Below, piece after piece: positions 1 through 64,000 of a stretch of DNA of 64,000 nt (position 1 is the stretch's first letter; the number at the start of each line of letters is the position of its first letter). The position numbers were made by a program, and so were the translations under genes. The stretch comes from Sphingomonas sp. So64.6b (GTDB taxonomy: Bacteria; Pseudomonadota; Alphaproteobacteria; Sphingomonadales; Sphingomonadaceae). Under the pieces are notes generated by a model. It was given only the letters and a program-made list of their open reading frames with translations, was not told the DNA's origin and did no database searches. The stretch spans positions 3,906,001 through 3,970,000 of the forward strand of contig NZ_CP048817.1 in NCBI RefSeq assembly GCF_014171475.1. Reading direction: 5' to 3'.

Positions 1-1
1 C

Positions 2-1147
2 GTGGACGGCAATCGCCTGACCATGCTCGACACAGGACCAAGGCGGATCGAGGCGCTGATCGCGCTGATCGAGCGCGCTCAGCGCACGCTACGGGTACTC
101 TACTACATCTATGTCGACGACGACGCTGGCGCACGGGTCCGTCAGGCGCTGATCGCCGCGGCGGGGCGCGGGGTCGCGGTCTCGCTGATCGTCGACGGAC
201 TGGGCAGCGAGCCTGCCGCTCAGCGCCATTTCTTCGAACCGTTCGATGCGGCCGGCGTGACAGTGTGTCGATTCGTGCCGCGCTGGGGCCGTCGCTATCT
301 GCTGCGCAATCACCAGAAGCTCGCGCTGGCCGATGCCGAATTACCGGATCGTGCCCGAGTCATCATCGGCGGTTTCAACATCGAGGACAGTTATTTCGGC
401 ACGCCGGCCGAACAGGCGTGGCGCGACCTGGGGCTGCTGGTCGAGGGTCCGGCGGCAACCCGGCTGGCGGGGTATTTCGACGCGCTGTCGCGCTGGGCGA
501 AAAAACCCAAAGGGTCGATGCGCACGCTGCGCCGTATGCTCGACACCTGGAGCGAGCCGCACGGCACCGCGCGCTGGCTGCTCGGCGGACCGACGCGACG
601 GCTGTCGCCCTGGGCGCGGACGGTTAAGCGCGACATGCGGAGTGCCGGGCGCTTCGACCTGATCGCGGGCTATTTCGCGCCCAATCCGGCGATGCTCACC
701 CGGCTCGACCGGATCGGCAAGCGGGGGCGGGTACGCATCGTGCTGCCGTCGAAGAACGATCACGGCGCATCGATCTGGGCGTCGCGCTTCACTTATGCCG
801 GATTGCTGCGCAAGCGCGTGCAGATTTACGAATATCTGACCACCAAGCTGCACACCAAGCTCTTCGTGATCGACAATGTGGTTTATGTCGGGTCGGCCAA
901 TTTCGACATCCGCAGCATGTTCCTCAATCTGGAGATCATGCTGCGAATCGACGATCCCGCCTTCGCCGCGCACGCCCGCGCCTATGTCGAGGACGAGATT
1001 GCCGAATCGGAGGCGATCACGCCGGCGCTGTACAAACAACGCACCACGCCGTGGCTCAGGGTGAAACAGGCCGCGGCCTATTTCGTGATGGCGGTGCTCG
1101 ATTATAACGTTACGCGCCGACTGAACTTCGGCCCTGACGGGCATTAG
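2..1147 (+). CDS. Phospholipase D-family cardiolipin synthase-like protein (5' end at window edge)
   Basis: Predicted phosphatidyltransferase or phospholipase at the inner membrane, of the bacterial cardiolipin synthase type that joins or exchanges phosphatidyl groups. Two HKD motifs (HxKx4D) are visible: H104-K106-D111 in NHQKLALAD and a second near residue 284 in LHTKLFVID, followed by the usual GSANFDIRS. Two HKD halves in one chain of about 380 residues fit ClsA/ClsB-like enzymes. No N-terminal membrane segments are seen, which resembles ClsB more than ClsA. The frame opens with a GTG two bases into the window, so the true start may lie upstream and the gene may be partial. It converges on msrB. 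The family call is firm; the exact substrate is not shown by the sequence. Confidence 0.85.
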   Translation: MDGNRLTMLDTGPRRIEALIALIERAQRTLRVLYYIYVDDDAGARVRQALIAAAGRGVAVSLIVDGLGSEPAAQRHFFEPFDAAGVTVCRFVPRWGRRYLLRNHQKLALADAELPDRARVIIGGFNIEDSYFGTPAEQAWRDLGLLVEGPAATRLAGYFDALSRWAKKPKGSMRTLRRMLDTWSEPHGTARWLLGGPTRRLSPWARTVKRDMRSAGRFDLIAGYFAPNPAMLTRLDRIGKRGRVRIVLPSKNDHGASIWASRFTYAGLLRKRVQIYEYLTTKLHTKLFVIDNVVYVGSANFDIRSMFLNLEIMLRIDDPAFAAHARAYVEDEIAESEAITPALYKQRTTPWLRVKQAAAYFVMAVLDYNVTRRLNFGPDGH

Positions 1148-1157
1148 TTCGAGAAGA

Positions 1158-1176
1158 CGGTGCCGGCCCGCTCCCC
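1158..1176. repeat. 19-bp dispersed repeat, copy 1
   Basis: The 19 bases CGGTGCCGGCCCGCTCCCC occur here, just after the cardiolipin synthase-like gene, and again identically at 60971-60989 after the TIGR02186 gene. Both copies sit immediately 3' of a plus-strand stop codon. This is probably a fragment of a dispersed intergenic element; its function is unknown. Confidence 0.45.
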
Positions 1177-1191
1177 AGCCAAAAAAATCCG

Positions 1192-1593
1192 TTAGGTGTC
1201 GCTGCGCGGTTTGAAATCGAGGCTGAGCGAATTCATGCAGTAACGCAGGCCGGTCGGCGGCGGGCCATCCGGAAAAACATGGCCGAGATGGCCATCGCAT
1301 TTCGAACACCGCGCTTCGATCCGCGTCATGCCGTGGCTGACGTCACGATGTTCGGTGACATTCTCCGCAGCGATCGGCTGGGTGAAGCTCGGCCAGCCGG
1401 AACCCGAATCATATTTGTCGGCGCTGTCGAACAGCGGTGTCGCGCATCCCGCGCAGCGATACACGCCGTCGGCCTTGTTGTTATTGTAGCGGCCCGAGAA
1501 AGCAGGCTCGGTCCCGGCCTCGCGCAGGACATGATATTGCTCGGGCGACAGCTTTTTGCGCCATTCGGCTTCGGACAGGGTCAGATGATCCAT
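1192..1593 (-). CDS. msrB: Peptide-methionine (R)-S-oxide reductase MsrB
   Basis: Reduces the R form of methionine sulfoxide in proteins, using thioredoxin. The 133-residue length is normal for a cytoplasmic single-domain MsrB. Two zinc-binding pairs are visible, CAGC (residues 48-51) and CSKC (about 95-98), with the catalytic cysteine near the C-terminus in RYCMNS and the family motif GSGWPSF. There is no signal peptide. It lies 26 nt downstream of the FAD-oxidoreductase on the same strand, so it may be read from the polyketide operon, though an AAGG-type ribosome site and a small gap leave room for its own promoter. A run of seven T follows the stop on the coding strand (1181-1187), without a clear hairpin before it. 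Confidence 0.95.
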
Positions 1594-1619
1594 CAGCTCA
1601 ACCTTAATTTAGGGGAAAA

Positions 1620-2729
1620 CTATGCGCCCGCGCGATCATGCCCGATCCGGGTCAATCGCGCGACAATCTCGATCAAAAATGGTGCCGCTCGCGCGATCGG
1701 CAAGACCGTACGAGCTATGCGCGGCGATTCGGCACCATCGCGGATCAATCCGGCCACACCAATCGGTCGGAACAGATCGCGTGCCAGCCGCTGCTGGAAC
1801 ACCATCGCGGCGGGCGCGCCACCGGTTGCATAAGCGCCGGCCGCGCGAATCCCGCTGGCAATGGCGATGCCCATACCCTCCCCCGCAAGTGACGGTATGA
1901 CGCCAGCCTGGTCGCCGAGCCGAAACAGGCCAGCCTCGCCCCGCTGCGCGCGCCAGCCATAGGGGATATTGGCAACGGCATCGATCCCGCCGCCAGCCAC
2001 CCGCCACGCCAGCCGTTCGCCGAGGCTCGGCAGTTCGCAACCGAGCGCATCAAGCAGCCGTTCGGGATCGCCGGCTTCGGTCAGCCGCGACCGGTGCACC
2101 GCCATGCATAGATTGGCCGTCCCATCCTCCTGCAACACGATCCCGGCATAACCGCGATCGAACAAATGGAGCTCGATCGCGTCGCCGATCATCCGATCGA
2201 GCGCCGGCGACGGCCCGAGGCGGACGCGCAGACCGAGCGTGGGATCCTTGCCGCGCGCCGATTCGGGGCGGGCGAGCCCGCGAATGTCGTGCTTGCCGCT
2301 GGCCAGAAACAGCGCGTCGGCCGCGATCTCCGTACCGTCAGCAAGTCGCGCGGCGCGACTTTCTATCGTCTTGACCGTGACGCCACGCTCGATCGCCGCC
2401 CCCGCGGCCTCGGCGCGGGCGAGCAACAGCCTGTCGAGATGACGGCGCGACACGGCATGCGCCCGACGCGGCAGCGACGCTTCAACGACCTTGTCGCCAG
2501 CAAGCAACCGGACCCGCGTGACCCGGGCCGGGCCAAGCGCTTGTGGGTCGATGCCGAGGCTGGCGAGCGAATCGAGCGTACGCCAGCTGAGGAAACCGCC
2601 GCACAGCGCATCGCCGGTCTCACGCGCACGCTCGACCAACAAATGCGGCAATCCGGCACGCGCCAGGACGATCGCGGCGCTGGCCCCGGCGGGCCCGCCG
2701 CCGACGATCAGCGCAGGCGTTCGACGCAT
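1620..2729 (-). CDS. FAD-dependent oxidoreductase of the polyketide operon
   Basis: Predicted flavoprotein monooxygenase or reductase of the UbiH/geranylgeranyl-reductase superfamily, 369 residues. The Rossmann motif GGGPAGASA lies at residues 10-18 and the second FAD motif is RLGDQAGVIPSLAGEGMG. The start is placed at ATG 2729, directly before the Rossmann strand; the frame stays open further upstream, but that stretch lies inside the methyltransferase gene and looks like shadow coding. The start overlaps the methyltransferase stop by 22 nt, so translation is probably coupled. By analogy with SrsC of Streptomyces griseus, a flavoprotein in a type III PKS operon, it may oxidise a resorcinol or pyrone ring. 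The substrate is inferred, not seen. Confidence 0.75.
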   Translation of the reverse strand: MRRTPALIVGGGPAGASAAIVLARAGLPHLLVERARETGDALCGGFLSWRTLDSLASLGIDPQALGPARVTRVRLLAGDKVVEASLPRRAHAVSRRHLDRLLLARAEAAGAAIERGVTVKTIESRAARLADGTEIAADALFLASGKHDIRGLARPESARGKDPTLGLRVRLGPSPALDRMIGDAIELHLFDRGYAGIVLQEDGTANLCMAVHRSRLTEAGDPERLLDALGCELPSLGERLAWRVAGGGIDAVANIPYGWRAQRGEAGLFRLGDQAGVIPSLAGEGMGIAIASGIRAAGAYATGGAPAAMVFQQRLARDLFRPIGVAGLIRDGAESPRIARTVLPIARAAPFLIEIVARLTRIGHDRAGA

Positions 2730-3394
2730 AACCTGAACGGGAAGACGCGCTCGACCCGCGCATCGGTGATGCCGGCTTCGGCAAGGAGCGGCGGCCATTC
2801 GGCCGGCCGATAGGAGCGTGCGATCGACAGCTGGCCATCGTGCCGCACGATCGGATGCCACCGCGCTAGCGTCGCGAGGATTGGAAAGCCCCAATGCGCG
2901 AAACCGTGACGGTGGAGGTCGTTGACCTGCCAGCCCGTCGCCGCCTTCGCCTCCATGAAGCGCAGGAAGTCGATTAGCTGATCGTGCGTCATGTGATGCA
3001 CGACGAGGCTGCTGATCACGAAGTCCCAGCCCTCCGTATGATCCGCATAATCGCCGGTGATATAGTCGATATCCATGTCATCCGGCGTATGGGCGCGGGC
3101 CGCGAGCTCGCTACGCGGATTGAGATCGACCCCGACCAGTTCGGCGGCGATACCGCGCCGCTTCGCCCAGCGCGCGATGCGGCGAAGCATGTCGCCATCG
3201 CCGAAACCGACATCGAGCAAGCGGAAGCGCGTCATGCCGCGCGTGCCGCGCCTCAGGAAGTCGAGCGTCGGGCGTGCCGCCATCGTCACGACATTGACCC
3301 GCGCGAGATCGCCGACGACATCGGCATAGGCGCCGGCGTCGAGATCCTCGGCATCCATCAGTTCCTCGGCCTGGGCGCGGACAGCGAGGCTCAT
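2708..3394 (-). CDS. SAM-dependent methyltransferase of the polyketide operon
   Basis: Class I S-adenosylmethionine methyltransferase, 228 residues. Motif I is LLDVGFGDGDML at residues 59-70, with an acidic strand-2 end at VGVDLN and a motif IV-like SSLVVHHM. Its ATG overlaps the polyketide synthase stop as ATGA at 3391-3394, and its end overlaps the FAD-oxidoreductase start by 22 nt, so the three proteins are surely co-translated. In the known type III PKS operon srsABC the middle gene methylates the phenolic lipid product; the same role is inferred here. Whether it acts on O or C is not evident. Confidence 0.8.
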   Translation of the reverse strand: MSLAVRAQAEELMDAEDLDAGAYADVVGDLARVNVVTMAARPTLDFLRRGTRGMTRFRLLDVGFGDGDMLRRIARWAKRRGIAAELVGVDLNPRSELAARAHTPDDMDIDYITGDYADHTEGWDFVISSLVVHHMTHDQLIDFLRFMEAKAATGWQVNDLHRHGFAHWGFPILATLARWHPIVRHDGQLSIARSYRPAEWPPLLAEAGITDARVERVFPFRLCVERLR

Positions 3395-4482
3395 GTCCCA
3401 CTCCTGAACCCGAAACCCTCGGCCGCAAGGCCGGGGCCGAAGGCCAGTGCGACGCCATCGGCGACCGGCGGTCCGGCGAGCAACCGGGCGAGCACGAATA
3501 TCAAGGTCGCCGAAGACATATTGCCATTGTCGGCAAGCACGCCGCGCGATGCGGTGAGCGCCCGCGGTGACAGGTGCAACGCGCCTTCGACCGTGTCGAG
3601 GATCGAACGGCCGCCGGCATGAACCGCCCAGCCATCGATCTCGCGCGGATCGCGACCGCCGGTCGCCGCCTGCGCGAAGGCCGGATCCGCAAGGCCCGCA
3701 GCGATTCGCGCCGGCACTTCGCCCGACAAATGCATTGCGAAGCCGCGATCGGTGATGTCCCAGCGGATCAGTTCGTCCGAATCGGGCAAGGTGGTCGCAA
3801 ACGGCTCGCCGATAACGAAGCCGCCCGGCTCGCCGGTGACCAGAGCGGCCGCCGCGCCATCGCCGAACTGAAGCATCGCGAGCAGCGGCTCGATCTCCGC
3901 CACATCCTGCAGATGCAGCGTGGAAAGCTCGACGCTCAACACCAGCACGCGCGCGGCAGGGTCGGAGCGGACGATGTGGCGCGCGGTGCGCAACGCCGCG
4001 ACCGCGGCGTAACAGCCCATGAAACCGATCAGCAGTCGCTCGACCGAGGGTGACAGGCCGATCCGCCGCGCGATGATCTGATCGATGCCGGGCGCGACGA
4101 AGCCGGTGCAGCTGGCCACGACGAAATGGGTGATCTCGTCGAGTTTTGCGTGAGCGCCCAGCGCTTCGATCGCGGCGATGCCGAGCGCGGGGGCGGCGTC
4201 GGCATAGAGCACCATCCGCGCTGCCGTGCCGGGCTGGGCCGCATCGGCATAGAAGCCGCCCGCATCGACCGGCGATCCGCCCTCCCCGGTCGGCGGCAGG
4301 ATCGACCAGCGATGCTCGATCGCCGAGCGTACGGCCATGCGATCGAACAGCTTCGCGACGCGCGGATCGGTCAGCCGCTCGCGTGCCCAGCCGATGAAAG
4401 CATGATGGATATCATGGTCCGGAACCGCGGTGCCGATCGCATTGAGATACACGGAAACGGGCAAGGACACAGGCAGGGACAA
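3391..4482 (-). CDS. Type III polyketide synthase (chalcone/stilbene synthase family)
   Basis: Homodimeric ketosynthase that extends an acyl-CoA starter with malonyl-CoA and cyclises the chain to a pyrone, resorcinol or phloroglucinol. The catalytic triad is visible: Cys125 in ASCTGFVAPG, His288 in WAVHAGG and Asn321 in DNGNMSSA. The motif RGFAMHLSGEVP is typical of bacterial alkylresorcinol/alkylpyrone synthases. The length of 363 residues is normal. The first start in frame is a TTG at 4482 in a low-complexity stretch (LPVSLPVS) without a clear ribosome site; GTG codons at 4470 and 4452 are alternatives. It is the first gene of an operon with a methyltransferase and a flavoprotein, as in phenolic-lipid pathways. 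The starter unit and product cannot be read from sequence. Confidence 0.9.
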   Translation of the reverse strand: MSLPVSLPVSVYLNAIGTAVPDHDIHHAFIGWARERLTDPRVAKLFDRMAVRSAIEHRWSILPPTGEGGSPVDAGGFYADAAQPGTAARMVLYADAAPALGIAAIEALGAHAKLDEITHFVVASCTGFVAPGIDQIIARRIGLSPSVERLLIGFMGCYAAVAALRTARHIVRSDPAARVLVLSVELSTLHLQDVAEIEPLLAMLQFGDGAAAALVTGEPGGFVIGEPFATTLPDSDELIRWDITDRGFAMHLSGEVPARIAAGLADPAFAQAATGGRDPREIDGWAVHAGGRSILDTVEGALHLSPRALTASRGVLADNGNMSSATLIFVLARLLAGPPVADGVALAFGPGLAAEGFGFRSGT

Positions 4483-4529
4483 GGGCGGGGGCGGCTTTCA
4501 GCAGCGCGGCCATGTGCCGTGCATGAGTT

Positions 4530-4559
4530 GCATAACGCTACTGTAAGCTGCGTGTTCAA
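4530..4559 (-). promoter_or_regulatory. Possible promoter of the type III PKS operon
   Basis: On the minus strand, TTGAAC (4559-4554) and TTATGC (4535-4530) are 18 nt apart, about 48 nt before the TTG start. The match to a sigma-70 promoter is moderate; this is only a candidate. Confidence 0.3.
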
Positions 4560-4646
4560 TCGCGGCAATGGCGCGACAGATCGCCGCGTCGGGCGATCGC
4601 TCCCCCGGCGCCGATCGGCGCGGGGTGCTGTTGCGATTTCAGAGAG

Positions 4647-4733
4647 TGGTGCGGCCGAGAAGACTCGAACTTCCACGGGCTTTCGCCCACAACGACCTCA
4701 ACGTTGCGCGTCTACCAGTTCCGCCACGGCCGC
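4647..4733 (-). tRNA. tRNA-Leu (anticodon GAG)
   Basis: An 87-nt class II tRNA with the CCA end encoded. The acceptor stem pairs GCGGCCG with CGGCCGC. The anticodon stem CAACG/CGTTG encloses loop TTGAGGT, giving anticodon GAG, which reads CUC/CUU leucine codons. The long variable arm (GGGCGAAAGCCC) is typical of leucine tRNAs, and the T loop has TTCGAGT. The gene is divergent from the MATE transporter. Confidence 0.95.
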
Positions 4734-4768
4734 ACGTGAAACACCACCGGACAAGCCCCGGCAGCTGG

Positions 4769-4784
4769 TAGGGGAGCGCCCCTA
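4769..4784. other. Short perfect inverted repeat between tRNA-Leu and the MATE gene
   Basis: TAGGGG-AGCG-CCCCTA has 6-bp arms and a 4-nt loop in the divergent intergenic region, about 36 bp before the tRNA and 87 bp before the MATE start. It could be an operator or just a chance hairpin; no -35/-10 pair could be placed with confidence around it. Confidence 0.25.
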
Positions 4785-4870
4785 GCAAGCACTTCGACAG
4801 ATAGCAACCGGGGAACGCATCGCGCGCACCGCCCTTCCCCCGCCACCCTGCGCGCTATAGCAGGGCCGCC

Positions 4871-6256
4871 ATGTCGAGCCCTGCGCCCTTCACGATCCGA
4901 TCGGAGACGCGGCGCATCCTCGCACTGGCCTGGCCGGTCGCGCTGACCAGCCTGAACTGGACGATCCTGCACGTCACCGACGTCGTCGTGGTCGGTCTGG
5001 TCAGCACCGATGAGGTCGCCGCCTTGGGCGCGAGCCGATCGCTGACCTTCGTGACGATCGTCGCCGGGCTCGCCTGGCTGTCCGGCGTGCTGGTCTTCGT
5101 GTCGCGCGCTGATGGAGCCGGCGATTTGAAACGCACCGGCGTGGTGTTGCGCGAAGGCCTGGCGCTTGCCCTGGTGCTGGGCATTTTCAGCGCAATCATG
5201 CTGAGCCTGTTCGCGGGGCCGATGCTGACCGGCATGGGCGTCGCCGATGCGCTGGTCGATCCCGCGGCGCGCGTCGTGCGCGTGATGGCCCTGTCCTACC
5301 CATTCCAGATGATAATCGTCGCGGCGAGCTTCTTCCTTGAGGGTGTCAGCCGCCCGCGCCGGGTGATGACCGTCAATCTGACCATGTTGCCGTTCAACGC
5401 GCTGCTCGCCTGGGCGATGTCGGGTGGGCATCTCGGTTTTCCGGTAATGGGCGCGGTGGGCGCGGCGATGGCCACGGCGATCGCCTCGGCCGCCGGTGCT
5501 GCAGGGATGATCGGCGCGGTATGGACCCTGCCGCGTGCCGCCGCGCGCGGCATACACGGCGTCTCGCGCGCGGCATGGCGCGGCGTGCCGGCCGGCGCGG
5601 CACGCCTGGCGCTGTTCGGCATCGTGCCGGCAGTGGCATCGGGGCTCGAACTGGTCGGCTTCTCTATTCTGATCGCGCTGTCGACACAATTGGGCGACGT
5701 CACCGCACACGCCTTCCAGATCGTCTTCTCGATCCACAATGTCACCTTCGGCGTTGCCCTGGGCCTCGGATCCGCCGCCGGCGTGCGCGTCGGCAATGCG
5801 GTCGGTGAGGGCGATGCGGTGCAGGCGATCCCGCGCACGCTGATTGCGGTCGTCATCGCCGCCCTGCTGACCGGCCTGCTCGCGATCATATTGATCGTCG
5901 CGCGGGGCCCGCTCGTGGCGGCGTTCCCGGCGGTCGCCGAGGTCCATCTGCTCGCGCTGGCGATGCTGACGATATGGGCGCCGTTCATTCTGTTCGACGG
6001 TGTGCAGGTCGTGCTGGTCTATGCGCTACGCTCGCTCGGCGATCAGGTCGTCGCCGGGGTCAACAGCGTCATTGCCTTTTTCCTGGTGACGGGCGGCGCT
6101 GGCTGGTGGCTGGTCCATCACGGTGCCGGACCGATCGGCCTGGTCTATGCTTCAGGACTGGGCATGGTCGCCGCCACCATTTTGCACGGCATACGTTTCT
6201 GGATGATCAGCGTGGCGTTGCGCCGGAAAAACTCAGCACCAGTTCCTTCGAATTGA
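4871..6256 (+). CDS. MATE family efflux transporter
   Basis: Inner-membrane drug/organic cation antiporter of the MATE family. The 461-residue protein shows about twelve hydrophobic segments arranged as two related halves; the first helix region (ALAWPVALTSLNW) and VGLVSTDEVAALGA are typical MATE N-terminal features. The start ATG 4871 follows a tRNA gene on the other strand. The last 50 nt overlap, tail to tail, the end of the MJ0042 gene on the minus strand. The C-terminal half reads through normal hydrophobic segments, so there is no sign of truncation. The substrate is unknown. Confidence 0.92.
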   Translation: MSSPAPFTIRSETRRILALAWPVALTSLNWTILHVTDVVVVGLVSTDEVAALGASRSLTFVTIVAGLAWLSGVLVFVSRADGAGDLKRTGVVLREGLALALVLGIFSAIMLSLFAGPMLTGMGVADALVDPAARVVRVMALSYPFQMIIVAASFFLEGVSRPRRVMTVNLTMLPFNALLAWAMSGGHLGFPVMGAVGAAMATAIASAAGAAGMIGAVWTLPRAAARGIHGVSRAAWRGVPAGAARLALFGIVPAVASGLELVGFSILIALSTQLGDVTAHAFQIVFSIHNVTFGVALGLGSAAGVRVGNAVGEGDAVQAIPRTLIAVVIAALLTGLLAIILIVARGPLVAAFPAVAEVHLLALAMLTIWAPFILFDGVQVVLVYALRSLGDQVVAGVNSVIAFFLVTGGAGWWLVHHGAGPIGLVYASGLGMVAATILHGIRFWMISVALRRKNSAPVPSN

Positions 6257-6962
6257 CCGGCACGTCGAGCTTGGCGCTGTTGAATTCGATCGAACCGCGT
6301 GGCGGCAACACCGTCGCGTCGGGCCGGATCGTCCAATTATAGACCAGCCTCCCCTGCGGGTCGCGCAGTTCGGCGCGGATATCGGGTACCGATTGGCGTG
6401 TGTCGGTCGGGTTGACCACCTTGCCGCTGACCGCAAACAACTGGCTGCCGCTGAGCAGGTCGCGGCGATCGGGTTTGTTGGCGACCAGTCGGAGCGGTGT
6501 CTCCGCCTCGGCTAGCGGGATGCCGAGCCGCGCGATGAGGCCCGGCGCATCGGCAAAGAGCAAGACGCCGATACCGATCAGCATGGCGATTCCGGCGCCC
6601 AGCGCGATTGCCGTCCATCGCCGTGCAGGGTTGCGCCGCGGGCGGAACGGCGCGCGGTGCGCGAAGGCATCGTAATCATCGTCGTCACCCGCATAAGCCG
6701 GGTCGGGCGCCATCTGTGGTGGAGGTGGCGACGGCGCGTAAACCTGGGCGGGCGCGCCCGACGGTTGGGGAGACGGTTTGGGAGAGGGCTCGGTGACCGA
6801 CGGTTGCGGTTCCGCCTCGGCGCGGGCGACCAGATCGAGCACCGTACCCGGCTGAAACCAGCTATGCTTGCAGCTGGCACAGCGCACCGTTCGTCCGTCG
6901 GCCCCGATCGCCGAATCGGGAACAAGGTATCGGGTACGGCATTCGGGGCATTCGAGGATCAT
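6207..6962 (-). CDS. MJ0042 zinc-ribbon / DUF3426-type membrane protein
   Basis: A 251-residue protein with an N-terminal zinc ribbon (CPEC at residues 5-8 and CASC at about 27-30), a proline-rich linker, one transmembrane helix around residues 125-145 and a C-terminal beta-rich domain of the DUF3426 type ending in LVLSFSGATPR. This architecture (cytoplasmic zinc finger, periplasmic C-terminus) is widespread in proteobacteria but its function is not established. The start at ATG 6962 is chosen because the zinc ribbon begins at once; the upstream open frame is low quality. It is divergent from ftsE, where in several alphaproteobacteria an MJ0042 gene is also found, so an envelope or division role is possible but unproven. 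Confidence 0.8.
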   Translation of the reverse strand: MILECPECRTRYLVPDSAIGADGRTVRCASCKHSWFQPGTVLDLVARAEAEPQPSVTEPSPKPSPQPSGAPAQVYAPSPPPPQMAPDPAYAGDDDDYDAFAHRAPFRPRRNPARRWTAIALGAGIAMLIGIGVLLFADAPGLIARLGIPLAEAETPLRLVANKPDRRDLLSGSQLFAVSGKVVNPTDTRQSVPDIRAELRDPQGRLVYNWTIRPDATVLPPRGSIEFNSAKLDVPVNSKELVLSFSGATPR

Positions 6963-7159
6963 GGCTGGACGCTTTACGGCCGCCGGATGACACCCGGCTG
7001 GTGACCCAAAACTAAACACCTGATGACCCGCCGTGGCAAGTCTTCTGGGACAAGTCCTGCTCTTCGGGGCGAGCTCTGCGCACCATGCTTGATGCCCCGG
7101 GTGCGAACGTGCGATGGCGGGACGGGGCAAATCAAAGAGTGAGCGGGCGTGCGCCGGTA

Positions 7160-7873
7160 ATGGCCAATATCGTGCAGTTCGAAAATGTGGGGCTGCGCTA
7201 CGGCACGGGCCAGGAAACGCTGTCCGACGTCAGCTTCACGCTGTCGAGCGGCTCCTTTTATTTCCTCACCGGCGCATCGGGCGCGGGCAAGACGTCATTG
7301 CTCAAGCTGCTCTATCTCGCGCAGCGCCCGACACGCGGGCTGATCAGGCTGTTCGGCGAGGATGCGGTAACACTGCCGCGCAAGCGACTGCCGGGCTTTC
7401 GCCGGCGCATTGGCGTGGTGTTCCAGGACTTCCGCCTGCTCCCGCATCTGTCGGCTTATGACAATATCGCGCTTCCCTTGCGTGTATCGGGCGTGCCGGA
7501 GAGCGATGTCGAGGCCCCGGTGCGCGAGATGCTCGCCTGGGTTGGGCTGTCCGATCGGGTCGAAGCCAAGCCGCGCACCATGTCGGGCGGCGAACAGCAG
7601 CGGGTCGCAATCGCGCGCGCGGTGATCGGACGCCCGGAAATCCTCGTCGCCGATGAACCGACCGGTAACGTCGACCCCGATATGGCCGAGCGGCTGCTGC
7701 ACCTGTTCGAATCGCTCAACCGGCTCGGCACCACTGTGGTGGTCGCGACGCACGACTTCCATCTGCTCGGGCGGATCCCCGGCGCGCATATGATGCGGCT
7801 GGATAGCGGCCGCCTGCTCGACCCGACCGGCTCATTGCGCTTCCCGCCGGTCGCCACCGAGGACGAAACGTGA
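7160..7873 (+). CDS. ftsE: Cell division ATP-binding protein FtsE
   Basis: Cytoplasmic ATPase of the FtsEX complex, which activates periplasmic peptidoglycan hydrolases at the septum. The 237-residue ABC domain has Walker A GASGAGKT, Q-loop VVFQDFRLL, signature MSGGEQQR, Walker B ILVADEPTGNVD and the switch histidine in VVATHDFHL. The start ATG 7160 is chosen since it directly precedes the first ABC strand (ANIVQFENVGLRYG); an earlier in-frame ATG at 7085 would add 25 unlikely residues. It is the first gene of ftsE-ftsX-DUF218-plsC, each overlapping the next by 4 nt. About 200 bp separate it from the divergent MJ0042 gene; no strong promoter was recognised there. Confidence 0.95.
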   Translation: MANIVQFENVGLRYGTGQETLSDVSFTLSSGSFYFLTGASGAGKTSLLKLLYLAQRPTRGLIRLFGEDAVTLPRKRLPGFRRRIGVVFQDFRLLPHLSAYDNIALPLRVSGVPESDVEAPVREMLAWVGLSDRVEAKPRTMSGGEQQRVAIARAVIGRPEILVADEPTGNVDPDMAERLLHLFESLNRLGTTVVVATHDFHLLGRIPGAHMMRLDSGRLLDPTGSLRFPPVATEDET

Positions 7874-8763
7874 GTGTCCGTCTGATCCCCTCGGCCGCCG
7901 ATCGCCGCCTGCTCGACGAAAGCCGGGGCACGCGCGCGATGATGTGGATCATGGCGATCATGCTGTTCCTGACCGTGCTGGCCGGCGCGCTCGGCCTGGG
8001 CACGCGGTCGGCCGCCAATCTGCTCGACCGCCAGCTTGCCGGACGGCTGACGGTGCAGATCGTCGAGCCGGTCGAGCGCAGCCGCGACGCACAGGCCGCC
8101 GCGGCGATCGCTACGCTGCGCGGCTTGCCCGAAGTGAGCAAGGCGACGCTGGTCGATCGTGCCGAACTGGCGTCATTGCTTCGTCCGTGGCTCGGTCCGG
8201 ACGGGGCCGACCCCGATCTGCCGATCCCCGCGATGATCGATGTCGATCTCGGCAGCAGCGGCGACGCGGCGGTCGCGCGAGTCACCGCGGCAGTGCAGGC
8301 AACGGCGCCGGCGGCGCGGATCGATCGCCACGAAAGCTGGATGTCGCCGATCAGCAATTTCATGACGATGGTCACAGGGCTCGCCGCGGCGCTGGTGCTG
8401 TTGATGGCGGCAGCGACCGCGGCAGTGGTCATTCTTGCCGCGCGCTCAGGGCTCGAAACACACCGCGACACGATCCAGGTGTTGCACATGCTGGGATCGA
8501 CCGATGTCCAGGTCGCCCGGCTGTTCCAGCGGCGCATTGCACTCGACACGTTGTTCGGTGGCGTCATCGGTACGATGCTGGCCTGCGGCATGGTCGGGCT
8601 GATCGGCATACGGCTTGGCGCGCTCGGCTCCGATCTGCTTAGCGGACTGACGCTCGATCCAGGCGACTGGATGCTGCTCGCTTTATTGCCATTTGCCTTC
8701 GCGCTGCTCGCGACCTTCGCGGCGCGGACCGCCGTGCTCGGCGTGTTGAGGAAAGTGCTGTGA
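7870..8763 (+). CDS. ftsX: Cell division protein FtsX
   Basis: Membrane partner of FtsE. The 297-residue protein has an N-terminal helix (residues about 25-50), a large extracytoplasmic loop (about 55-165) that in the family contacts peptidoglycan-hydrolase activators, and three further helices in the C-terminal FtsX domain. The start is a GTG overlapping the ftsE stop as GTGA (7870-7873), consistent with translational coupling. Sequence divergence is high, as usual for FtsX in alphaproteobacteria, but position after ftsE and topology support the call. Confidence 0.9.
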   Translation: MSVRLIPSAADRRLLDESRGTRAMMWIMAIMLFLTVLAGALGLGTRSAANLLDRQLAGRLTVQIVEPVERSRDAQAAAAIATLRGLPEVSKATLVDRAELASLLRPWLGPDGADPDLPIPAMIDVDLGSSGDAAVARVTAAVQATAPAARIDRHESWMSPISNFMTMVTGLAAALVLLMAAATAAVVILAARSGLETHRDTIQVLHMLGSTDVQVARLFQRRIALDTLFGGVIGTMLACGMVGLIGIRLGALGSDLLSGLTLDPGDWMLLALLPFAFALLATFAARTAVLGVLRKVL

Positions 8764-9311
8764 TCTGGCGCACATTATGCGTCGCGGCGATCCTGTGGCT
8801 GCTCGGCTTCGCGCTGTTCATGCTCGCATTGCCCAAGCCGCTCGACGATGTGATGACCGATGCGATCGTTGTGCCGACCGGCGGCGCGGGACGGATCGAC
8901 CGCGGCCTGGTGCTGCTCAAGGCCAAGGCCGCCAAGCGGATGCTGATCACCGGCGTCGCGCCCGAGGTACGGCCGGTCGAGCTGGCCGTCGCGTACAAGA
9001 GTTCCCTCAAGCTGTTTGAATGCTGCATCGACCTGGGTCACGAGGCGGTCGATACGCGTTCCAATGCTGAGGAGACCGCACGTTGGGTGCGCGAGCACCA
9101 ATACAAATCGGTACGGCTGGTGACGTCAGACTGGCACGTCGCACGCGCGCAGCTCGAACTGGTCTATGCCCTAGGCGACGATGTGACGGTGGTCGGTGAC
9201 GGCGTGCCGAGCAATCCGCGCTTCGCACTGCTCATCGCCGAATATAACAAGCTGTTGCTGCGTCGTGTGGCGCTCTGGCTAGGGGTTCTCGGGATCGGAA
9301 TCGGACAATGA
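8760..9311 (+). CDS. DUF218 (YdcF/SanA/ElyC-like) membrane-anchored protein
   Basis: A 183-residue protein with one N-terminal transmembrane helix (about 5-25) and a DUF218 Rossmann-like domain: DAIVVPTGGAGRIDRGL, RMLITGV, TRSNAEETA, VRLVTSDWHVARA. DUF218 proteins such as ElyC and SanA affect envelope integrity and lipid-carrier or peptidoglycan metabolism. The GTG start overlaps the ftsX stop by 4 nt and the end overlaps plsC by 4 nt, so it is part of the division/envelope operon. The molecular activity of this member is unknown. Confidence 0.85.
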   Translation: MIWRTLCVAAILWLLGFALFMLALPKPLDDVMTDAIVVPTGGAGRIDRGLVLLKAKAAKRMLITGVAPEVRPVELAVAYKSSLKLFECCIDLGHEAVDTRSNAEETARWVREHQYKSVRLVTSDWHVARAQLELVYALGDDVTVVGDGVPSNPRFALLIAEYNKLLLRRVALWLGVLGIGIGQ

Positions 9312-10006
9312 ACGGCCTGCGTACCCTGTTGTTCAAGCTGGTTTTCTACACCGTATCGGTGCCGATCGTGATGGTCACGCCGATCAGCGCCCTGTTCGGG
9401 CGTCAGGCGATCATCCGCAACACGCATTTCTGGACCCGCTTTCATCACTGGGCGACGCGCAACATCCTGGGCATCAACCAGCATATCGAAGGCACCCAGT
9501 TCAGTGACGGCCCGGTAATCTACGCTGCCAAGCATCAGGCGATGTATGAAACGCTTGAGCTCGGGCGGATGCTCAAGACGCCGGCGATCGTGATGAAGCA
9601 GGAACTGGCGAGCATTCCCGTGTGGGGGTGGGCAGCGCGACGTTATGGCGTCATCGTGGTCGATCGCGAGGCATCTGCAGGCGCGCTGCGTCGGATGCTG
9701 CGCGAGGCACGGGTCGCACTGGCCGAGGGGCGGTCGATCCTGATCTTTCCCGAAGGCACACGCGTGGCACCAGGCGAACAGCCGCCCTTGCGCGCAGGAT
9801 TTGCCGGGCTCTACCAGATGCTCAAAATTCCGGTCGTGCCGATCGCGATCGATTCCGGGCTGGTCTGGCCCAAACACGGCCCGAAAAAGCCGGGCGTGGT
9901 CACTTTCCGCTTCGGCAACATAATCCCGCCGGGACTCCCCCGCGCCGAGGCCGAAGCGCGGGTCCATGCCGCGATCAATGCGCTGGATGTACCGAAGGCT
10001 GAGTAG
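9308..10006 (+). CDS. 1-acyl-sn-glycerol-3-phosphate acyltransferase (PlsC family)
   Basis: Lysophosphatidic acid acyltransferase of phospholipid synthesis, at the inner membrane. The 232-residue protein has an N-terminal hydrophobic segment, the catalytic box as KHQAMYETLEL (H-x4-E, where the classic box is H-x4-D), the FPEGTR glycerol-phosphate motif, and the later VVPIAID block. The acid in the HX4D box is Glu here, a variant seen in part of the family. The ATG overlaps the preceding stop (ATGA). Co-transcription with ftsEX couples membrane lipid synthesis and division genes, a conserved arrangement in related genomes as far as known. Called plsC-like because several paralogues usually exist. 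Confidence 0.88.
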   Translation: MNGLRTLLFKLVFYTVSVPIVMVTPISALFGRQAIIRNTHFWTRFHHWATRNILGINQHIEGTQFSDGPVIYAAKHQAMYETLELGRMLKTPAIVMKQELASIPVWGWAARRYGVIVVDREASAGALRRMLREARVALAEGRSILIFPEGTRVAPGEQPPLRAGFAGLYQMLKIPVVPIAIDSGLVWPKHGPKKPGVVTFRFGNIIPPGLPRAEAEARVHAAINALDVPKAE

Positions 10007-10053
10007 ATCGCTGATGGGTTTGACTCCGGTGATGTCCGTCATCCGGGTTGAAA

Positions 10054-10962
10054 TCAGTCGTGGCTGCGTCCGAAATCGGGTGCGGGATCGTCCTGGCCCT
10101 GTTCGATGATGCCGCGCCGGATTGCCCGGGTGCGTTCGAAATGGTCGAACAGTTCGTCGCCCTTGCCGAGCCGGATCGCGCGCTGGAGCGCGGTCAGATC
10201 CTCGGAGAAGCGCTGCAGCATATCGAGCACCGCTTCGCGGTTGGACAGGAACACGTCGCGCCACATCGTCGGGTCTGACGCCGCGATGCGCGTGAAGTCG
10301 CGGAAACCACCGGCGGAATATTTGATCACCTCCGACTGAGTCACTTCCTCCAGGTCCGAGGCGGTGCCGACGATGGTATAAGCGATGAGATGCGGCAAAT
10401 GGCTGGTCACCGCGAGTACGCGGTCATGATGATCGGGTGCCATCAATTCGATATCTGCGCCGAGCCGACGCCAGAATTCGGCGACACGTTCGACTGCGAC
10501 CGGATCGGCGCCTTCGGCTGGCGTAATGATGCACCAGCGCTTGTGGAACAGCGTGGCGAAGCCCGCCTCGGGACCGCTACGCTCGGTGCCGGCGACAGGA
10601 TGGGCCGGAATGATCGTCGCGCCGGGCAAAGCCTCACCGAGCGCGCGCGCAACCTCCGCCTTGCACGACCCGACATCGCTGACGATCGCATCGGCGGGCA
10701 GATCGGCGGCGAAGTCGGCAGCCGCAGCGCCCATCGCACCGACCGGCACGCACAGGATCACCAGGTCGGCATCGATCACCGCCGCGCCGGCAGTATCGGC
10801 GATATCGTCGCACAATTGCAGCGCATCCGCAGTCGCGCGCACCGCCGGATCGGCGTCATGGCCGGTCAGCCGCACCGTCGGCATGGTCTGACGCACCGCG
10901 CGCGCGATCGACGAGCCGATCAGCCCGAGCCCGATGATCGTGACACGTGCGAAGGGCAGCAT
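10054..10962 (-). CDS. tyrA: Prephenate/arogenate dehydrogenase (tyrosine synthesis)
   Basis: NAD(P)-dependent oxidative decarboxylation of prephenate or arogenate toward tyrosine. The 302-residue protein begins with a Rossmann fold (TIIGLGLIGSSIARA, residues 8-22), then VSDVGSCKAEV, the substrate-binding block IPAHPVAGTERSGPEAG, and the helical dimerisation domain with SHLPHLIAY. It lacks a chorismate mutase or ACT domain, matching the TyrC/TyrA type of alphaproteobacteria that often uses both prephenate and arogenate. The start ATG shares one base with the hisC stop (TGATG at 10960-10964), so the two are co-translated. Confidence 0.93.
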   Translation of the reverse strand: MLPFARVTIIGLGLIGSSIARAVRQTMPTVRLTGHDADPAVRATADALQLCDDIADTAGAAVIDADLVILCVPVGAMGAAAADFAADLPADAIVSDVGSCKAEVARALGEALPGATIIPAHPVAGTERSGPEAGFATLFHKRWCIITPAEGADPVAVERVAEFWRRLGADIELMAPDHHDRVLAVTSHLPHLIAYTIVGTASDLEEVTQSEVIKYSAGGFRDFTRIAASDPTMWRDVFLSNREAVLDMLQRFSEDLTALQRAIRLGKGDELFDHFERTRAIRRGIIEQGQDDPAPDFGRSHD

Positions 10963-12065
10963 CAGGCGACCGTTTCGACCAGCTGGCGCAGCGCCGCGGC
11001 GACGCCGCGCGTCTCCTCCTCGGTGCCGATGGTGATGCGCAGGCCGTGTGGGAGGCCCTGTCCGGGCAGCCAGCGCACGATATAGCCCGCGTCCATCAGC
11101 CCCTTATACGCGGCTTCGGCGGTCAGCGTTCCTTCGAACAGAACCAGGATGAAATTGGCCTTGGACGGCACGGCGCGTAAGCCCGCATTGCCGAGCGACG
11201 CGATCTGATCGGCGAACCACGCGCGCCAGGTCGCGTTATGCGACCGGGTATGTTCAACAAAATCAGTATCGCCGATCGCCGCGACCGCCGCATGCTGACC
11301 CGCAATGGTGATGTTGAAGGGCAGGCGGATCCGGTGCAGCGCCTCGACGATCTCCGCCGAGGCATAACCCCAGCCGATCCGTTCGGCAGCAAGGCCGTGG
11401 ATCTTGGAAAAGGTGCGCGTCACCAGCACGTTGGGCGCATCGATCGCCAGCGCCATGCTCCCGTCGTCGTCCTCGGGCGCGAGATATTCGGCATAGGCCT
11501 GGTCGATCACCAGCAGGACATCGGCGGGTAGCTCGGCATGGAGCCGCGCGATCTCGCTCGCCGGCGAATAGGTGCCAGTCGGGTTGTTGGGGTTGGCGAT
11601 ATAAACGATCCGGGTGCGATCGGTGACACAGGCGAGAATCGCGTCGACATCGGTCGCATAATCCTTGTCAGGTGCGATCACCGGCACCGCACCAACGCGC
11701 CGCGCGGCGATTTCGTAGACCGAGAAGCCGTAGTGGACGAAGATCACTTCGTCGCCCGGCCCCGCGAAAGCGCCGGCCGCGAGATGGAGGATTTCGTCCG
11801 AACCATTGCCATAGATCACGCGCTGCGGATCAAGGCCGTGTTTCTCCGCCAGCGCTTCGCGCACGATCGCACCGCTGGCATCCGGGTAACGCGCGAGCGA
11901 GGTCTTGGCCGCGGCGAAGGCCTCGCTTGCCTTGGGCGAGGTGCCGAGCGGATTCTCATTCGACGAGAGCTTCGCGACCTTGCGGCCGTCATCGGTGGTC
12001 GAGCGGCCAGGAATATATGGCGCGATTGCCATGATCCAGGGTTTGGGCGTGGGTTTAACGGTCAT
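10962..12065 (-). CDS. hisC: Histidinol-phosphate aminotransferase HisC
   Basis: PLP-dependent class I/II aminotransferase that converts imidazole-acetol phosphate to histidinol phosphate, and in alphaproteobacteria often also makes aromatic amino acids. Visible blocks are [30 protein letters not shown], the Asp-Tyr region VIDQAYAEY, and the PLP lysine in [16 protein letters not shown]. The start is set at ATG 12065 (367 residues); an ATG four codons upstream (12077) is possible. Pairing with tyrA, overlapping by one base, fits a dual role in histidine and tyrosine synthesis. Confidence 0.93.
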
Positions 12066-12160
12066 GGCGCGCGGCATAACGCGTGGCCGCGAATTGACAA
12101 GGATTGGCGGCTGTTTGCCCCGAGCGACCGGGAAGCCGATTTGGATATTCTCGCGATTCC

Positions 12161-12265
12161 GTCATGCTGAACGTGTTTCAGCATCCAGGCGCGGTCATTC
12201 GCCCTACGAGCGACGTCTTTGGGGTAGCTGACCGCACATGGATGCTGAAACAAGTTCAGTATGAC
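12161..12265. repeat. Paired REP-like palindromic element between hisC and metX
   Basis: Two 27-bp arms at 12161-12187 and 12239-12265 are inverted copies matching at 25 of 27 positions. Each arm has its own small stem (CTGAA...TTCAG). A further inner inverted pair, GCGGTCA/TGACCGC, lies inside. The repeat unit GTCATGCTGAAC...TTTCAGCATCCA resembles the REP family widespread in sphingomonads. The right arm contains the first possible ATG of the metX frame (12261), which may be accidental. Confidence 0.8.
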
Positions 12266-12311
12266 GTGGAGGGTGTTCACAATCGCCGGCGAACTCGCTA
12301 GCGCCTGCGGC

Positions 12312-13460
12312 GTGTCCGACACTGATCAACGCTTCGGCCTGGCCCGTACCGTCACCCTGCCCGGGCCGCTTCGGCTCGATGGCGGCGGACTGCTGTCGCC
12401 GGTCGATATCGCATACGAAACCTATGGCGACCTTGACGCCGATGGTGGCAATGCGATCCTGATCTGCCACGCGCTGACCGGCGACCAACATGTCGCGAGC
12501 GATCATCCAATCACCGGCAAACCGGGCTGGTGGGCGCGCATGGTCGGGCCGGGCAAGCCGATCGACCCGGCGCGCCATTTCATCGTCTGCGCCAATGTGC
12601 TGGGCAGTTGCATGGGGTCATCGGGGCCGGCGAGTGTCAATCCGGCGACCGGAGCGCCTTGGGGCATGGCGTTCCCGGTGATCACGATCCGCGACATGGT
12701 GCGCGCGCAGGCGATGCTGCTCGATCATCTCGGGATCGGCGTGCTGCGTGCGGTGGTCGGCGGTTCGATGGGCGGGATGCAGGCGCTGAGCTGGCCGGCG
12801 ACTTTCCCCGAACGCGTACGGGCGGTGGTGGTGATCGCATCGGCGGCACGTCATTCGGCGCAGAATATCGCCTTTCACGAGGTCGGCCGCCAGGCGATCA
12901 TGGCCGACCCTAAATGGCGCGACGGGGACTATTATAACGGCGGGAATGGCGGAGGTGATCCGCCCGCGGCGGGACTCGCCGTGGCGCGCATGGCGGCGCA
13001 CATCACCTATTTGTCGGAAGCGGGACTGACCGAGAAATTCGGCCGGCGGCTGCAGGCTCGACCCGACCGGCCCGATGGCGCGAAGTCGTTCGGCTTCGAC
13101 GCGGATTTTCAGATCGAAAGCTATCTACGCCACCAGGGGATCAGTTTCGTCGACCGCTTCGACGCCAATTCGTATCTCTATATCACGCGGGCGATGGATT
13201 ATTTCGACCTGGCGGAGGAGCATGGCGGGCATCTGGCCGGCGCGTTCAAGGGGACGCGCGCACGCTTTTGCCTGGTCAGCTTCGATACCGACTGGCTTTA
13301 TCCGACGCGTGAATCGCGCGCCATCGTCCATGCGCTCAACGCCGCCGGCGCACCGGTCAGCTTTGTCGAACTGTCGAGCCCTTTCGGACATGATGCTTTC
13401 CTGCTCGAATCACCCGAATTGAACCGGGTGGTCGACGGTTTCCTGAGGGCTGGCGCATGA
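12312..13460 (+). CDS. metX: Homoserine O-acetyltransferase MetX
   Basis: Alpha/beta hydrolase that acylates homoserine in methionine synthesis. Conserved blocks: [20 protein letters not shown] (oxyanion region), nucleophile elbow [12 protein letters not shown] (Ser), the late Asp in [10 protein letters not shown] and the His in [10 protein letters not shown], which complete the triad. MetX members use acetyl- or succinyl-CoA; specificity is not assigned here. The start is taken as GTG 12312 (382 residues), just before the conserved DQRFGLAR; an ATG at 12261 would add 17 residues partly encoded by the REP-like element and looks less likely. The gene is the first of metX-GNAT-metW with ATGA overlaps. 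Confidence 0.9.
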
Positions 13461-13888
13461 TCACCCTGTCCGACGACAAGGCACGACTGCAGATCGACCG
13501 TGTCCATGGCTGGCTGGCGTCGAGCTATTGGTCGCCGGGCATCGATCGCGCTTTGGTCGAACGGGCGATCGCGGGGTCGCATTGCCTGGGCGCGTATCGC
13601 GACGGGATTCAAGTCGGCTATGCGCGCGCGATCACCGACCATGCGACCTTTGCCTGGATCGCCGATGTCTGGATCGATGCCGATCAGCGCGGCGAAGGCC
13701 TGGGTCGCCGCATGGTTTCATGGTTCATCGAACATCCCGCGTTCCAGGGTATCCGCCGCATCGCGCTGGTCACGCGCGACGCGCATGGGGTTTACCAACA
13801 GATCGGTTTCGAGCCGCTGGCGCGGCCGGAGCGCTATATGGAGCGCGTCGATCCAGCCTTTGCGCAAATATTGCAGGACGACCGATGA
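13457..13888 (+). CDS. GNAT family N-acetyltransferase between metX and metW
   Basis: A 143-residue single-domain GNAT protein. The acetyl-CoA loop appears as [14 protein letters not shown] (Q/R-x-x-G-x-G/A type) and strand beta-4 as IADVWIDAD, with [11 protein letters not shown] near the end. It overlaps metX (ATGA at 13457-13460) and metW (ATGA at 13885-13888), so it is expressed with them. The acceptor is unknown; a role in methionine metabolism is suggested only by position. Confidence 0.85.
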
Positions 13889-14472
13889 CGCTTCGCCCCG
13901 ATCTTGCGATCATCGCTGAACATGTTGCGCAAGGCGCGCGTGTGCTCGATGTCGGCTGTGGCGACGGTGCGCTGATGGCGGCGCTGCGCGACACACGCGG
14001 GGTCGATGCGCGCGGCCTGGAGATCGTGCCGGGCAATGTTGCCGCCGCCGTGTCGCGCGGATTGTCGGTGATCCAGGGCGATGCCGATATCGACCTGGCC
14101 GATTATCCCGATGCCAGCTTCGACTATGCGGTACTCAGCCAGACGCTGCAGACAGCCAAGCGGCCCGATGTCGTACTCGATCATTTGTTGCGCGTCGGCC
14201 GGCAGGCGTTCGTATCCTTTCCCAATTTTGCGCATTGGCGCGTGCGCACCTCGTTGATGTGGGGCGGACGGATGCCCGTAACCCGGCTGCTGCCCGAACA
14301 ATGGTTCGACACGCCCAATATTCATCATGTCACGATCGACGATTTTCGGGGCTTCCTCAAAGAGCGCGGAATCACCGTCGAAGACGCGTGGTTCCTGTCG
14401 GGCGACAAGCTGACGACATCGGCCGCGGCCAATTTCCTCGCCGAACATGCGGTCTTCCTGTTGAGAAATTGA
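13885..14472 (+). CDS. metW: Methionine biosynthesis protein MetW
   Basis: A 195-residue methyltransferase-fold protein of the MetW family that, together with MetX, is needed for homoserine acylation in many proteobacteria. Motif I is RVLDVGCGDGALM (residues about 18-30), followed by GLEIVPGNV, DADIDLADYPDASFDYAVLSQTLQ and the family-specific FPNFAHWRVR and LLPEQWFDTPNIHH. The start ATG 13885 overlaps the GNAT stop; a longer reading of this frame from further upstream lies inside the GNAT gene and is rejected. MetW usually sits next to metX, here separated by one small gene. Confidence 0.93.
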   Translation: MTLRPDLAIIAEHVAQGARVLDVGCGDGALMAALRDTRGVDARGLEIVPGNVAAAVSRGLSVIQGDADIDLADYPDASFDYAVLSQTLQTAKRPDVVLDHLLRVGRQAFVSFPNFAHWRVRTSLMWGGRMPVTRLLPEQWFDTPNIHHVTIDDFRGFLKERGITVEDAWFLSGDKLTTSAAANFLAEHAVFLLRN

Positions 14473-14482
14473 TCTCGATCAA

Positions 14483-14507
14483 GGAACCAAGCGGTTACTT
14501 TTCTGTT
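14483..14507 (+). promoter_or_regulatory. Candidate EcfG (general stress sigma) promoter before the receiver gene
   Basis: GGAAC at 14483-14487 and TGTT at 14504-14507 are 16 nt apart, close to the alphaproteobacterial EcfG consensus GGAAC-N16/17-CGTT, with one deviation in the -10. It lies 35 nt before the receiver gene start. Confidence 0.5.
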
Positions 14508-14541
14508 CTGAGCTTATCAACTGCTTGGAACCGCCCATTTA

Positions 14542-14952
14542 ATGTCCGCAACTGCACTTATTGTCGAAGACGAGATCTTCGTCGCTCTGGACCTGGAACG
14601 CATCCTTACCGATGCGGGCTATAAGGTGAAGGCGATCGCGGCGGACAAGTCGGGCGCGATCGAGGCGGCGCACGATTGCAGTTTCGCGCTGGTCGACATC
14701 AACCTGCGCGATGGAGCCACCGGCCCGGAACTCGCCCGAACGCTGGCAGCCGATTACGGCATCAAAGTGGTATTCGTGACTGCCAATCCAGGGCAGATCG
14801 CCAATCCAAGCGGCGCGCTGGGTTATGTACGCAAACCATTCAGCGAATCGGCAATCCTGGCAGCGGCGGCGATAGCCAGCGCCAAGACTGAAGCACGGAC
14901 CGGCGCTAACGATGATTTCGTGTTGCTGAACGGCGTTACGGACGCCTGCTGA
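14542..14952 (+). CDS. Single-domain response regulator (receiver)
   Basis: A 136-residue receiver domain without an output domain. Acidic pocket VEDE (about residues 8-11), phospho-acceptor Asp in ALVDINLRDGATG (about residue 53), Thr in VFVTANPG and Lys in GYVRKPFSE are all present, so it should be phosphorylatable. Such lone receivers work with HWE/HisKA_2 kinases in alphaproteobacterial stress and light signalling. It converges on an HWE-type kinase gene, overlapping it by 17 nt at the 3' ends, and an EcfG-like promoter lies upstream; kinase pairing is inferred from this arrangement. Confidence 0.9.
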   Translation: MSATALIVEDEIFVALDLERILTDAGYKVKAIAADKSGAIEAAHDCSFALVDINLRDGATGPELARTLAADYGIKVVFVTANPGQIANPSGALGYVRKPFSESAILAAAAIASAKTEARTGANDDFVLLNGVTDAC

Positions 14953-16486
14953 AGGCCGATTTCGGAACGCGCACCGCGAAGCGCAGCCCCGCCGGATCCC
15001 ATGATCGGTCGATTGCACCGCCCAATTGCCGCACGACACTCATTTCGATCAGTTGCGAGCCAAAGCCGTTGCTCGCCGGCGGAATGATCACGGCCGGGCC
15101 GTCGCGTTCCACCCAATTCAGCATCACCTGATCGCCATCAATCGTACAATCGAGATCGATTCGGCCAAGATCGTTCGACAGCGCGCCATATTTGGTCGCG
15201 TTGGTCGCCAGTTCGTGGAACAGCAGGGCGAGCGGAGTAGCTGAGCGATCGTCGATCTCGACATCGGCGCCGGTGATCGCGACGCGCTTCCCCGTTGCCG
15301 GCTGGTAGGGACGGAACAGTTCGTCGAGCAGGCCGTGCAGACTGGTCTGCGCCAGTTCCGGACGCGACTGGGCGCTATGCGGCCGGACGAAATCATGCGC
15401 ACGGCCAAGCGCGGTCACGCGTGAGCGCAGATCGTCGGCGATCGGTGAGAAACCCGGGTTCATTCGGGCCGCGAAACTGATCAGGCCAGATATCACCGCG
15501 AAGATGTTCTTGATCCGATGGCTCAGCTCCTGCGCGATGATCTCGCGCTCCTCGCTCGATTCTTTCTGCTCATGGATATCGGTGCAAGTGCCGAACCAGC
15601 GCGTGATCGCACCCGCTTCGTCGCGGATCGGCAGCGCGCGGCCCAAGGTCCAGCGATACACACCATCGGCGCGGCGCAGGCGATATTCGATCTGATAGGG
15701 CTCGCCGGTATCGAGCGAGTGCCGCCAGCTTGTCCAGGCGCGCTCCCGATCGTGGGGGTGGAACATGCCGTTCCACTCCTCGCCATCGGTCGAGCCCTCC
15801 GGCATGCCGGTGAATTCGTACCAGCGCGCATTGTAATAATCGTGATAGCCGTCGGGCAGGGTCGACCAGACCATTTGCGGCATGGAATCGGCGAGTACGC
15901 GAAAGCGGTTATGGCTTTCCGACAAAGCGCGGTGATTGGCATTCTCTGTATCGCGCCATACCGCCGCGTCGCGGCTGTCGTTGAGCCGCGCCATCACCGT
16001 CCCGGCCAGCGTCCTCAACCCCTGATGCTGTAATGGCGTCAGCCCCGCACGCGGCACCGAATCGATCACGCACAGCGAGCCGAGTGGCGTGCCGTCATCG
16101 GCAATCAGCGGCGCACCGGCATAGAAGCGGATATTGGGCTCGCCGGTGACCAGCACATTGTCGGCGAAGCGCGGATCACACGCCGCATCGGGCACGACCA
16201 TGACGTCATCGCCGAGCATCGCGAATGCGCAGAACGACGTTTCGCGCGGCGTCTCACTCGCCGCCAGCCCGGTCCGCGCCAGAAAGGTCTGGCGCCGCTC
16301 TTCGACCAGGCTGACGAGCGCGATCGGCGCGTCGCACAAGGTCGCAGCGAAATCGGTGATCGATTTAAGGCCCGAATCGTCGCGCAGCGATTCGATATCG
16401 TGTTCGGCCAGCGCCGCGGCGCGGGCCGATTCGTCGATGCGCCAGCCGCTCGCAGCCGGCGCATCGGTGGATGGGGAATCAATCAT
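14936..16486 (-). CDS. GAF-PAS sensor histidine kinase of the HWE/HisKA_2 type
   Basis: A 516-residue soluble sensor kinase. Order of domains: GAF (about 25-170, with ETSFCAFAM and PLGSLCVIDS typical of this GAF subgroup), PAS/PAC (about 195-310, with WRHSLDTGEPYQIEYRLR), then a kinase core whose phospho-acceptor is LSHRIKNIFAVISGL (His near 323) and an ATPase domain with HELATNATKYGAL and GFGSQLIEM. The RIKN-type H box and the N box place it in the HWE or HisKA_2 group found in the general stress response and photoreceptor kinases. No membrane segment is seen. It lies 63 nt downstream of ssb on the same strand and faces the receiver gene. The ligand of the GAF/PAS part is unknown. Confidence 0.9.
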   Translation of the reverse strand: MIDSPSTDAPAASGWRIDESARAAALAEHDIESLRDDSGLKSITDFAATLCDAPIALVSLVEERRQTFLARTGLAASETPRETSFCAFAMLGDDVMVVPDAACDPRFADNVLVTGEPNIRFYAGAPLIADDGTPLGSLCVIDSVPRAGLTPLQHQGLRTLAGTVMARLNDSRDAAVWRDTENANHRALSESHNRFRVLADSMPQMVWSTLPDGYHDYYNARWYEFTGMPEGSTDGEEWNGMFHPHDRERAWTSWRHSLDTGEPYQIEYRLRRADGVYRWTLGRALPIRDEAGAITRWFGTCTDIHEQKESSEEREIIAQELSHRIKNIFAVISGLISFAARMNPGFSPIADDLRSRVTALGRAHDFVRPHSAQSRPELAQTSLHGLLDELFRPYQPATGKRVAITGADVEIDDRSATPLALLFHELATNATKYGALSNDLGRIDLDCTIDGDQVMLNWVERDGPAVIIPPASNGFGSQLIEMSVVRQLGGAIDRSWDPAGLRFAVRVPKSAFSRRP

Positions 16487-16549
16487 GCGATCAAGACAAC
16501 GCGGCAGGCCGGTCCGGGTTCAAAACGGCCAGCTTAGCGCGTTCGGTCA

Positions 16550-17107
16550 TCAGAACGGTACGTCGTCGTCGAGATCATCCGAGAAGCTGCCACGGCTCGC
16601 ACCGCCCGACGTACCGCCGCTGCGGTTACCACCGCCACTGCCATAACCACCGCCCGAACCGCCCCCGGCACCGCCGCCGAAATCGTTGCCTCCGCCGAAA
16701 TCGTCACGCGCGCCGCCACCGCCGCCCATGCCACCACCAGCACCGCCGCCGCCGGGCGCGCCGTCAAGCATGGTCAGGACGCTGTTGAAGCCCTGCAGCA
16801 CGATTTCGGTCGAATATTTATCCTGGCCCTGCGCGTCCTGCCATTTGCGGGTCTTAAGCGCGCCTTCGATATAGACTTTCGACCCCTTGCGCAGATAACG
16901 CTCCGCGACATTGGCCAGACCTTCGTTGAAGATCGCCACCGAATGCCATTCGGTCGCTTCCTTGCGCTCGCCGGTATTCTTGTCCTTCCAGGTGTCGGAC
17001 GTGGCGATGCGCAGGTTCACCACCTTGCCGCCATTCTGGAAGCTCTTGCTTTCGGGGTCGCGCCCGAGATTGCCGACGATGATGACCTTGTTGACGCTGC
17101 CCGCCAT
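16550..17107 (-). CDS. ssb: Single-stranded DNA-binding protein
   Basis: Essential ssDNA-binding protein of replication and repair. The OB fold covers residues 1-110 ([39 protein letters not shown]), followed by a long glycine-rich disordered tail and the acidic tip DDLDDDVPF that binds partner proteins. The 185-residue length is normal. It starts 9 nt after feoB on the same strand, which is an unusual neighbour for ssb; it may also have its own promoter inside feoB. No uvrA lies next to it. Confidence 0.96.
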
Positions 17108-17116
17108 AACTTCTTC

Positions 17117-19012
17117 CTACAATCCGAGTCCAATGGCGGCCCAATAGGTCGCTCCTGCAGCGATGTAGGCGAGCGCGAACAAATAGCCAACCATGAAGGC
17201 AGGCCATTTCCACCCATTGGTCTCGCGCCGCGTGACCGCGATGGTCGAAATGCATTGCGGCGCGAACACGAACCACATCAGGAAGGCGAGCGCAGTCGGC
17301 AGGCTCCAGCGGCCGCGCAGATTCTCCGACAGCTTGCCCTGGCCGGCCTCGTCTTCCGGATTGTCGATCGCATAGACCGTCGCCATCGCGCCGACCGCGG
17401 CCTCACGTGCCGCCATCGCGGGCAACAGCGACAATGCGATGTCGTGATTGAAACCGATCGGCGCGACGACCACCTCGATCCCGCTCGCGATGCGACCGGC
17501 GATCGAATACTCACTCTGTCGCTGCCCCACCGGCGCGACCGGATAGCTCGCCAGCACCCAGAGCAGGGCGACGGTCATCGCGATCGTGGTGCCGGCGCGC
17601 TTGAGGAAGATCAGCGCGCGGCTCCACAGTCCAAGCGCGACATCGCCCAGGCGGGGCCATTGATATTTCGGCATTTCCATCATGAAGCCTGATGATGGCC
17701 CCCTGGTCACCGTTCGGCGCAGGGTGAGCGCCGCGAAGAACGCCCCGACGACGCCGAGCACGTAAAGGCCGAGCATCACCAGCCCCTGCAGGCCGACAAA
17801 CGGCAGGATGCGTGTATTGGGGATCAGCGCGCCGATCACCAGCGTATAGACCGGCAGACGCGCGGAACACGTCATCAGCGGCGCGATCAGGATCGTGGTC
17901 AGCCGGTCCTTCTCATCGTCGATCGAGCGCGTCGCCATGATTCCGGGCACCGCGCAGGCGAAAGAGGAGAGCAAGGGGATAAAGGCGCGCCCGGACAGGC
18001 CGACACTGGCCATCAGCCGGTCCATCATGAACGCCGCGCGGACCATATAACCGCTCGCTTCGAGCACCAGGATGAAGGTGAACAGGATCAGGATCTGCGG
18101 CAGGAACACGATCACCGCGCCGACCCCGGCGATGACGCCGTCGCTCAGGAAAGAACGGATCCCGGTGATAACGCCGTCGCTCAGCACCGATCGGACAAAG
18201 CCGGGCACTGGTGCAGCGCGGACGCCGGTCTCGATCCAGGCGAACAGCGACTCGATCCAGCCGATCGGCATTTCAGACCAGGCGAACACCGCCTGGAACA
18301 TGATGAACAGGATCGCCAGCAACAGGATGGGGCCAGCCACCGGATGCAGCGCGACCGCGTCGAGCATATGCGTCCAGCGCCGCACCGCCGTTTCGGAGAT
18401 GGTCGAGGCGCTGGCAATGCTGCGCGCACGGCGCTGCAAGGTGACGATATCCTCACCGACATGGCCTTCGCTCGAACGCAGGCGCAGCGCGGCGCCCGAT
18501 CCGATCACGCCGGTCAGCGCGGCCTTCAGCTCGTCTAGGCCACGCCGGCGTACCGCCACGGTCGGGATCACCGGCACGCCGAGCTCGGCCGAGAGCTTCG
18601 TCGGATCGAGCGTCAGCCCATCGCGCTCGGCAAGGTCGATCATGTTGAGCGCAACCACCACCGGCAGGCCAAGCGCAATCAGCTGCAACGCGAAGCGCAG
18701 GTGATTATCGAGATTGGCCGCATCGACAACGATGACGATCGCGTCGGGCAGCCGTTCGCCGGTCTGTGTTCCGGTCACTACGTCGCGTGTCACGCGTTCA
18801 TCGGGACTTGAGGGATCAAGGCTATAGGCGCCAGGCAGGTCGACCAGTTCCACCGGCCGGCCATCGGCCAATGCCAGCTTGCCCGAATGACGTTCGACCG
18901 TGACGCCGGGATAATTGCCGACCTTTTGCCGCGCGCCGGTCAGCGCGTTGAACAATGCGCTCTTGCCGGCATTGGGATTACCGACCAGCGCCACCAATGG
19001 GATCGACGTCAT
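17117..19012 (-). CDS. feoB: Ferrous iron transporter FeoB
   Basis: Inner-membrane Fe(II) transporter with an N-terminal GTPase domain. G1 is GNPNAGKSALFN (residues about 11-22), G2 in NYPGVTVERHSG, G3 DLPGAYSL, G4 LNMIDL. Two Gate/nucleoside-recognition halves and about ten hydrophobic segments follow. At 631 residues it is shorter than the 773-residue E. coli protein but fits alphaproteobacterial members; a C-terminal FeoC-like part is absent. The ATG directly follows the feoA stop with no gap. Confidence 0.95.
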   Translation of the reverse strand: MTSIPLVALVGNPNAGKSALFNALTGARQKVGNYPGVTVERHSGKLALADGRPVELVDLPGAYSLDPSSPDERVTRDVVTGTQTGERLPDAIVIVVDAANLDNHLRFALQLIALGLPVVVALNMIDLAERDGLTLDPTKLSAELGVPVIPTVAVRRRGLDELKAALTGVIGSGAALRLRSSEGHVGEDIVTLQRRARSIASASTISETAVRRWTHMLDAVALHPVAGPILLLAILFIMFQAVFAWSEMPIGWIESLFAWIETGVRAAPVPGFVRSVLSDGVITGIRSFLSDGVIAGVGAVIVFLPQILILFTFILVLEASGYMVRAAFMMDRLMASVGLSGRAFIPLLSSFACAVPGIMATRSIDDEKDRLTTILIAPLMTCSARLPVYTLVIGALIPNTRILPFVGLQGLVMLGLYVLGVVGAFFAALTLRRTVTRGPSSGFMMEMPKYQWPRLGDVALGLWSRALIFLKRAGTTIAMTVALLWVLASYPVAPVGQRQSEYSIAGRIASGIEVVVAPIGFNHDIALSLLPAMAAREAAVGAMATVYAIDNPEDEAGQGKLSENLRGRWSLPTALAFLMWFVFAPQCISTIAVTRRETNGWKWPAFMVGYLFALAYIAAGATYWAAIGLGL

Positions 19013-19285
19013 TTATCCGGCGATGGGGGCAACATGGATCGTACCGGCCACGGCGCGGCGAAGCGCTACCGTCATCCGGCCGATCCGGCACGCCATCGGC
19101 CCCTGACCGAGCGGCGAACGGTGCAGCACCTCGATCCCGACACCCTCGTCGAAACCGAGCTCGCGTAAGCGCCGCGCCTCCGGAATGCTCAGACCTTGCC
19201 AGTCGATTCCCGCAACCGTCGCACGCTGACCGCGCGGCAGCGACTCGAGACTGATGGGAACAGCGATGGTGGTGACGGCGTCCAT
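19013..19285 (-). CDS. feoA: Ferrous iron transport protein FeoA
   Basis: A 90-residue cytoplasmic SH3-like protein that assists FeoB. Typical blocks are SLPRGQRATVAGI, RRLRELGFDEGVGIEVLHRSPLGQGPM and RRAVAGTIHV. The start is set at ATG 19285; a TTG at 19303 in the same frame would add six residues that fall in the Fur-like box and is unlikely. It is the first gene of feoA-feoB-ssb. Confidence 0.93.
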   Translation of the reverse strand: MDAVTTIAVPISLESLPRGQRATVAGIDWQGLSIPEARRLRELGFDEGVGIEVLHRSPLGQGPMACRIGRMTVALRRAVAGTIHVAPIAG

Positions 19286-19292
19286 GATGCGA

Positions 19293-19307
19293 CTGATTAT
19301 CAATAAC
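19293..19307 (-). promoter_or_regulatory. Fur-like iron box upstream of feoA
   Basis: The 15 bases read on the minus strand GTTATTGATAATCAG, with the near-palindromic core ATTGATAAT, 7 nt before the feoA ATG. AT-rich and similar to Fur/Irr boxes in an otherwise GC-rich sequence. Iron repression of feoAB is inferred. Confidence 0.45.
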
Positions 19308-19328
19308 CGCTGTCAGATACTAGCGGAA

Positions 19329-19994
19329 TCACACCACCGGATAGCGCAGCCGGCCGATAAAGCGCGACAGGCTCGGCATATTCTCGGTGCGCGACAAGAA
19401 CCCGGCCTTGGCCTTTTCGAAGTGCATGATGCCATCGATGCGGCGCGACAGAAAGGCGCTGGTATCGGCATGGCCGACGCTCGCGTCGTCAAGGAACACG
19501 GTCAGCGTCGCGGCATAGACGCCGGCGAGGATCGTACGCTTGGTATAATGATTATAATCGGTCGCGGTGTCGCCCGCCGCGCGCCACATCACATCCGCGG
19601 CACGCCAGCCGAGTTTCGCCCCGCGCACGAGATTCTGCGGCAGGCTGAGGATCGCCAGCGCACGGCGCAGCGCTTCGCGATCGGGGGCGGTGACGGCAAG
19701 ACGCGCCTCGACCAAGCCGGCGATCTTCGCGCGGATCTTCATCGTCGCCAGCGTCTCGGGCGGCAGAGCGGCAAGCATCGCACGGTCGATACCGGCGAAC
19801 CACGCATCGATCATGTCGACCGGGCCGTCGGAAAAGGCGAGCAACGCGATGTCCCGATCGACGCCGGCCGCATCGGCCGCCGCATCGCGCGCGGCGGCGC
19901 CCCAGCCGTCGAACGCGGCATTGGCGGCGATCAGCGGCGCGAGCGCATCGCGTATTTCGTCCAGCGTCGGATCCTGTGGCAGCGCATCGGTCAT
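19329..19994 (-). CDS. COQ9 family ubiquinone biosynthesis protein
   Basis: A 221-residue COQ9 homologue: an N-terminal TetR-like helical start (TLDEIRDALAPLIAANAAFDGWG), and the conserved C-terminal lipid-binding region with DYNHYTKRTILAGVYAATL and FLSRRIDGIM. In mitochondria COQ9 presents ubiquinone intermediates to COQ7; alphaproteobacterial members are assumed to do the same. Its ATG overlaps the stop of the EamA transporter gene by 4 nt, so the two are co-transcribed. Confidence 0.9.
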   Translation of the reverse strand: MTDALPQDPTLDEIRDALAPLIAANAAFDGWGAAARDAAADAAGVDRDIALLAFSDGPVDMIDAWFAGIDRAMLAALPPETLATMKIRAKIAGLVEARLAVTAPDREALRRALAILSLPQNLVRGAKLGWRAADVMWRAAGDTATDYNHYTKRTILAGVYAATLTVFLDDASVGHADTSAFLSRRIDGIMHFEKAKAGFLSRTENMPSLSRFIGRLRYPVV

Positions 19995-20935
19995 CGCGGC
20001 GTCTCCTCGGACACCAATCTAGACCCGGCCCCATCGGACGCAAGCTCGGGCTGGACCGAAGAGGATGGGCGTCGCACCAGCACGAGTGCGACCGCAACCA
20101 GGACCGCGCCGATCCAGTCGGCGGCGCCGAGCCGCTCATCATAGATCAGCCACCCGATCGCGGCCCCAACCATCGGCTGGGTCAGCAAGCCGAGGCCGAT
20201 GACCAAAGGCGGGAGTTGGCCGAGCGCATAGATCATCAGCCCCTGCCCGAACACCTGGCTGGCCAGCGCGAGCCCGATCAGTGGCGTCCAGTCGCCCGGC
20301 AGGATGCGTTCACCCAGCGCGAACGCGAAGACGAGCAAGGGCAGGATACTGGCGATCGTCGCCAGCGCCAGTGCGGGGAGCGGCGGCATCGTGTCGCGCG
20401 CACGCGCCATGCAGATGAAATAGAGCGTGTAGAGAATGCCGGCGAACAGACACAGCAAATCACCGACCAGATTGCGCGGATTGAGGCTGTAGGACTGGCC
20501 CATCAGCAACGCCGCGCCGATCGCGGCCAGGATCAGCGCGATCCCTTGTGTTCGGGTCGGCCAGGCACGCGCGACCAGGAAGCCATAGAGCGGAAAGATC
20601 AACGTCGCCGAATTGCCGAACAAGGTCGCATTGGCCAGCGTGGTGCGCAGGATGCCAAGATGCCAGCTTGCCAGATCGGCGGCGAAACTCACCCCGGAAA
20701 TGGCGAGCATCAGCCACAGCCCCCGGCTCAGCCCGGCTGGTCGCCACCCGCCCGCCAGCGCCGCGGCGATCAGCACCGGCGCGGCGAGCGTCACGCGCCA
20801 GAAGCCGGCGGCGACCGGTCCGACATCGGTGAGGCGCACGAACCAGGGACCAAACGCGAGTAGGATATTGCCCGCGATCAGCGCCGCGAAGGCCAGGCCA
20901 TGGGAAGCCTGGGGTGTGGTGGGAGTATCGGCCAT
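19991..20935 (-). CDS. EamA/DMT family transporter
   Basis: A 314-residue inner-membrane protein with ten predicted helices forming two EamA repeats of the drug/metabolite transporter superfamily. It starts after a short hydrophilic tip (MADTPTTPQASHG) and ends in a charged cytoplasmic tail. Substrate unknown; family members export amino acids, nucleosides or other small molecules. It is co-translated with the downstream COQ9 gene through an ATGA overlap and divergent from the ene-reductase gene. Confidence 0.88.
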   Translation of the reverse strand: MADTPTTPQASHGLAFAALIAGNILLAFGPWFVRLTDVGPVAAGFWRVTLAAPVLIAAALAGGWRPAGLSRGLWLMLAISGVSFAADLASWHLGILRTTLANATLFGNSATLIFPLYGFLVARAWPTRTQGIALILAAIGAALLMGQSYSLNPRNLVGDLLCLFAGILYTLYFICMARARDTMPPLPALALATIASILPLLVFAFALGERILPGDWTPLIGLALASQVFGQGLMIYALGQLPPLVIGLGLLTQPMVGAAIGWLIYDERLGAADWIGAVLVAVALVLVRRPSSSVQPELASDGAGSRLVSEETPR

Positions 20936-21018
20936 GCTAGTTTTTCTTGGGATCGGGCGGGTGCATAGCGCGCCTTAGCGCTCTATCTGTCCGCAGTCAG
21001 GTAGCAAAAGGAAACGTA

Positions 21019-22125
21019 ATGCCCGCCCTATCGTCGCCCAGTCTGTTCGACCCGATCCAGCTCGGTGCGATCCATTCCCCCAACCGCATCCTCATGGCTC
21101 CCCTGACGCGCGGCCGTGCGACCAGGGACGCGGTACCGACCGAGTTGATGGTGGAATATTACACCCAACGCGCCAGTGCGGGCGTAATCATCAGCGAAGC
21201 GACCGGGATCAGCCGCGAAGGACTGGGCTGGCCGTTCGCGCCGGGTTTATGGACCGACGAGCAGGTCGAAGCGTGGAAGCCGGTGACCAGCTCGGTCCAT
21301 GCCGCCGGCGGGCGCATCATCGCGCAGATGTGGCATATGGGCCGTCAGGTTCATTCCTCCGTGATCGGCGGCCAGCCGGTATCGTCCTCCGCCACCGCCA
21401 CGGCAGGCCAGGCGCATACTTATGACGGCAAACAGGATTTCGAGGCCGCCCGACCGCTGCAGATCGACGAGATTCCGCGTCTGTTGAACGATTATGAGCT
21501 GGCGACGCGTAACGCGCTCGCCGCCGGGTTCGACGGCGTGCAGATCCACGGTGCGAATGGCTATCTGCTTGACCAGTTCCTGCGCGACAACGCCAATTTC
21601 CGCGACGACATCTATGGCGGCAGTATCGAGAATCGCGTCCGCCTGATGCGCGAAGTGGTCGAGCGCGTCGCCTCGGTCGCCGGCGCCGACCGCACCTCGA
21701 TCCGCCTCTCGCCCAATGGTGAATCACAGGGCGTGGACGACAGCAGCCCGGATAAATTGTTCACCATGGCGGCCAGGGCGCTCGACGAAATCGGCATCGC
21801 TTTCCTCGAACTGCGTGAGCCCGGTCCGGAGGGCACGTTCGGCCGGACCGACGTGCCCAAGCTGTCGCCGGCGATCCGCCAGGTGTTCAGCGGACCGCTG
21901 GTGGTCAATTCAGATTATACGACCGTCGAAGAGGCGCAGGCCGTGATCGATGCGGGCACGGCGGACGCGATCGCGTTCGGCCGCACCTTCCTCGCCAACC
22001 CCGACCTGCCCGAGCGACTGCGCACCGGCGCCGAACTCAACCCGTCGGACTGGAAGACCTGGTACAGTCAGGGCCCGGAAGGATATGTTGACTATCCGGC
22101 GCTCGCACGCGTCGCGGCGGAATAG
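21019..22125 (+). CDS. Old yellow enzyme-type alkene reductase (NemA-like)
   Basis: FMN-dependent NAD(P)H oxidoreductase that reduces activated C=C bonds, nitro compounds or nitrate esters. The 368-residue TIM barrel shows LFDPIQLGAIHSPNRILMAPLTR, the flavin region AQMWHMGRQVHS, the substrate-binding histidine/asparagine pair in GVQIHGANGYLLDQFL (H-x-x-N), YGGSIENRVR and the phosphate-binding FGRTFLANPDLPER. The start ATG 21019 has an AAAGGAAA ribosome site; the frame is open further upstream without support. It converges on the P450 gene. Confidence 0.93.
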   Translation: MPALSSPSLFDPIQLGAIHSPNRILMAPLTRGRATRDAVPTELMVEYYTQRASAGVIISEATGISREGLGWPFAPGLWTDEQVEAWKPVTSSVHAAGGRIIAQMWHMGRQVHSSVIGGQPVSSSATATAGQAHTYDGKQDFEAARPLQIDEIPRLLNDYELATRNALAAGFDGVQIHGANGYLLDQFLRDNANFRDDIYGGSIENRVRLMREVVERVASVAGADRTSIRLSPNGESQGVDDSSPDKLFTMAARALDEIGIAFLELREPGPEGTFGRTDVPKLSPAIRQVFSGPLVVNSDYTTVEEAQAVIDAGTADAIAFGRTFLANPDLPERLRTGAELNPSDWKTWYSQGPEGYVDYPALARVAAE

Positions 22126-22145
22126 TCCCGCCGCGTTCGTGTCGC

Positions 22146-23534
22146 TCAATCAAGCGGCACGAACCGCAGCGGCAACCCGTCCTTGGGCCGGGGAATCGGC
22201 CAGGCCTGCCATTCGTCGCCCGAACCCGCATCGAGTTCGATGCGGTAACGGCTCAGCAGTTGCGCCATCAGGATGCGGATTTGCATCGTCGCGAAGTGCA
22301 GTCCCAGGCACATATGCGCGCCGCCGCCGAATGGCACCCAGGCATATTTGTGCCGGCCCTTGCTTGCCTCCGGCGTGAAACGCAGCGGATCGAAAGCGGT
22401 CGGGTCGGGCCAGAGTTCGGGCATTTGATGGGTGTAGGCGATATTGACGCCGATAAAGGTGCCGGCCGGAATGTCGTAGCCGCCAAAGCTGAAGGCCTTC
22501 AGCGCGCGCCTCGGCAATGACGGAACCGGCGGGATCAGCCGCAGCGCTTCCTTGAAGGCATAATCGGTCAGCACCAACCGGTCGAGCTGCCCAGTCGGGA
22601 CGCCGCCGCCATCATTGAGGCCGAACGAGAGAATCTCCTCACGCAACCGGTCCTGCCATTCGACATGGCGGCCAAGCAGCATGACCAGGCTAGTCGCCGA
22701 CGAGGTGATCGTGTCGTGCGCGGCCATCATCAGGAAGTTCATATGATCGATGATCGCCGCGTCGCTCAGCGGCGCGCCGTCATCATCGACCGCCCGGCAG
22801 AATTGCGAGAAGAAATCCTGCCCCCCTTCTCGCTTGGCTCCATCCGCGCGCCGTTTGGGGATTTCGCGCGCGAACATCTCGCCGAGATATTCGCGCGCCT
22901 TGACGCCCTTGCGCATCATCGTGCCGGGCAGCGGGATCCGCACCGGGGCGATCGTTGCCTGAACCTCGTCGACGAACGCCTGGTTGATCCGGTCGGCCTC
23001 CTCGCCAAGCGGCATGCCGAGAAAGGCGTCGGCGGCAAGATCGAGCGTCAGCGCCTTTATCGCGTCGTAGAAATTGAGCGGCTTGTTGGCCCATCCGCTG
23101 ACCTGGTTGGCGATGCCGGCGTTCAGGCTTTCGGCATAATGCCGCATCGGTTCGGGTTTGAACGCGACCGACAATATCTTGCGGTCGGCACGGTGCTTTT
23201 CGAAATCCATCAGCATCAGCCCGCGCGGAAAGAGCAGGTTGAGCATCGGGCCCCAGCCCTGTTCCGACGAGAAGATCTTCTCGCGATCGAACAGTAGCAG
23301 TTCGTTCGCGTCGGGCCCAAGCAGCACGAGATTGGGCCCGCCGAAACTGTTGTTGCGATAGACCTTGCCATAGGTCGTCGCCATGCGCTTGCCGAAACCG
23401 ACCGGGTCCTTGAGCAGGCGCAGCGTGTTGCCGATGAAAGGCAGGCCGTTTTCGCCGGGAATCGCGCTCAGCGATCCCGGTTTCGGGCGGGGCAGCCAGT
23501 GCGGGTTCGCCTTGAAGCCGTGCGCATAAGCCAT
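22146..23534 (-). CDS. Cytochrome P450
   Basis: Soluble bacterial P450 of 462 residues. The heme loop is FGGGAHMCLGLHFA (axial Cys near 409), the I-helix oxygen motif is AAHDTITSS, and the ExxR pair is in FKEALRLIP. The N-terminal proline-rich PRPKPGSLSAIPGENGLPFIGN resembles the CYP51/CYP26/CYP120-like group, whose substrates include sterols and retinoids, but no substrate can be assigned. A GGGAG ribosome site precedes ATG 23534, and a perfect 8+8 bp palindrome covers the -10 region. No ferredoxin gene lies adjacent. The carotenoid hydroxylase crtZ lies 9.4 kb away and is not obviously linked. Confidence 0.93.
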   Translation of the reverse strand: MAYAHGFKANPHWLPRPKPGSLSAIPGENGLPFIGNTLRLLKDPVGFGKRMATTYGKVYRNNSFGGPNLVLLGPDANELLLFDREKIFSSEQGWGPMLNLLFPRGLMLMDFEKHRADRKILSVAFKPEPMRHYAESLNAGIANQVSGWANKPLNFYDAIKALTLDLAADAFLGMPLGEEADRINQAFVDEVQATIAPVRIPLPGTMMRKGVKAREYLGEMFAREIPKRRADGAKREGGQDFFSQFCRAVDDDGAPLSDAAIIDHMNFLMMAAHDTITSSATSLVMLLGRHVEWQDRLREEILSFGLNDGGGVPTGQLDRLVLTDYAFKEALRLIPPVPSLPRRALKAFSFGGYDIPAGTFIGVNIAYTHQMPELWPDPTAFDPLRFTPEASKGRHKYAWVPFGGGAHMCLGLHFATMQIRILMAQLLSRYRIELDAGSGDEWQAWPIPRPKDGLPLRFVPLD

Positions 23535-23544
23535 ACCGATCTCC

Positions 23545-23568
23545 CTTACTTACATCAGTATAAGTAAG
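23545..23568. promoter_or_regulatory. TetR-type operator over the P450 promoter
   Basis: Perfect inverted repeat CTTACTTA-N8-TAAGTAAG (arms 23545-23552 and 23561-23568). On the P450 strand the spacer contains TATACT (23562-23557), a good -10. A repressor bound here would block transcription; the symmetry and size are typical of TetR-family operators. No regulator gene lies next to it. Confidence 0.65.
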
Positions 23569-23585
23569 CGGCGCCGAGAGCAATA

Positions 23586-24071
23586 TCAGCGTGGCAATTT
23601 CGGGAATTGATCGAGCCACCAAGCGAGAAGCCGGGTTGGGTTTCTGCCGAAGAGCATGATCACGACGACCATGACGAACAACGCATTGAAGCCTAACCAG
23701 ACCACCAGCAGCATGGCGGTAATTGCCGTGCCCAGCATCACGGCAAGCGTACCCCCAAGCCAACGCACTCCAGCATCATCGAGCGCAATCTGCCGTGGCG
23801 CTTTCGGGTCGAACCACTCGGCGGTGGTAAAGATCGGGTGCCCATTCGCATCCGTCGCGCCGGCACAGGCAGCGAGCGCCGACCGGCGCAGGATACCCGG
23901 CATGCGCATGCCGGCGTCTCTTCCTCGGGGCGTGATCGGTGTGGTCCCGATCTGACGGGGAGCCGGTGAGGTCGGCGTAACCGGCCTGGCACCCTCCGCC
24001 CAGGTATCGGTGACGGTGATCTTACCCTTATGTTCAACCACGCGGTAACGCGGAGGCGGAATGTCGGTCAT
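23586..24071 (-). CDS. Small membrane protein of unknown function
   Basis: Not recognised. The 161-residue protein has a hydrophilic, proline-rich N-terminal half and two closely spaced hydrophobic helices near residues 108-145 (GTAITAMLLVVWLGFNALFVMVVVIMLF), then a short charged tail. The start ATG 24071 overlaps the stop of the GNAT gene as ATGA, and the upstream frame has no support. It is the last gene of the riboflavin-region operon. It is probably a cytoplasm-facing protein anchored in the inner membrane. Confidence 0.6.
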   Translation of the reverse strand: MTDIPPPRYRVVEHKGKITVTDTWAEGARPVTPTSPAPRQIGTTPITPRGRDAGMRMPGILRRSALAACAGATDANGHPIFTTAEWFDPKAPRQIALDDAGVRWLGGTLAVMLGTAITAMLLVVWLGFNALFVMVVVIMLFGRNPTRLLAWWLDQFPKLPR

Positions 24072-24607
24072 CCATACCTCCGCGCGCGCCAAGCGTCGGC
24101 GCTCTGCCCCCAATTGTCGACCGGGTCCGATTCGAATGGCGGCGGCAGGCGGGTCGGGCCGCGGTTGATGCCGCCGAGCCTGCGTGCAAGCGCGATCGAC
24201 GGCGCATTGTCGGGGTCGATCGAATGCATCACATCGTCCCAGCGCAGCACATCGACCGCATAATCGATTGCCGCGGCCGCCGCCTCGAACGCAAGGCCCT
24301 TGCCGGCAAATTCGGGCAGCACGCCCCATCCGACCTCAGTGCCCGGCCAGCCTTCCGGTTGCCAGGGGCCGGCGCGGCCGATCCAGCGCCCGCTGTCGCG
24401 TTCGACCAGCGAGAACATCGAAAAACCGCGGATCGACCAGGCACCGGCCATCGCGCACAGCCCGCGCCAAGCGAGGCTGCGCGGCTGCACGCCGCCGAGA
24501 AACCGCATCGCCATCTCGTCGGCGTGGAAGCGTGCCCAATCCTCGAAATCCTCCACGGCGACCGGCCGCAAGATCAGGCGTTCGGTGAACAGCACGGGCA
24601 GGGTCAT
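24068..24607 (-). CDS. GNAT family acetyltransferase (RimJ/RimL type)
   Basis: A 179-residue GNAT protein of the RimJ/L-like group: TERLILRPVAVEDFEDWARFH at the start, IGRAGPW and EVGWGVLPEFAGKGLAFEAA (acetyl-CoA loop) in the middle, and SIDPDNAPSIALARRLG near the end. The start shares one base with the ribH stop (24607), so it is co-translated. It may acetylate a protein N-terminus or a small molecule; a link to flavin metabolism is suggested only by position. Confidence 0.88.
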   Translation of the reverse strand: MTLPVLFTERLILRPVAVEDFEDWARFHADEMAMRFLGGVQPRSLAWRGLCAMAGAWSIRGFSMFSLVERDSGRWIGRAGPWQPEGWPGTEVGWGVLPEFAGKGLAFEAAAAAIDYAVDVLRWDDVMHSIDPDNAPSIALARRLGGINRGPTRLPPPFESDPVDNWGQSADAWRARRYG

Positions 24608-25026
24608 CAGCCGAAGCGGCTTTTCAATTCGAACATGGCGATCGCTGCCTTGGCCGCCTCGCCGCCCTTGTCCTTTTCGGTGGGACGCGCACGCGTGAGC
24701 GCCTGCGCCTCATTCTCGACGGTCAGGATACCGTTGCCGATCGCGACACCGTCCATCGACAGCGCCATCAGCCCGCGCGCGCTTTCACCCGCGACGATCT
24801 CGAAATGATAGGTCTCGCCGCGAATCACGACGCCGAGCGCGACAAAGCCATCATAGGCGCCGCTATCCGCGGCCAGGGCCACGGCACCGGGAATCTCCAG
24901 CGCGCCAGGGACGGTGATCGTCTCATGACTGTGTCCGGCAGTTTCGATCACAGCGCGGGCGCCCTCGATCAGCAGGTCGTTGAGATGGTCGTAGAAGCGT
25001 GCCTCGACGATCAGGAATTTTGCCAC
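24607..25026 (-). CDS. ribH: 6,7-dimethyl-8-ribityllumazine synthase
   Basis: Condenses 5-amino-6-ribitylaminouracil with 3,4-dihydroxy-2-butanone 4-phosphate, the penultimate riboflavin step. The 139-residue protein shows [15 protein letters not shown], the substrate loop [27 protein letters not shown] (catalytic His in the RGET-x-HF block) and the phosphate loop [10 protein letters not shown]. The start is GTG 25026 with AAGGAC upstream; the longer frame lies mostly in the CYTH gene. Length fits the small pentameric or icosahedral forms. Confidence 0.95.
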
Positions 25027-25028
25027 GT

Positions 25029-25550
25029 TTAGTCCTTGGGAAGTCCGAAATGGGAAAGTGCGCCACCTTGATAGCGCGGGTCGTCGCTGATGTCGCGTAT
25101 CGCCCAAATCGGCGATGGCAAAGCGCGCAGGCCGGCATCGTCGGGCCATTCGATCTCTGCAAGTTCAAGCGGGGCCAGTAACCCAAGAAACTGATCGATG
25201 CTGAAAATATTTGCCCCGCCAGTCACCTCGAAGCGGCGCTTGGTCAGCGAGGCGCCCGGAAGACGATCGAACACGGCGAATTCGGCTTCGCTCAGATAGG
25301 CGGTGACGATCGGACGCGCGAGAGGATCGGTGACGTCATATTTCTTGGTGAGCTTGAGCGAACATGCGCCAGTCATACTGTCAGTCATGCGGCGCAGTCT
25401 TAGACGGGTGCTCGTGATATAACGGTCTTCGATCAGCGTGAAGGGTTGCGCCGAAAGATCCGGTCGTGATGCAGGATCGACCAGCCAGCGGCGTTCGCGC
25501 TCGATATGGGCATATTTCGGATCGCGCGCTTCATCGACGCCCGAGCGCAT
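25029..25550 (-). CDS. CYTH-domain (triphosphate tunnel) protein in the riboflavin operon
   Basis: A 173-residue CYTH superfamily protein. The signature at residues 17-21 is EREXX ([10 protein letters not shown], a variant of ExExK), followed by alternating charged strands RLRLRR, LKLTKKY, KRRFEV and the acidic LELAEIEWP, as expected for a triphosphate-binding tunnel. Members hydrolyse triphosphates (inorganic or nucleoside). The ATG shares one base with the HTH-ribBX stop (25550), and ribH begins 3 nt after its end, so it is embedded in a riboflavin operon. No role in flavin synthesis is known for this family. Confidence 0.82.
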
Positions 25551-26851
25551 TATTCGCCTCCGGTCCCCGGAATCGCGCGCTCGCCGACGATCGACAGGCC
25601 ATAACCATCGAGGCCAACCAATGTGTGATGCGTATTGGTCAGTAACACCATGTCCTGCACGCCAAGCTCGGCGAGAATCTGCGCGCCGACGCCATAGTCG
25701 CGCAGTTCCTCGATCTCCGGCGCACCCGCGCCCTTGCCTTCACCACGCAGCTTGATGAAGCGCGACAGGCTGTCCTTCATCGGGCGGTTGATCACCACGA
25801 TCACGCCCGACCCGGCTTCCGCGATCATTTCCATCGATCGCGACAACAGGCCCGACCGCTCCGACGTCTCGCCAAACATGTCGACGAAATAGGATGCGGT
25901 ATGCATCCGTACGAGCGTCGGGGCTTCGGGATCGATATAGCCCTTCACCAGCGCGATCGTCTCATCGCCGCTGGCTTTGTTGAAGAAGGTCATCGCGCGC
26001 CAGTCGCCGCCCCATTTGCTCTCGAACACCATTTCCGCGCGCTTCTCGACCAGATGGTCGTGCTTGCGGCGATAGGCGATCAGGTCGCGGATCGTGCCCA
26101 TCTTCAGATTGTGCAGCCGGGCAAAGGCGACGAGGTCGTCCATCCGCGCCATGGTGCCGTCGTCCTTCATGATCTCGCAGATCACGCCCGACGGGTTGAG
26201 CCCGGCGAGCCGCGCGACATCGACAGCCGCCTCGGTATGGCCGGCACGGACCAGCACGCCGCCATCGCGTGCGACCAGCGGGAAGACATGGCCTGGAGTA
26301 ACAATGTCCTCCTTGCCCTTGCCCGCATCGATCGCGACCGAGATGGTACGCGCACGATCGGCGGCGGAAATGCCCGTGGTCACGCCCTCGCGTGCCTCGA
26401 TCGAGGTGGTGAAGGCGGTTTCGTGCCGCGTGCCATTGGCGCGGCTCATGAGTTCGAGACCGAGCGCGTCGACCCGCGTCTTGGTCATCGACAAACAGAT
26501 CAACCCGCGGCCGTGCGTCGCCATGAAATTGATCGCATCGGGCGTCGCCATCTGCGCCGGGATGATCAGATCGCCTTCATTTTCGCGGTCTTCGTCATCG
26601 ACCAGGATGAACATGCGTCCGTTGCGTGCTTCGTCAATGATCTCCTCGATCGAAACCAGAGCCGGCGTATCGTCATTCGAGAAGATGAAGGTCTCGAGCT
26701 TGCGCAATGTATCGGCGGTCGGGTTCCAGTCGGACTGGTCGAGATCCCGCAATGTGTTGGCATGAAGCCCCGCCGCACGGGCGAGGCCGGAACGCGACAT
26801 GCCACCATCAGTGACGAGGGCGCGCAGCTTTTCGATCAATTGGGTGCTCAT
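25550..26851 (-). CDS. ribB: HTH-RibB fused to a degenerate RibA half (RibBX-type)
   Basis: A 433-residue protein in three parts. Residues 1-60 look like an XRE-type helix-turn-helix (MSRSGLARAAGLHANTLRDL, then TADTLRKLETF). Residues about 67-262 are 3,4-dihydroxy-2-butanone-4-phosphate synthase, with the acidic motif VDDEDRENEGDLI (83-95) and the RAGHTEAAVD histidine (205), which make the four-carbon unit from ribulose 5-phosphate. Residues about 272-428 resemble GTP cyclohydrolase II, but the zinc cysteines are replaced (RMHTASYFVDMFGETSERSG), so this half should be inactive, as in RibBX proteins; YGVGAQIL is kept. A separate RibA must therefore exist elsewhere. Its own promoter with an ATCACAT/ATGTGAT palindrome lies just upstream, and no ribosome site is visible, suggesting leaderless mRNA. 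Confidence 0.9.
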   Translation of the reverse strand: MSTQLIEKLRALVTDGGMSRSGLARAAGLHANTLRDLDQSDWNPTADTLRKLETFIFSNDDTPALVSIEEIIDEARNGRMFILVDDEDRENEGDLIIPAQMATPDAINFMATHGRGLICLSMTKTRVDALGLELMSRANGTRHETAFTTSIEAREGVTTGISAADRARTISVAIDAGKGKEDIVTPGHVFPLVARDGGVLVRAGHTEAAVDVARLAGLNPSGVICEIMKDDGTMARMDDLVAFARLHNLKMGTIRDLIAYRRKHDHLVEKRAEMVFESKWGGDWRAMTFFNKASGDETIALVKGYIDPEAPTLVRMHTASYFVDMFGETSERSGLLSRSMEMIAEAGSGVIVVINRPMKDSLSRFIKLRGEGKGAGAPEIEELRDYGVGAQILAELGVQDMVLLTNTHHTLVGLDGYGLSIVGERAIPGTGGE

Positions 26852-26858
26852 GCGCCGA

Positions 26859-26901
26859 TCTAAATCACATCACAATGTGATCGTCAATAAACAAATCACA
26901 T
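26859..26901 (-). promoter_or_regulatory. Leaderless promoter with palindromic operator for HTH-ribBX
   Basis: On the minus strand, -35 TTGACG (26887-26882) and -10 TTTAGA (26864-26859) are 17 nt apart. The spacer is an inverted repeat, ATCACAT (26864-26870) and ATGTGAT (26875-26881). A third ATCACAT is at 26895-26901, 31 bp from the first in the same orientation. Transcription would start about at the ATG (26851). Confidence 0.65.
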
Positions 26902-26919
26902 TGCCGTGGCCATGAAAAA

Positions 26920-27537
26920 TCAGGTCGGCAGCAACTGTCGCATCCGGCCGAGATAACGTGCCAGCACATCGATCTCGATATTGATCGCATGGCCGGCCTC
27001 CAGCGTATCGAATGTGGTGACCGCGGCGGTATGCGGGATGATATTGACGCCGATCGTCACGCGACCATCATTGTCCTCCACCTCGTTCACGGTCAGCGAC
27101 ACGCCATCGAGCGTGATCGATCCCTTGGCTGCCACAAAGGGTGCGATATCGGGGCCCGCGGAAATGCGCACTCGTTTGGATCCCCCTTCGTCGGCAATCG
27201 ATACGACCTCGCCGATGCCATCGACATGACCGGTGACGATATGGCCGCCCAATTCTTCGCCCAGCCTCAGCGCGCGCTCCAGGTTGAGTCGCCGCCCCTC
27301 GGTCCATTGGCCTTGTGCTGTGCGGCTGATCGTTTCGGCCGAGACGTCGACCGCGAACCAGCCGGGCGCGCCGCTCGCGGACTTGTCGACCACCGTCAGA
27401 CACACGCCGGAGCATGAGATCGACGCACCGAGATCGACCGTATCCATGTCGTAAGCGGTCGCGATGCGCAGGCGCATATCGCCCTGCATCTCGATCGCCA
27501 TGATCGTGCCGATATCGGTGATGATGCCAGTGAACAT
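26920..27537 (-). CDS. ribE: Riboflavin synthase alpha subunit
   Basis: Dismutates two 6,7-dimethyl-8-ribityllumazine molecules to riboflavin. The 205-residue protein has the two tandem lumazine-binding barrels: MFTGIITDIG, CSGVCLTVVD and, in the second barrel, GHIVTGHVDGIG, GSITLDGVSLTVNEV and IGVNIIPHT. Its start directly follows the ribD stop (27538) without a gap, so ribD-ribE is one unit. A 68-nt gap with a promoter separates it from HTH-ribBX. Confidence 0.95.
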   Translation of the reverse strand: MFTGIITDIGTIMAIEMQGDMRLRIATAYDMDTVDLGASISCSGVCLTVVDKSASGAPGWFAVDVSAETISRTAQGQWTEGRRLNLERALRLGEELGGHIVTGHVDGIGEVVSIADEGGSKRVRISAGPDIAPFVAAKGSITLDGVSLTVNEVEDNDGRVTIGVNIIPHTAAVTTFDTLEAGHAINIEIDVLARYLGRMRQLLPT

Positions 27538-28503
27538 TCAGACGGGCTCCGCAACGCGCTTGTCAACCTGGCGCTCGTAGACTTCGAGCCGGTCGCTGCC
27601 AAGCATGCGGCTGTCGGCGAGCCACCACCGGCCGTGCGCGTCGGCCAGATCGCCGAGGCCGATGTCGGGTAGGGTGCGGCCGCCGCCGACAATGATCGGA
27701 GCACGGTAGAGCAACAGGCGATCGACCAAGTCGGCAGAGAGGAAAGCAGCTGCGGTTTGCACGCCGCCCTCTACGAGCAGGTGATCGACGCCCGAAAGTA
27801 CGGCAACCTGTTCTGGCGCGGCGATATGTTCCCAGCCATCTTCCGGTGCGGCCGACAACAGGATGCGGCGCGGGCTGCGCTGTTCGAGTCCGGCCAAGCG
27901 GACGTCGAGCACCGGCGAATCGGCTTGCCAGGTGCCGCGTCCGACCAGGATCGCCTCGTGCCGCGACCGCTCGAGATGGGCGTGAGCGCGCGCCTCGGGA
28001 CCGGTGATCCATCGGCTCGATCCGTCGGCCAGCGCGGTTGCACCGTCGAGCGACAGCGCCAGTTTCAACGTTACGAACGGCCGGCTAAGCGCCTGGCGCA
28101 ACAGGAATCCGGCAATCGAACGCCGTGCCTCGACCGCGCGAAGACCATTGGAGACCGCGATGCCGGCATCCCTCAGCCTGGCGATGCCAAGGCCGTCAGT
28201 GCGGGGATCGGGGTCGCGGATCGCAACCACGACGCGCGCCACGCCCGCGGCGATCAGCGAATCGGCGCAAGCCGGCCCGCGCGGCGAGGCATGTGCACAG
28301 GGTTCCAGCGTGACGTAACAGGTTGCACCGCGTGCATCGTCACCGGCCGCCGCCAGCGCCATCGCCTCGGCATGGGGGCGCCCGCCCGGCTGGGTCCAGC
28401 CGCGCCCGAGGACGCGCCCGTCGCTGACGATAACACAACCGACATTGGGATTGGGTGCGGTACGGCCGCGACCGCGCTCGGCAAGGGCGAGCGCGGCGGC
28501 CAT
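27538..28503 (-). CDS. ribD: Bifunctional pyrimidine deaminase/reductase RibD
   Basis: Catalyses deamination and side-chain reduction of 2,5-diamino-6-ribosylaminopyrimidinone phosphate. The N-terminal zinc deaminase has PHAEAMAL and CYVTLEPCAHASPRGPACADSL; the reductase half has ALSLDGATALADGSSRWITG and VEGGVQTAAAFL. The length of 321 residues is slightly short because the protein begins directly with MAAALALAERG; the frame is open a little further upstream but offers only non-standard starts, so a CTG start giving a few extra residues is possible. No FMN riboswitch was found upstream. Confidence 0.93.
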   Translation of the reverse strand: MAAALALAERGRGRTAPNPNVGCVIVSDGRVLGRGWTQPGGRPHAEAMALAAAGDDARGATCYVTLEPCAHASPRGPACADSLIAAGVARVVVAIRDPDPRTDGLGIARLRDAGIAVSNGLRAVEARRSIAGFLLRQALSRPFVTLKLALSLDGATALADGSSRWITGPEARAHAHLERSRHEAILVGRGTWQADSPVLDVRLAGLEQRSPRRILLSAAPEDGWEHIAAPEQVAVLSGVDHLLVEGGVQTAAAFLSADLVDRLLLYRAPIIVGGGRTLPDIGLGDLADAHGRWWLADSRMLGSDRLEVYERQVDKRVAEPV

Positions 28504-28547
28504 CCAGCGCGAATCGGCCCAACGCGACGCGGCTCGTATCGCCCCGC

Positions 28548-28907
28548 TCAGATGCCGATCTTTTCGAGCTTGTCGTTCAGCCGCTTGAATTCCTGCTGGG
28601 TCTTGACGCGCTGCGCCTCTTCATCGGCGCGGCGCTTGGCCTCGATCGGGCCGTCGATCTTCTGTTGCGCGCGAATTTCGGCATCGGTGCGCGATGCCGG
28701 CCATTGCTGAACATAGATGATGTTGGGCCGATAGACTCGCTCTTCGCGGCTATCGATCGTGAAGCCGACCAGGATCGTACCGAACAGCGCGACCGACAGC
28801 AGCAGGAAACCCAGTTCGTGCGGCCGGCGCTCGCGCATAAAGCCACGCAGGTCGGTGACCGCGCGGAAAATATTGAAATGGCCAAGGACGGATTTGGTGA
28901 ACTTCAT
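28548..28907 (-). CDS. Hypothetical single-helix membrane protein with coiled coil
   Basis: Not recognised. The 119-residue protein has a basic N-terminus, one transmembrane helix at about residues 33-51 (LGFLLLSVALFGTILVGFTI) and a C-terminal charged helical region rich in E, R, K and Q (about 75-115), likely a coiled coil in the periplasm. It lies 44 nt upstream of ribD on the same strand and may be co-transcribed with it. Codon use looks normal for the region. Confidence 0.65.
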   Translation of the reverse strand: MKFTKSVLGHFNIFRAVTDLRGFMRERRPHELGFLLLSVALFGTILVGFTIDSREERVYRPNIIYVQQWPASRTDAEIRAQQKIDGPIEAKRRADEEAQRVKTQQEFKRLNDKLEKIGI

Positions 28908-28963
28908 GCGCGCAAAGATAGGCGCGCGCGGGCGGCGATGCCAGCCCCGCGCGCCTCACCCAT

Positions 28964-29632
28964 TCAACCGTCCTCGTCGAGCCGGAAGCTGACGCTCAGG
29001 ATTTGCCAGGATTCCTGCGGCACCCCATCGCGGGTCGCCGGCTTGAAGCGCCATTTGTTCAATGCCTGGCGCTCGGTCACTTCGAAAAAGGCGTCACTCG
29101 CTGCGCTGACCTTCTCGACTTGCTTCACCCGGCCATCGGTGCCGATCAGCACGCGGACCACGACGCGCCCTTCATTGCCCGCACGCCGCTCGGCAGGCGG
29201 GTAGATCGGCTGGAACGCATTGGCGTATCTCGAGTCGCGCGTTGCGCCAGTCAGCGTAGGTATGTGGACCGGCACGTACGGCGCCGGGCCCGTGCCAGTC
29301 GCTGTTCCCTCCGGGACACCAGGATCGAGCGATGTAGTGCCGACCAATTCGGTCATATCCGCACTGCGCGGCATGATCGTATCGGGAATGAATGGCCGTT
29401 CGACTACCGGCTGAGTCAATTTCGGTTCGATCTTCGGTTCGATTTTCTTGATCGGCTCGATCGGCGGCGGATCCGGAAGCGGAATATTTCGCCCCTCGAA
29501 TATCGGATCCACTTGGGTAATAATCTCCGGCGCCGAGAAGATCAGCGCGGCGAGGATCGCGCCGTTCAATCCGATCGCGACACTGAGCGAACCGGGCTTG
29601 ATCCCGGTCTTGCCATATCGATCCGCGTACAT
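28964..29632 (-). CDS. tonB: TonB family energy transducer
   Basis: Periplasm-spanning protein that passes proton-motive energy to outer-membrane receptors. The 222-residue protein has one N-terminal helix (about 17-36), a proline/lysine-rich spacer (PLPDPPPIEPIKKIEPKIEP) and a C-terminal TonB domain with PIYPPAERRAGNEGRVVVRV and RQALNKWRFKPAT. Sphingomonads carry several TonB paralogues, so this is one of a set. exbB/exbD genes are not adjacent. The nearby TonB-dependent receptor is 8 kb away. Confidence 0.9.
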   Translation of the reverse strand: MYADRYGKTGIKPGSLSVAIGLNGAILAALIFSAPEIITQVDPIFEGRNIPLPDPPPIEPIKKIEPKIEPKLTQPVVERPFIPDTIMPRSADMTELVGTTSLDPGVPEGTATGTGPAPYVPVHIPTLTGATRDSRYANAFQPIYPPAERRAGNEGRVVVRVLIGTDGRVKQVEKVSAASDAFFEVTERQALNKWRFKPATRDGVPQESWQILSVSFRLDEDG

Positions 29633-29748
29633 TGGCCGTCTCCATCATCTCCTTGAGGGGCTCCAACCGGTCTATTGCCGGATTATAGGGCGATGATACA
29701 TCATCTCTGATTGGGCGCAAGGATATAATATTACCTGCCGAATAGCGG

Positions 29749-31074
29749 TTATCGGGAGAGGCGCGCCATACTGCGGTCACGGCCGATCAGCGGCAGCAAA
29801 GCAGCCATGTCGGGCCCATGATCGCGACCTGTCAGCGCGCGGCGCAGCGGCAGGAACAGGGCTTTACCACCGCGCCCGCTTGACGCTTTCAGCGCGGCGG
29901 TCAGCGCGTGCCAAGGGTCGGCGCTCCAGTCGAGATCGGCCGCGACTCGCGCCGCCTCAGCCAGGAAATCGCGGTCGGCATCCTCGACCACCGAATCGAT
30001 CGGCCCCTCGATCACGTGCCACCAATCGGCCGAATCGGCGACGATCGCGAGATTGGGGCGCACCGCTGCCCATTCCGCGCGGCCCATGCCGGCCGGTAGC
30101 CGGCCGGCGACGATGTCGAAATCCAGGCCATGGATGAGACGCGTATTGAGCGCGGCGAGTTCGGCATCGTCGAAACGCGCCGGCGCGCGACCGAATCGGG
30201 CGAAATCGAAGCTCTCGATCAAGGGCGCCACATCGGCGATCGGCTCGACCGGATCGCTGGTCCCCAATCGCGCGAGCAAAGCACGGATCGCCTGCGGCTC
30301 GATACCCTTTTCGCGAAACGAATCGACGCCGAGCGAGCCGAGACGCTTCGACAATTTTCCTTCGCTACCGACCAGCAACGCCTCATGCGCAAATGCGGGC
30401 GGAGTCGCACCCATCGCGGCGAACATCTGCAATTGCAGCGCGGTGTTCGACACATGATCCTCACCGCGCACGACATGAGTCACGCCCATATCCGCATCGT
30501 CGATCGCCGAGGGCAGCATATAAAGCCAGGACCCATCGGCGCGGCGGATCACCGGGTCGCTCATCGTCGCAGCATCGAAGCGCTGATGCCCGCGGATGAG
30601 ATCATCCCATTCGATCGGCAAGGAATGATCGAGCTTGAAGCGCCAGTGCGGGCGAAGACCGTCGGCCTCCAGCGCGGCACGATCGCTGTCGCTCAGCGCC
30701 AGCGCGGCGCGATCATAGATCGGCGGCAAACCGCGACCGGCGGCGATCTTGCGCTTCAGATCCAGTTCCTGCGCGGTCTCATAAGCGGGGTAAACATGAC
30801 CGGCGTCGCGCAGCGCCGTGAAACGCGCCTCATACAATGCGAAGCGCGCCGATTGCCGCTCCTCGCCGTCGCGCGCCAGGCCGAGCCAGTCGAGATCGGC
30901 GCGGATCGCGGTGACGAACGCCTCTTCGCTGCGCTCCGCATCGGTATCGTCGATGCGCAGCCAGAATTGCCCGCCATTCTTCTGTGCCCACAACCAATTG
31001 TGGAGCGCGGTGCGAATATTGCCGACGTGCAGGTTTCCAGTCGGGCTGGGGGCGAAACGGGTGATGACGGTCAT
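29749..31074 (-). CDS. gltX: Glutamate--tRNA ligase
   Basis: Class I aminoacyl-tRNA synthetase that charges tRNA-Glu (and often tRNA-Gln in bacteria with the amidotransferase route). The HIGH-like motif is PSPTGNLHVGNIRTAL (residues about 9-24) and the KMSKS-like motif is EGKLSKRLG. The start is ATG 31074; the longer frame overlaps prs upstream and is not real. At 441 residues it is short for GltX. Many alphaproteobacteria have two GluRS copies, one preferring tRNA-Gln; the sequence alone does not say which this is. It is divergent from prs. Confidence 0.93.
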   Translation of the reverse strand: MTVITRFAPSPTGNLHVGNIRTALHNWLWAQKNGGQFWLRIDDTDAERSEEAFVTAIRADLDWLGLARDGEERQSARFALYEARFTALRDAGHVYPAYETAQELDLKRKIAAGRGLPPIYDRAALALSDSDRAALEADGLRPHWRFKLDHSLPIEWDDLIRGHQRFDAATMSDPVIRRADGSWLYMLPSAIDDADMGVTHVVRGEDHVSNTALQLQMFAAMGATPPAFAHEALLVGSEGKLSKRLGSLGVDSFREKGIEPQAIRALLARLGTSDPVEPIADVAPLIESFDFARFGRAPARFDDAELAALNTRLIHGLDFDIVAGRLPAGMGRAEWAAVRPNLAIVADSADWWHVIEGPIDSVVEDADRDFLAEAARVAADLDWSADPWHALTAALKASSGRGGKALFLPLRRALTGRDHGPDMAALLPLIGRDRSMARLSR

Positions 31075-31208
31075 GCAAAGCGCCTTAGCCGCGCACGCCG
31101 CGCCGTGCCAGCTTGTGCATTTGGCCGTCACGAAATCGTCACGCCCCTTTCGCCATGCGCAAGTGCTGGCTAAGAGCCGCTTCATCGGGGTCGCGGGAGT
31201 TCGTCGAG

Positions 31209-32144
31209 ATGAAATTATTGACCGGCAATTCAAACCTGCCGCTGGCGCGCGATGTCGCGGCCTATCTCGAGATTCCGTTGACCGAGGCGAGCGTGCGGCG
31301 CTTCGCCGACGAGGAAGTATTCGTCGAGATCCATGAGAATGTCCGCGGTGAGGACGTGTTCGTACTGCAATCGACTGGGTATCCGGCGAACGACAATCTG
31401 ATGGAGCTGCTGATCTGCATCGATGCGCTGAAGCGTGCATCGGCCAAGCGCATCACCGCCGTCGTGCCCTATTTCGGCTATGCCCGGCAGGACCGCAAAC
31501 CCGGGCCGCGCACACCCATCTCGGCCAAGCTGGTCGCCAATCTGATCACCGTTGCGGGTGCCGACCGCGTACTCTCGATCGATCTTCATGCCGGGCAGAT
31601 CCAGGGCTTCTTCGATATCCCGACCGACAATCTCTACGGCGCGCCAGTGATGTCGGCGGATATCCTGACCCGTTTCGGCGACAAGAACATCATGATCGTG
31701 TCGCCCGACGTCGGCGGCGTGGTGCGCGCTCGCGCATTGGCCAAGCGGCTCAACAACGCGCCGCTGGCAATCGTCGACAAGCGTCGCGAGCGCGCCGGCG
31801 AATCGGAGGTGATGAACATCATTGGTGAGGTCGAGGGCCGCTTCTGCATCCTGATCGACGATATCGTCGATTCGGCCGGCACCTTGTGCAACGCCGCCGC
31901 GGCGCTGAAGGAAGCGGGCGCCGAGGGCGTCGTCGCTTATGTCACGCACGGCGTGCTGTCGGGTGGCGCGGTCGCGCGGGTCGAAGGATCCGAGCTCGAG
32001 GAACTGGTGATCACCGATTCGATCGGCAGCCATGAGGTGATCAAGAACGCCAAGCGCATTCGCCATCTGACCATCGCGCCGCTGCTCGGCGAAGCGATCA
32101 AGCGGATCGCGGATGAAAGCTCGGTGTCTTCGCTGTTCGACTAA
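31209..32144 (+). CDS. prs: Ribose-phosphate pyrophosphokinase
   Basis: Makes PRPP from ribose 5-phosphate and ATP, the precursor for nucleotides, histidine and tryptophan. The 311-residue protein shows [31 protein letters not shown], the catalytic loop region [14 protein letters not shown] and the PRPP loop [15 protein letters not shown]. The start ATG 31209 is chosen by family alignment (MKLLTGNSN); a longer in-frame reading begins with TTG and is unlikely. Confidence 0.97.
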
Positions 32145-32175
32145 GCGCTCAGCGACGGAATTCTCAACCTCCAGA

Positions 32176-32925
32176 TCAGGTCAGCGCATCCCAGATGAGC
32201 TTGGCCCCGACCAGCATCATCAGCACATAGATCGCGGCGTAGAAACGGTCCGGCGCGATGCGGCGCACGAGCCAGACGCCGGCCAAGGTCGATGCGATCG
32301 CTACCGGTAACAGCATCGCCGCGGTCACGAGATTGTCGTGGCTGAACTGGCCGAGCGCCCAATAGGCCGGCACCTTCGCCCAATTGACGATCGCAAAGAA
32401 GATCGCGGTGGTACCGACCAGCACATCGCGGTCGAGCCGGCGGGGCAGGACCCAGACCTGAAAGGGCGGCTGTCCGGCATGGGCGATCTGGCTGGTGAAG
32501 CCCGAGGCGATTCCGCACAGCGCCCCGACCCAGCCGGGCGAGCGCGAGGATGCGCGCAGCATGCCGCCGCGTTCGACCCAAAGGCGGTAACCGCCGAACA
32601 GCAACGAGATCGCGCCGACCAGACCGAGCACCGCATCGGCCGATACCTGCGCCGCGAAAAAATAACCGAGCAATATGCCAAGCGCCGCACCGGGCAGCAT
32701 CCAGGCGATCACGTACCGATCCCAGGTCTTGCGGAACGCCCACACGCCGACCACGTCCTGCACGATCAGGATCGGCAACAGGATTGCCGCCGCTCGCACC
32801 GGCGAGATCGCCAGCGCCATCATCGGCAGCGACAGCGCGCCCATGCCGGCGAACCCGCCCTTGGACAGGCCGAGCAGGATCACGGCGGGCACCGCGAGCG
32901 CGAAGAACAGGGTGGAGTCGGTCAA
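32176..32925 (-). CDS. TSUP (TauE/SafE) family permease
   Basis: A 249-residue inner-membrane protein with about eight helices of the TSUP/TauE/SafE family, whose members move sulfite, sulfoacetate or other organic anions. Typical features are the first-helix GLSKGGFAGMGALSLP and the second-half ASGFTSQIAHAGQPPFQVWVLP. The start is TTG 32925, overlapping the crtZ stop by 4 nt (TTGA), so translation is coupled. Substrate unknown. Confidence 0.87.
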   Translation of the reverse strand: MTDSTLFFALAVPAVILLGLSKGGFAGMGALSLPMMALAISPVRAAAILLPILIVQDVVGVWAFRKTWDRYVIAWMLPGAALGILLGYFFAAQVSADAVLGLVGAISLLFGGYRLWVERGGMLRASSRSPGWVGALCGIASGFTSQIAHAGQPPFQVWVLPRRLDRDVLVGTTAIFFAIVNWAKVPAYWALGQFSHDNLVTAAMLLPVAIASTLAGVWLVRRIAPDRFYAAIYVLMMLVGAKLIWDALT

Positions 32926-33443
32926 TCGACGGGGACGGCATCCGGCCGCGAGACGGGCGCGCGGACGCCGGCATGCGAGCGGCGCTTGAGTTCGGCCTTC
33001 AGTGCCTCGGGTTTGGGCGCCCAGAGGAAACCGAAACTGACCGTGCCGGCCTTGGTCTCGACCACATGATGCAACCGGTGCGCCTGGATGATGCGCTTCA
33101 TATAGGATGATCTCGGCAGATAGCGCGTCGCGATGCGGCGATGGACGATCACATCATGAAAGCCGAAATAGATCGCGCCATAGCCGGCGATGCCCGCGCC
33201 GATCCAGGTGAAGCCCGGCCACCAGCCGAGTTGCGCGCCACCAAGCAGCAGCACGAAGGACGGCACTGCGAAGATCACCGCATAGAGATCGTTCAATTCC
33301 CAATTGCCGGTGCGCGGGCGATGATGGCTTTCGTGCAGGAACCAGCCGAACCCATGCATCACCCAGCGATGCGCGACATAGGCGACGAGCTCCATCGCCA
33401 GGATCGTCGCGAAAAACAGCGGCAGGCCGGTTGTCCAGTGCAT
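32922..33443 (-). CDS. crtZ: Beta-carotene hydroxylase CrtZ
   Basis: Membrane di-iron hydroxylase that converts beta-carotene to zeaxanthin. The 173-residue protein has four hydrophobic segments and the histidine clusters HRWVMH, HESHH, FHDVIVHRR and HRLHH of the fatty acid hydroxylase/CrtZ family. Length is as expected. No other carotenoid genes are in the window; in sphingomonads crtZ is often unlinked from the crt cluster. It is co-translated with the TSUP permease, an association without known meaning. Confidence 0.93.
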   Translation of the reverse strand: MHWTTGLPLFFATILAMELVAYVAHRWVMHGFGWFLHESHHRPRTGNWELNDLYAVIFAVPSFVLLLGGAQLGWWPGFTWIGAGIAGYGAIYFGFHDVIVHRRIATRYLPRSSYMKRIIQAHRLHHVVETKAGTVSFGFLWAPKPEALKAELKRRSHAGVRAPVSRPDAVPVD

Positions 33444-33490
33444 GGCACGCGATATAGCGGGGGGACGGGCTTATTGCGAGGTGCCTCGAG

Positions 33491-33814
33491 ATGACGCTAC
33501 CGGAGTCTTCCATTCGTTCGGGGCTGATGTTGGCATTTGCGCTGGCCCTCGCCGCGTGTTCAAGCCCGGAGACGCTCACGCGCGATGGCCTTATCAATGC
33601 CGGCGTGCCGCAGCCGGTCGCCCGCTGCATGGCGGGGCGGATGGTCGACCGGCTCTCGCTGCTGCAGCTGCGCCGCCTGTCGGCGCTGGGCAAGGCGAAG
33701 CAATCGCGCGATCTCGAACAACTCCTTCACCGCGTCCGCTCGCTCAATGATCCGCAGATCCTGAGCGTGACGACCAGTTCGGCAGCGCTTTGTGCCGTCG
33801 GGCTCGGCGGCTGA
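33491..33814 (+). CDS. Small hypothetical lipoprotein
   Basis: A 107-residue protein with a signal peptide ending in a lipobox (LALAACSS, Cys near 23), so probably an outer- or inner-membrane lipoprotein. The rest is helical and soluble, with two further cysteines (CMAGRM and ALCAVGLGG). Not recognised beyond this. It is divergent from crtZ and ends 114 nt before sucC. Confidence 0.65.
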   Translation: MTLPESSIRSGLMLAFALALAACSSPETLTRDGLINAGVPQPVARCMAGRMVDRLSLLQLRRLSALGKAKQSRDLEQLLHRVRSLNDPQILSVTTSSAALCAVGLGG

Positions 33815-33928
33815 GCCCAGACGACTAGTGTCCACGCCAAGGGGTGGATTCACTTGACGTGCTGTGCTTAAGGCCCCTTGCAACATTGATTTTGCGACAT
33901 CGATTTTCCTGAAGAGGCGCCCGCCCCC

Positions 33929-35128
<1,200 letters not shown>

Positions 35129-35173
35129 GCGTTTCCTCCCCAGGAACGCATTAGGTCACACGGAGAAGATGCA

Positions 35174-35920
35174 ATGAAGGTGCTGGTGCCGGTCAAGCGG
35201 GTGCTTGACTATAACGTGAAACCCCGCGTGAAAGCGGACGGGACGGGCGTCGATCTGGCGAACGTCAAGATGAGCATGAACCCGTTCGATGAGATCGCGG
35301 TCGAGGAAGCCATCCGCCTGAAAGACAAGGGTGTCACAGAGATCGTCGTCGTGTCGATCGGTGAGCAAAAGGCGCAGGAAACGCTGCGCACTGCACTCGC
35401 CATGGGTGCCGACCGTGCGATCCTGATCGTCTCGGACGAGAAGGTCGAGCCGCTGGGCGTGGCCAAGCTGCTCGCCAAGATCGTCGAGGAAGAGAAGCCC
35501 GACCTGGTGATCCTCGGCAAACAGGCGATCGACGACGACAACAACCAGACCGGCCAGATGCTCGCCGGCCTGCTCGGCGTCGGCCAGGCGACTTTCGCGT
35601 CGAAGGTCGAGCTCGCGTCGGACAGCGTCACGGTGACGCGCGAAGTCGATGGCGGCTCGGAGACTGAGAAGCTCTCGCTTCCCGCGATCATCACCACCGA
35701 TCTGCGCCTCAACGAGCCGCGCTATGCGTCGCTGCCCAACATCATGAAGGCCAAGTCCAAGCCGCTCGCGCAAAAGACCCCGGCCGATTACGGCGTCGAT
35801 GTCTCCCCGCGCCTGACCACGCTGAAAGTGGTCGAGCCGGCCAAGCGCACCGCCGGCGTCAAGGTCGCCGATGTCGATGAGCTGGTGGCTAAACTCAAGG
35901 CGATGGGAGTTGCCCAATGA
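35174..35920 (+). CDS. etfB: Electron transfer flavoprotein subunit beta
   Basis: AMP-binding subunit of ETF, which passes electrons from acyl-CoA and other dehydrogenases to ETF-ubiquinone oxidoreductase. The 248-residue protein begins [18 protein letters not shown] and has [27 protein letters not shown] and the family signature near [18 protein letters not shown]. It overlaps etfA by 4 nt (ATGA). Confidence 0.97.
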
Positions 35921-36858
35921 CTGGTAACGTGAAGACGCTCGTCTGGGTCGAACATGACGGCAAGGTCGTCAAGGATGCCACGCTCGCCGTGGTCACCGCC
36001 GCGTCGAAGCTCGGCGAGGTCCATCTGCTCGTCGCCGGTTCGGGCGTCGATGCGGTTGCCGCCGAAGCCGCCAAGATCGCCGGCGTGGGCAAGGTCCATG
36101 TCGCCGACGACGCCGCCTATGCGCACGCGCTGGCCGAGAATGTCGCGCCGCTCGTCGTCTCGCTGATGGCGGATCACGACGCGTTCCTCGTCCCCGCGAC
36201 GTCGAACGGCAAGAATATCGCGCCGCGTGTCGCCGCGTTGCTCGACGTGATGCAGATCAGCGACATTTTGTCGGTCGAGAGCGGAGATACGTTCACGCGC
36301 CCGATCTATGCCGGCAACGCGATCGCCACGGTGCAGTCGAAAGATGCCAAGAAGATCATTTCGGTGCGCGGTACCGCGTTCGAAAAGGCCGCCACCTCGG
36401 GTGGGTCAGGCACGATTGAGAAGGTCGCGTCGACCGGTGATGCGGGCAAGTCGACCTATGTCGGCAGCGAGATCGCCAAGTCGGAGCGTCCCGAACTGAC
36501 CAGCGCGAAGATCATCGTGTCGGGTGGCCGCGCGCTGCAGAATTCCGAAAACTTCCATTCGATCATCGAACCGCTTGCCGACAAGCTCGGCGCCGGCGTC
36601 GGTGCGTCACGCGCCGCGGTCGATGCGGGTTATGTCCCGAACGACTATCAGGTCGGCCAGACCGGCAAGATCGTCGCCCCCGAGGTCTATATCGCGATCG
36701 GCATTTCCGGCGCGATCCAGCATCTTGCGGGGATGAAGGATTCCAAGACGATCATCGCGATCAACAAGGACGAGGATGCGCCGATCTTCCAGGTCGCGGA
36801 CATTGGCCTGGTCGGCGATCTGTTCAAGATCGTACCGGAGCTGACCGAAAAGCTCTGA
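35917..36858 (+). CDS. etfA: Electron transfer flavoprotein subunit alpha
   Basis: FAD-binding subunit of ETF, 313 residues. N-terminal [16 protein letters not shown]-terminal FAD domain with [48 protein letters not shown] and the closing [20 protein letters not shown]. Normal length. The PhyH-type gene begins 4 nt after its stop. Confidence 0.97.
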
Positions 36859-36862
36859 CGCC

Positions 36863-37552
36863 GTGACGGCGTTGACGCTCGAGTTTGATGGGGCGGTGCG
36901 ATCTGATCGCGCCGCCCTTTCGATTCTGGGCGCGCTCGACGACCTCGCTGATCGTCAACCACAGGATCGCGCCGGAATCAGACTTCGGGGCGTCGAAGCG
37001 CTTGCCCCGTTGCTGGCGAACGATGGGTCTCTCGGCGCACTGGCCGCTCGAACGCTCGGGTCCGGGTGTCGGCCGGTGCGTGCGATCCTGTTCGACAAGA
37101 CCGAAGCGACCAACTGGGCACTGGGCTGGCATCAGGACCGGACGATCGTCGTGCGCGAACGTCGCGAGACACCGGGGTTCGGGCCCTGGACGGTCAAGGC
37201 CGGGTTGATCCATGTCGCGCCGCCCGCCGATCTGCTCGCCGGCATGGTGACGATGCGCGTTCATCTCGATCCCGTCCCTGCCGACAATGCGCCGCTGCTG
37301 ATCGCGCCGGGATCGCATCGGTTCGGCCGGATCGCGGAAGGGGATATAGATGCGGTGGTCGAGCGATGCGGCACGATCGCCTGTCTCGCCGAACGCGGCG
37401 ATGTGTGGCTGTATGCGACGCTGATCCTGCATGCATCTGAAGCGGCGACCAGACCGACGCGACGCCGTGTGCTGCAAATCGATTTCGCTGCGGACAACCT
37501 GCCGGGTGACCTCGATTGGCTCGGGCTCCAGGGCGGCGAGGCCGCGCCATAA
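36863..37552 (+). CDS. Phytanoyl-CoA dioxygenase (PhyH) family protein
   Basis: Fe(II)/2-oxoglutarate oxygenase-like protein of 229 residues. The iron triad is visible as HxD in WHQDR (residues about 90-94) and the distal His in LILHASE, with the 2-oxoglutarate arginine in [10 protein letters not shown]. The start is a GTG 4 nt after etfA, so it may be read with the ETF genes. The substrate is unknown; family members hydroxylate fatty acyl chains, amino acids and natural products. Confidence 0.82.
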
Positions 37553-37630
37553 TGCCCATTTCCGGCAGCTGCGCGAATTGCTGCGGGAAATCCTGCGGGA
37601 ATTTTGTTGGCGCGGCACGGGAATTTTGCG

Positions 37631-37719
37631 GAAGATTGGTTCGCGCAGAGAGCGCAGAGAAGTGATTTTCACCGGCTTGGGATCATTTCCTCTCCGCGCC
37701 CCCGCACGAACCAATCTTC
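37631..37719. repeat. Imperfect long inverted repeat
   Basis: Arms GAAGATTGGTTCG (37631-37643) and CGAACCAATCTTC (37707-37719) are perfect 13-bp inverted copies; pairing continues inward with GCGCAGAGAG and CTCTCCGCGC (one mismatch). The whole resembles a small palindromic mobile-type element. No flanking direct repeat was found. Confidence 0.55.
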
Positions 37720-37857
37720 TATTCAGACACAAGCCCGGAGGGATGAGTCGTCATTGAAGAGGCTTGATATTATCTGGTCATGAGAAGGAGCGCGGCGACG
37801 CGATGCAAGGGTTCCGTCTGACACCACGCTGCCATGATCGACGCGAGTTTTGAATCA

Positions 37858-37885
37858 CGCCCGGCCGGCCTGAGCCGGCCGGGCG
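37858..37885 (-). terminator. Strong hairpin downstream of the TonB-dependent receptor
   Basis: Perfect 12-bp arms CGCCCGGCCGGC / GCCGGCCGGGCG with a 4-nt loop, 11 nt after the receptor stop. The U-tract is weak (TGATTCAAAA on the minus strand), so termination is likely but efficiency is uncertain. Confidence 0.6.
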
Positions 37886-37896
37886 AATCGCGCCGG

Positions 37897-40200
37897 TCAG
37901 AATTTCGCCGACAATTGCACGCCATAGAGACGCGGCTCGGCGGGGATGTAGGTCGGGATACCGAACCCGCCGCCGGTGTTGCCCGCATCGAGCAGATAAT
38001 CCTTGTTGAACAGATTTCGGGCGAAGCCGACCAATTCGAACTGGTCGCTATGGCTGCCGCCAAAACCAAGACCGGCGCGCACATTGACCAGAGTCACCGG
38101 GCCTTGCGCGATCAACGGGTTGTTGGGGATTTCGAAGAAAATCCGGCTGCGATAGGTGATCGTCGGCGTTGCGAAGAGACGCAAGCCGTTGCCGACCGGC
38201 GCGTCGATCATGATACCGCCCGATGCCTGAACTTCAGGCTGAAGCCGGAACTTCGCACCGCGGAAATTCGGCGCGATCCCCGGCTTGTCGTCGATTCCGC
38301 CATCGATATAACCAATATTGGCGAACGCGCTGAACCATTTGGCGGGGCGGATGTTCAGTTCGGCTTCGACGCCCTTGTTGCTTGCCGTGCCGGCGCTTTG
38401 CGTCTGGGTGGTGCCGTTAGGCAGGACCACGCTGACCTGGAAATTGTCATAGGTCATGTAATAGGCACCGATCGATCCCGACACGATGCCCGCCGATCCC
38501 TTCAGCCCGACCTCGTAATTCCAGACATTCTCTGCCGCCACCGGCGTGAAGGCAGCGACCGGTCCGGTTGCCCTCGCTGCCGCCCCAAGCTGCACGGTCG
38601 CCGAGCGGCGGCCCTTCGATACGGTGGCAAAGGCATTCACCTTGTCCGACAGGCGGTACAGTGCGTTGAAGCGCGGCAGAACGGCGGAAAAACTGTCTTC
38701 GGTGCGGAAGGTCTGGCCAGCGGTATCGACCTGGCCGGGAATCAGCGACGCACCGCCGGTGATCACCGAACGCGGCACGCGGGCGAAAAAGCCCGATTGG
38801 CGCTTTTCGATCAGCAGACGCACGCCGGCGGTCAGTTCGAGCCGGGGTGTCGGCGTGAAGGTGCCGTCGGCAAATACCGAATAGCTGTCGTTGATGCCCG
38901 AGTTCTGGAACACCGAGCTGTATGGAATCACTGTCGCCGCGCCGCCGGTGAGAATGGCGGTGGCCGCCGAGGCGGCAACGGTGCCGTTCGGGGCGATACA
39001 GGCGAGCCCCGGGATCAGCCGTGCGGCACATTGCAGATAAGTGCCTTCTTCGGTCGAGAAAGGCACATTCTGCAGACTGTTTTCATGGAAGAAGTTGAAC
39101 CCGAACGAACCACGAAACCGATCGCTGGTGTAAGCGAAGCGCGTTTCGTGATTAAATTGGCTGCCCTTGGCGCCTTCGGCGAATTCGAGATACCAGGCCG
39201 CCGAGCCGTCGGCGTCGAAGATTTCGAGCGAATCGAACTTGCGATAGGCATTGACCATGGTCACCGACCAGTCATCGGCAAAATTATAACCGAGCGTCAG
39301 ATTGGCGTCATAGACGTCGCGCTTCAGGCCGAGCTTTGCCGCGCCCAGCGCTTGCGCCGACAAAGGTGACCCACCAAGATAGGCATCACCGAACGGATTG
39401 CCCGGACCCGACGAGGTCGGCAGCGCGCGCGAAACGAATGCGGTGCCGGGATTACGCTGACGATCATAAGTCAGGATCAGATCGGCGGTAAAGTCCTCCG
39501 TCGGCGTGAAGCGCAGCGATCCGCGCACGCCGAGCTGGTTCTGGCCGTTGAGATCATCCTGGTTGGGCGCTAGATTATTCACATAACCATCGCGCTTCTT
39601 AAACGCGAAGGCGATGCGGCCGGCGATTTTGTCCGACCCGAGGTTGATATGGCCGGCGAGCAAGCGCTGGTCGAAATTACCGATCCCGCCGGTCAACTCG
39701 CCCGAAAATCCCTCTTTCGGACGCGCCGAGATGATGCTGATCGCGCCGACCGCCGAGGCGGTGCCGAACAGCGTCGCCTGCGGCCCCTTGATCACCTCGA
39801 TCCGTTCGACGTCGTAAATGTCCTGATACGATCCGCGCGAGCGCGAGATGTCGACGCCGTTATAATAGAGCGTGACGCGCGCCGCCTGCTGTGCCGACCC
39901 CGAATCCGATGTGATGCCACGAATGACGATGCCGGGATTGTTGGCGCTCTGTTCCTGAATGTTGAGCCCGGGGACGAAAAAGGCCAGCTCGTCGAGATCG
40001 GAAACGCCGAGCTCCTTCATCCGCTCGCCGGTCACCGCAGTGAGGGTGATCGGCACGTTGACCTCCTTCTCGCTGCGCTTCTGCGCGGTCACGACAATGT
40101 CGTTCTTGTCGATCTCGGGGTTTGTTTCCTGCACTTGCGCCATGGCGGGCAGCGCCGTGACCGAGGCGAGCAGAAAGGCGAGTGTGGACGTGATGCGCAT
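37897..40200 (-). CDS. TonB-dependent outer-membrane receptor
   Basis: A 767-residue outer-membrane receptor. The signal peptide ends near LPAMA (residue about 21), followed by the TonB-box/plug region IDKNDIVVTAQKRSEKE and plug motifs PITLTAVTGERM and QEQSANNPGIVIRGI, then the 22-strand barrel with a typical end LYGVQLSAKF. It belongs to the large sphingomonad family without a recognisable ligand; no siderophore or B12 genes are nearby. A GGGGGC ribosome site precedes the ATG. parDE lies upstream, separated by 171 nt. Substrate unassigned. Confidence 0.93.
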   Translation of the reverse strand: MRITSTLAFLLASVTALPAMAQVQETNPEIDKNDIVVTAQKRSEKEVNVPITLTAVTGERMKELGVSDLDELAFFVPGLNIQEQSANNPGIVIRGITSDSGSAQQAARVTLYYNGVDISRSRGSYQDIYDVERIEVIKGPQATLFGTASAVGAISIISARPKEGFSGELTGGIGNFDQRLLAGHINLGSDKIAGRIAFAFKKRDGYVNNLAPNQDDLNGQNQLGVRGSLRFTPTEDFTADLILTYDRQRNPGTAFVSRALPTSSGPGNPFGDAYLGGSPLSAQALGAAKLGLKRDVYDANLTLGYNFADDWSVTMVNAYRKFDSLEIFDADGSAAWYLEFAEGAKGSQFNHETRFAYTSDRFRGSFGFNFFHENSLQNVPFSTEEGTYLQCAARLIPGLACIAPNGTVAASAATAILTGGAATVIPYSSVFQNSGINDSYSVFADGTFTPTPRLELTAGVRLLIEKRQSGFFARVPRSVITGGASLIPGQVDTAGQTFRTEDSFSAVLPRFNALYRLSDKVNAFATVSKGRRSATVQLGAAARATGPVAAFTPVAAENVWNYEVGLKGSAGIVSGSIGAYYMTYDNFQVSVVLPNGTTQTQSAGTASNKGVEAELNIRPAKWFSAFANIGYIDGGIDDKPGIAPNFRGAKFRLQPEVQASGGIMIDAPVGNGLRLFATPTITYRSRIFFEIPNNPLIAQGPVTLVNVRAGLGFGGSHSDQFELVGFARNLFNKDYLLDAGNTGGGFGIPTYIPAEPRLYGVQLSAKF

Positions 40201-40338
40201 GGTAAGCCCCCGTTGAAGTACGAACGCCTTCGCGGGTGCAGCATGGTCGTGACGCGAACATTACCGTTCAGTGTCGGTTTGGATATTCGTTGGAAGGGCA
40301 CTGGGAAGCTCGCCGCATCCATGCCGCGACAGAGGCTC

Positions 40339-40371
40339 GTCGATGAGAAGCGGGAGTCGATGAGAAGCGGG
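40339..40371. repeat. Short tandem repeat next to parE
   Basis: The 16 bases GTCGATGAGAAGCGGG occur twice with a one-base spacer (40339-40354 and 40356-40371), just 3' of the parE stop. Possibly slippage-derived. Confidence 0.5.
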
Positions 40372-40665
40372 TTAGCTCAAAGCGGTCTCAACATCGCGGG
40401 ACTGATGCAGGATGCGGACGATCAAAACACGGTCGTCATTGATGTTGTAGAAAATGCGATGGCTGCGATGAATCAAGCAGCGGACGGCAGGCCGCAGGCG
40501 CGGATAAATTGCACCGATCGCAGGGAATTCGCGGAGTTGCTCGCATCGCACCTCAAGGCCGGTCAGACAGGCATCCGCGACATCGGTCCCGAACTGTTCA
40601 ACGCTGAAGGCTGCAATATCATCGATGTCGGCAATGGCGGCAGTGCTGAAAACCAGCCTAGCCAT
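40372..40665 (-). CDS. parE: RelE/ParE family toxin
   Basis: A 97-residue toxin of the RelE/ParE superfamily: ARLVFSTAAIADIDDIAAFSVEQFG at the start, then EFPAIGAIYPRLRP and the conserved end HRIFYNINDDRVLIVRILHQSRD. ParE toxins poison DNA gyrase; RelE members cut mRNA, and sequence alone does not decide, but the partner is ParD-like. It overlaps the antitoxin by 8 nt, typical of a co-translated module. Confidence 0.88.
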   Translation of the reverse strand: MARLVFSTAAIADIDDIAAFSVEQFGTDVADACLTGLEVRCEQLREFPAIGAIYPRLRPAVRCLIHRSHRIFYNINDDRVLIVRILHQSRDVETALS

Positions 40666-40906
40666 CCGAATTCAAATACTTCGCTCTGACCTCATTGAAG
40701 ATCTGGAAAGACTGACGCGGATCGACGCCGGAGGCTAGCCCCTTGTCGATTTCCGTCTGCAACCAAGCAACCTCTTCCGCGCTGGCCCGGTCGCGATAGG
40801 CAAGTTCACTGAAATAGGCATCGATACTTGGAAATTCCCCGGCCTCGACGCGCGATCGAGCCCAGTCGATTTCCTCCTCGGGAACGGCAATGCTGACCTG
40901 TTTCAT
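40658..40906 (-). CDS. parD: ParD-like antitoxin
   Basis: An 82-residue antitoxin. The first half (QVSIAVPEEEIDWARSRVEAGEFPSIDAYFSEL) is a ribbon-helix-helix of the ParD/CopG type; the second half is charged and likely wraps the toxin. The start is ATG 40906 (MKQVSIAV) with a GGGC-type ribosome site; a start seven codons upstream is less likely. Antitoxins of this type repress their own operon. Confidence 0.88.
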   Translation of the reverse strand: MKQVSIAVPEEEIDWARSRVEAGEFPSIDAYFSELAYRDRASAEEVAWLQTEIDKGLASGVDPRQSFQIFNEVRAKYLNSDG

Positions 40907-40937
40907 AAGCCCAAGATAAGAACGCACCTATGAGCTG

Positions 40938-41945
40938 TCAAAAGCCGCTCAGCAGGCTGGTCACATTCGCGCCCAGAGCATCGACCGCATATCCGCCCTC
41001 CATCGCGATCACCGTCGGCCAGCCGCGTGCGGCGATATCGCGTGCCAGCGTCGCATAGTCGGCGGTGGTCAGCTTGAAGTCGGAGATCGGGTCGCCATCC
41101 CAGGTATCGGCGCCGAAACTCAGGATCAGCAAGTCGGGACCGAACCGGGCGATCGCGTCCAGCGCTGTCGCCTGGGCTGCGCGAAAGGCATCGAGCGTTG
41201 CGCCCTGAGGCAAGGGCAGGTTGAGCGTGGTACCTTGCCCTTCGCCTTCGCCGTCCTCATCGGCATGGCCCCAGAAAAACGGATAGTCGGTCGCCGGATC
41301 GGCATGGATCGAGGCGTAGAAGACATCGCCGCGATCCCAGAAAATGTCCTGCGTGCCGTTACCGTGATGATAGTCGATATCGAGGATCGCGACGCGTTTC
41401 GTCCTCGCATCGCGTGCCGCCTGGGCGGCGATCGCGGCGGTGTTGAGATAGCAATAACCGCCGAGATAATCCGCGCCGGCATGATGGCCGGGCGGCCGGC
41501 ACAGCGCGAATGCCACGCGGTCGCCGCCAAGTACGGCGTGGGTCGCCGAGAGGACGCTTTGTGCGCTCCAATAGGCGGCACCCCAGGTGTCGGCGGTCAG
41601 CGGGGTGGAGGCATCGAGGCTATATTGCCCAGCCAGCGCGTCGATCCGGTCGAGCTTAAGCGGCCGGCGCCCGACGATCGGCCAAATATAACCCATCACA
41701 TCGCCGGGGCGACCGGCGGCGGCCCAGCGCTCCGGCGCGGTCTTGAGGAAGTCGATATAGCCGGCATCATGGATGGCGAGGATCGGCGCCTCACCGTGAT
41801 CGGTGGGCTGTTCCACACCCGGCAATACCGCACGGATCGCCGCGGCGCGCAGCGGCGTCTCGGAATAATCGATGAAGCCGCCATTATGCAGTTCCCGGCG
41901 CGGCGCATGGGCCAGCTGCCGGGAGTCGAAGAATGCCCGCATCAT
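40938..41945 (-). CDS. Histone deacetylase-like (acetylpolyamine) amidohydrolase
   Basis: Zinc amidohydrolase of the arginase/HDAC superfamily, 335 residues. Active-site elements visible: RPPGHHAG (catalytic His pair), GGYCYLN, DIDYHHGNGTQD (zinc Asp and His), and LSFGADTWDGDP (second zinc Asp) with EGGYAVDALG near the end. The opening RAFFDSRQLAHAPRREL resembles acetylpolyamine amidohydrolases, which deacetylate polyamines, rather than protein deacetylases. The start ATG 41945 overlaps the nhaA stop (ATGATG region), so both are co-translated. Confidence 0.88.
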   Translation of the reverse strand: MMRAFFDSRQLAHAPRRELHNGGFIDYSETPLRAAAIRAVLPGVEQPTDHGEAPILAIHDAGYIDFLKTAPERWAAAGRPGDVMGYIWPIVGRRPLKLDRIDALAGQYSLDASTPLTADTWGAAYWSAQSVLSATHAVLGGDRVAFALCRPPGHHAGADYLGGYCYLNTAAIAAQAARDARTKRVAILDIDYHHGNGTQDIFWDRGDVFYASIHADPATDYPFFWGHADEDGEGEGQGTTLNLPLPQGATLDAFRAAQATALDAIARFGPDLLILSFGADTWDGDPISDFKLTTADYATLARDIAARGWPTVIAMEGGYAVDALGANVTSLLSGF

Positions 41946-43150
41946 GCCTCCATCGTCGTCTTTGAAGGAGCCGCCGCGAAGCGCAGCACAAGGAAGCCGG
42001 CGACCGCCGACAGAATCGACCCCGCGAGTACGCCGATCTTGACCTTGTCGATCAGCACCGCTTCGCCGGGGAAGGCGAGGCCGCCGATGAACAGGCTCAT
42101 GGTGAAGCCGATTCCGGCGAGCAAGGCGACGCCATAGAGTTGCGCCCAGCTCGTCCCTTTGGGCCGCTGCGCGATCTTCAATCGCTCGGCCAGCGCGATG
42201 CCGCCAAGAATTCCCGCCTGCTTGCCCAGGAACAGGCCCGCCGTCACGCCGATCACCAGTGGTTCGGCAAGGATTGAGAGCGACATGCCGCTCAGCGCGA
42301 CACCGGCATTGGCGAAACCGAACAAGGGCACGATGACGAACGCGACCCAAGGACTGAGCGCGTGTTCGAGCCGGTGGAGAGGCGAATGCGCGTCGTCGGG
42401 CGCGCCGGGGCTCGGTGTGATCGGGATGAAGACTGCCGCGAGCACACCGGCAACGGTCGCATGGACGCCCGACAACAGCACCAGCCACCAAAGCACGACG
42501 GCGGCAAGGAGATACGGCGCGAGCGACCGCACGCCGCGCCGGCTCATCGCTGCCATGATCGCGAGCACACCGGCCGCCGCGGCGAGCGCGCCTAAATCGA
42601 GGCCATGGCTATAGGCAACCGCGATGATCGCGACCGCGCCCATATCGTCGACGATCGCGACGGTCGTCAGGAACAGCTTCAACGCCGGCGGCACGCGCGG
42701 GCCGAGCAGCGCCATCACACCGATTGCGAAAGCGATGTCGGTCGCCGCCGGGATCGCCCAGCCGGGACGCAGCGCGGCATCGCCCATGGTGATAGCGAGG
42801 TAGATCAGTGCCGGCACGATCATCCCCGCCGCCGCCGCGACGATCGGCAGGCGCCGCCGTGCTGGCTGCGCGAGCTGCCCATCGATCAGCTCGCGCTTGA
42901 TCTCCAGCCCGACGAGCAGGAAAAACAGCGCCATCAGCGCGTCGTTGATCCACAGATGCACCGTCATCGGCCCCAGCGCCGGCGCGAGCACCGGACCGGT
43001 TTCGAGATGCAGGAAGTGGAAATAGTCAGGAGCGAGCGGCGAATTGGCCGCGATCATCGCCAGCATGGCGGCGGCGATCAGTACGATCCCGCCCGCCGCC
43101 TCGTCTTTCAGGAAAGCGCGGAGCGCCGGTACCCGTGTTTTGCCCGTCAT
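41942..43150 (-). CDS. nhaA: Na+/H+ antiporter NhaA
   Basis: Inner-membrane sodium/proton exchanger, 402 residues with about twelve helices. Diagnostic residues are the paired aspartates in VAIVDDMGAV (Asp163/164 equivalent), LFFLLVGLEIKREL and PAATDIAFAIGVMALLG. Helices near the end are complete, so no truncation. It is transcribed with the HDAC-like gene downstream and thpR upstream (33-nt gap). Confidence 0.95.
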   Translation of the reverse strand: MTGKTRVPALRAFLKDEAAGGIVLIAAAMLAMIAANSPLAPDYFHFLHLETGPVLAPALGPMTVHLWINDALMALFFLLVGLEIKRELIDGQLAQPARRRLPIVAAAAGMIVPALIYLAITMGDAALRPGWAIPAATDIAFAIGVMALLGPRVPPALKLFLTTVAIVDDMGAVAIIAVAYSHGLDLGALAAAAGVLAIMAAMSRRGVRSLAPYLLAAVVLWWLVLLSGVHATVAGVLAAVFIPITPSPGAPDDAHSPLHRLEHALSPWVAFVIVPLFGFANAGVALSGMSLSILAEPLVIGVTAGLFLGKQAGILGGIALAERLKIAQRPKGTSWAQLYGVALLAGIGFTMSLFIGGLAFPGEAVLIDKVKIGVLAGSILSAVAGFLVLRFAAAPSKTTMEA

Positions 43151-43183
43151 GCCTCATCTTAACTGCGGTGGCGGGCAGGGCAA

Positions 43184-43741
43184 TCAAAACAGGCTAGGCT
43201 GCTCGTCCAGTCCTTTGAGAGTCCAGCGCCCGAGAACTTCGTGTCGGGTCTGGCCGAGCAGGCTATGGATCAGCACGAACTCTTCCGCTCTCCAACGCAC
43301 TGGCGGTGCCAGTTTGCTGATCGGCGCGCCGTCGCGATAGGCGAGGGTCATGTGCGGCGAGAACCGATAGTCCTGGCGCTGCGACAGGCCCATTCGCGCC
43401 ATCGCTGCCGCGATCTTCGCCCTGAGCGCGTCGAGCGAAGCATTTTTAAGCCTGGGGCGAAGGGCAATTGTTTCCGTGCCGCCCGATACCCGATCGAGTA
43501 CGACTTCGAACGGGGCTGCGGTGATCTCCTCTCCAACCGCCAGCAGTGCAGCCACGACCTTTTCCGGCCAACGCTCGAAATCGTCGAGGATATCGAGCGT
43601 GATGTGCAGGCGCTCCGCTTGCATCATTCGACCGCCACCCGCGAACGGCTGCATCACACTCACGATTTGTCGCGCAATAATTGCTGGCGGCAGCAACGCG
43701 AAAAAGAAGCGATGCCGAACGCTGATTTTGTTCTCGAACAT
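43184..43741 (-). CDS. thpR: RNA 2',3'-cyclic phosphodiesterase (2H family)
   Basis: A 185-residue 2H phosphoesterase (formerly 2'-5' RNA ligase) that opens 2',3'-cyclic phosphates on RNA ends. The two HxT/Sx motifs are LHITLDIL (His near 46) and PHMTLAY (His near 130). The start ATG 43741 has a GAAGGAATG-type ribosome site. It starts 30 nt after lysK on the same strand, suggesting an RNA-related operon. Confidence 0.92.
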   Translation of the reverse strand: MFENKISVRHRFFFALLPPAIIARQIVSVMQPFAGGGRMMQAERLHITLDILDDFERWPEKVVAALLAVGEEITAAPFEVVLDRVSGGTETIALRPRLKNASLDALRAKIAAAMARMGLSQRQDYRFSPHMTLAYRDGAPISKLAPPVRWRAEEFVLIHSLLGQTRHEVLGRWTLKGLDEQPSLF

Positions 43742-43771
43742 GACACATTCCTTCGAATCGATGTGTATGTT

Positions 43772-45370
43772 CTATATATGTTCCGACAAATTGAGTCGAA
43801 TCCGCGCTACCCCCGCAAGCGCCTCGGCGATGAGCTTCCGTGTGTTGGGAATGCCGTAGAGCGCAATAAAGCTGCCCATGCGCGGACCTTGTTCCGCACC
43901 GAGCAAGGTTTCGTACAGTGCCTTGAACCAGTCGCGCAGGTTTTCGAATCCGCCGGTCTTGCCGATCTCATAGACGATATTCTGAATCTCCTCGGCGGTT
44001 GCGCCGTTGGGCAGCGCCGCGAGATCGGCATCGAGCCGCTCAAGCGCCGCAACCTCCACGCCCTCCGGCTTGCGCCGCTTGAGCGTGGGCGTGACGAAAT
44101 CGCGGCCATAAGCGAGCGCGCGGTCGATCAGCCGGTCAAGCTCGGGATAGCGCTCGGGCGAAGCATCCTTCACATAATTGCCGAGATAGCCCCAGACCTG
44201 TTCCTTGGTCGCATCGCCCATCACGCTGACCAGGTTGAGCAACAGGCCGAAAGTGACCGGCAATTCGCCCGCCGGCAGCTTGCCGTCATGGATGTGATGC
44301 ACGGGGTTGCCGAGCCGTTCCTTCAGCTGCTGACCGGCATAATTGCCGCGAAACTGCCAGTAATCGTCGACCGCGCGCGGGATCACGCCCATGTGCAGCG
44401 TCTTGGCCTTTTTCGGTTCCCGATAGATATAAAAGGCAAGGCTCTCCTCCGGGCCATAGGTCAGCCAGTCGTCAATGCTGAGCCCGTTGCCCTTGGACTT
44501 GGAGATCTTCTCGCCCTTTTCGTCGAGGAACATCTCGTAATTGAAGCCCTCGGGCGGGCGACCACCGAGCACGCGGGTGATCTTCGACGATTGCACGACC
44601 GAATCGATCAGATCCTTGCCGGCCATCTCATAATCGACCCCCAGCGCGACCCAGCGCATCGCCCAGTCGACCTTCCATTGCAGCTTGGCCCGGCCACCGA
44701 GAATCGACTGTTCGATCCGTTCGCCCTCATCCATGAAGGCGATCGTGCCCGCATCGGCGTCGATCACCTCGACCGGCACCTGCAGGACGATGCCGCTCTT
44801 CGGGCTGATCGGCAGCACTGGCGAATAAGTCGCCTGGCGATCGGCGCGCAGCGTCGGCAGCATCACGTCGAGGATCGCCTGATACTGGCGCAACACCGAC
44901 TTCAGCGCGCGGTCGAAGCGGCCATTGGTGTAATAGTCGGTCGACGAAGCGAATTCATACTCAAAGCCGTAGCGATCGAGGAAATCGCGCAGCATCGCAT
45001 TGTTGTGTGCGGCGAAGCTGTCATGCGTGCCAAACGGATCGGGGATGCGAGTCAGTGGCTTACCGAGATATTCGGCGAGCATGCCCTTGTTGGGGACATT
45101 GTCCGGCACCTTGCGAAGGCCGTCCATGTCGTCGGAAAAAGCGATCAGCTTGGTCGGCGTATCGGACAGCGCATGGAAGGCGTTGCGCACCATGGTCGTG
45201 CGCAGCACTTCGTTGAAGGTGCCGATATGCGGGAGTCCCGAAGGACCATAGCCGGTTTCGAACAGCACCGGACCGTCCTGCTTGCCGTTGGGATAGCGTT
45301 TGAGCAGCTTGCGCGCCTCTTCATAAGGCCAGGCCTTGGATTCCATGGCGGCGGTGCGCAATTCACTCAC
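43772..45370 (-). CDS. lysK: Lysine--tRNA ligase, class I
   Basis: Archaeal-type class I LysRS, used instead of LysS in most alphaproteobacteria. The 532-residue protein has the HIGH-like motif GPSGLPHIGTFNEV and the KMSKS-like motif KISKSKGNGLS, with the class I-specific FSDDMDGLRKVP. The start is GTG 45370 (VSELRTAAMESKAWPYEEA), with AAAGGGCAACAGCAA before it; ATG 45346 is the alternative and a longer frame is not supported. It is divergent from the DinG-type helicase with 44 nt between starts. Confidence 0.94.
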   Translation of the reverse strand: MSELRTAAMESKAWPYEEARKLLKRYPNGKQDGPVLFETGYGPSGLPHIGTFNEVLRTTMVRNAFHALSDTPTKLIAFSDDMDGLRKVPDNVPNKGMLAEYLGKPLTRIPDPFGTHDSFAAHNNAMLRDFLDRYGFEYEFASSTDYYTNGRFDRALKSVLRQYQAILDVMLPTLRADRQATYSPVLPISPKSGIVLQVPVEVIDADAGTIAFMDEGERIEQSILGGRAKLQWKVDWAMRWVALGVDYEMAGKDLIDSVVQSSKITRVLGGRPPEGFNYEMFLDEKGEKISKSKGNGLSIDDWLTYGPEESLAFYIYREPKKAKTLHMGVIPRAVDDYWQFRGNYAGQQLKERLGNPVHHIHDGKLPAGELPVTFGLLLNLVSVMGDATKEQVWGYLGNYVKDASPERYPELDRLIDRALAYGRDFVTPTLKRRKPEGVEVAALERLDADLAALPNGATAEEIQNIVYEIGKTGGFENLRDWFKALYETLLGAEQGPRMGSFIALYGIPNTRKLIAEALAGVARIRLNLSEHI

Positions 45371-45414
45371 TTGCTGTTGCCCTTTCGTTCCGGTCACGCC
45401 ACTGTCTTGCGCGA

Positions 45415-48174
45415 ATGGCCGCGTCTTTGCCCTATCCCGCCCTCCACGCAAGCCATAGCGGCATCTGGATCGCCACGGCCGATGGCTCGCGCCAGGTCGG
45501 GCGCGGCGAAGCGATCCGCATTGCCGCCGATACGCCGGTGATCATGCTCAACGCCGTGCTGGCCGGACAGCGACTCGGCTATGCCGATCTGTCGGGGCTC
45601 GACCTGCTCGAATTGTTCGCTTTCATGTGCCCGGCGCGCTTCATGGTGCCGACGCCGCGCGGTCTGGCGCGAGTTACGGGGCTCGAAGTGCCAGCGCGCG
45701 ACGACGAGATCGCGGCGTTCCTGCTCCGCGCGGCCGAGGCGATGCTGGCGATTCCTCAGGGTGACTGGCCCGAGCGCGAGGGCGCCTGGACAAGCGCTCA
45801 ATCGCTCGCCCGGTTACGCTGGCCCTGGGCGCCTGTCGTGGCCGAGCATATAAAAATGCCCGAGCAGCATGAGCGCTGGCTGTTCTCGCGCCTGCCCGAA
45901 TGGTCGGAAGGCGCACCACGCCCCGCGCCGCGTACCATTTCGATCGATGCGGCGGAGACACAGGAACGGCTGACGCGCCTGACCGGCAGCGCCGCGGAGC
46001 AGCGTCCCGGCCAGCGTGCCTATGCCGAAGCGGCGATCGAGGCGTTCGAACCGCGCATGGTGCGCGACGCACCGAACATGGTGCTGGCGGAAGCAGGCAC
46101 GGGGATCGGCAAGACGCTCGGCTATCTCGCGCCTGCCTCACTCTGGGCGGAAAAGGCCGACGGCGCGGTGTGGGTGTCGACCTTCACCAAGGCGCTGCAG
46201 CGGCAATTGGCGCACGAAACGGCGCGGCTCTATCCCAATGCCGAGATACGCAAGGCCAAGGTCGTGACGCGCAAGGGGCGGGAGAATTATGTCTGCCTGC
46301 TCAACCTCGAAGATGCGCTGCAGGGCGGATTCGCCGGGCGCGCGGCGGTGCTGGCGCAGCTGGTCGCGCGCTGGGCCGGTTACACCGCTGACGGCGACAT
46401 GGTCGGCGGCGACCTGCCCGGCTGGTTGCCGACCCTGTTCCGGCGCAACGGGCCGACCGCGCTGACCGATCGGCGTGGCGAATGCGTCTATGCCGGCTGC
46501 CCGCATTACCGCAAATGCTTCATTGAGCGCGCCGCGCGGAGCAGCGCGGAGGCGGATATCGTCATCGCCAACCATGCGCTGGTGATGGTCAATGCCGCGC
46601 GCGGGCGTGAAACGACGAGCCGCCCGACCCGCTATGTGTTCGACGAGGGGCATCATATCTTCGATGCCGCCGACGCGATGTTCTCGACCGCGCTGACCGG
46701 CCAGGAGACTATTGAGCTGCGGCGCTGGGTGGTCGGGCCCGAATCGGGATCGCGCGGACGGCGACGCGGACTGGCCGCGCGGCTTTCCGATGTCGCGAGC
46801 TATGACGAGCAGGGTGCGCGGGCGATCAACGATGCGGTGATCGCGGCGCAGGGGCTGGCCGCGGACGGCTGGCTGCAGCGGCTGGGCGAGGGCGCACCGT
46901 TCGGGCCGATCGAGTCGCTGCTCGCGGCGGTGCGCGGGCTGACTTACGCGCGCGCCGAGACCGCAGGCGATGCCGGCTATGGCCTGGAGACCGAACTCGC
47001 CGAGCCCGATGCCGCGCTGATCGAGGCGGCCGGGCCGGCCGCGCATGCGCTCGATGCGTTGGTCCGGCCGCTGGTTGCGCTCGGGCGGCGGCTCGAGGCG
47101 GTACTGGCCGAGGCGCCCGACTGGCTCGACGGCCAAGCGCGGGCGCGTGTCGAGGGGGCAGTGGCCTCGCTCGGCTGGCGCGCCGAGACGGTCGCTGCAT
47201 GGCTGGCGCTGCTCGCAAGGATCGGTGGACCCGCCAGTCCCGACTTCGTCGACTGGCTCGCGGTCGACCGGATCGAGGGGCGCGACTATGATATCGGGCT
47301 GCACCGCCATTGGCTGGATCCGAGCAAACCCTTTGCCGAAACCGTGCTCAAGCAAGCGCATGGTGCACTAGTCACGTCAGCGACCCTGCGCGGCGGCGGC
47401 GACTGGGGCGTGGCGGAGGCGCGCACCGGTGCGCATCATCTGGTCAAGCCGGCAGCACATTTCGAAGCGATCAGCCCATTCGATTATGCGTCGCAGGCCG
47501 AAGTATTGATCGTCACCGATGTGAAGCGCGGCGATACCGGCGCGCTCGCCAACGCCTATGCGCGGCTGATGTCGGCGGCCGGCGGCGGGACTTTGGGCCT
47601 GTTTACCGCGATCCGGCGCTTACGCGCGGTGCATGCGCGAATCGCCGACCGGCTGGCGCGTGATGGGCTCTCGCTGCTCGCCCAGCATGTCGATCCGATC
47701 GATACCGGCACGCTGGTCGATATTTTTCGCGACGATGCCTCCGCCTCCCTGCTTGGCACCGATGCGCTGCGCGATGGCGTCGATGTGCCGGGCCGGTCGC
47801 TGCGGCTGGTGGTGATGGAGGGTGTGCCCTGGCCCAAACCGACCGTGCTGCATGCGGCGCGGCGACTGGCCGGCGGCGGCAGCGCCTATGACGATCGCAT
47901 CGTGCGGGCGCGGCTGGCACAGGCGTTCGGGCGGCTGATTCGGCGCACCGACGATCATGGCGCCTTTGTGTTGCTGTCCGCTGCGATGCCGTCGCGGCTG
48001 CTCGCCGCCTTTCCGCCCGGCGTGCCGATCGCCCGCGTGACCCTCGACGAGGCGGTGGTTCGTGTCTCGCGTCTTCCTTCCGTCATCGAAAGTGGGCATG
48101 AGGCGCGCGAAGACCCCGGCAGAAATGCCAGTGGAAATGGGGGCGAGGGATTGGAGACGCGACAGGCGCCATGA
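45415..48174 (+). CDS. DinG/XPD-type ATP-dependent DNA helicase
   Basis: A 919-residue superfamily 2 helicase with an iron-sulfur cluster. Walker A is AEAGTGIGKT (near 225), Fe-S cysteines in YVCLLNL and GECVYAGCPHYRKC (about 297 and 357-372), the DEAH box is DEGHH (near 408), and the C-terminal ATPase half has ALVTSATL and RLAQAFGRLIRR. The first 200 residues are an extra domain with no family match that I recognise. Such helicases unwind 5'-3' and resolve R-loops or recombination intermediates. It overlaps the SixA-like gene by 4 nt. Confidence 0.9.
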   Translation: MAASLPYPALHASHSGIWIATADGSRQVGRGEAIRIAADTPVIMLNAVLAGQRLGYADLSGLDLLELFAFMCPARFMVPTPRGLARVTGLEVPARDDEIAAFLLRAAEAMLAIPQGDWPEREGAWTSAQSLARLRWPWAPVVAEHIKMPEQHERWLFSRLPEWSEGAPRPAPRTISIDAAETQERLTRLTGSAAEQRPGQRAYAEAAIEAFEPRMVRDAPNMVLAEAGTGIGKTLGYLAPASLWAEKADGAVWVSTFTKALQRQLAHETARLYPNAEIRKAKVVTRKGRENYVCLLNLEDALQGGFAGRAAVLAQLVARWAGYTADGDMVGGDLPGWLPTLFRRNGPTALTDRRGECVYAGCPHYRKCFIERAARSSAEADIVIANHALVMVNAARGRETTSRPTRYVFDEGHHIFDAADAMFSTALTGQETIELRRWVVGPESGSRGRRRGLAARLSDVASYDEQGARAINDAVIAAQGLAADGWLQRLGEGAPFGPIESLLAAVRGLTYARAETAGDAGYGLETELAEPDAALIEAAGPAAHALDALVRPLVALGRRLEAVLAEAPDWLDGQARARVEGAVASLGWRAETVAAWLALLARIGGPASPDFVDWLAVDRIEGRDYDIGLHRHWLDPSKPFAETVLKQAHGALVTSATLRGGGDWGVAEARTGAHHLVKPAAHFEAISPFDYASQAEVLIVTDVKRGDTGALANAYARLMSAAGGGTLGLFTAIRRLRAVHARIADRLARDGLSLLAQHVDPIDTGTLVDIFRDDASASLLGTDALRDGVDVPGRSLRLVVMEGVPWPKPTVLHAARRLAGGGSAYDDRIVRARLAQAFGRLIRRTDDHGAFVLLSAAMPSRLLAAFPPGVPIARVTLDEAVVRVSRLPSVIESGHEAREDPGRNASGNGGEGLETRQAP

Positions 48175-48713
48175 AGACATTGACGCTGCTCCGCCACGCC
48201 AAATCGGGCTGGGACGATCCCGTCTCGCGCGATTTCGATCGTCCGCTCAACGGCAAGGGCAAGCGCGCGGCGGCGATGGTCGGACGCCATATGAAATCGC
48301 TTGGCCTGGCCTTCGACCATGTCATCGCTTCGCCGGCGGTGCGCGTGATCGAAACGCTGGATGAGGTTTCAACCGGTTATGGCGAGGCGCTGGCGCCCGC
48401 CTGGGACCGGCGCATCTATCTCGCCTCGGCAGTGACTCTGCTCGACGTCATTCACGATTTGCCCGAAACCGCCGAACATGTGCTGTTCGCCGGGCATAAC
48501 CCGGGACTTGAGGATCTGGTTCTGATGCTCGTGCCCGACACACTGGCCGAGCCGCTGCGCGACGAGGTCGAGCAGAAATACCCAACCGCGACGATCGCCG
48601 AGCTGCGCTTCGAATCGGGCAATTGGGGCGATGTCGCGGCGGGCACCGCACGGCTCGCGCGTTTCGTGCGGCCCAGGGATCTCGATCCGGCACTGGGGCC
48701 GGACGAGGATTGA
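48171..48713 (+). CDS. SixA-like histidine phosphatase
   Basis: A 180-residue histidine phosphatase of the phosphoglycerate-mutase superfamily. The catalytic phospho-histidine is in LLRHAKSGWDD (RHG/RHA motif) and the second acid/base histidine in LFAGHNPGLEDL. SixA dephosphorylates phospho-histidine on HPt or phosphotransferase proteins; that role is inferred. Its ATG overlaps the helicase stop (ATGA). Confidence 0.9.
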   Translation: MKTLTLLRHAKSGWDDPVSRDFDRPLNGKGKRAAAMVGRHMKSLGLAFDHVIASPAVRVIETLDEVSTGYGEALAPAWDRRIYLASAVTLLDVIHDLPETAEHVLFAGHNPGLEDLVLMLVPDTLAEPLRDEVEQKYPTATIAELRFESGNWGDVAAGTARLARFVRPRDLDPALGPDED

Positions 48714-48741
48714 AATCATGTAAGGTGGGTGATTCCCACTT

Positions 48742-48766
48742 CTCCCCTCCCTTTATGGGAGGGGAG
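48742..48766. terminator. Palindromic hairpin between convergent genes
   Basis: Perfect arms CTCCCCTCCC (48742-48751) and GGGAGGGGAG (48757-48766) with loop TTTAT, between the SixA-like and yceD genes. It resembles the palindromic G/C-run elements common in sphingomonad intergenic regions. It may act as a bidirectional terminator, but no clear U-tract follows. Confidence 0.5.
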
Positions 48767-48787
48767 TAGAAGAGGTAAGGGTCAAGA

Positions 48788-49336
48788 CTAATCTCGCCCC
48801 TTTTCCAACAAGCCCTTCAACCCGGCGAGCGCGCCGAGTGGTTTGACCTCGTCCTCGCTGATCACGCCTGCCGCGCGTAGTGCCGCCGCCGCGCGCGGGC
48901 CGCGCGGGAAGGGATCGAGCGCCAGCGCCATGGTTTCCGCCGCCGCTTCGCCCAGGTCGATCGCCGATCCGGCATAGAACATCGTGTCGAGCGCATCCTC
49001 GGACAATTCGATTTCTTCCTCGTCGACCGCATTATCGGCGACGAAGCGTAGCGCGACATCCTCTTCCACTTTCATCGGCAGCGGGTCGTCGGTGACCGAA
49101 CAGGCCTGCACGACCGCCGCCGAGACATGACCGCGCGCGACGATACCCGCGGCTTCGATGCGGACCTTGAACTCGCCCTGGAGCCGGTCGATCGCCACCA
49201 GCCCGAAGCGGACCGCCAGCGCGACACATTCGGCGGGATTCGCAGCGATCGAGACACTGCGATCGCCCGCGCCGAACGTATCGATTCGTTCGGGACGCGA
49301 GAATTCGGCGGGACGCGAGAATTCGGGGGCGCTCAC
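48788..49336 (-). CDS. DUF177 (YceD) family protein
   Basis: A 182-residue DUF177 protein, usually linked with 50S ribosome biogenesis or 23S rRNA metabolism, with IELSEDALDTMFYAGSAIDLGEAAAETMALALDPFPRGP as the family core. The first dozen codons contain a tandem repeat (EFSRPAEFSRPE). The start is GTG 49336, overlapping the chaperone stop as GTGA. In many bacteria DUF177 precedes rpmF; here it follows a cytochrome bc1 chaperone. Confidence 0.88.
   Translation of the reverse strand: MSAPEFSRPAEFSRPERIDTFGAGDRSVSIAANPAECVALAVRFGLVAIDRLQGEFKVRIEAAGIVARGHVSAAVVQACSVTDDPLPMKVEEDVALRFVADNAVDEEEIELSEDALDTMFYAGSAIDLGEAAAETMALALDPFPRGPRAAAALRAAGVISEDEVKPLGALAGLKGLLEKGRD
49291..49326. repeat. 18-bp tandem duplication inside the yceD start
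   Basis: CGGGACGCGAGAATTCGG occurs twice in a row (49291-49308 and 49309-49326), in frame, duplicating the codons for EFSRPA/E. Confidence 0.6.
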
Positions 49337-49839
49337 GACAATTGCCCCGCGATCACGGCATCGGTGCCGAGCGCGCCGAGCGCCGCATCGAAGGCGAGCA
49401 GTGAATCGCGCACATGACCGACCGCAAAAGTGCCCGGATCGACGCCACGATACAGGTTGCGCAACAGCGCGGGGGTCAGATCGCCAGCCGCGAGCCCGTC
49501 ACGATAGGCACCGATGCGTCCGCCGAACATGCTCATCATCTTGCCGATATGCTTGCCGACCACGACGTCGCCGATGCCGATCTCACGTAATTGACCGTCC
49601 ATATCGTCGACGAAGCGCTCGGTCATGGCGGCGCTGGTCGCGGCGCCGGCCGGATCCTTTTCCAGCCGCAGCACGACGAACGCCAGAATCGCGGCGATCA
49701 TGTCGAAGCGGCCATCGACCGTGTCGGGCACCTGTCCGTCAAGATACCAGTGCGGCGCGCGGGCATGTGTCACCACCGCATTATAGAGCGGCAGTGCGTC
49801 TTCACTTTGGCGCCCGAACATCTTCGCCATCCAGCCCAT
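49333..49839 (-). CDS. Ubiquinol-cytochrome c chaperone (CBP3/UQCC1-like)
   Basis: A 168-residue homologue of mitochondrial CBP3/UQCC1, which assists assembly of the cytochrome bc1 complex. Features: HWYLDGQVPDTVDGRFDMIAAILAFVVLRLEK and MTERFVDDMDGQLREIGIGDVVVGKHIGKMM. The start is ATG 49839, with GTGGAG 8 nt upstream; ATG 49830 is an alternative and the longer frame overlaps bamE on the other strand. It is co-translated with yceD and divergent from bamE. Confidence 0.88.
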   Translation of the reverse strand: MGWMAKMFGRQSEDALPLYNAVVTHARAPHWYLDGQVPDTVDGRFDMIAAILAFVVLRLEKDPAGAATSAAMTERFVDDMDGQLREIGIGDVVVGKHIGKMMSMFGGRIGAYRDGLAAGDLTPALLRNLYRGVDPGTFAVGHVRDSLLAFDAALGALGTDAVIAGQLS

Positions 49840-49969
49840 CTGCGCTCCACTTTTCCCTGCGCCCTTGTTTGGCCGCGAAGCTCGGCATATTGAGACGATC
49901 GGTCCGCGATGCAATGCGCATCTGGGCGCGTCTGGTTTCGTGTGCGTAATGCCCCGCTGGGAGAGTTTG

Positions 49970-50455
49970 ATGAGCGTCACCATTGCCCGATTGATGATGG
50001 GTGCCGCACTCGGCCTCTTGGCCATTACGGCAAGCGCCTGCACGCCGCTTCGGTCGCATCAGGGTTATATCATCGATGCCGACCTGGTGAATTCGGTCCA
50101 GCCCGGCGTCGATAACCGCCAGTCGGTGCTGCAAACGCTGGGCAAGCCGAGCTTCACCAGTCAGTTCAACCAGGGCGACTGGTATTATGTCGCGCGCGAC
50201 ACGCGCAACCTGGCGTTCAACAATCCCAAAGTCGTCTCGCAAATCACGCTGCGCGTGGCATTCGACCAGAACGGCACGGTGACCGGCGTCAGCCGCGGTG
50301 GCATGGAGCAGATCGCCTCAATCAGCCCATCGGGTGAGAAAACGCCGACATTGGGCCGGAAGCGCGGCCTGTTCGACGAATTGTTCGGCAATATCGGCAC
50401 GGTCGGCGCGGTCGGTGGACAGCCGGGCGGCGGTGGCGACCGCGACGAGCCGTAA
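49970..50455 (+). CDS. bamE: BamE/SmpA outer-membrane assembly lipoprotein
   Basis: Small lipoprotein of the BAM complex that inserts outer-membrane proteins. The 161-residue protein has a signal peptide with lipobox ITASAC (Cys near 24) and the SmpA/OmlA domain with VQPGVDNRQSVLQTLGKPSFTS and WYYVARDTR. A glycine-rich C-terminal tail is extra. The start ATG 49970 has a GGGAGAG ribosome site. Divergent from the bc1 chaperone gene. Confidence 0.92.
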   Translation: MSVTIARLMMGAALGLLAITASACTPLRSHQGYIIDADLVNSVQPGVDNRQSVLQTLGKPSFTSQFNQGDWYYVARDTRNLAFNNPKVVSQITLRVAFDQNGTVTGVSRGGMEQIASISPSGEKTPTLGRKRGLFDELFGNIGTVGAVGGQPGGGGDRDEP

Positions 50456-50569
50456 AACCCTTTCGGTTTCCTGACTGAGACGTTCCCGCTCCATTCAGCG
50501 CGGCCCTGCGAAAAGGGCGCGTGACGGCATCCCATCGGACGCCGTCGAATGAGAATGGAGTGAGACATC

Positions 50570-51091
50570 ATGCGTAAACTGATCGTCACGGCATTGATGG
50601 CCGCAGTGGCCATCCCCTCTATCGCCATACCGACCGCTGCCAGCGCGCAATCGCAGCGCGAAGTACGTCGCGACCGCCAAGATCTGCGCCAGGAGCAGCG
50701 TGAGCTGAACCGTGCGCGGCGTAGCGGCGATCGTCACGATATCCGCGAAGAGCGCCGCGATGTCCGCGGCGCGCGCCAGGAACTGCGCGAGGATATTCGC
50801 GATCGCAACCGCGCTTGGGGCCGCAACGACTGGCGAGGCTATCGCGACCATAATCGCGGCATCTATGCGCGGGGCAATTGGCGGGCGCCGTTCCGCTATA
50901 CAGCGTTCCGCCCCGGCATCCGGATCGCGCCGAGCTATTTCGGATCGCGTTACTATATCGCCGACCCGTGGCGCTATCGCTTGCCATTGACCGGCCGCAA
51001 CCAGCGCTGGGTGCGTCATTATGACGACGTGGTCCTGGTCGATACGCGGCGCGGGATCGTGATCGACGTGATCCGCAACTTCTATCGGTAA
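50570..51091 (+). CDS. RcnB-like secreted arginine-rich protein
   Basis: A 173-residue secreted protein with signal peptide (cleavage near AASAQ, residue about 27), a strongly basic/acidic helical stretch of RxxR/ExxR repeats (QREVRRDRQDLRQEQRELN), and a C-terminal RcnB-type beta domain (WRYRLPLTGRNQRWVRHYDD and VVLVDTRRGIVIDVI). RcnB-like proteins sit in the periplasm; the E. coli one affects nickel/cobalt balance, but most members have no proven role. A GGAGTGAG ribosome site precedes the ATG. Confidence 0.8.
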   Translation: MRKLIVTALMAAVAIPSIAIPTAASAQSQREVRRDRQDLRQEQRELNRARRSGDRHDIREERRDVRGARQELREDIRDRNRAWGRNDWRGYRDHNRGIYARGNWRAPFRYTAFRPGIRIAPSYFGSRYYIADPWRYRLPLTGRNQRWVRHYDDVVLVDTRRGIVIDVIRNFYR

Positions 51092-51137
51092 GCGGATCCG
51101 CCCGGCGGCTGGTGTCGCCGGGTTTCCACTTCGCGCA

Positions 51138-51183
51138 AAATCCGGGCCGCGAACGCGTCACAACGCGTTCGCGGCCCGGATTT
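51138..51183. terminator. Bidirectional 21-bp hairpin terminator
   Basis: Perfect 21-bp inverted repeat (51138-51158 and 51163-51183) with a 4-nt loop, between the convergent RcnB-like and pbpC genes. On the pbpC strand the hairpin ends in TTTT, as in rho-independent terminators. Confidence 0.7.
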
Positions 51184-51190
51184 CGTTTGA

Positions 51191-53434
51191 TCAGCGAATC
51201 GTGAAGACGATCTGGTCGACCACACGGCCACCGACATCGACCAGGCTGAGCCGATGCTGCCCCGGCCCCGCCAGCATCAGCGGCCGGGAATCAGCCGCGC
51301 CGAGATCGCGCTTGTCGAGTCGCAACCGGTGCGCCGCAACCTCTCCCGACACGCCGACCGCGAGCCGTTGCCGGTCGGGCGGAATATCCGGATCGAGCGC
51401 GTAGACGCTGCCCGATACCGGATTGACGATGCGCGGGCGACGCGATGCTTCCGGTGCGGCGGCAATCTGCGTCTGCGCGGTGCCGGCGAGGAAATATTCC
51501 AGGCGCGGCTGTTCGATCCCGCCGGTGAAGCGAATCGCGCGTTCCTCGATCCCGGTGGGGCGTTTCGGACGCACGCCGGGGCGGTCCGCATGGAGCGCGA
51601 GCATCAAGTCGCGCCACACCGGCGCCGCCCCGCTCGTGCCGGACACCGCGCGCATCGGATCGCCCTCGAGATTGCCGACCCACACCGCGACGGTGAAGCG
51701 ATCGGAAAAGCCGATGCACCAATTGTCGCGCATCGCCTTTGACGTGCCGGTCTTGACCGCGGCCCAGAAGGGCAGGCGCAGCGCGCTGTCGAGGCCGAAG
51801 GTCCCCGCGCGCGCATTGGCGTCGGCGATCATGTCCGACACCAGCCAGGCAGCCTGTGGCGTGGTGACCGTGCGGGCCGGCGGACGCGGATCATCGGCGG
51901 TCAGCCGCAGCGGCGTCCAGCGCCCGCCATTGGCCAGCGCGCGATAGGCATCGGCCTGTTCGAGCAAGGTCACCTCGGCCGAGCCGAGCGCCAGGCTGAA
52001 ACCATAATATTCCCCGCCTTCGGTCATACCGCGATAGCCGGTGTCCCAGAGCCGGTCGCGAAACGGCTCGACCCCGACCAGCAGCAAGGTGCGCACCGCA
52101 GGCACGTTGAGCGAGCCGGCCAATGCGCTGCGTGCCGAGACCGGCCCTTTGAAACCGCGATCGTAATTCTGCGGCACATACAGGCCCGACGCAGTGTCGA
52201 GCTGGACCGGCGAATCATCGAGGATCGAGGCGGGGGTGAGATATCCTTTCTCGATCGCCTGGGCGTAGAGGAACGGTTTGAGGGTCGATCCGGCCTGCCG
52301 ATAGCTCGACGCGCCATCGACCGCGGGTGCGGTCGAGGCGCCGCCGATCCCGCCGACATAAGCGAGCACGTCGCCGCTGGCATTATCGACCACCACCACC
52401 GCACCGTCGCGCGCGCGGCTCCCGCCGAGACCCTGAAGCTGGCGGCGCAGCGCGATCGTCGCGATACGTTGCAGGCGCGCGTCGAGCGTCGTGTTTACCC
52501 GCAAGCCGGCCTTGGTGAGCAGCCGCTGGCCGAGATGCGGCGCAAGGCCGGGATCAAGCGCGAGGCTGCGCGCCGGACCGAGCATCGATGCCGCCTCGCC
52601 GGGGAAACGCGAACAATAACGCTCGTGCGACAGCGCACAGGCGCGCCGTGCGACGAGACGCGGATCGGCCTGCGGATTGGGCAACAGCGCAGCGAGCATC
52701 AGCGCATCGTCGCGGCCCAGAGTTTCGGGCGTCTTGCCGAACAAGCCAAGCGCCGCCGCCCCGACCCCTTGCGCTTCACCGCGGAAACCGGCGAGGTTGA
52801 GATAGGCTTCAAGGATCTGGTCCTTGCTCCACGCCCCGTCGATCGCCCACCCGGCGCGGATCTGGCGTAATTTGTCCAGCGTGCCACGCGACCCGGGATT
52901 GGCGAGCGTGGGCGCGAGAAAGCCGGCGACCTGCATCGAGATGGTGCTCGCGCCGCGGTGACGCTTGCCGCGAATCCGGTCGCGCAAGGCACCGAGCAGC
53001 GCCAGGGTATCGACCCCGCCATGGCTGAAGAAGCGCTGGTCCTCGGCCGCGACCAATGTGTCGCGGGTGACCGGCGAAACCTTGTCGAGCGGTGTCCAGG
53101 CAAGGCGGCGAGCAGCGAAATCGACCCGTGCCGAATCGATCAGCACGCCATTACGGTCGTACAGCCATGCTTCGGACGGATGCCAGCTGGCGCGAACCTG
53201 CGCATAATCGGGCAGGGGCGGGGGTTGCGTGGCATAGTCGGCGGCGGCGAACAGCGCGATGGCGGCGGACATGCCGCTCAGGGTCAGGCCCTTTTTGCTT
53301 GTGACCGCGCCCCACCATTGTTCGGGCCTGCCTTGCCGGAGTGCCGCACTTCTCTTTTCCCATAGCTGGAAAAGATAAGAACGGCCCTTCGACAAGCTCA
53401 GGGCGAACGGACGTTTGCGTTCGGGATCGGCCAC
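51191..53434 (-). CDS. pbpC: Penicillin-binding protein 1C
   Basis: Bifunctional class A PBP of the PBP1C group: glycosyltransferase (about residues 85-260, AAEDQRFFSHGGVD with catalytic Glu) and transpeptidase (AGSTLKPFLY near 382, SLN, KTGTSKA near 560), plus a C-terminal beta domain ending RVVDQIVFTIR. The start is uncertain: the frame opens with GTG 53434, 4 nt after the alpha-2-macroglobulin stop, but the first 20 codons run through a REP-like repeat (PFALSLSKG); ATG 53275 directly before the transmembrane helix is the conservative alternative. Pairing with the macroglobulin gene is a conserved unit in proteobacteria. Confidence 0.88.
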   Translation of the reverse strand: MADPERKRPFALSLSKGRSYLFQLWEKRSAALRQGRPEQWWGAVTSKKGLTLSGMSAAIALFAAADYATQPPPLPDYAQVRASWHPSEAWLYDRNGVLIDSARVDFAARRLAWTPLDKVSPVTRDTLVAAEDQRFFSHGGVDTLALLGALRDRIRGKRHRGASTISMQVAGFLAPTLANPGSRGTLDKLRQIRAGWAIDGAWSKDQILEAYLNLAGFRGEAQGVGAAALGLFGKTPETLGRDDALMLAALLPNPQADPRLVARRACALSHERYCSRFPGEAASMLGPARSLALDPGLAPHLGQRLLTKAGLRVNTTLDARLQRIATIALRRQLQGLGGSRARDGAVVVVDNASGDVLAYVGGIGGASTAPAVDGASSYRQAGSTLKPFLYAQAIEKGYLTPASILDDSPVQLDTASGLYVPQNYDRGFKGPVSARSALAGSLNVPAVRTLLLVGVEPFRDRLWDTGYRGMTEGGEYYGFSLALGSAEVTLLEQADAYRALANGGRWTPLRLTADDPRPPARTVTTPQAAWLVSDMIADANARAGTFGLDSALRLPFWAAVKTGTSKAMRDNWCIGFSDRFTVAVWVGNLEGDPMRAVSGTSGAAPVWRDLMLALHADRPGVRPKRPTGIEERAIRFTGGIEQPRLEYFLAGTAQTQIAAAPEASRRPRIVNPVSGSVYALDPDIPPDRQRLAVGVSGEVAAHRLRLDKRDLGAADSRPLMLAGPGQHRLSLVDVGGRVVDQIVFTIR
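53385..53410. repeat. REP-like repeat inside the pbpC start region
   Basis: CCCTTCGACAAGCTCAGG followed by GCGAACGG, the widespread bacterial intergenic repeat whose translations (PFALSLSKG) are seen in many misannotated N-termini. Its presence in the pbpC frame casts doubt on the upstream GTG start. Confidence 0.65.
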
Positions 53435-53438
53435 GTCC

Positions 53439-56400
53439 CTACCGCTGCACCACCGTCACGGGCGCATTGGGCAGCGCGGCACGGATCGCCGGCGAATACA
53501 TCGCCTCGACCCGTGTCGGCGGCAGGCTGAAGCGCCCCGCGCCGTTCAGTCGCATGGTGTAGGCGATGGTGAACGATCCGCGCGGCACCCAGGCGAAATA
53601 GCCGCGCCACGAGTCGCGACGCCGCTCGACATAGCTCGGCTGCACGCCGTCGCCGCCGCTGACCTCACCGAGCATCGCTGACTGGCCGCCGAGATTGCCA
53701 ACGATCGTCGCGCCCGCCGGGATCGGATCATTGACCACCACCCAGTTGCGTTCGGCCGACGCCTCGACGCTGATCGTCACCTTGATCACGTCGCCGCGCG
53801 TCAGCACACCGGGAGTACGCGCCTGCACCACCTGGGTCTTCTTGGTCATTTTGTAGCCGGCGTTGAGCGGCTGAGTCAGCGGCACCGCCGCCGAGACCGA
53901 GACCATCGCCCATGGCCCCGCTTCGCTGCCTTGCGCCATTCTGAGCGGGGTCGCCGCCGCCGGAAGCGGGAACGAAGCCTGGCGCAGATCGACCGAGAGC
54001 GGCCACGCCTTGCTGATCGTCTGCGAGCCGAGCGACAGCGTGGTCGACCCGGTGATCGCGCTCGCCGGATAAAGCGTGCCGAATTTGCGCGCGGCGATCG
54101 TGCCCCAGGCATTGGCGGTGGTCGTATCCCAATGCCCGCGCTGCTGGCGCAACGAGACGCCGACCATCATCTTCGGCGCATCGTCCTGCCAGCCGGGGCG
54201 GCCGAGCGTGGCGATGACCGATTTGATCGACGCTTCGTCGCCCGACGACATCAGCCACCACGACGCGTTGCTTTGGTCGGAGAGATCGAGCCGCGTGCCT
54301 TCATAGACCAGACGCGTGCGCAGCTCGGCTTCGGCATTGGCCTTGAGCGCCACCGCATTGGCGATGCCAGGGATGCGGTCGAGCGCGACGAGATAATCGG
54401 CCAGCGTGCTGGTCGGCATCTCTTTCGGTGCGATGCCGATCTGGCCGAGCATGGCCGGTGTTGCCGCGCCCTGGCGGGCGAGCGCGGTCAACGCGGCGAC
54501 GCGCTGGAGCCGGACATCGCCATATTCCTCTCGCCGCAAACGCCCGTCGACCACCGACTTCATCGCTTCGATCATGCGCGTGCGCGGCCCTTCGGGGATC
54601 GGCAGGCCGGCATCGGCGGTCAGCGACAAGACATAGGCGGTCAGCGCTTCCGATCCGGTCAGGCTTTCCGACGGCCAGTAACGCAACAGGCCATCGGATG
54701 CCTGATAGGTCGGGATTTCACCCGCCAATCGCGTCCAGGCGCCACTGTCGCCGAGCGCAACCGCACGCGACAAGCGTTGTTCGAAACAGTCATAGGGATA
54801 GGCGCTCATATAGGCGCGCACCCCCTGCAACGGCGGCTGCAGCGTATCGTCGAGACGGATGTCGACCGTGCCGCGACCCGGCAGCGCCCCGGCCGGCGGT
54901 GCGATCTGGATCGAGGTCGCCGTGCCCACGCGAGCGAGCGTCGCCGCCCAAACCTCGACCGGGATTGCGGGGATCACGTCCTGAGAGACGGTGATCTGGT
55001 CGAGCGCTTTTCCGCCTTCCGCCTTGGCTTTCACTTGCCAGCGCAGCGCAGCGATATTCTCCGGCGCGGTCAGGTTCCACGCGACCGGCGCCGCGCCGCC
55101 CGCCGGAATGGTGACGGTGAGCGGGCGTCCTTCCGCGACGCGCGGCGTGACATCGACCGTTGCGGTGACTTTCATCGGTTTGTCCGAGCCGTTGCGCAGC
55201 GTGAAGGCGGCGGCATAATAATCGCCGGAGCGCACCAGTGTCGGCATGCCGGCATAGATCGACAGATCCTGCGCGGTGCGGACGCTGGCCATGCCGGTGC
55301 CGAACAATTGCGCGCCATCGGTGGCGATCGCAACCAGCTTGAACGAGGTCAGCGCGTCGGACAGCGTCACGGGAACCCGCGCGCGGCCTTGCGCATCGAG
55401 CGCGACGCGGCCTTTCCACAGCAATACCGGCTGGAAATTCTCGCGGTTGAGACCCGACAGGTCGCCGCCACCACCGCCGCCGGCCTCGACCGCCTTGCGA
55501 CCGTAATGGCGCTTGCCGACAACCTGCATCTGCGCGGTCGAGGTAAGCACCGCCAAGGGCCGTTCGCCCATCATCGCGGTAAGCACGTCCCAGCTGTCAT
55601 TCGGCGCGAGTTGCAGCAGCGCCTCATCGACCGCCACGAACGCAACGTCGGCGCTCGCCGCCGGTTTGCCGTCGGGCGTTTTGACCTGGACATCGACTTG
55701 CGCGGTGTCGCGCGCGGCATAGCGTTGCTTGTCGGCCTTGACCGCGACCTGCAGCTTGTGCGCGTCCCAGCCGACCTTCACCTTAGCGATGCCGAGGCGG
55801 TAAGCGGGCTTGGCGAGATCGACCAGAGCGGTCGGCTCCTGGCCTTCGGGCGGACCGCTGGCCAGGCCAAGACTCTGCGCGATGCCGTTGACCCAGCTCC
55901 AGAAGCCGCTCTGCACGCGGCCACGCACCGCCATGACCGACACGAACACGTCAGGCGCATAGCTGCCCGGCATCTTCACCTCGACCACCGGGTCCTTGCC
56001 CGACAGCGTCGTCACGAAGCTCGACAGCACGCCTTCACGCTCGACCGTGACCAGAGCGGTCGCCTCGCGGAACGGCATGCGCACCTGGAAACGCGCGGTC
56101 TCACCGGCCTTGTAGCTGGTCTGTTCGGGGACGATGTCCATACGGTCGCCATTGTCGCCGCCGAACCACCAATCCTCATCACCCGCGAGCCATACCGACT
56201 GCGTCGCGTGCGCGACATTGCCATTGGCGTCGCTGGTCGTCGCAACGGCATAGACCTCGCCCGAAACACCGGGATCGATCGTGCATTGCGCCAATCCTTG
56301 CGCATCGGTCGTCGCGCTGCAGGTCGCGGACAGCTTCTCGGTACGCATCTGATTGTCATAGGCGTAGAAACCGCCGATCAGCCGGCGCCGCGCGGTCAGC

Positions 56401-59177
56401 ACCTTGCGGCTGTACAGCGCAACCGAGATAGACTGGTTGGCGATCGGCTTGTTCGAAGTGTCGAGCGCGACGAAGCGTAGGCGCAGATCGTCCTGCTTCA
56501 TCAGCCAGCCATCGCTCTTGATGCCGAGCTGTACCGCCGAGGAATAGATCGGGATGCGCTTCGAGGCGGTCAGCACCTCGCCATTGGCGTCCTGATAATC
56601 CATCTCGACCAGCATGTCGGCACCGTTTTCCAGCGTCTGCGGCACGTCGATCGTGGTGCGCGAGGTGCCGTCGCCGCCGAGCGTCGCGGGCAACGTCTGG
56701 GTCGGCGGCAGCGGGGTCGATTCCTCCTCGCCATCACCATTTAGCGGCTTCACGCCTTCCTTTATGTCGGTGCCGCCGAAACTATAGCCCTCATAACCCT
56801 CAGGGTTGGCGTTGCGCCCGAACCAGCCGACCCGCATATCGACCGCGAGGTTCGACGCGCCGCCACCCGACAGATACCCGACGAACAGGTCGAGCGGCAT
56901 CGTCTTGGGCCGCACCGACGCTTCCTTCGGACCGGTCACGCTGGCGCGCATGGTCGGCAATTTATATTCGTCCACCTTGAACGATTGCTCGGTGTAGATC
57001 GTGCGATCTCCGATGATCACCTGCAGGTCGTAATCGCCCATCGGCGCGCCTTGTGGCGCGGCCCATTCGGTCTCGCCGATGCCACTCGCGTCGATCGTCA
57101 GCGGCAGATCGAACTGCGTGTCGGACCCGCGATGCGACAGGCGCAGCGTGCCGGTAAAGGCCGGGGTCATCGCAAAGCCCTCGCCCAGCGGCTTACGCAC
57201 AATATGCTTCATATGGATCGTCTCGCCCTGACGGACGAGCGCACGATCGAACACGGTGTGGAGGATTTCGCTCTTGGCTTCATAGCCATAGGGCAGATCG
57301 AAATCATACGGCCGGATGCCCTGGCCCCATTCGGTCAGGGTGAAGCTGAAATCGTCGCCGGCGCGCGCCGAGACCATCAGCGGACCCATCGAACCATTCT
57401 CGCACGAGCCATAGGTTTGCGGTTCGGGCAGACCGGCGGGTACGAACAGCCCGCCCGCCTTGTCAGTCACGCCGCGCGCGAGCAGCCTGCCGGTGCAGCT
57501 GTCGGAAATGCGCACTTCGGCATCGGGCATCGGCTTGCCGGTGTCGAGTTGAGTCACCCAGGCAAGGCTGCGTTCGCGGCCCCATTTGAAATGCACCGCC
57601 ATGTTGGTGACCAGAGCGGCGCTGGCGACATAACGCGGTGCCTTGCGCCCGAGCAGCGCCTGGCCAAGCACAGGACTCGCCAGTTCGACAACATAGAATC
57701 CGGGCTTGGTCAGGTTGATCCCGACGACCTCGAAATCCTTGCCCTTGCCGGGCAGCGGGACCTTCAGCGCGGTCGCGGAGCCGCCGGCGAGGATCGGCGC
57801 GGCACCGGTATTGTTGATGCGGATCGTTTCCTTGCCGCGCTTCACCTCTTCCGATTGATAATCATCGGCCTTGTCCACGATGCGCAGCCAATTGGCGATC
57901 TGCCCGTCCGAGGCATCGACGCGCAGCGACTGTCCGGCGATGGCGAGATTGCTGCCCTGGAGCGACTCCTCAACGTTGCGCACGGTGACCGGCAGCACGC
58001 CGCCTTCCTTCGCTTCGAGGATGCCAAACGGCGCGGCGAACTTCACCAGCGGCGGTGCCTCGTCAAAGCGAATATCGAGCGGGAAGCGCTCGGCATTGGC
58101 GAGTATGCGGCCGCTCTCATCCTTGATCCCGGCCGGGATGCTCAACTTGGCAGCGGTCGCGGCGGGCAACGGGCTGGAGAAGCTGATATCGCTGATCGTC
58201 GCCTTTTTCTTGTCGTCGTCATAGAACACCGGCTTGATCGTCTTGCCATCGGCGGTGGTGATGCTGATCTGCTGCGCGGCACTCATCGGGACCGGTGCAG
58301 TGAAGCGGATATAGGCCTTTTCGACCGGCGAGCAGCCGGCTTGGGCATTGACGCGGCTGCATTCGAAACGCGCGGTGAACGGCTTGCGCACGGTGTAGTC
58401 GAAACGCTGGTCGGCCCCGGCGAGCTTGCCGCCCGCTCCGGCAATGTTCGCGCCCCACATCAGTGCAACATCGCGGCCCGGCGGTAGCGGACGGCGGCAT
58501 TTGAGCGCGGTGACGCCTTCATAGGCCTTGGCGCGATCGGCAGCGGAGGCCGGTACCGTCGCGGGCAGCCCGGCATTTTCCAGGAAGCTGCGCACGTTCC
58601 AATTGTCGGTGCCCATCTCGCCGAGCAGCTTGCCCGGCAGATCGGCGGACAGGACATCGACCGGAATCTTCTCGCCAATGCCCTCGACCGAGCAATAGGC
58701 ATTGGCCCCGACCGAGGCGGCGGTCGCGGGCAGGTTGGCGGCGACCAGGAAGGTCTGATCTTCCTCGATCTCGCCATTATATTGCGCGGGCAGCACGGCG
58801 CGCGCGACCGGCCCGCCGCTGTCGACCTTGAAGCTTTGCTGGCCCGTCACGGCATAACCCGACACGCTTTTCAGCGCGGCCTTGAGCTTGAATTCGCACA
58901 CCGTCCCGCCCGGCAGCGAGCTCTTGAATTCATGCACGAAAGTCTGCGGATCGACCCAACGTCCTTCGCCCTCAACCGGGCAGGTCACGTCGAACGGCCC
59001 GATCGCGCGTGGGTCGCCGAGCGCGACCATCGGCTGGCTGAAGCGCGCGGTGAAGCGCTCGATCGCGCCGCCGCCGATGCCCGGGGTGGCGAGAATGACC
59101 TGCGGACTGTTGTCACCGAGCGCCGCGACGGGCGCGAGCGCCAGTCCCAGAAGAGTGAGGCGAATTGCCAGCTTCAT
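53439..59177 (-). CDS. Bacterial alpha-2-macroglobulin (YfhM/MagD-like)
   Basis: Very large periplasmic protease-trap protein, 1912 residues, longer than the E. coli protein (about 1650). Signal peptide at residues 1-20 (LTLLGLALAPVAALG) without a lipobox, so probably soluble rather than a lipoprotein. The thioester motif CFEQ is present (Cys1464, in YDCFEQRLSRA), so covalent capture of proteases is likely; bacterial members without a thioester also exist. The frame is intact over its full length. It is translated just upstream of pbpC; the pair is thought to protect the periplasm when the cell wall is breached. Confidence 0.93.
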   Translation of the reverse strand: MKLAIRLTLLGLALAPVAALGDNSPQVILATPGIGGGAIERFTARFSQPMVALGDPRAIGPFDVTCPVEGEGRWVDPQTFVHEFKSSLPGGTVCEFKLKAALKSVSGYAVTGQQSFKVDSGGPVARAVLPAQYNGEIEEDQTFLVAANLPATAASVGANAYCSVEGIGEKIPVDVLSADLPGKLLGEMGTDNWNVRSFLENAGLPATVPASAADRAKAYEGVTALKCRRPLPPGRDVALMWGANIAGAGGKLAGADQRFDYTVRKPFTARFECSRVNAQAGCSPVEKAYIRFTAPVPMSAAQQISITTADGKTIKPVFYDDDKKKATISDISFSSPLPAATAAKLSIPAGIKDESGRILANAERFPLDIRFDEAPPLVKFAAPFGILEAKEGGVLPVTVRNVEESLQGSNLAIAGQSLRVDASDGQIANWLRIVDKADDYQSEEVKRGKETIRINNTGAAPILAGGSATALKVPLPGKGKDFEVVGINLTKPGFYVVELASPVLGQALLGRKAPRYVASAALVTNMAVHFKWGRERSLAWVTQLDTGKPMPDAEVRISDSCTGRLLARGVTDKAGGLFVPAGLPEPQTYGSCENGSMGPLMVSARAGDDFSFTLTEWGQGIRPYDFDLPYGYEAKSEILHTVFDRALVRQGETIHMKHIVRKPLGEGFAMTPAFTGTLRLSHRGSDTQFDLPLTIDASGIGETEWAAPQGAPMGDYDLQVIIGDRTIYTEQSFKVDEYKLPTMRASVTGPKEASVRPKTMPLDLFVGYLSGGGASNLAVDMRVGWFGRNANPEGYEGYSFGGTDIKEGVKPLNGDGEEESTPLPPTQTLPATLGGDGTSRTTIDVPQTLENGADMLVEMDYQDANGEVLTASKRIPIYSSAVQLGIKSDGWLMKQDDLRLRFVALDTSNKPIANQSISVALYSRKVLTARRRLIGGFYAYDNQMRTEKLSATCSATTDAQGLAQCTIDPGVSGEVYAVATTSDANGNVAHATQSVWLAGDEDWWFGGDNGDRMDIVPEQTSYKAGETARFQVRMPFREATALVTVEREGVLSSFVTTLSGKDPVVEVKMPGSYAPDVFVSVMAVRGRVQSGFWSWVNGIAQSLGLASGPPEGQEPTALVDLAKPAYRLGIAKVKVGWDAHKLQVAVKADKQRYAARDTAQVDVQVKTPDGKPAASADVAFVAVDEALLQLAPNDSWDVLTAMMGERPLAVLTSTAQMQVVGKRHYGRKAVEAGGGGGGDLSGLNRENFQPVLLWKGRVALDAQGRARVPVTLSDALTSFKLVAIATDGAQLFGTGMASVRTAQDLSIYAGMPTLVRSGDYYAAAFTLRNGSDKPMKVTATVDVTPRVAEGRPLTVTIPAGGAAPVAWNLTAPENIAALRWQVKAKAEGGKALDQITVSQDVIPAIPVEVWAATLARVGTATSIQIAPPAGALPGRGTVDIRLDDTLQPPLQGVRAYMSAYPYDCFEQRLSRAVALGDSGAWTRLAGEIPTYQASDGLLRYWPSESLTGSEALTAYVLSLTADAGLPIPEGPRTRMIEAMKSVVDGRLRREEYGDVRLQRVAALTALARQGAATPAMLGQIGIAPKEMPTSTLADYLVALDRIPGIANAVALKANAEAELRTRLVYEGTRLDLSDQSNASWWLMSSGDEASIKSVIATLGRPGWQDDAPKMMVGVSLRQQRGHWDTTTANAWGTIAARKFGTLYPASAITGSTTLSLGSQTISKAWPLSVDLRQASFPLPAAATPLRMAQGSEAGPWAMVSVSAAVPLTQPLNAGYKMTKKTQVVQARTPGVLTRGDVIKVTISVEASAERNWVVVNDPIPAGATIVGNLGGQSAMLGEVSGGDGVQPSYVERRRDSWRGYFAWVPRGSFTIAYTMRLNGAGRFSLPPTRVEAMYSPAIRAALPNAPVTVVQR

Positions 59178-59294
59178 CGAACGCTCCCCTGAACCGGCGA
59201 AAAGGCTAATGCTTTCAACAGGCGCAAGTCCAGTACCGATTTCCGGCTGGGAGCGCTTCCGCCTCGTCCGCGAACAGGTTAGTCACTGACGGCA

Positions 59295-60209
59295 ATGGAC
59301 CTGTATCTGCCCATCGCCAACCTGTCGGTCAACGCGCTCGTCATCGTCCTGCTAGGGGGCGGCGTTGGCATATTGTCGGGCATGTTCGGGGTCGGCGGCG
59401 GGTTCCTGACCACACCGTTACTGATCGTCTATGGCATCCCGCCAACGGTTGCCGCAGCTTCGGCGGCGAGCCAGGTGACCGGCGCCAGCGTATCCGGCGT
59501 GTTCGCGCATGTCCGGCGCAAGGGTGTCGACTTCAAGATGGGCGGGGTGCTGGTGGCGGGCGGTGTGGTCGGGTCGTTCGCCGGCGCCGGCATCTTCCGA
59601 TTGCTTCAGGCGAGCGGCCAGATCGATACCGTGATCGCGGTGATCTATGTCCTCATGCTTGGCTCGATCGGCGGGCTGATGGGATCTGAATCGCTCCAGG
59701 CGATCCGTGTGACGCGTGGCGCCAAGCCGCCCAAGCCGCGCAAGCGCCGCCATCATCCGCTGGTCGCCTCGCTGCCCGGACGCACGCGTTTCTATGCCTC
59801 GGGCCTTTATATCTCGCCGCTCGCACCGCTGTTGCTTGGTTTCTTCACCGGCATATTGACGATCCTGCTCGGGGTCGGCGGCGGGTTTATCCTGGTGCCG
59901 GCGATGCTCTATCTGCTCGGCATGGGCACGCAGGTGGTGGTCGGCACATCATTGTTCCAGACGTTGTTCGTGACCGCTGCCGCGACCATGGTCCATGCGA
60001 TGACGACCAAGGCGGTCGATATCGTGCTCGCGGCCTTGCTGCTGCTCGGATCGGTGGTCGGCGCGCAGATCGGCGCGCGTCTGGCCAGCCGGGTGAAGCC
60101 CGAATATCTCCGCCTCGCGCTCGCGGTGATCGTGCTGCTCGTCGCGATCCGCATCGGCATTGGGCTGGGCTGGCGGCCCGACGAAATCTATTCGGTCGAA
60201 CTGTCGTGA
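59295..60209 (+). CDS. TSUP (TauE/SafE) family permease
   Basis: A 304-residue inner-membrane protein with two halves of four helices; the repeated motif GMFGVGGGFLTTPLL and GVGGGFILVPAMLYLLG marks both halves. It belongs to the TSUP family (sulfite or other anion export). The stop overlaps the next gene's GTG start by 4 nt, forming the TSUP-TIGR02186 pair found in alphaproteobacteria. Substrate unknown. Confidence 0.9.
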   Translation: MDLYLPIANLSVNALVIVLLGGGVGILSGMFGVGGGFLTTPLLIVYGIPPTVAAASAASQVTGASVSGVFAHVRRKGVDFKMGGVLVAGGVVGSFAGAGIFRLLQASGQIDTVIAVIYVLMLGSIGGLMGSESLQAIRVTRGAKPPKPRKRRHHPLVASLPGRTRFYASGLYISPLAPLLLGFFTGILTILLGVGGGFILVPAMLYLLGMGTQVVVGTSLFQTLFVTAAATMVHAMTTKAVDIVLAALLLLGSVVGAQIGARLASRVKPEYLRLALAVIVLLVAIRIGIGLGWRPDEIYSVELS

Positions 60210-60964
60210 AGCGGCTGGTGCTGATCCTCCTTACGCCGTTGCTGATGGCGCAGGCAAAACCGGTCCTCGTCCCCGACGTGTCGCAGCGTAATATCGAGAT
60301 CGCTTATTCCTTCACCGGCGCCGAACTGCTGCTGTTCGGCGCGATTCTCTATCCCGGCGGGCGTTTGCCCGGGATCGAGAAGCCGACCGATGTCGTCGTC
60401 GTCGTAAAAGGTCCGGTGCAATCGATCCTGGTGCGTGAGAAGGAAAAGGTCGCCGGTATCTGGGTCAACGCGGCACGGCTGCGCTATCGTTCGGCACCCA
60501 GTTTCTACGCGATCGTCTCGTCCAAGCCGATCGATCAGCTGGTCGATGATCGCACCCGCGCGATCTACGAGCTCGGACTCGACAGCCTGCAATTATCGCC
60601 GGCGAGCAGCGCGCCGCCGGAGGAGCAGAATCGCTTCGCCGGTGGCCTGGTCGACCTCAAGCGGCGTTCGGGGCTCTATTATGAAGCGCCGCGCGCGGTG
60701 GAGATCACCGACGGCGTGCTCTACCGCGCGCGCGTCGTCATACCGGCCCGCGTGCCGGTCGGGCGTTTCACCGCGGAAACCTTCCTGATCCGCGACGGCC
60801 GCGTGCTAGCCGCGGCGACGCGCGACATCGATATCCGCAAATCGGGCTTCGAACGCTTCGTCGCGCGCGCCGCGGACAATCATTCGATCGCATATGGCCT
60901 GGTCGCGGTCGCGCTCTCGGTAATCTTCGGCTGGACCGCCGGTTATGTCGCGCGGCGTGTTTGA
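60206..60964 (+). CDS. TIGR02186 family membrane protein
   Basis: A 252-residue protein with a signal peptide or N-terminal helix, a large periplasmic domain (ISYSFTGAELLLFGAI-like beta start, NRFAGGLVDLKRRSGLYYE) and one C-terminal helix (AYGLVAVALSVIFGWTAGYV). The family is known only by its constant pairing with TSUP permeases; it may be an accessory subunit. The start is GTG 60206. Confidence 0.85.
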   Translation: MKRLVLILLTPLLMAQAKPVLVPDVSQRNIEIAYSFTGAELLLFGAILYPGGRLPGIEKPTDVVVVVKGPVQSILVREKEKVAGIWVNAARLRYRSAPSFYAIVSSKPIDQLVDDRTRAIYELGLDSLQLSPASSAPPEEQNRFAGGLVDLKRRSGLYYEAPRAVEITDGVLYRARVVIPARVPVGRFTAETFLIRDGRVLAAATRDIDIRKSGFERFVARAADNHSIAYGLVAVALSVIFGWTAGYVARRV

Positions 60965-60970
60965 GTGAGC

Positions 60971-60989
60971 CGGTGCCGGCCCGCTCCCC
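60971..60989. repeat. 19-bp dispersed repeat, copy 2
   Basis: Identical to 1158-1176, again just after a plus-strand stop codon. Confidence 0.45.
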
Positions 60990-61059
60990 CTCTCCCCAAC
61001 ACCCAATCTTTACGAGTTTGCGCCATAGCTTCATGGGTTAACCCCGGGGGATATCCCAG

Positions 61060-62733
61060 ATGACGGAAATGTTGGGCGGCCAGGCTTTCGACAAGGCAGC
61101 GCCCGCAACGGCGGCGGCGGTGATGCCCGGCGCCGCAGGTGATGCAATCGGCGTCGTGATCGAGATCGCCGGCTCGAGCAGTCAGGTCGTACTCGACGCA
61201 CGCGCACTCGACTTGTTCGCGGACAGCCCGGATCCAGTGGTCGCCGGCGCCGGATCGGTCGGCAGCCAGATCAAGATGCGCGTCGGCGGCACCTGGCTGA
61301 TCGCAAATATCCGCTCATTGCGCATGGTCGATGGCCATACCGACCGTATCGCCGCCCAGGTCGATTTTCTCGGCGAAGGCGATGAGGAAAAGCTGACTGG
61401 CAAGCTTTACAAGTTCCGCCGCGGCGTGACGCGCTACCCGGTGCCCGGTACGCAAGTCTTCCCGGTATCGACCGCCGACCTGAAACAGGTCTACGCCGCC
61501 GATGATCGCGCCTTTATCGAGATCGGCACGGTCTATCCAACTCGCGACATCCGCGCCTCACTGTATATCGATGCCATGCTCGGCAAGCATTTCGCGTTGC
61601 TTGGGTCGACCGGTACCGGCAAGTCGACCAGCGCCGCGCTGATCCTGCACCGAATCTGCGAGCTGGCGCCGCAGGGCCATATCGTGATGGTCGATCCGCA
61701 TGGCGAATATGCCGCCGCGTTCAAGACCAATGGCGCGATCTTCGACGTGTCGAACCTGCAAATGCCGTATTGGCTAATGAATTTCGAGGAACATTGCGAA
61801 GTGTTCCTGACCACGTCGGGATCGGAGCGCCAGATCGATGGCGACATCCTCGCCAAATGCCTGTTGATGGCGCGCGCCAAGGGGCGGCTAGGGCAGGAGA
61901 TCACCAAGCTGACGGTCGATGCGCCGATTCCCTATCTGCTCAGCGACCTGACCAATCTGATCAGCCTGGAAATGGGCAAGATGGACCGCGCCGGCGACAC
62001 CGCGCCCTATCTGCGGCTCAAGACCAAGATCGACGAGATCAAGGCAGACCCGCGCTATGGCTTCATGTTTTCGGGCATGCTGGTCGCCGATACGATGGCG
62101 AATTTCATCGAGCGCATCTTTCGCCTGCCCGGTGGCGGCAAGCCGATCTCGATCATCGACGTTTCCGGTGTGCCGTCGGACATCACATCGGTGGTGGTCG
62201 CGGTGCTCAGCCGGATGGTGTTCGACTTCGCGATCTGGTCGCGCAACGAACCGCAGCGGCCGATCCTGTTGGTGTGCGAGGAAGCGCATCGCTACATTCC
62301 GAACGAACGCAACGCCGACAGTTCTTCGGTCGGTCGCATCCTGAGCCGGATCGCCAAGGAAGGCCGTAAATACGGCGTGTCGCTCGGCCTGATCACGCAG
62401 CGGCCGTCCGATCTGGCCGAAGGCGTGTTGTCGCAGTGCGGCACAATCATCTCGATGCGTCTGAACAACGACCGCGATCAGGCTTTTGTGCGCGCGGCGA
62501 TGCCCGAAGGCGCGCGCGGTTTCCTCGATTCGATCCCCGCATTACGCAACCGCGAATGTATCATTTGCGGCGAAGGCGTCGCGATCCCGATCCGCGTATC
62601 GTTCGACGGTCTGGAAGAGAGCAAGCGCCCGGCCTCGGACGATCCGCTCTTCTCCGATTTGTGGCGCGAAGTTGGGTCGGAGGATCAAATCATCGCGCGC
62701 ACGATCAAGCGCTGGCGGTCGCAGGGACGGTAG
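61060..62733 (+). CDS. HerA-like ATPase (DUF87)
   Basis: Hexameric DNA-translocating ATPase of the HerA/FtsK superfamily, 557 residues. A small N-terminal beta-barrel (residues about 25-110, HAS-barrel) precedes the ATPase; Walker A is GSTGTGKST (near 181) and Walker B is ILLVCEEAHRY (near 405), with the sensor region GLITQRPSDL and arginine finger area RLNNDRDQ. Archaeal HerA works with NurA nuclease in end resection; no NurA or other nuclease is adjacent here. The bacterial role is unknown. Confidence 0.88.
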   Translation: MTEMLGGQAFDKAAPATAAAVMPGAAGDAIGVVIEIAGSSSQVVLDARALDLFADSPDPVVAGAGSVGSQIKMRVGGTWLIANIRSLRMVDGHTDRIAAQVDFLGEGDEEKLTGKLYKFRRGVTRYPVPGTQVFPVSTADLKQVYAADDRAFIEIGTVYPTRDIRASLYIDAMLGKHFALLGSTGTGKSTSAALILHRICELAPQGHIVMVDPHGEYAAAFKTNGAIFDVSNLQMPYWLMNFEEHCEVFLTTSGSERQIDGDILAKCLLMARAKGRLGQEITKLTVDAPIPYLLSDLTNLISLEMGKMDRAGDTAPYLRLKTKIDEIKADPRYGFMFSGMLVADTMANFIERIFRLPGGGKPISIIDVSGVPSDITSVVVAVLSRMVFDFAIWSRNEPQRPILLVCEEAHRYIPNERNADSSSVGRILSRIAKEGRKYGVSLGLITQRPSDLAEGVLSQCGTIISMRLNNDRDQAFVRAAMPEGARGFLDSIPALRNRECIICGEGVAIPIRVSFDGLEESKRPASDDPLFSDLWREVGSEDQIIARTIKRWRSQGR

Positions 62734-63079
62734 CCGGGCGTTTTCGATTCTCCTTGACCTGGCGAGATAGGTTACACCGGTTGTTGCATATCTTCGCGCG
62801 GGCTCGAGAACGATCGGGTCACACCGGGCCGGATGGGCGGTCGAGAGAGATATGGGACACCCCTCGTGGCATATCTCCGGCGTCCGGCGCGACGACATAT
62901 CCTATAAGAATCAGTGATTTAGGTTGATTTCACATCGCCGCATCGTGGCGGGATCAGAGGAGTCCACGGCCGGCCTGATGCATGATAGCATTGATAGCGG
63001 TCCACGTTACCGGTGAGCCGCGAATAACACTGCCGTTTGTTCGAAATGAAGCCCGGGTCCGCTACGAACCAGCGAACCG
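62734..63079. other. Intergenic region after herA
   Basis: 346 nt without a convincing gene. It holds a hairpin at 62847-62877 (GAGATATG...CATATCTC) and AT-richer sequence near 62880-62940. A short minus-strand open frame overlaps the peptidase and has no support. A small RNA or phosphorylation-type regulator cannot be excluded; nothing firm was seen. Confidence 0.5.
62847..62877. other. Inverted repeat in the herA downstream region
   Basis: Perfect 8-bp arms GAGATATG and CATATCTC separated by 15 nt, about 114 nt after herA. Without a U-tract; function unknown. Confidence 0.35.
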
Positions 63080-64000
63080 TTAGCGCCCGCCCGGTCGGAC
63101 CGACATCAGCGACGCGACGCGCGCCTTGAACGCCTTGAGCGTTGCGCCCGAGAGCTGCGCCATGGTGGTGAACGAGACCGAGCGCGGGTTGATCGCGACG
63201 CCGTTCTTCCACAATTCATAATGGAGATGCGGTCCGGTCGACATGCCGGTTGAGCCGACATAACCGATCACCTGGCCGCGCGCGACGCGGGTGCCGGGGC
63301 GCACCGCGATGCGGCTCATATGACCATAGCCGGTGGCCATGCCGCCGCCATGGATCAGCTTGACGAAATTGCCATAACCGCCGTTGCGCCCGGCCAGCGC
63401 GACCACGCCGTCCATCGCGGCATAGATTGGCGAACCATAAGCCGCGGCGATATCGAGCCCCTTGTGCATCCGCGCGGTGTGCAGGATCGGGTGAATACGA
63501 ATGCCGAAGTTCGAGGTCAGGCGGCCGGCGACGGGCATGCCCATCGCGCCGCGGCGTTCGCCGACGCCATTCGCCTCGAACCATTGCTCGCGGCCTTCGC
63601 TGCCCCATTTGACCAGCTGAACCTTCTTGCGGCCCTGATCGAGGCCGGCGAACATCAGGGAGCCGAGTTGCACCTCGCCGGTCGCGGCGCGGGCCTGTTC
63701 GATGATGATGTCGAACGTGTCGGCGGATCTGACGTCGCCGCCGATCGAGATGCGCGAGGCGATCGCCTTGATATAAGCCTCGACCGCCCTGGCCGGGGCG
63801 CCAGCGGCGCGCGCAGAGCGATAGAGGCTCGATCCAACCAGGCCCTGAATACGCATCGGGGTATGATCGATGGCGATCGGCTGGCGCGTCATGCTTAGCG
63901 CATTGCCGGTGCGACTGACCGAAAGCTTGAGATCGAACTTGGCGCGAAAGGCGAGTTGCTCGAGCGGCCGGGCCACCGTGCGATCGGGGCGGCGGCCCAG
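63080..64000 (-). CDS. M23 family metallopeptidase (N-terminal part beyond window)
   Basis: Peptidoglycan endopeptidase of the LytM/M23 group, C-terminal part of at least 306 residues; the frame runs off the window end. The M23 core is FGIRIHPILHTARMHKGLDIAAAYGSPI (zinc His and Asp), AAMDGVVALAGRNGGYGNFVKLIHGGG and the HxH motif GPHLHYELWKNG. The central part (SLMFAGLDQGRKKVQLVKW) resembles the OapA/LysM-linked domain of MepM-type hydrolases. It faces herA tail to tail. Confidence 0.9.
   Translation of the reverse strand: MGRRPDRTVARPLEQLAFRAKFDLKLSVSRTGNALSMTRQPIAIDHTPMRIQGLVGSSLYRSARAAGAPARAVEAYIKAIASRISIGGDVRSADTFDIIIEQARAATGEVQLGSLMFAGLDQGRKKVQLVKWGSEGREQWFEANGVGERRGAMGMPVAGRLTSNFGIRIHPILHTARMHKGLDIAAAYGSPIYAAMDGVVALAGRNGGYGNFVKLIHGGGMATGYGHMSRIAVRPGTRVARGQVIGYVGSTGMSTGPHLHYELWKNGVAINPRSVSFTTMAQLSGATLKAFKARVASLMSVRPGGR

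Follow-up and report, generated by a model that had tools for sequence, protein, structure and literature searches.

HTH-RibBX of Sphingomonadaceae, a probable self-repressing riboflavin enzyme with an operator of its own

HTH-RibBX is a riboflavin-synthesis protein in which an N-terminal helix-turn-helix (HTH) precedes a DHBP synthase (RibB) domain and a degenerate RibA-like domain. In Sphingomonadaceae, the HTH and a palindromic operator at the start of ribB occur together. An operator matching at least 10 of 14 consensus positions is found at 182 of 182 HTH-bearing genes and at 0 of 29 HTH-less genes (211 Sphingomonadaceae genomes having the gene). Comparative genomics makes it probable that HTH-RibBX is a trigger enzyme that represses its own gene, ribB, together with the genes that follow. 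RibB joined to a dead RibA half is the already known RibBX, and the new part is the HTH. The window, a stretch of 64,000 nucleotides from Sphingomonas sp. So64.6b, carries one such gene, with the following parts.

25550..26851, minus strand: HTH-RibBX protein, 433 aa (open reading frame 26851→25550, ATG start)
26672..26851, minus strand: XRE/Cro-type helix-turn-helix, N-terminal, residues 1-60
26744..26770, minus strand: presumed recognition-helix region, residues 28-36 (G28, L29, H30, N32, L34, R35)
26072..26647, minus strand: DHBP synthase (RibB) domain, residues 69-260, by family match
25580..26041, minus strand: RibA-like "X" domain, residues 271-424, which has lost the zinc cysteines and the QEGRGIG motif

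A domain search of the window's open reading frames identifies residues 69-260 as DHBP synthase (E 1.9e-83) and residues 271-424 as a GTP-cyclohydrolase-II-like domain (E 9.6e-33). The RibB half looks intact, with conserved motifs and invariant blocks in a 55-row alignment, and this half is apparently active. The C...CDC cysteines and the QEGRGIG block are absent from the RibA-like half and present in true RibBA relatives, such as those at L081 and L089. This confirms the loss of the zinc cysteines pointed out in the preliminary description. The RibA-like half is equally degenerate in HTH-less relatives. A search for a separate ribA, which that description had proposed, found a separate RibA with CLTGDVLGSLKCDCG and QEGRGIG beyond the window, at G000:C1:4024544-4025032. 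The genome's true RibA (L001:1429-2463, minus strand) matches PRK08815 along its full length, below the PRK08815 cut-off, and its approximately 155 N-terminal residues have no Pfam family match.

The approximately 60 extra N-terminal residues of the DHBP synthase had been read as an XRE-type HTH, and this observation holds. When residues 1-60 are scored, HTH_3, HTH_26 and HTH_31 are matched at the level of the family (39-54 of 77 members at E<=0.1, best 1.1e-5), and the HTH in the window protein's own full-length sequence scores below the Pfam cut-offs in a single-sequence search. A PDB profile search did not pick up XRE for the HTH region. The residues G28, L29, H30, N32, L34 and R35 are invariant in all 77 aligned HTH pieces. 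A vestigial or structural HTH, that is, a relic extension that does not bind DNA, would be in keeping with its absence from 29 of the 211 family genomes that have the gene. Such a relic is very improbable given the invariance of the presumed recognition helix, the conservation of the operator, and an identity to the window protein that is higher for the HTH (0.64) than for the RibX half (0.55) across 11 HTH-bearing relatives.

The distribution of the fusion was followed in 296 genomes of the order, composed of 213 Sphingomonadaceae (in the GTDB sense) and 83 genomes of other families. A RibB match is present in 289 of the 296. Among 150 family loci, 126 align from residue 1-8 (HTH present) and 24 from residue 65-67 (HTH absent). 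The remaining 63 family genomes include 56 with the HTH, 5 without it and 2 without a RibB match. The fusion first noticed in the window is therefore found on ribB in 182 of the 211 Sphingomonadaceae genomes having the gene. Outside the family, the 83 genomes of the order showed no HTH-RibB; two of their RibB matches (G093 and G070) start early, and the one that was read, G093, has no HTH. In a class-wide search of 289 genomes, only the window's own genome and two of the same family align from residue 1-2 among the matches listed; 12 listed matches from other families start before residue 50, and none of the 8 that were read has an HTH. In a 50-row tree (30 loci of the family search, 14 named rows and 6 outgroup rows), the HTH-less rows nest among HTH-bearing rows. 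Parsimony gives 5-6 changes of the HTH label, of which only 2-3 are forced by well-supported branches. One gain with several losses fits this tree, though not decisively.

The operator and the promoter elements around it lie directly upstream of the start codon.

26864..26881, minus strand: operator O1, ATCACAT-N4-ATGTGAT, 14 of 14 consensus positions
26882..26887, minus strand: -35-like TTGACG, abutting O1, of presumed function
26858..26863, minus strand: -10-like TTAGAT, 6 nt before the ATG, of presumed function; a consensus promoter scan did not call TTAGAT
26895..26901, minus strand: extra half-site ATGTGAT, which forms the right half of a second, degenerate operator lying 31 bp upstream of O1

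The operator palindrome ATCACATtgtgATGTGAT lies between the -35-like and -10-like boxes of the ribB promoter. A gene was counted as having an operator when at least 10 of 14 positions of ATCACAT-N4-ATGTGAT matched within -130..+20 of its start. This rule was set on the first 126 HTH-bearing and 24 HTH-less genes and was left unchanged for the remaining 56 and 5. The first set has the operator at 126/126 HTH-bearing and 0/24 HTH-less genes (best HTH-less score 9), and the set scored after the rule was fixed has it at 56/56 (lowest score 11) and 0/5 (best score 8). In two windows farther upstream of the HTH-bearing genes, that score is attained by 1 and 3 of the first 126 genes and by 1 and 0 of the later 56. 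Across the 126 sites, CACA and TGTG are near-invariant. Because the HTH and the operator share one locus, part of their correlation is shared descent. As the genomes are themselves related by descent, the operator counts do not represent independent events.

The exact 12-base core is found near 70/126 and 34/56 HTH-bearing genes. It is present as a single copy in this 5.06 Mb genome, 13 bp before the ribB start codon, where about 0.08 copies per genome are expected by composition. A whole-genome scan found the exact core in 112 of 296 genomes, mostly as one copy each, and a reversed-pattern control in 5 of 296. None of the 29 HTH-less family genomes contains it. Six of the 112 genomes belong to other families, and the four of these that were read (G081, G063, G048, G032) have no rib gene at the site. 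Among 20 regions that hold an extra exact site, the sites in 10 precede an HTH-RibB start, as does the one in G175, and the one in G025 is the membrane-protein site described below. The extra exact sites in G193, G100, G156, G280, G081, G063, G048 and G032 have no adjoining rib gene, some are inside long ORFs, and they are probably due to chance. A one-mismatch site elsewhere in the window's genome (L114) was rejected, as the region reads as coding. A palindrome with a 3-nt spacer misses the site; the spacer is 4 nt.

The half-site of CRP is TGTGA, and the operator half-site resembles it. The operator could belong to another regulator, for example of the CRP/FNR type, leaving the HTH a different role such as protein contact. 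This is decidedly unlikely. The orientation is reversed (TCACA-N6-TGTGA), and the CRP-type site TGTGA-N6-TCACA has no 10/10 match in the 126 upstream regions, the best match being 6-7/10 in 112 of them, 8 in 11 and 9 in 3. Moreover, site and HTH are either both present or both absent in 211/211 family genomes having the gene.

The order on the minus strand is TTGACG (26887-26882), operator (26881-26864), TTAGAT (26863-26858), six bases and the ATG (26851). Promoter geometry was counted in the first 126 HTH-bearing genes. In 70 of them, 11 or 12 bp separate the operator end from the ATG taken as the start. A -35 box with 5-6 matches is present at 34/126 sites (about 6 in shuffles), and a simple -10 rule finds no -10-like hexamer at 65/126. 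An extra ATGTGAT-like half-site lies upstream in 87/126, mostly at -20/-21, compared with about 7 in shuffles. At offsets of -32 and -31, three helical turns away, a second operator reaches 9/14 at 31 and 28 of the 126 sites, and at 0-5 for other offsets. This arrangement of two operators suggests cooperative binding of two dimers. A second operator upstream of the -35 box is also in a place that activators use, and HTH-RibBX might activate rather than repress. An activator is unlikely, as the main operator in the window fills the spacer between -35 and -10, which is the classic position of a repressor.

The -10-like box is so near the ATG that the ribB mRNA in the window is probably leaderless, judging from the promoter position. 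Such an mRNA would have no room for a riboswitch. The spacing to ribE differs with the HTH: 25-40 nt separate the ribE stop from the RibB core in 24/24 HTH-less genes, and the gap before the HTH start is at least 43 nt in the HTH-bearing genes with ribE recognised upstream (39/126). In the window, ribB has the following neighbours.

27538..28503, minus strand: ribD, upstream of ribB
26920..27537, minus strand: ribE, riboflavin synthase, upstream of ribB
25029..25550, minus strand: ORF of 173 aa, whose start codon overlaps the ribB stop
24607..25044, minus strand: ribH, lumazine synthase, downstream of ribB in the same direction

The 173-aa ORF has no Pfam or NCBIfam family match; its start is reminiscent of the CYTH signature. 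A cytochrome P450 gene lies downstream of the rib cluster (window 22146-23534, minus strand). In two relatives, a flavin-reductase-like gene is divergent from HTH-ribB (L238:4887-5405 and L239:2130-2639, both plus strand), assigned by PF01613 for the L238 copy and by resemblance for the L239 copy.

Proteins of the DHBP synthase family are homodimers. An HTH-RibBX dimer would bind ATCACATtgtgATGTGAT, in the -35/-10 spacer of the promoter that drives its gene, and block RNA polymerase. In some relatives, the second operator three helical turns upstream is probably bound too, perhaps cooperatively. Binding would limit transcription of ribB and of the downstream genes up to ribH, provided that these are co-transcribed. 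Because the promoter would yield an essentially leaderless mRNA, control would act on the DNA and not, as in many other bacteria, through an FMN riboswitch.

An Rfam scan of the window found no FMN riboswitch or other element at gathering score. With strict filters that lose weak matches, the FMN riboswitch RF00050 is found in 0 of 213 Sphingomonadaceae genomes and in 16 of the 296 genomes of the order, all in other families (16/83). With the same strict filters, the other 67 of these 83 genomes likewise have no RF00050 match. To say that the HTH replaced the riboswitch is therefore loose, since 67 of the 83 other-family genomes have no riboswitch match and HTH-RibB was seen in none of the 83.

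In G025, whose rib genes are rearranged, the gene of a small membrane protein is preceded by an exact operator.

L238:1652-1906, minus strand: 84-aa half-PnuC-like membrane protein (weak PF04973, E 0.022), with an operator at L238:2001

This protein is a candidate riboflavin transporter of the RibM/PnuX kind. Half-PnuC-like relatives are found at L262, L266-L268, L270, L274 and L276-L278, often just behind ribH. Of 30 homologues, 9 follow a ribH motif at a distance of 238-303 bp and 4 at 1131-1166 bp. A general regulon that includes this gene was rejected. Sixty-two genomes have a homologue, and all of the 30 homologues that were scanned lack an operator of at least 10/14 within 300 bp upstream; only the G025 copy has one.

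Repression would most likely be gated by a pathway metabolite, such as a flavin nucleotide, GTP, Ru5P or DHBP, with the RibX half or the active site as its point of action. The preliminary description had proposed an enzyme-repressor with the dead RibA half as its effector sensor. The enzyme-repressor is strongly supported by comparative genomics, that is, by the co-occurrence of operator and HTH, from which we infer binding and repression. The sensor is not specifically supported: the same half is present in HTH-less relatives and is the X domain of the known RibBX. The X half was thus not made for the repressor, and fusion to the HTH is uninformative on ligand sensing in a half that is just as degenerate without it. 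The dead RibA half is nevertheless a possible sensor, because work on Shewanella oneidensis, cited in the available portion of PMC10012899, reports that RibB is regulated by its X domain through a mechanism that is unexplained there.

It may instead be that autoregulation needs no effector, the HTH merely holding the dose of RibB constant and no flavin or other metabolite altering its binding. We regard this as possible, though doubtful. The RibX half is degenerate whether or not an HTH is attached, and the exact core is mostly single copy in the genomes that have one, as would be in line with such a simple loop. On the other side are the X domain of S. oneidensis, reported to regulate RibB (via PMC10012899, as far as its available text goes), and trigger enzymes such as PutA, which the accessible part of PMC8249747 describes as regulators in the absence of their substrate.

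Related HTHs, on proteins other than RibB, came up in the search of the 83 other-family genomes.

L380:694-2163 and L381:612-2090, minus strand: HTH-CoaBC fusions (proteins P0121-P0124)
L382:946-1230, minus strand: lone Cro-like HTH of 84-94 aa in G013, 42% identical to the RibB HTH

In G034 and G085, both of a sister family, CoaBC (DFP and Flavoprotein domains) has a fused HTH that is 41 and 43% identical, respectively, to the RibB HTH. Such fusions are present in 2 of 29 genomes of the sister family, and 4 are among the 120 homologues listed. Upstream of HTH-CoaBC, the ribB operator is matched at no more than 8/14 positions in G034 and 10/14 in the AT-rich DNA of G085. The lone HTH of G013 reads as divergent from a CI-like gene. 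Two exact CGCAT-N4-ATGCG palindromes lie at its start (L382:1214-1227 and 1243-1256), where 0.04 are expected; 2 copies occur in 1 of 200 shuffles. These palindromes and the RibB operator have the same 4-nt spacer and the same CAT/ATG core. This one case supports the view that HTHs of this group recognise CAT-N4-ATG palindromes and were taken over from a Cro-like protein.

A wider reading joins these observations. Riboflavin synthesis in Sphingomonadaceae might be under protein feedback, in which the dead RibA half of HTH-RibBX senses flavin as the end product (or GTP) and the loaded protein clamps the operators of a leaderless promoter, doing the job of the FMN riboswitch. The HTH, akin to the Cro-like protein of G013 and the HTH of CoaBC, would then serve as a portable module by which enzymes that make cofactors become their own repressors. 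This reading is tentative, and we would not wager on it as a whole.

If the autorepressor is real, a large and common bacterial family runs vitamin B2 synthesis by a self-repressing enzyme rather than by the FMN riboswitch known from textbooks. Bacteria would then have a trigger enzyme for riboflavin whose operator is already in hand. The X domain of RibBX, so far unexplained, could be approached by screening ligands for their effect on DNA binding. If the sensor reading is true as well, this puzzling domain gains a function. The related HTH on CoaBC hints at the same trick for coenzyme A. A weak literature search, covering titles and abstract starts among the matches listed from openly licensed papers, found no description of HTH-RibB or its operator.

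RibBX, XRE repressors, trigger enzymes and the archaeal riboflavin kinase-regulator are already known. RibBX of S. oneidensis and A. salmonicida, and of A. baumannii (PDB 6MNZ), shares the RibB and degenerate RibA halves, with a separate ribA elsewhere in the genome. The portion of PMC10012899 available mentions no N-terminal HTH in RibBX and states that A. salmonicida RibBX complements ribB and not ribA. HTH-RibBX has about 64 extra residues, and the 6MNZ chain, from a PDB entry named RibBX, aligns only with its residues 65-422. The HTH resembles the XRE/Cro-type repressors and C-proteins DdrO, C.Esp1396I and P22 c2, whereas its partner domain in HTH-RibBX is a metabolic enzyme. HTH-CoaBC likewise has a related HTH on a cofactor-biosynthesis enzyme, but the enzyme is CoaBC instead of RibB and the fusion is rare. 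Archaeal RbkR is a riboflavin kinase with an HTH. It is called "bifunctional as gene regulator and enzyme" in the accessible text of PMC8305020 and, like the proposed HTH-RibBX, unites a riboflavin-pathway enzyme with a regulator. RbkR is archaeal, whereas the enzyme of HTH-RibBX is a DHBP synthase without a riboflavin kinase domain. The FMN riboswitch (RF00050), described in part of a source as feedback control of rib genes in other bacteria such as B. subtilis, serves that function through RNA, unlike HTH-RibBX. The trigger enzymes PutA, BirA and NadR combine an enzyme and a DNA-binding regulator in one chain (PMC8249747, available portion), but they are other enzymes of other pathways.
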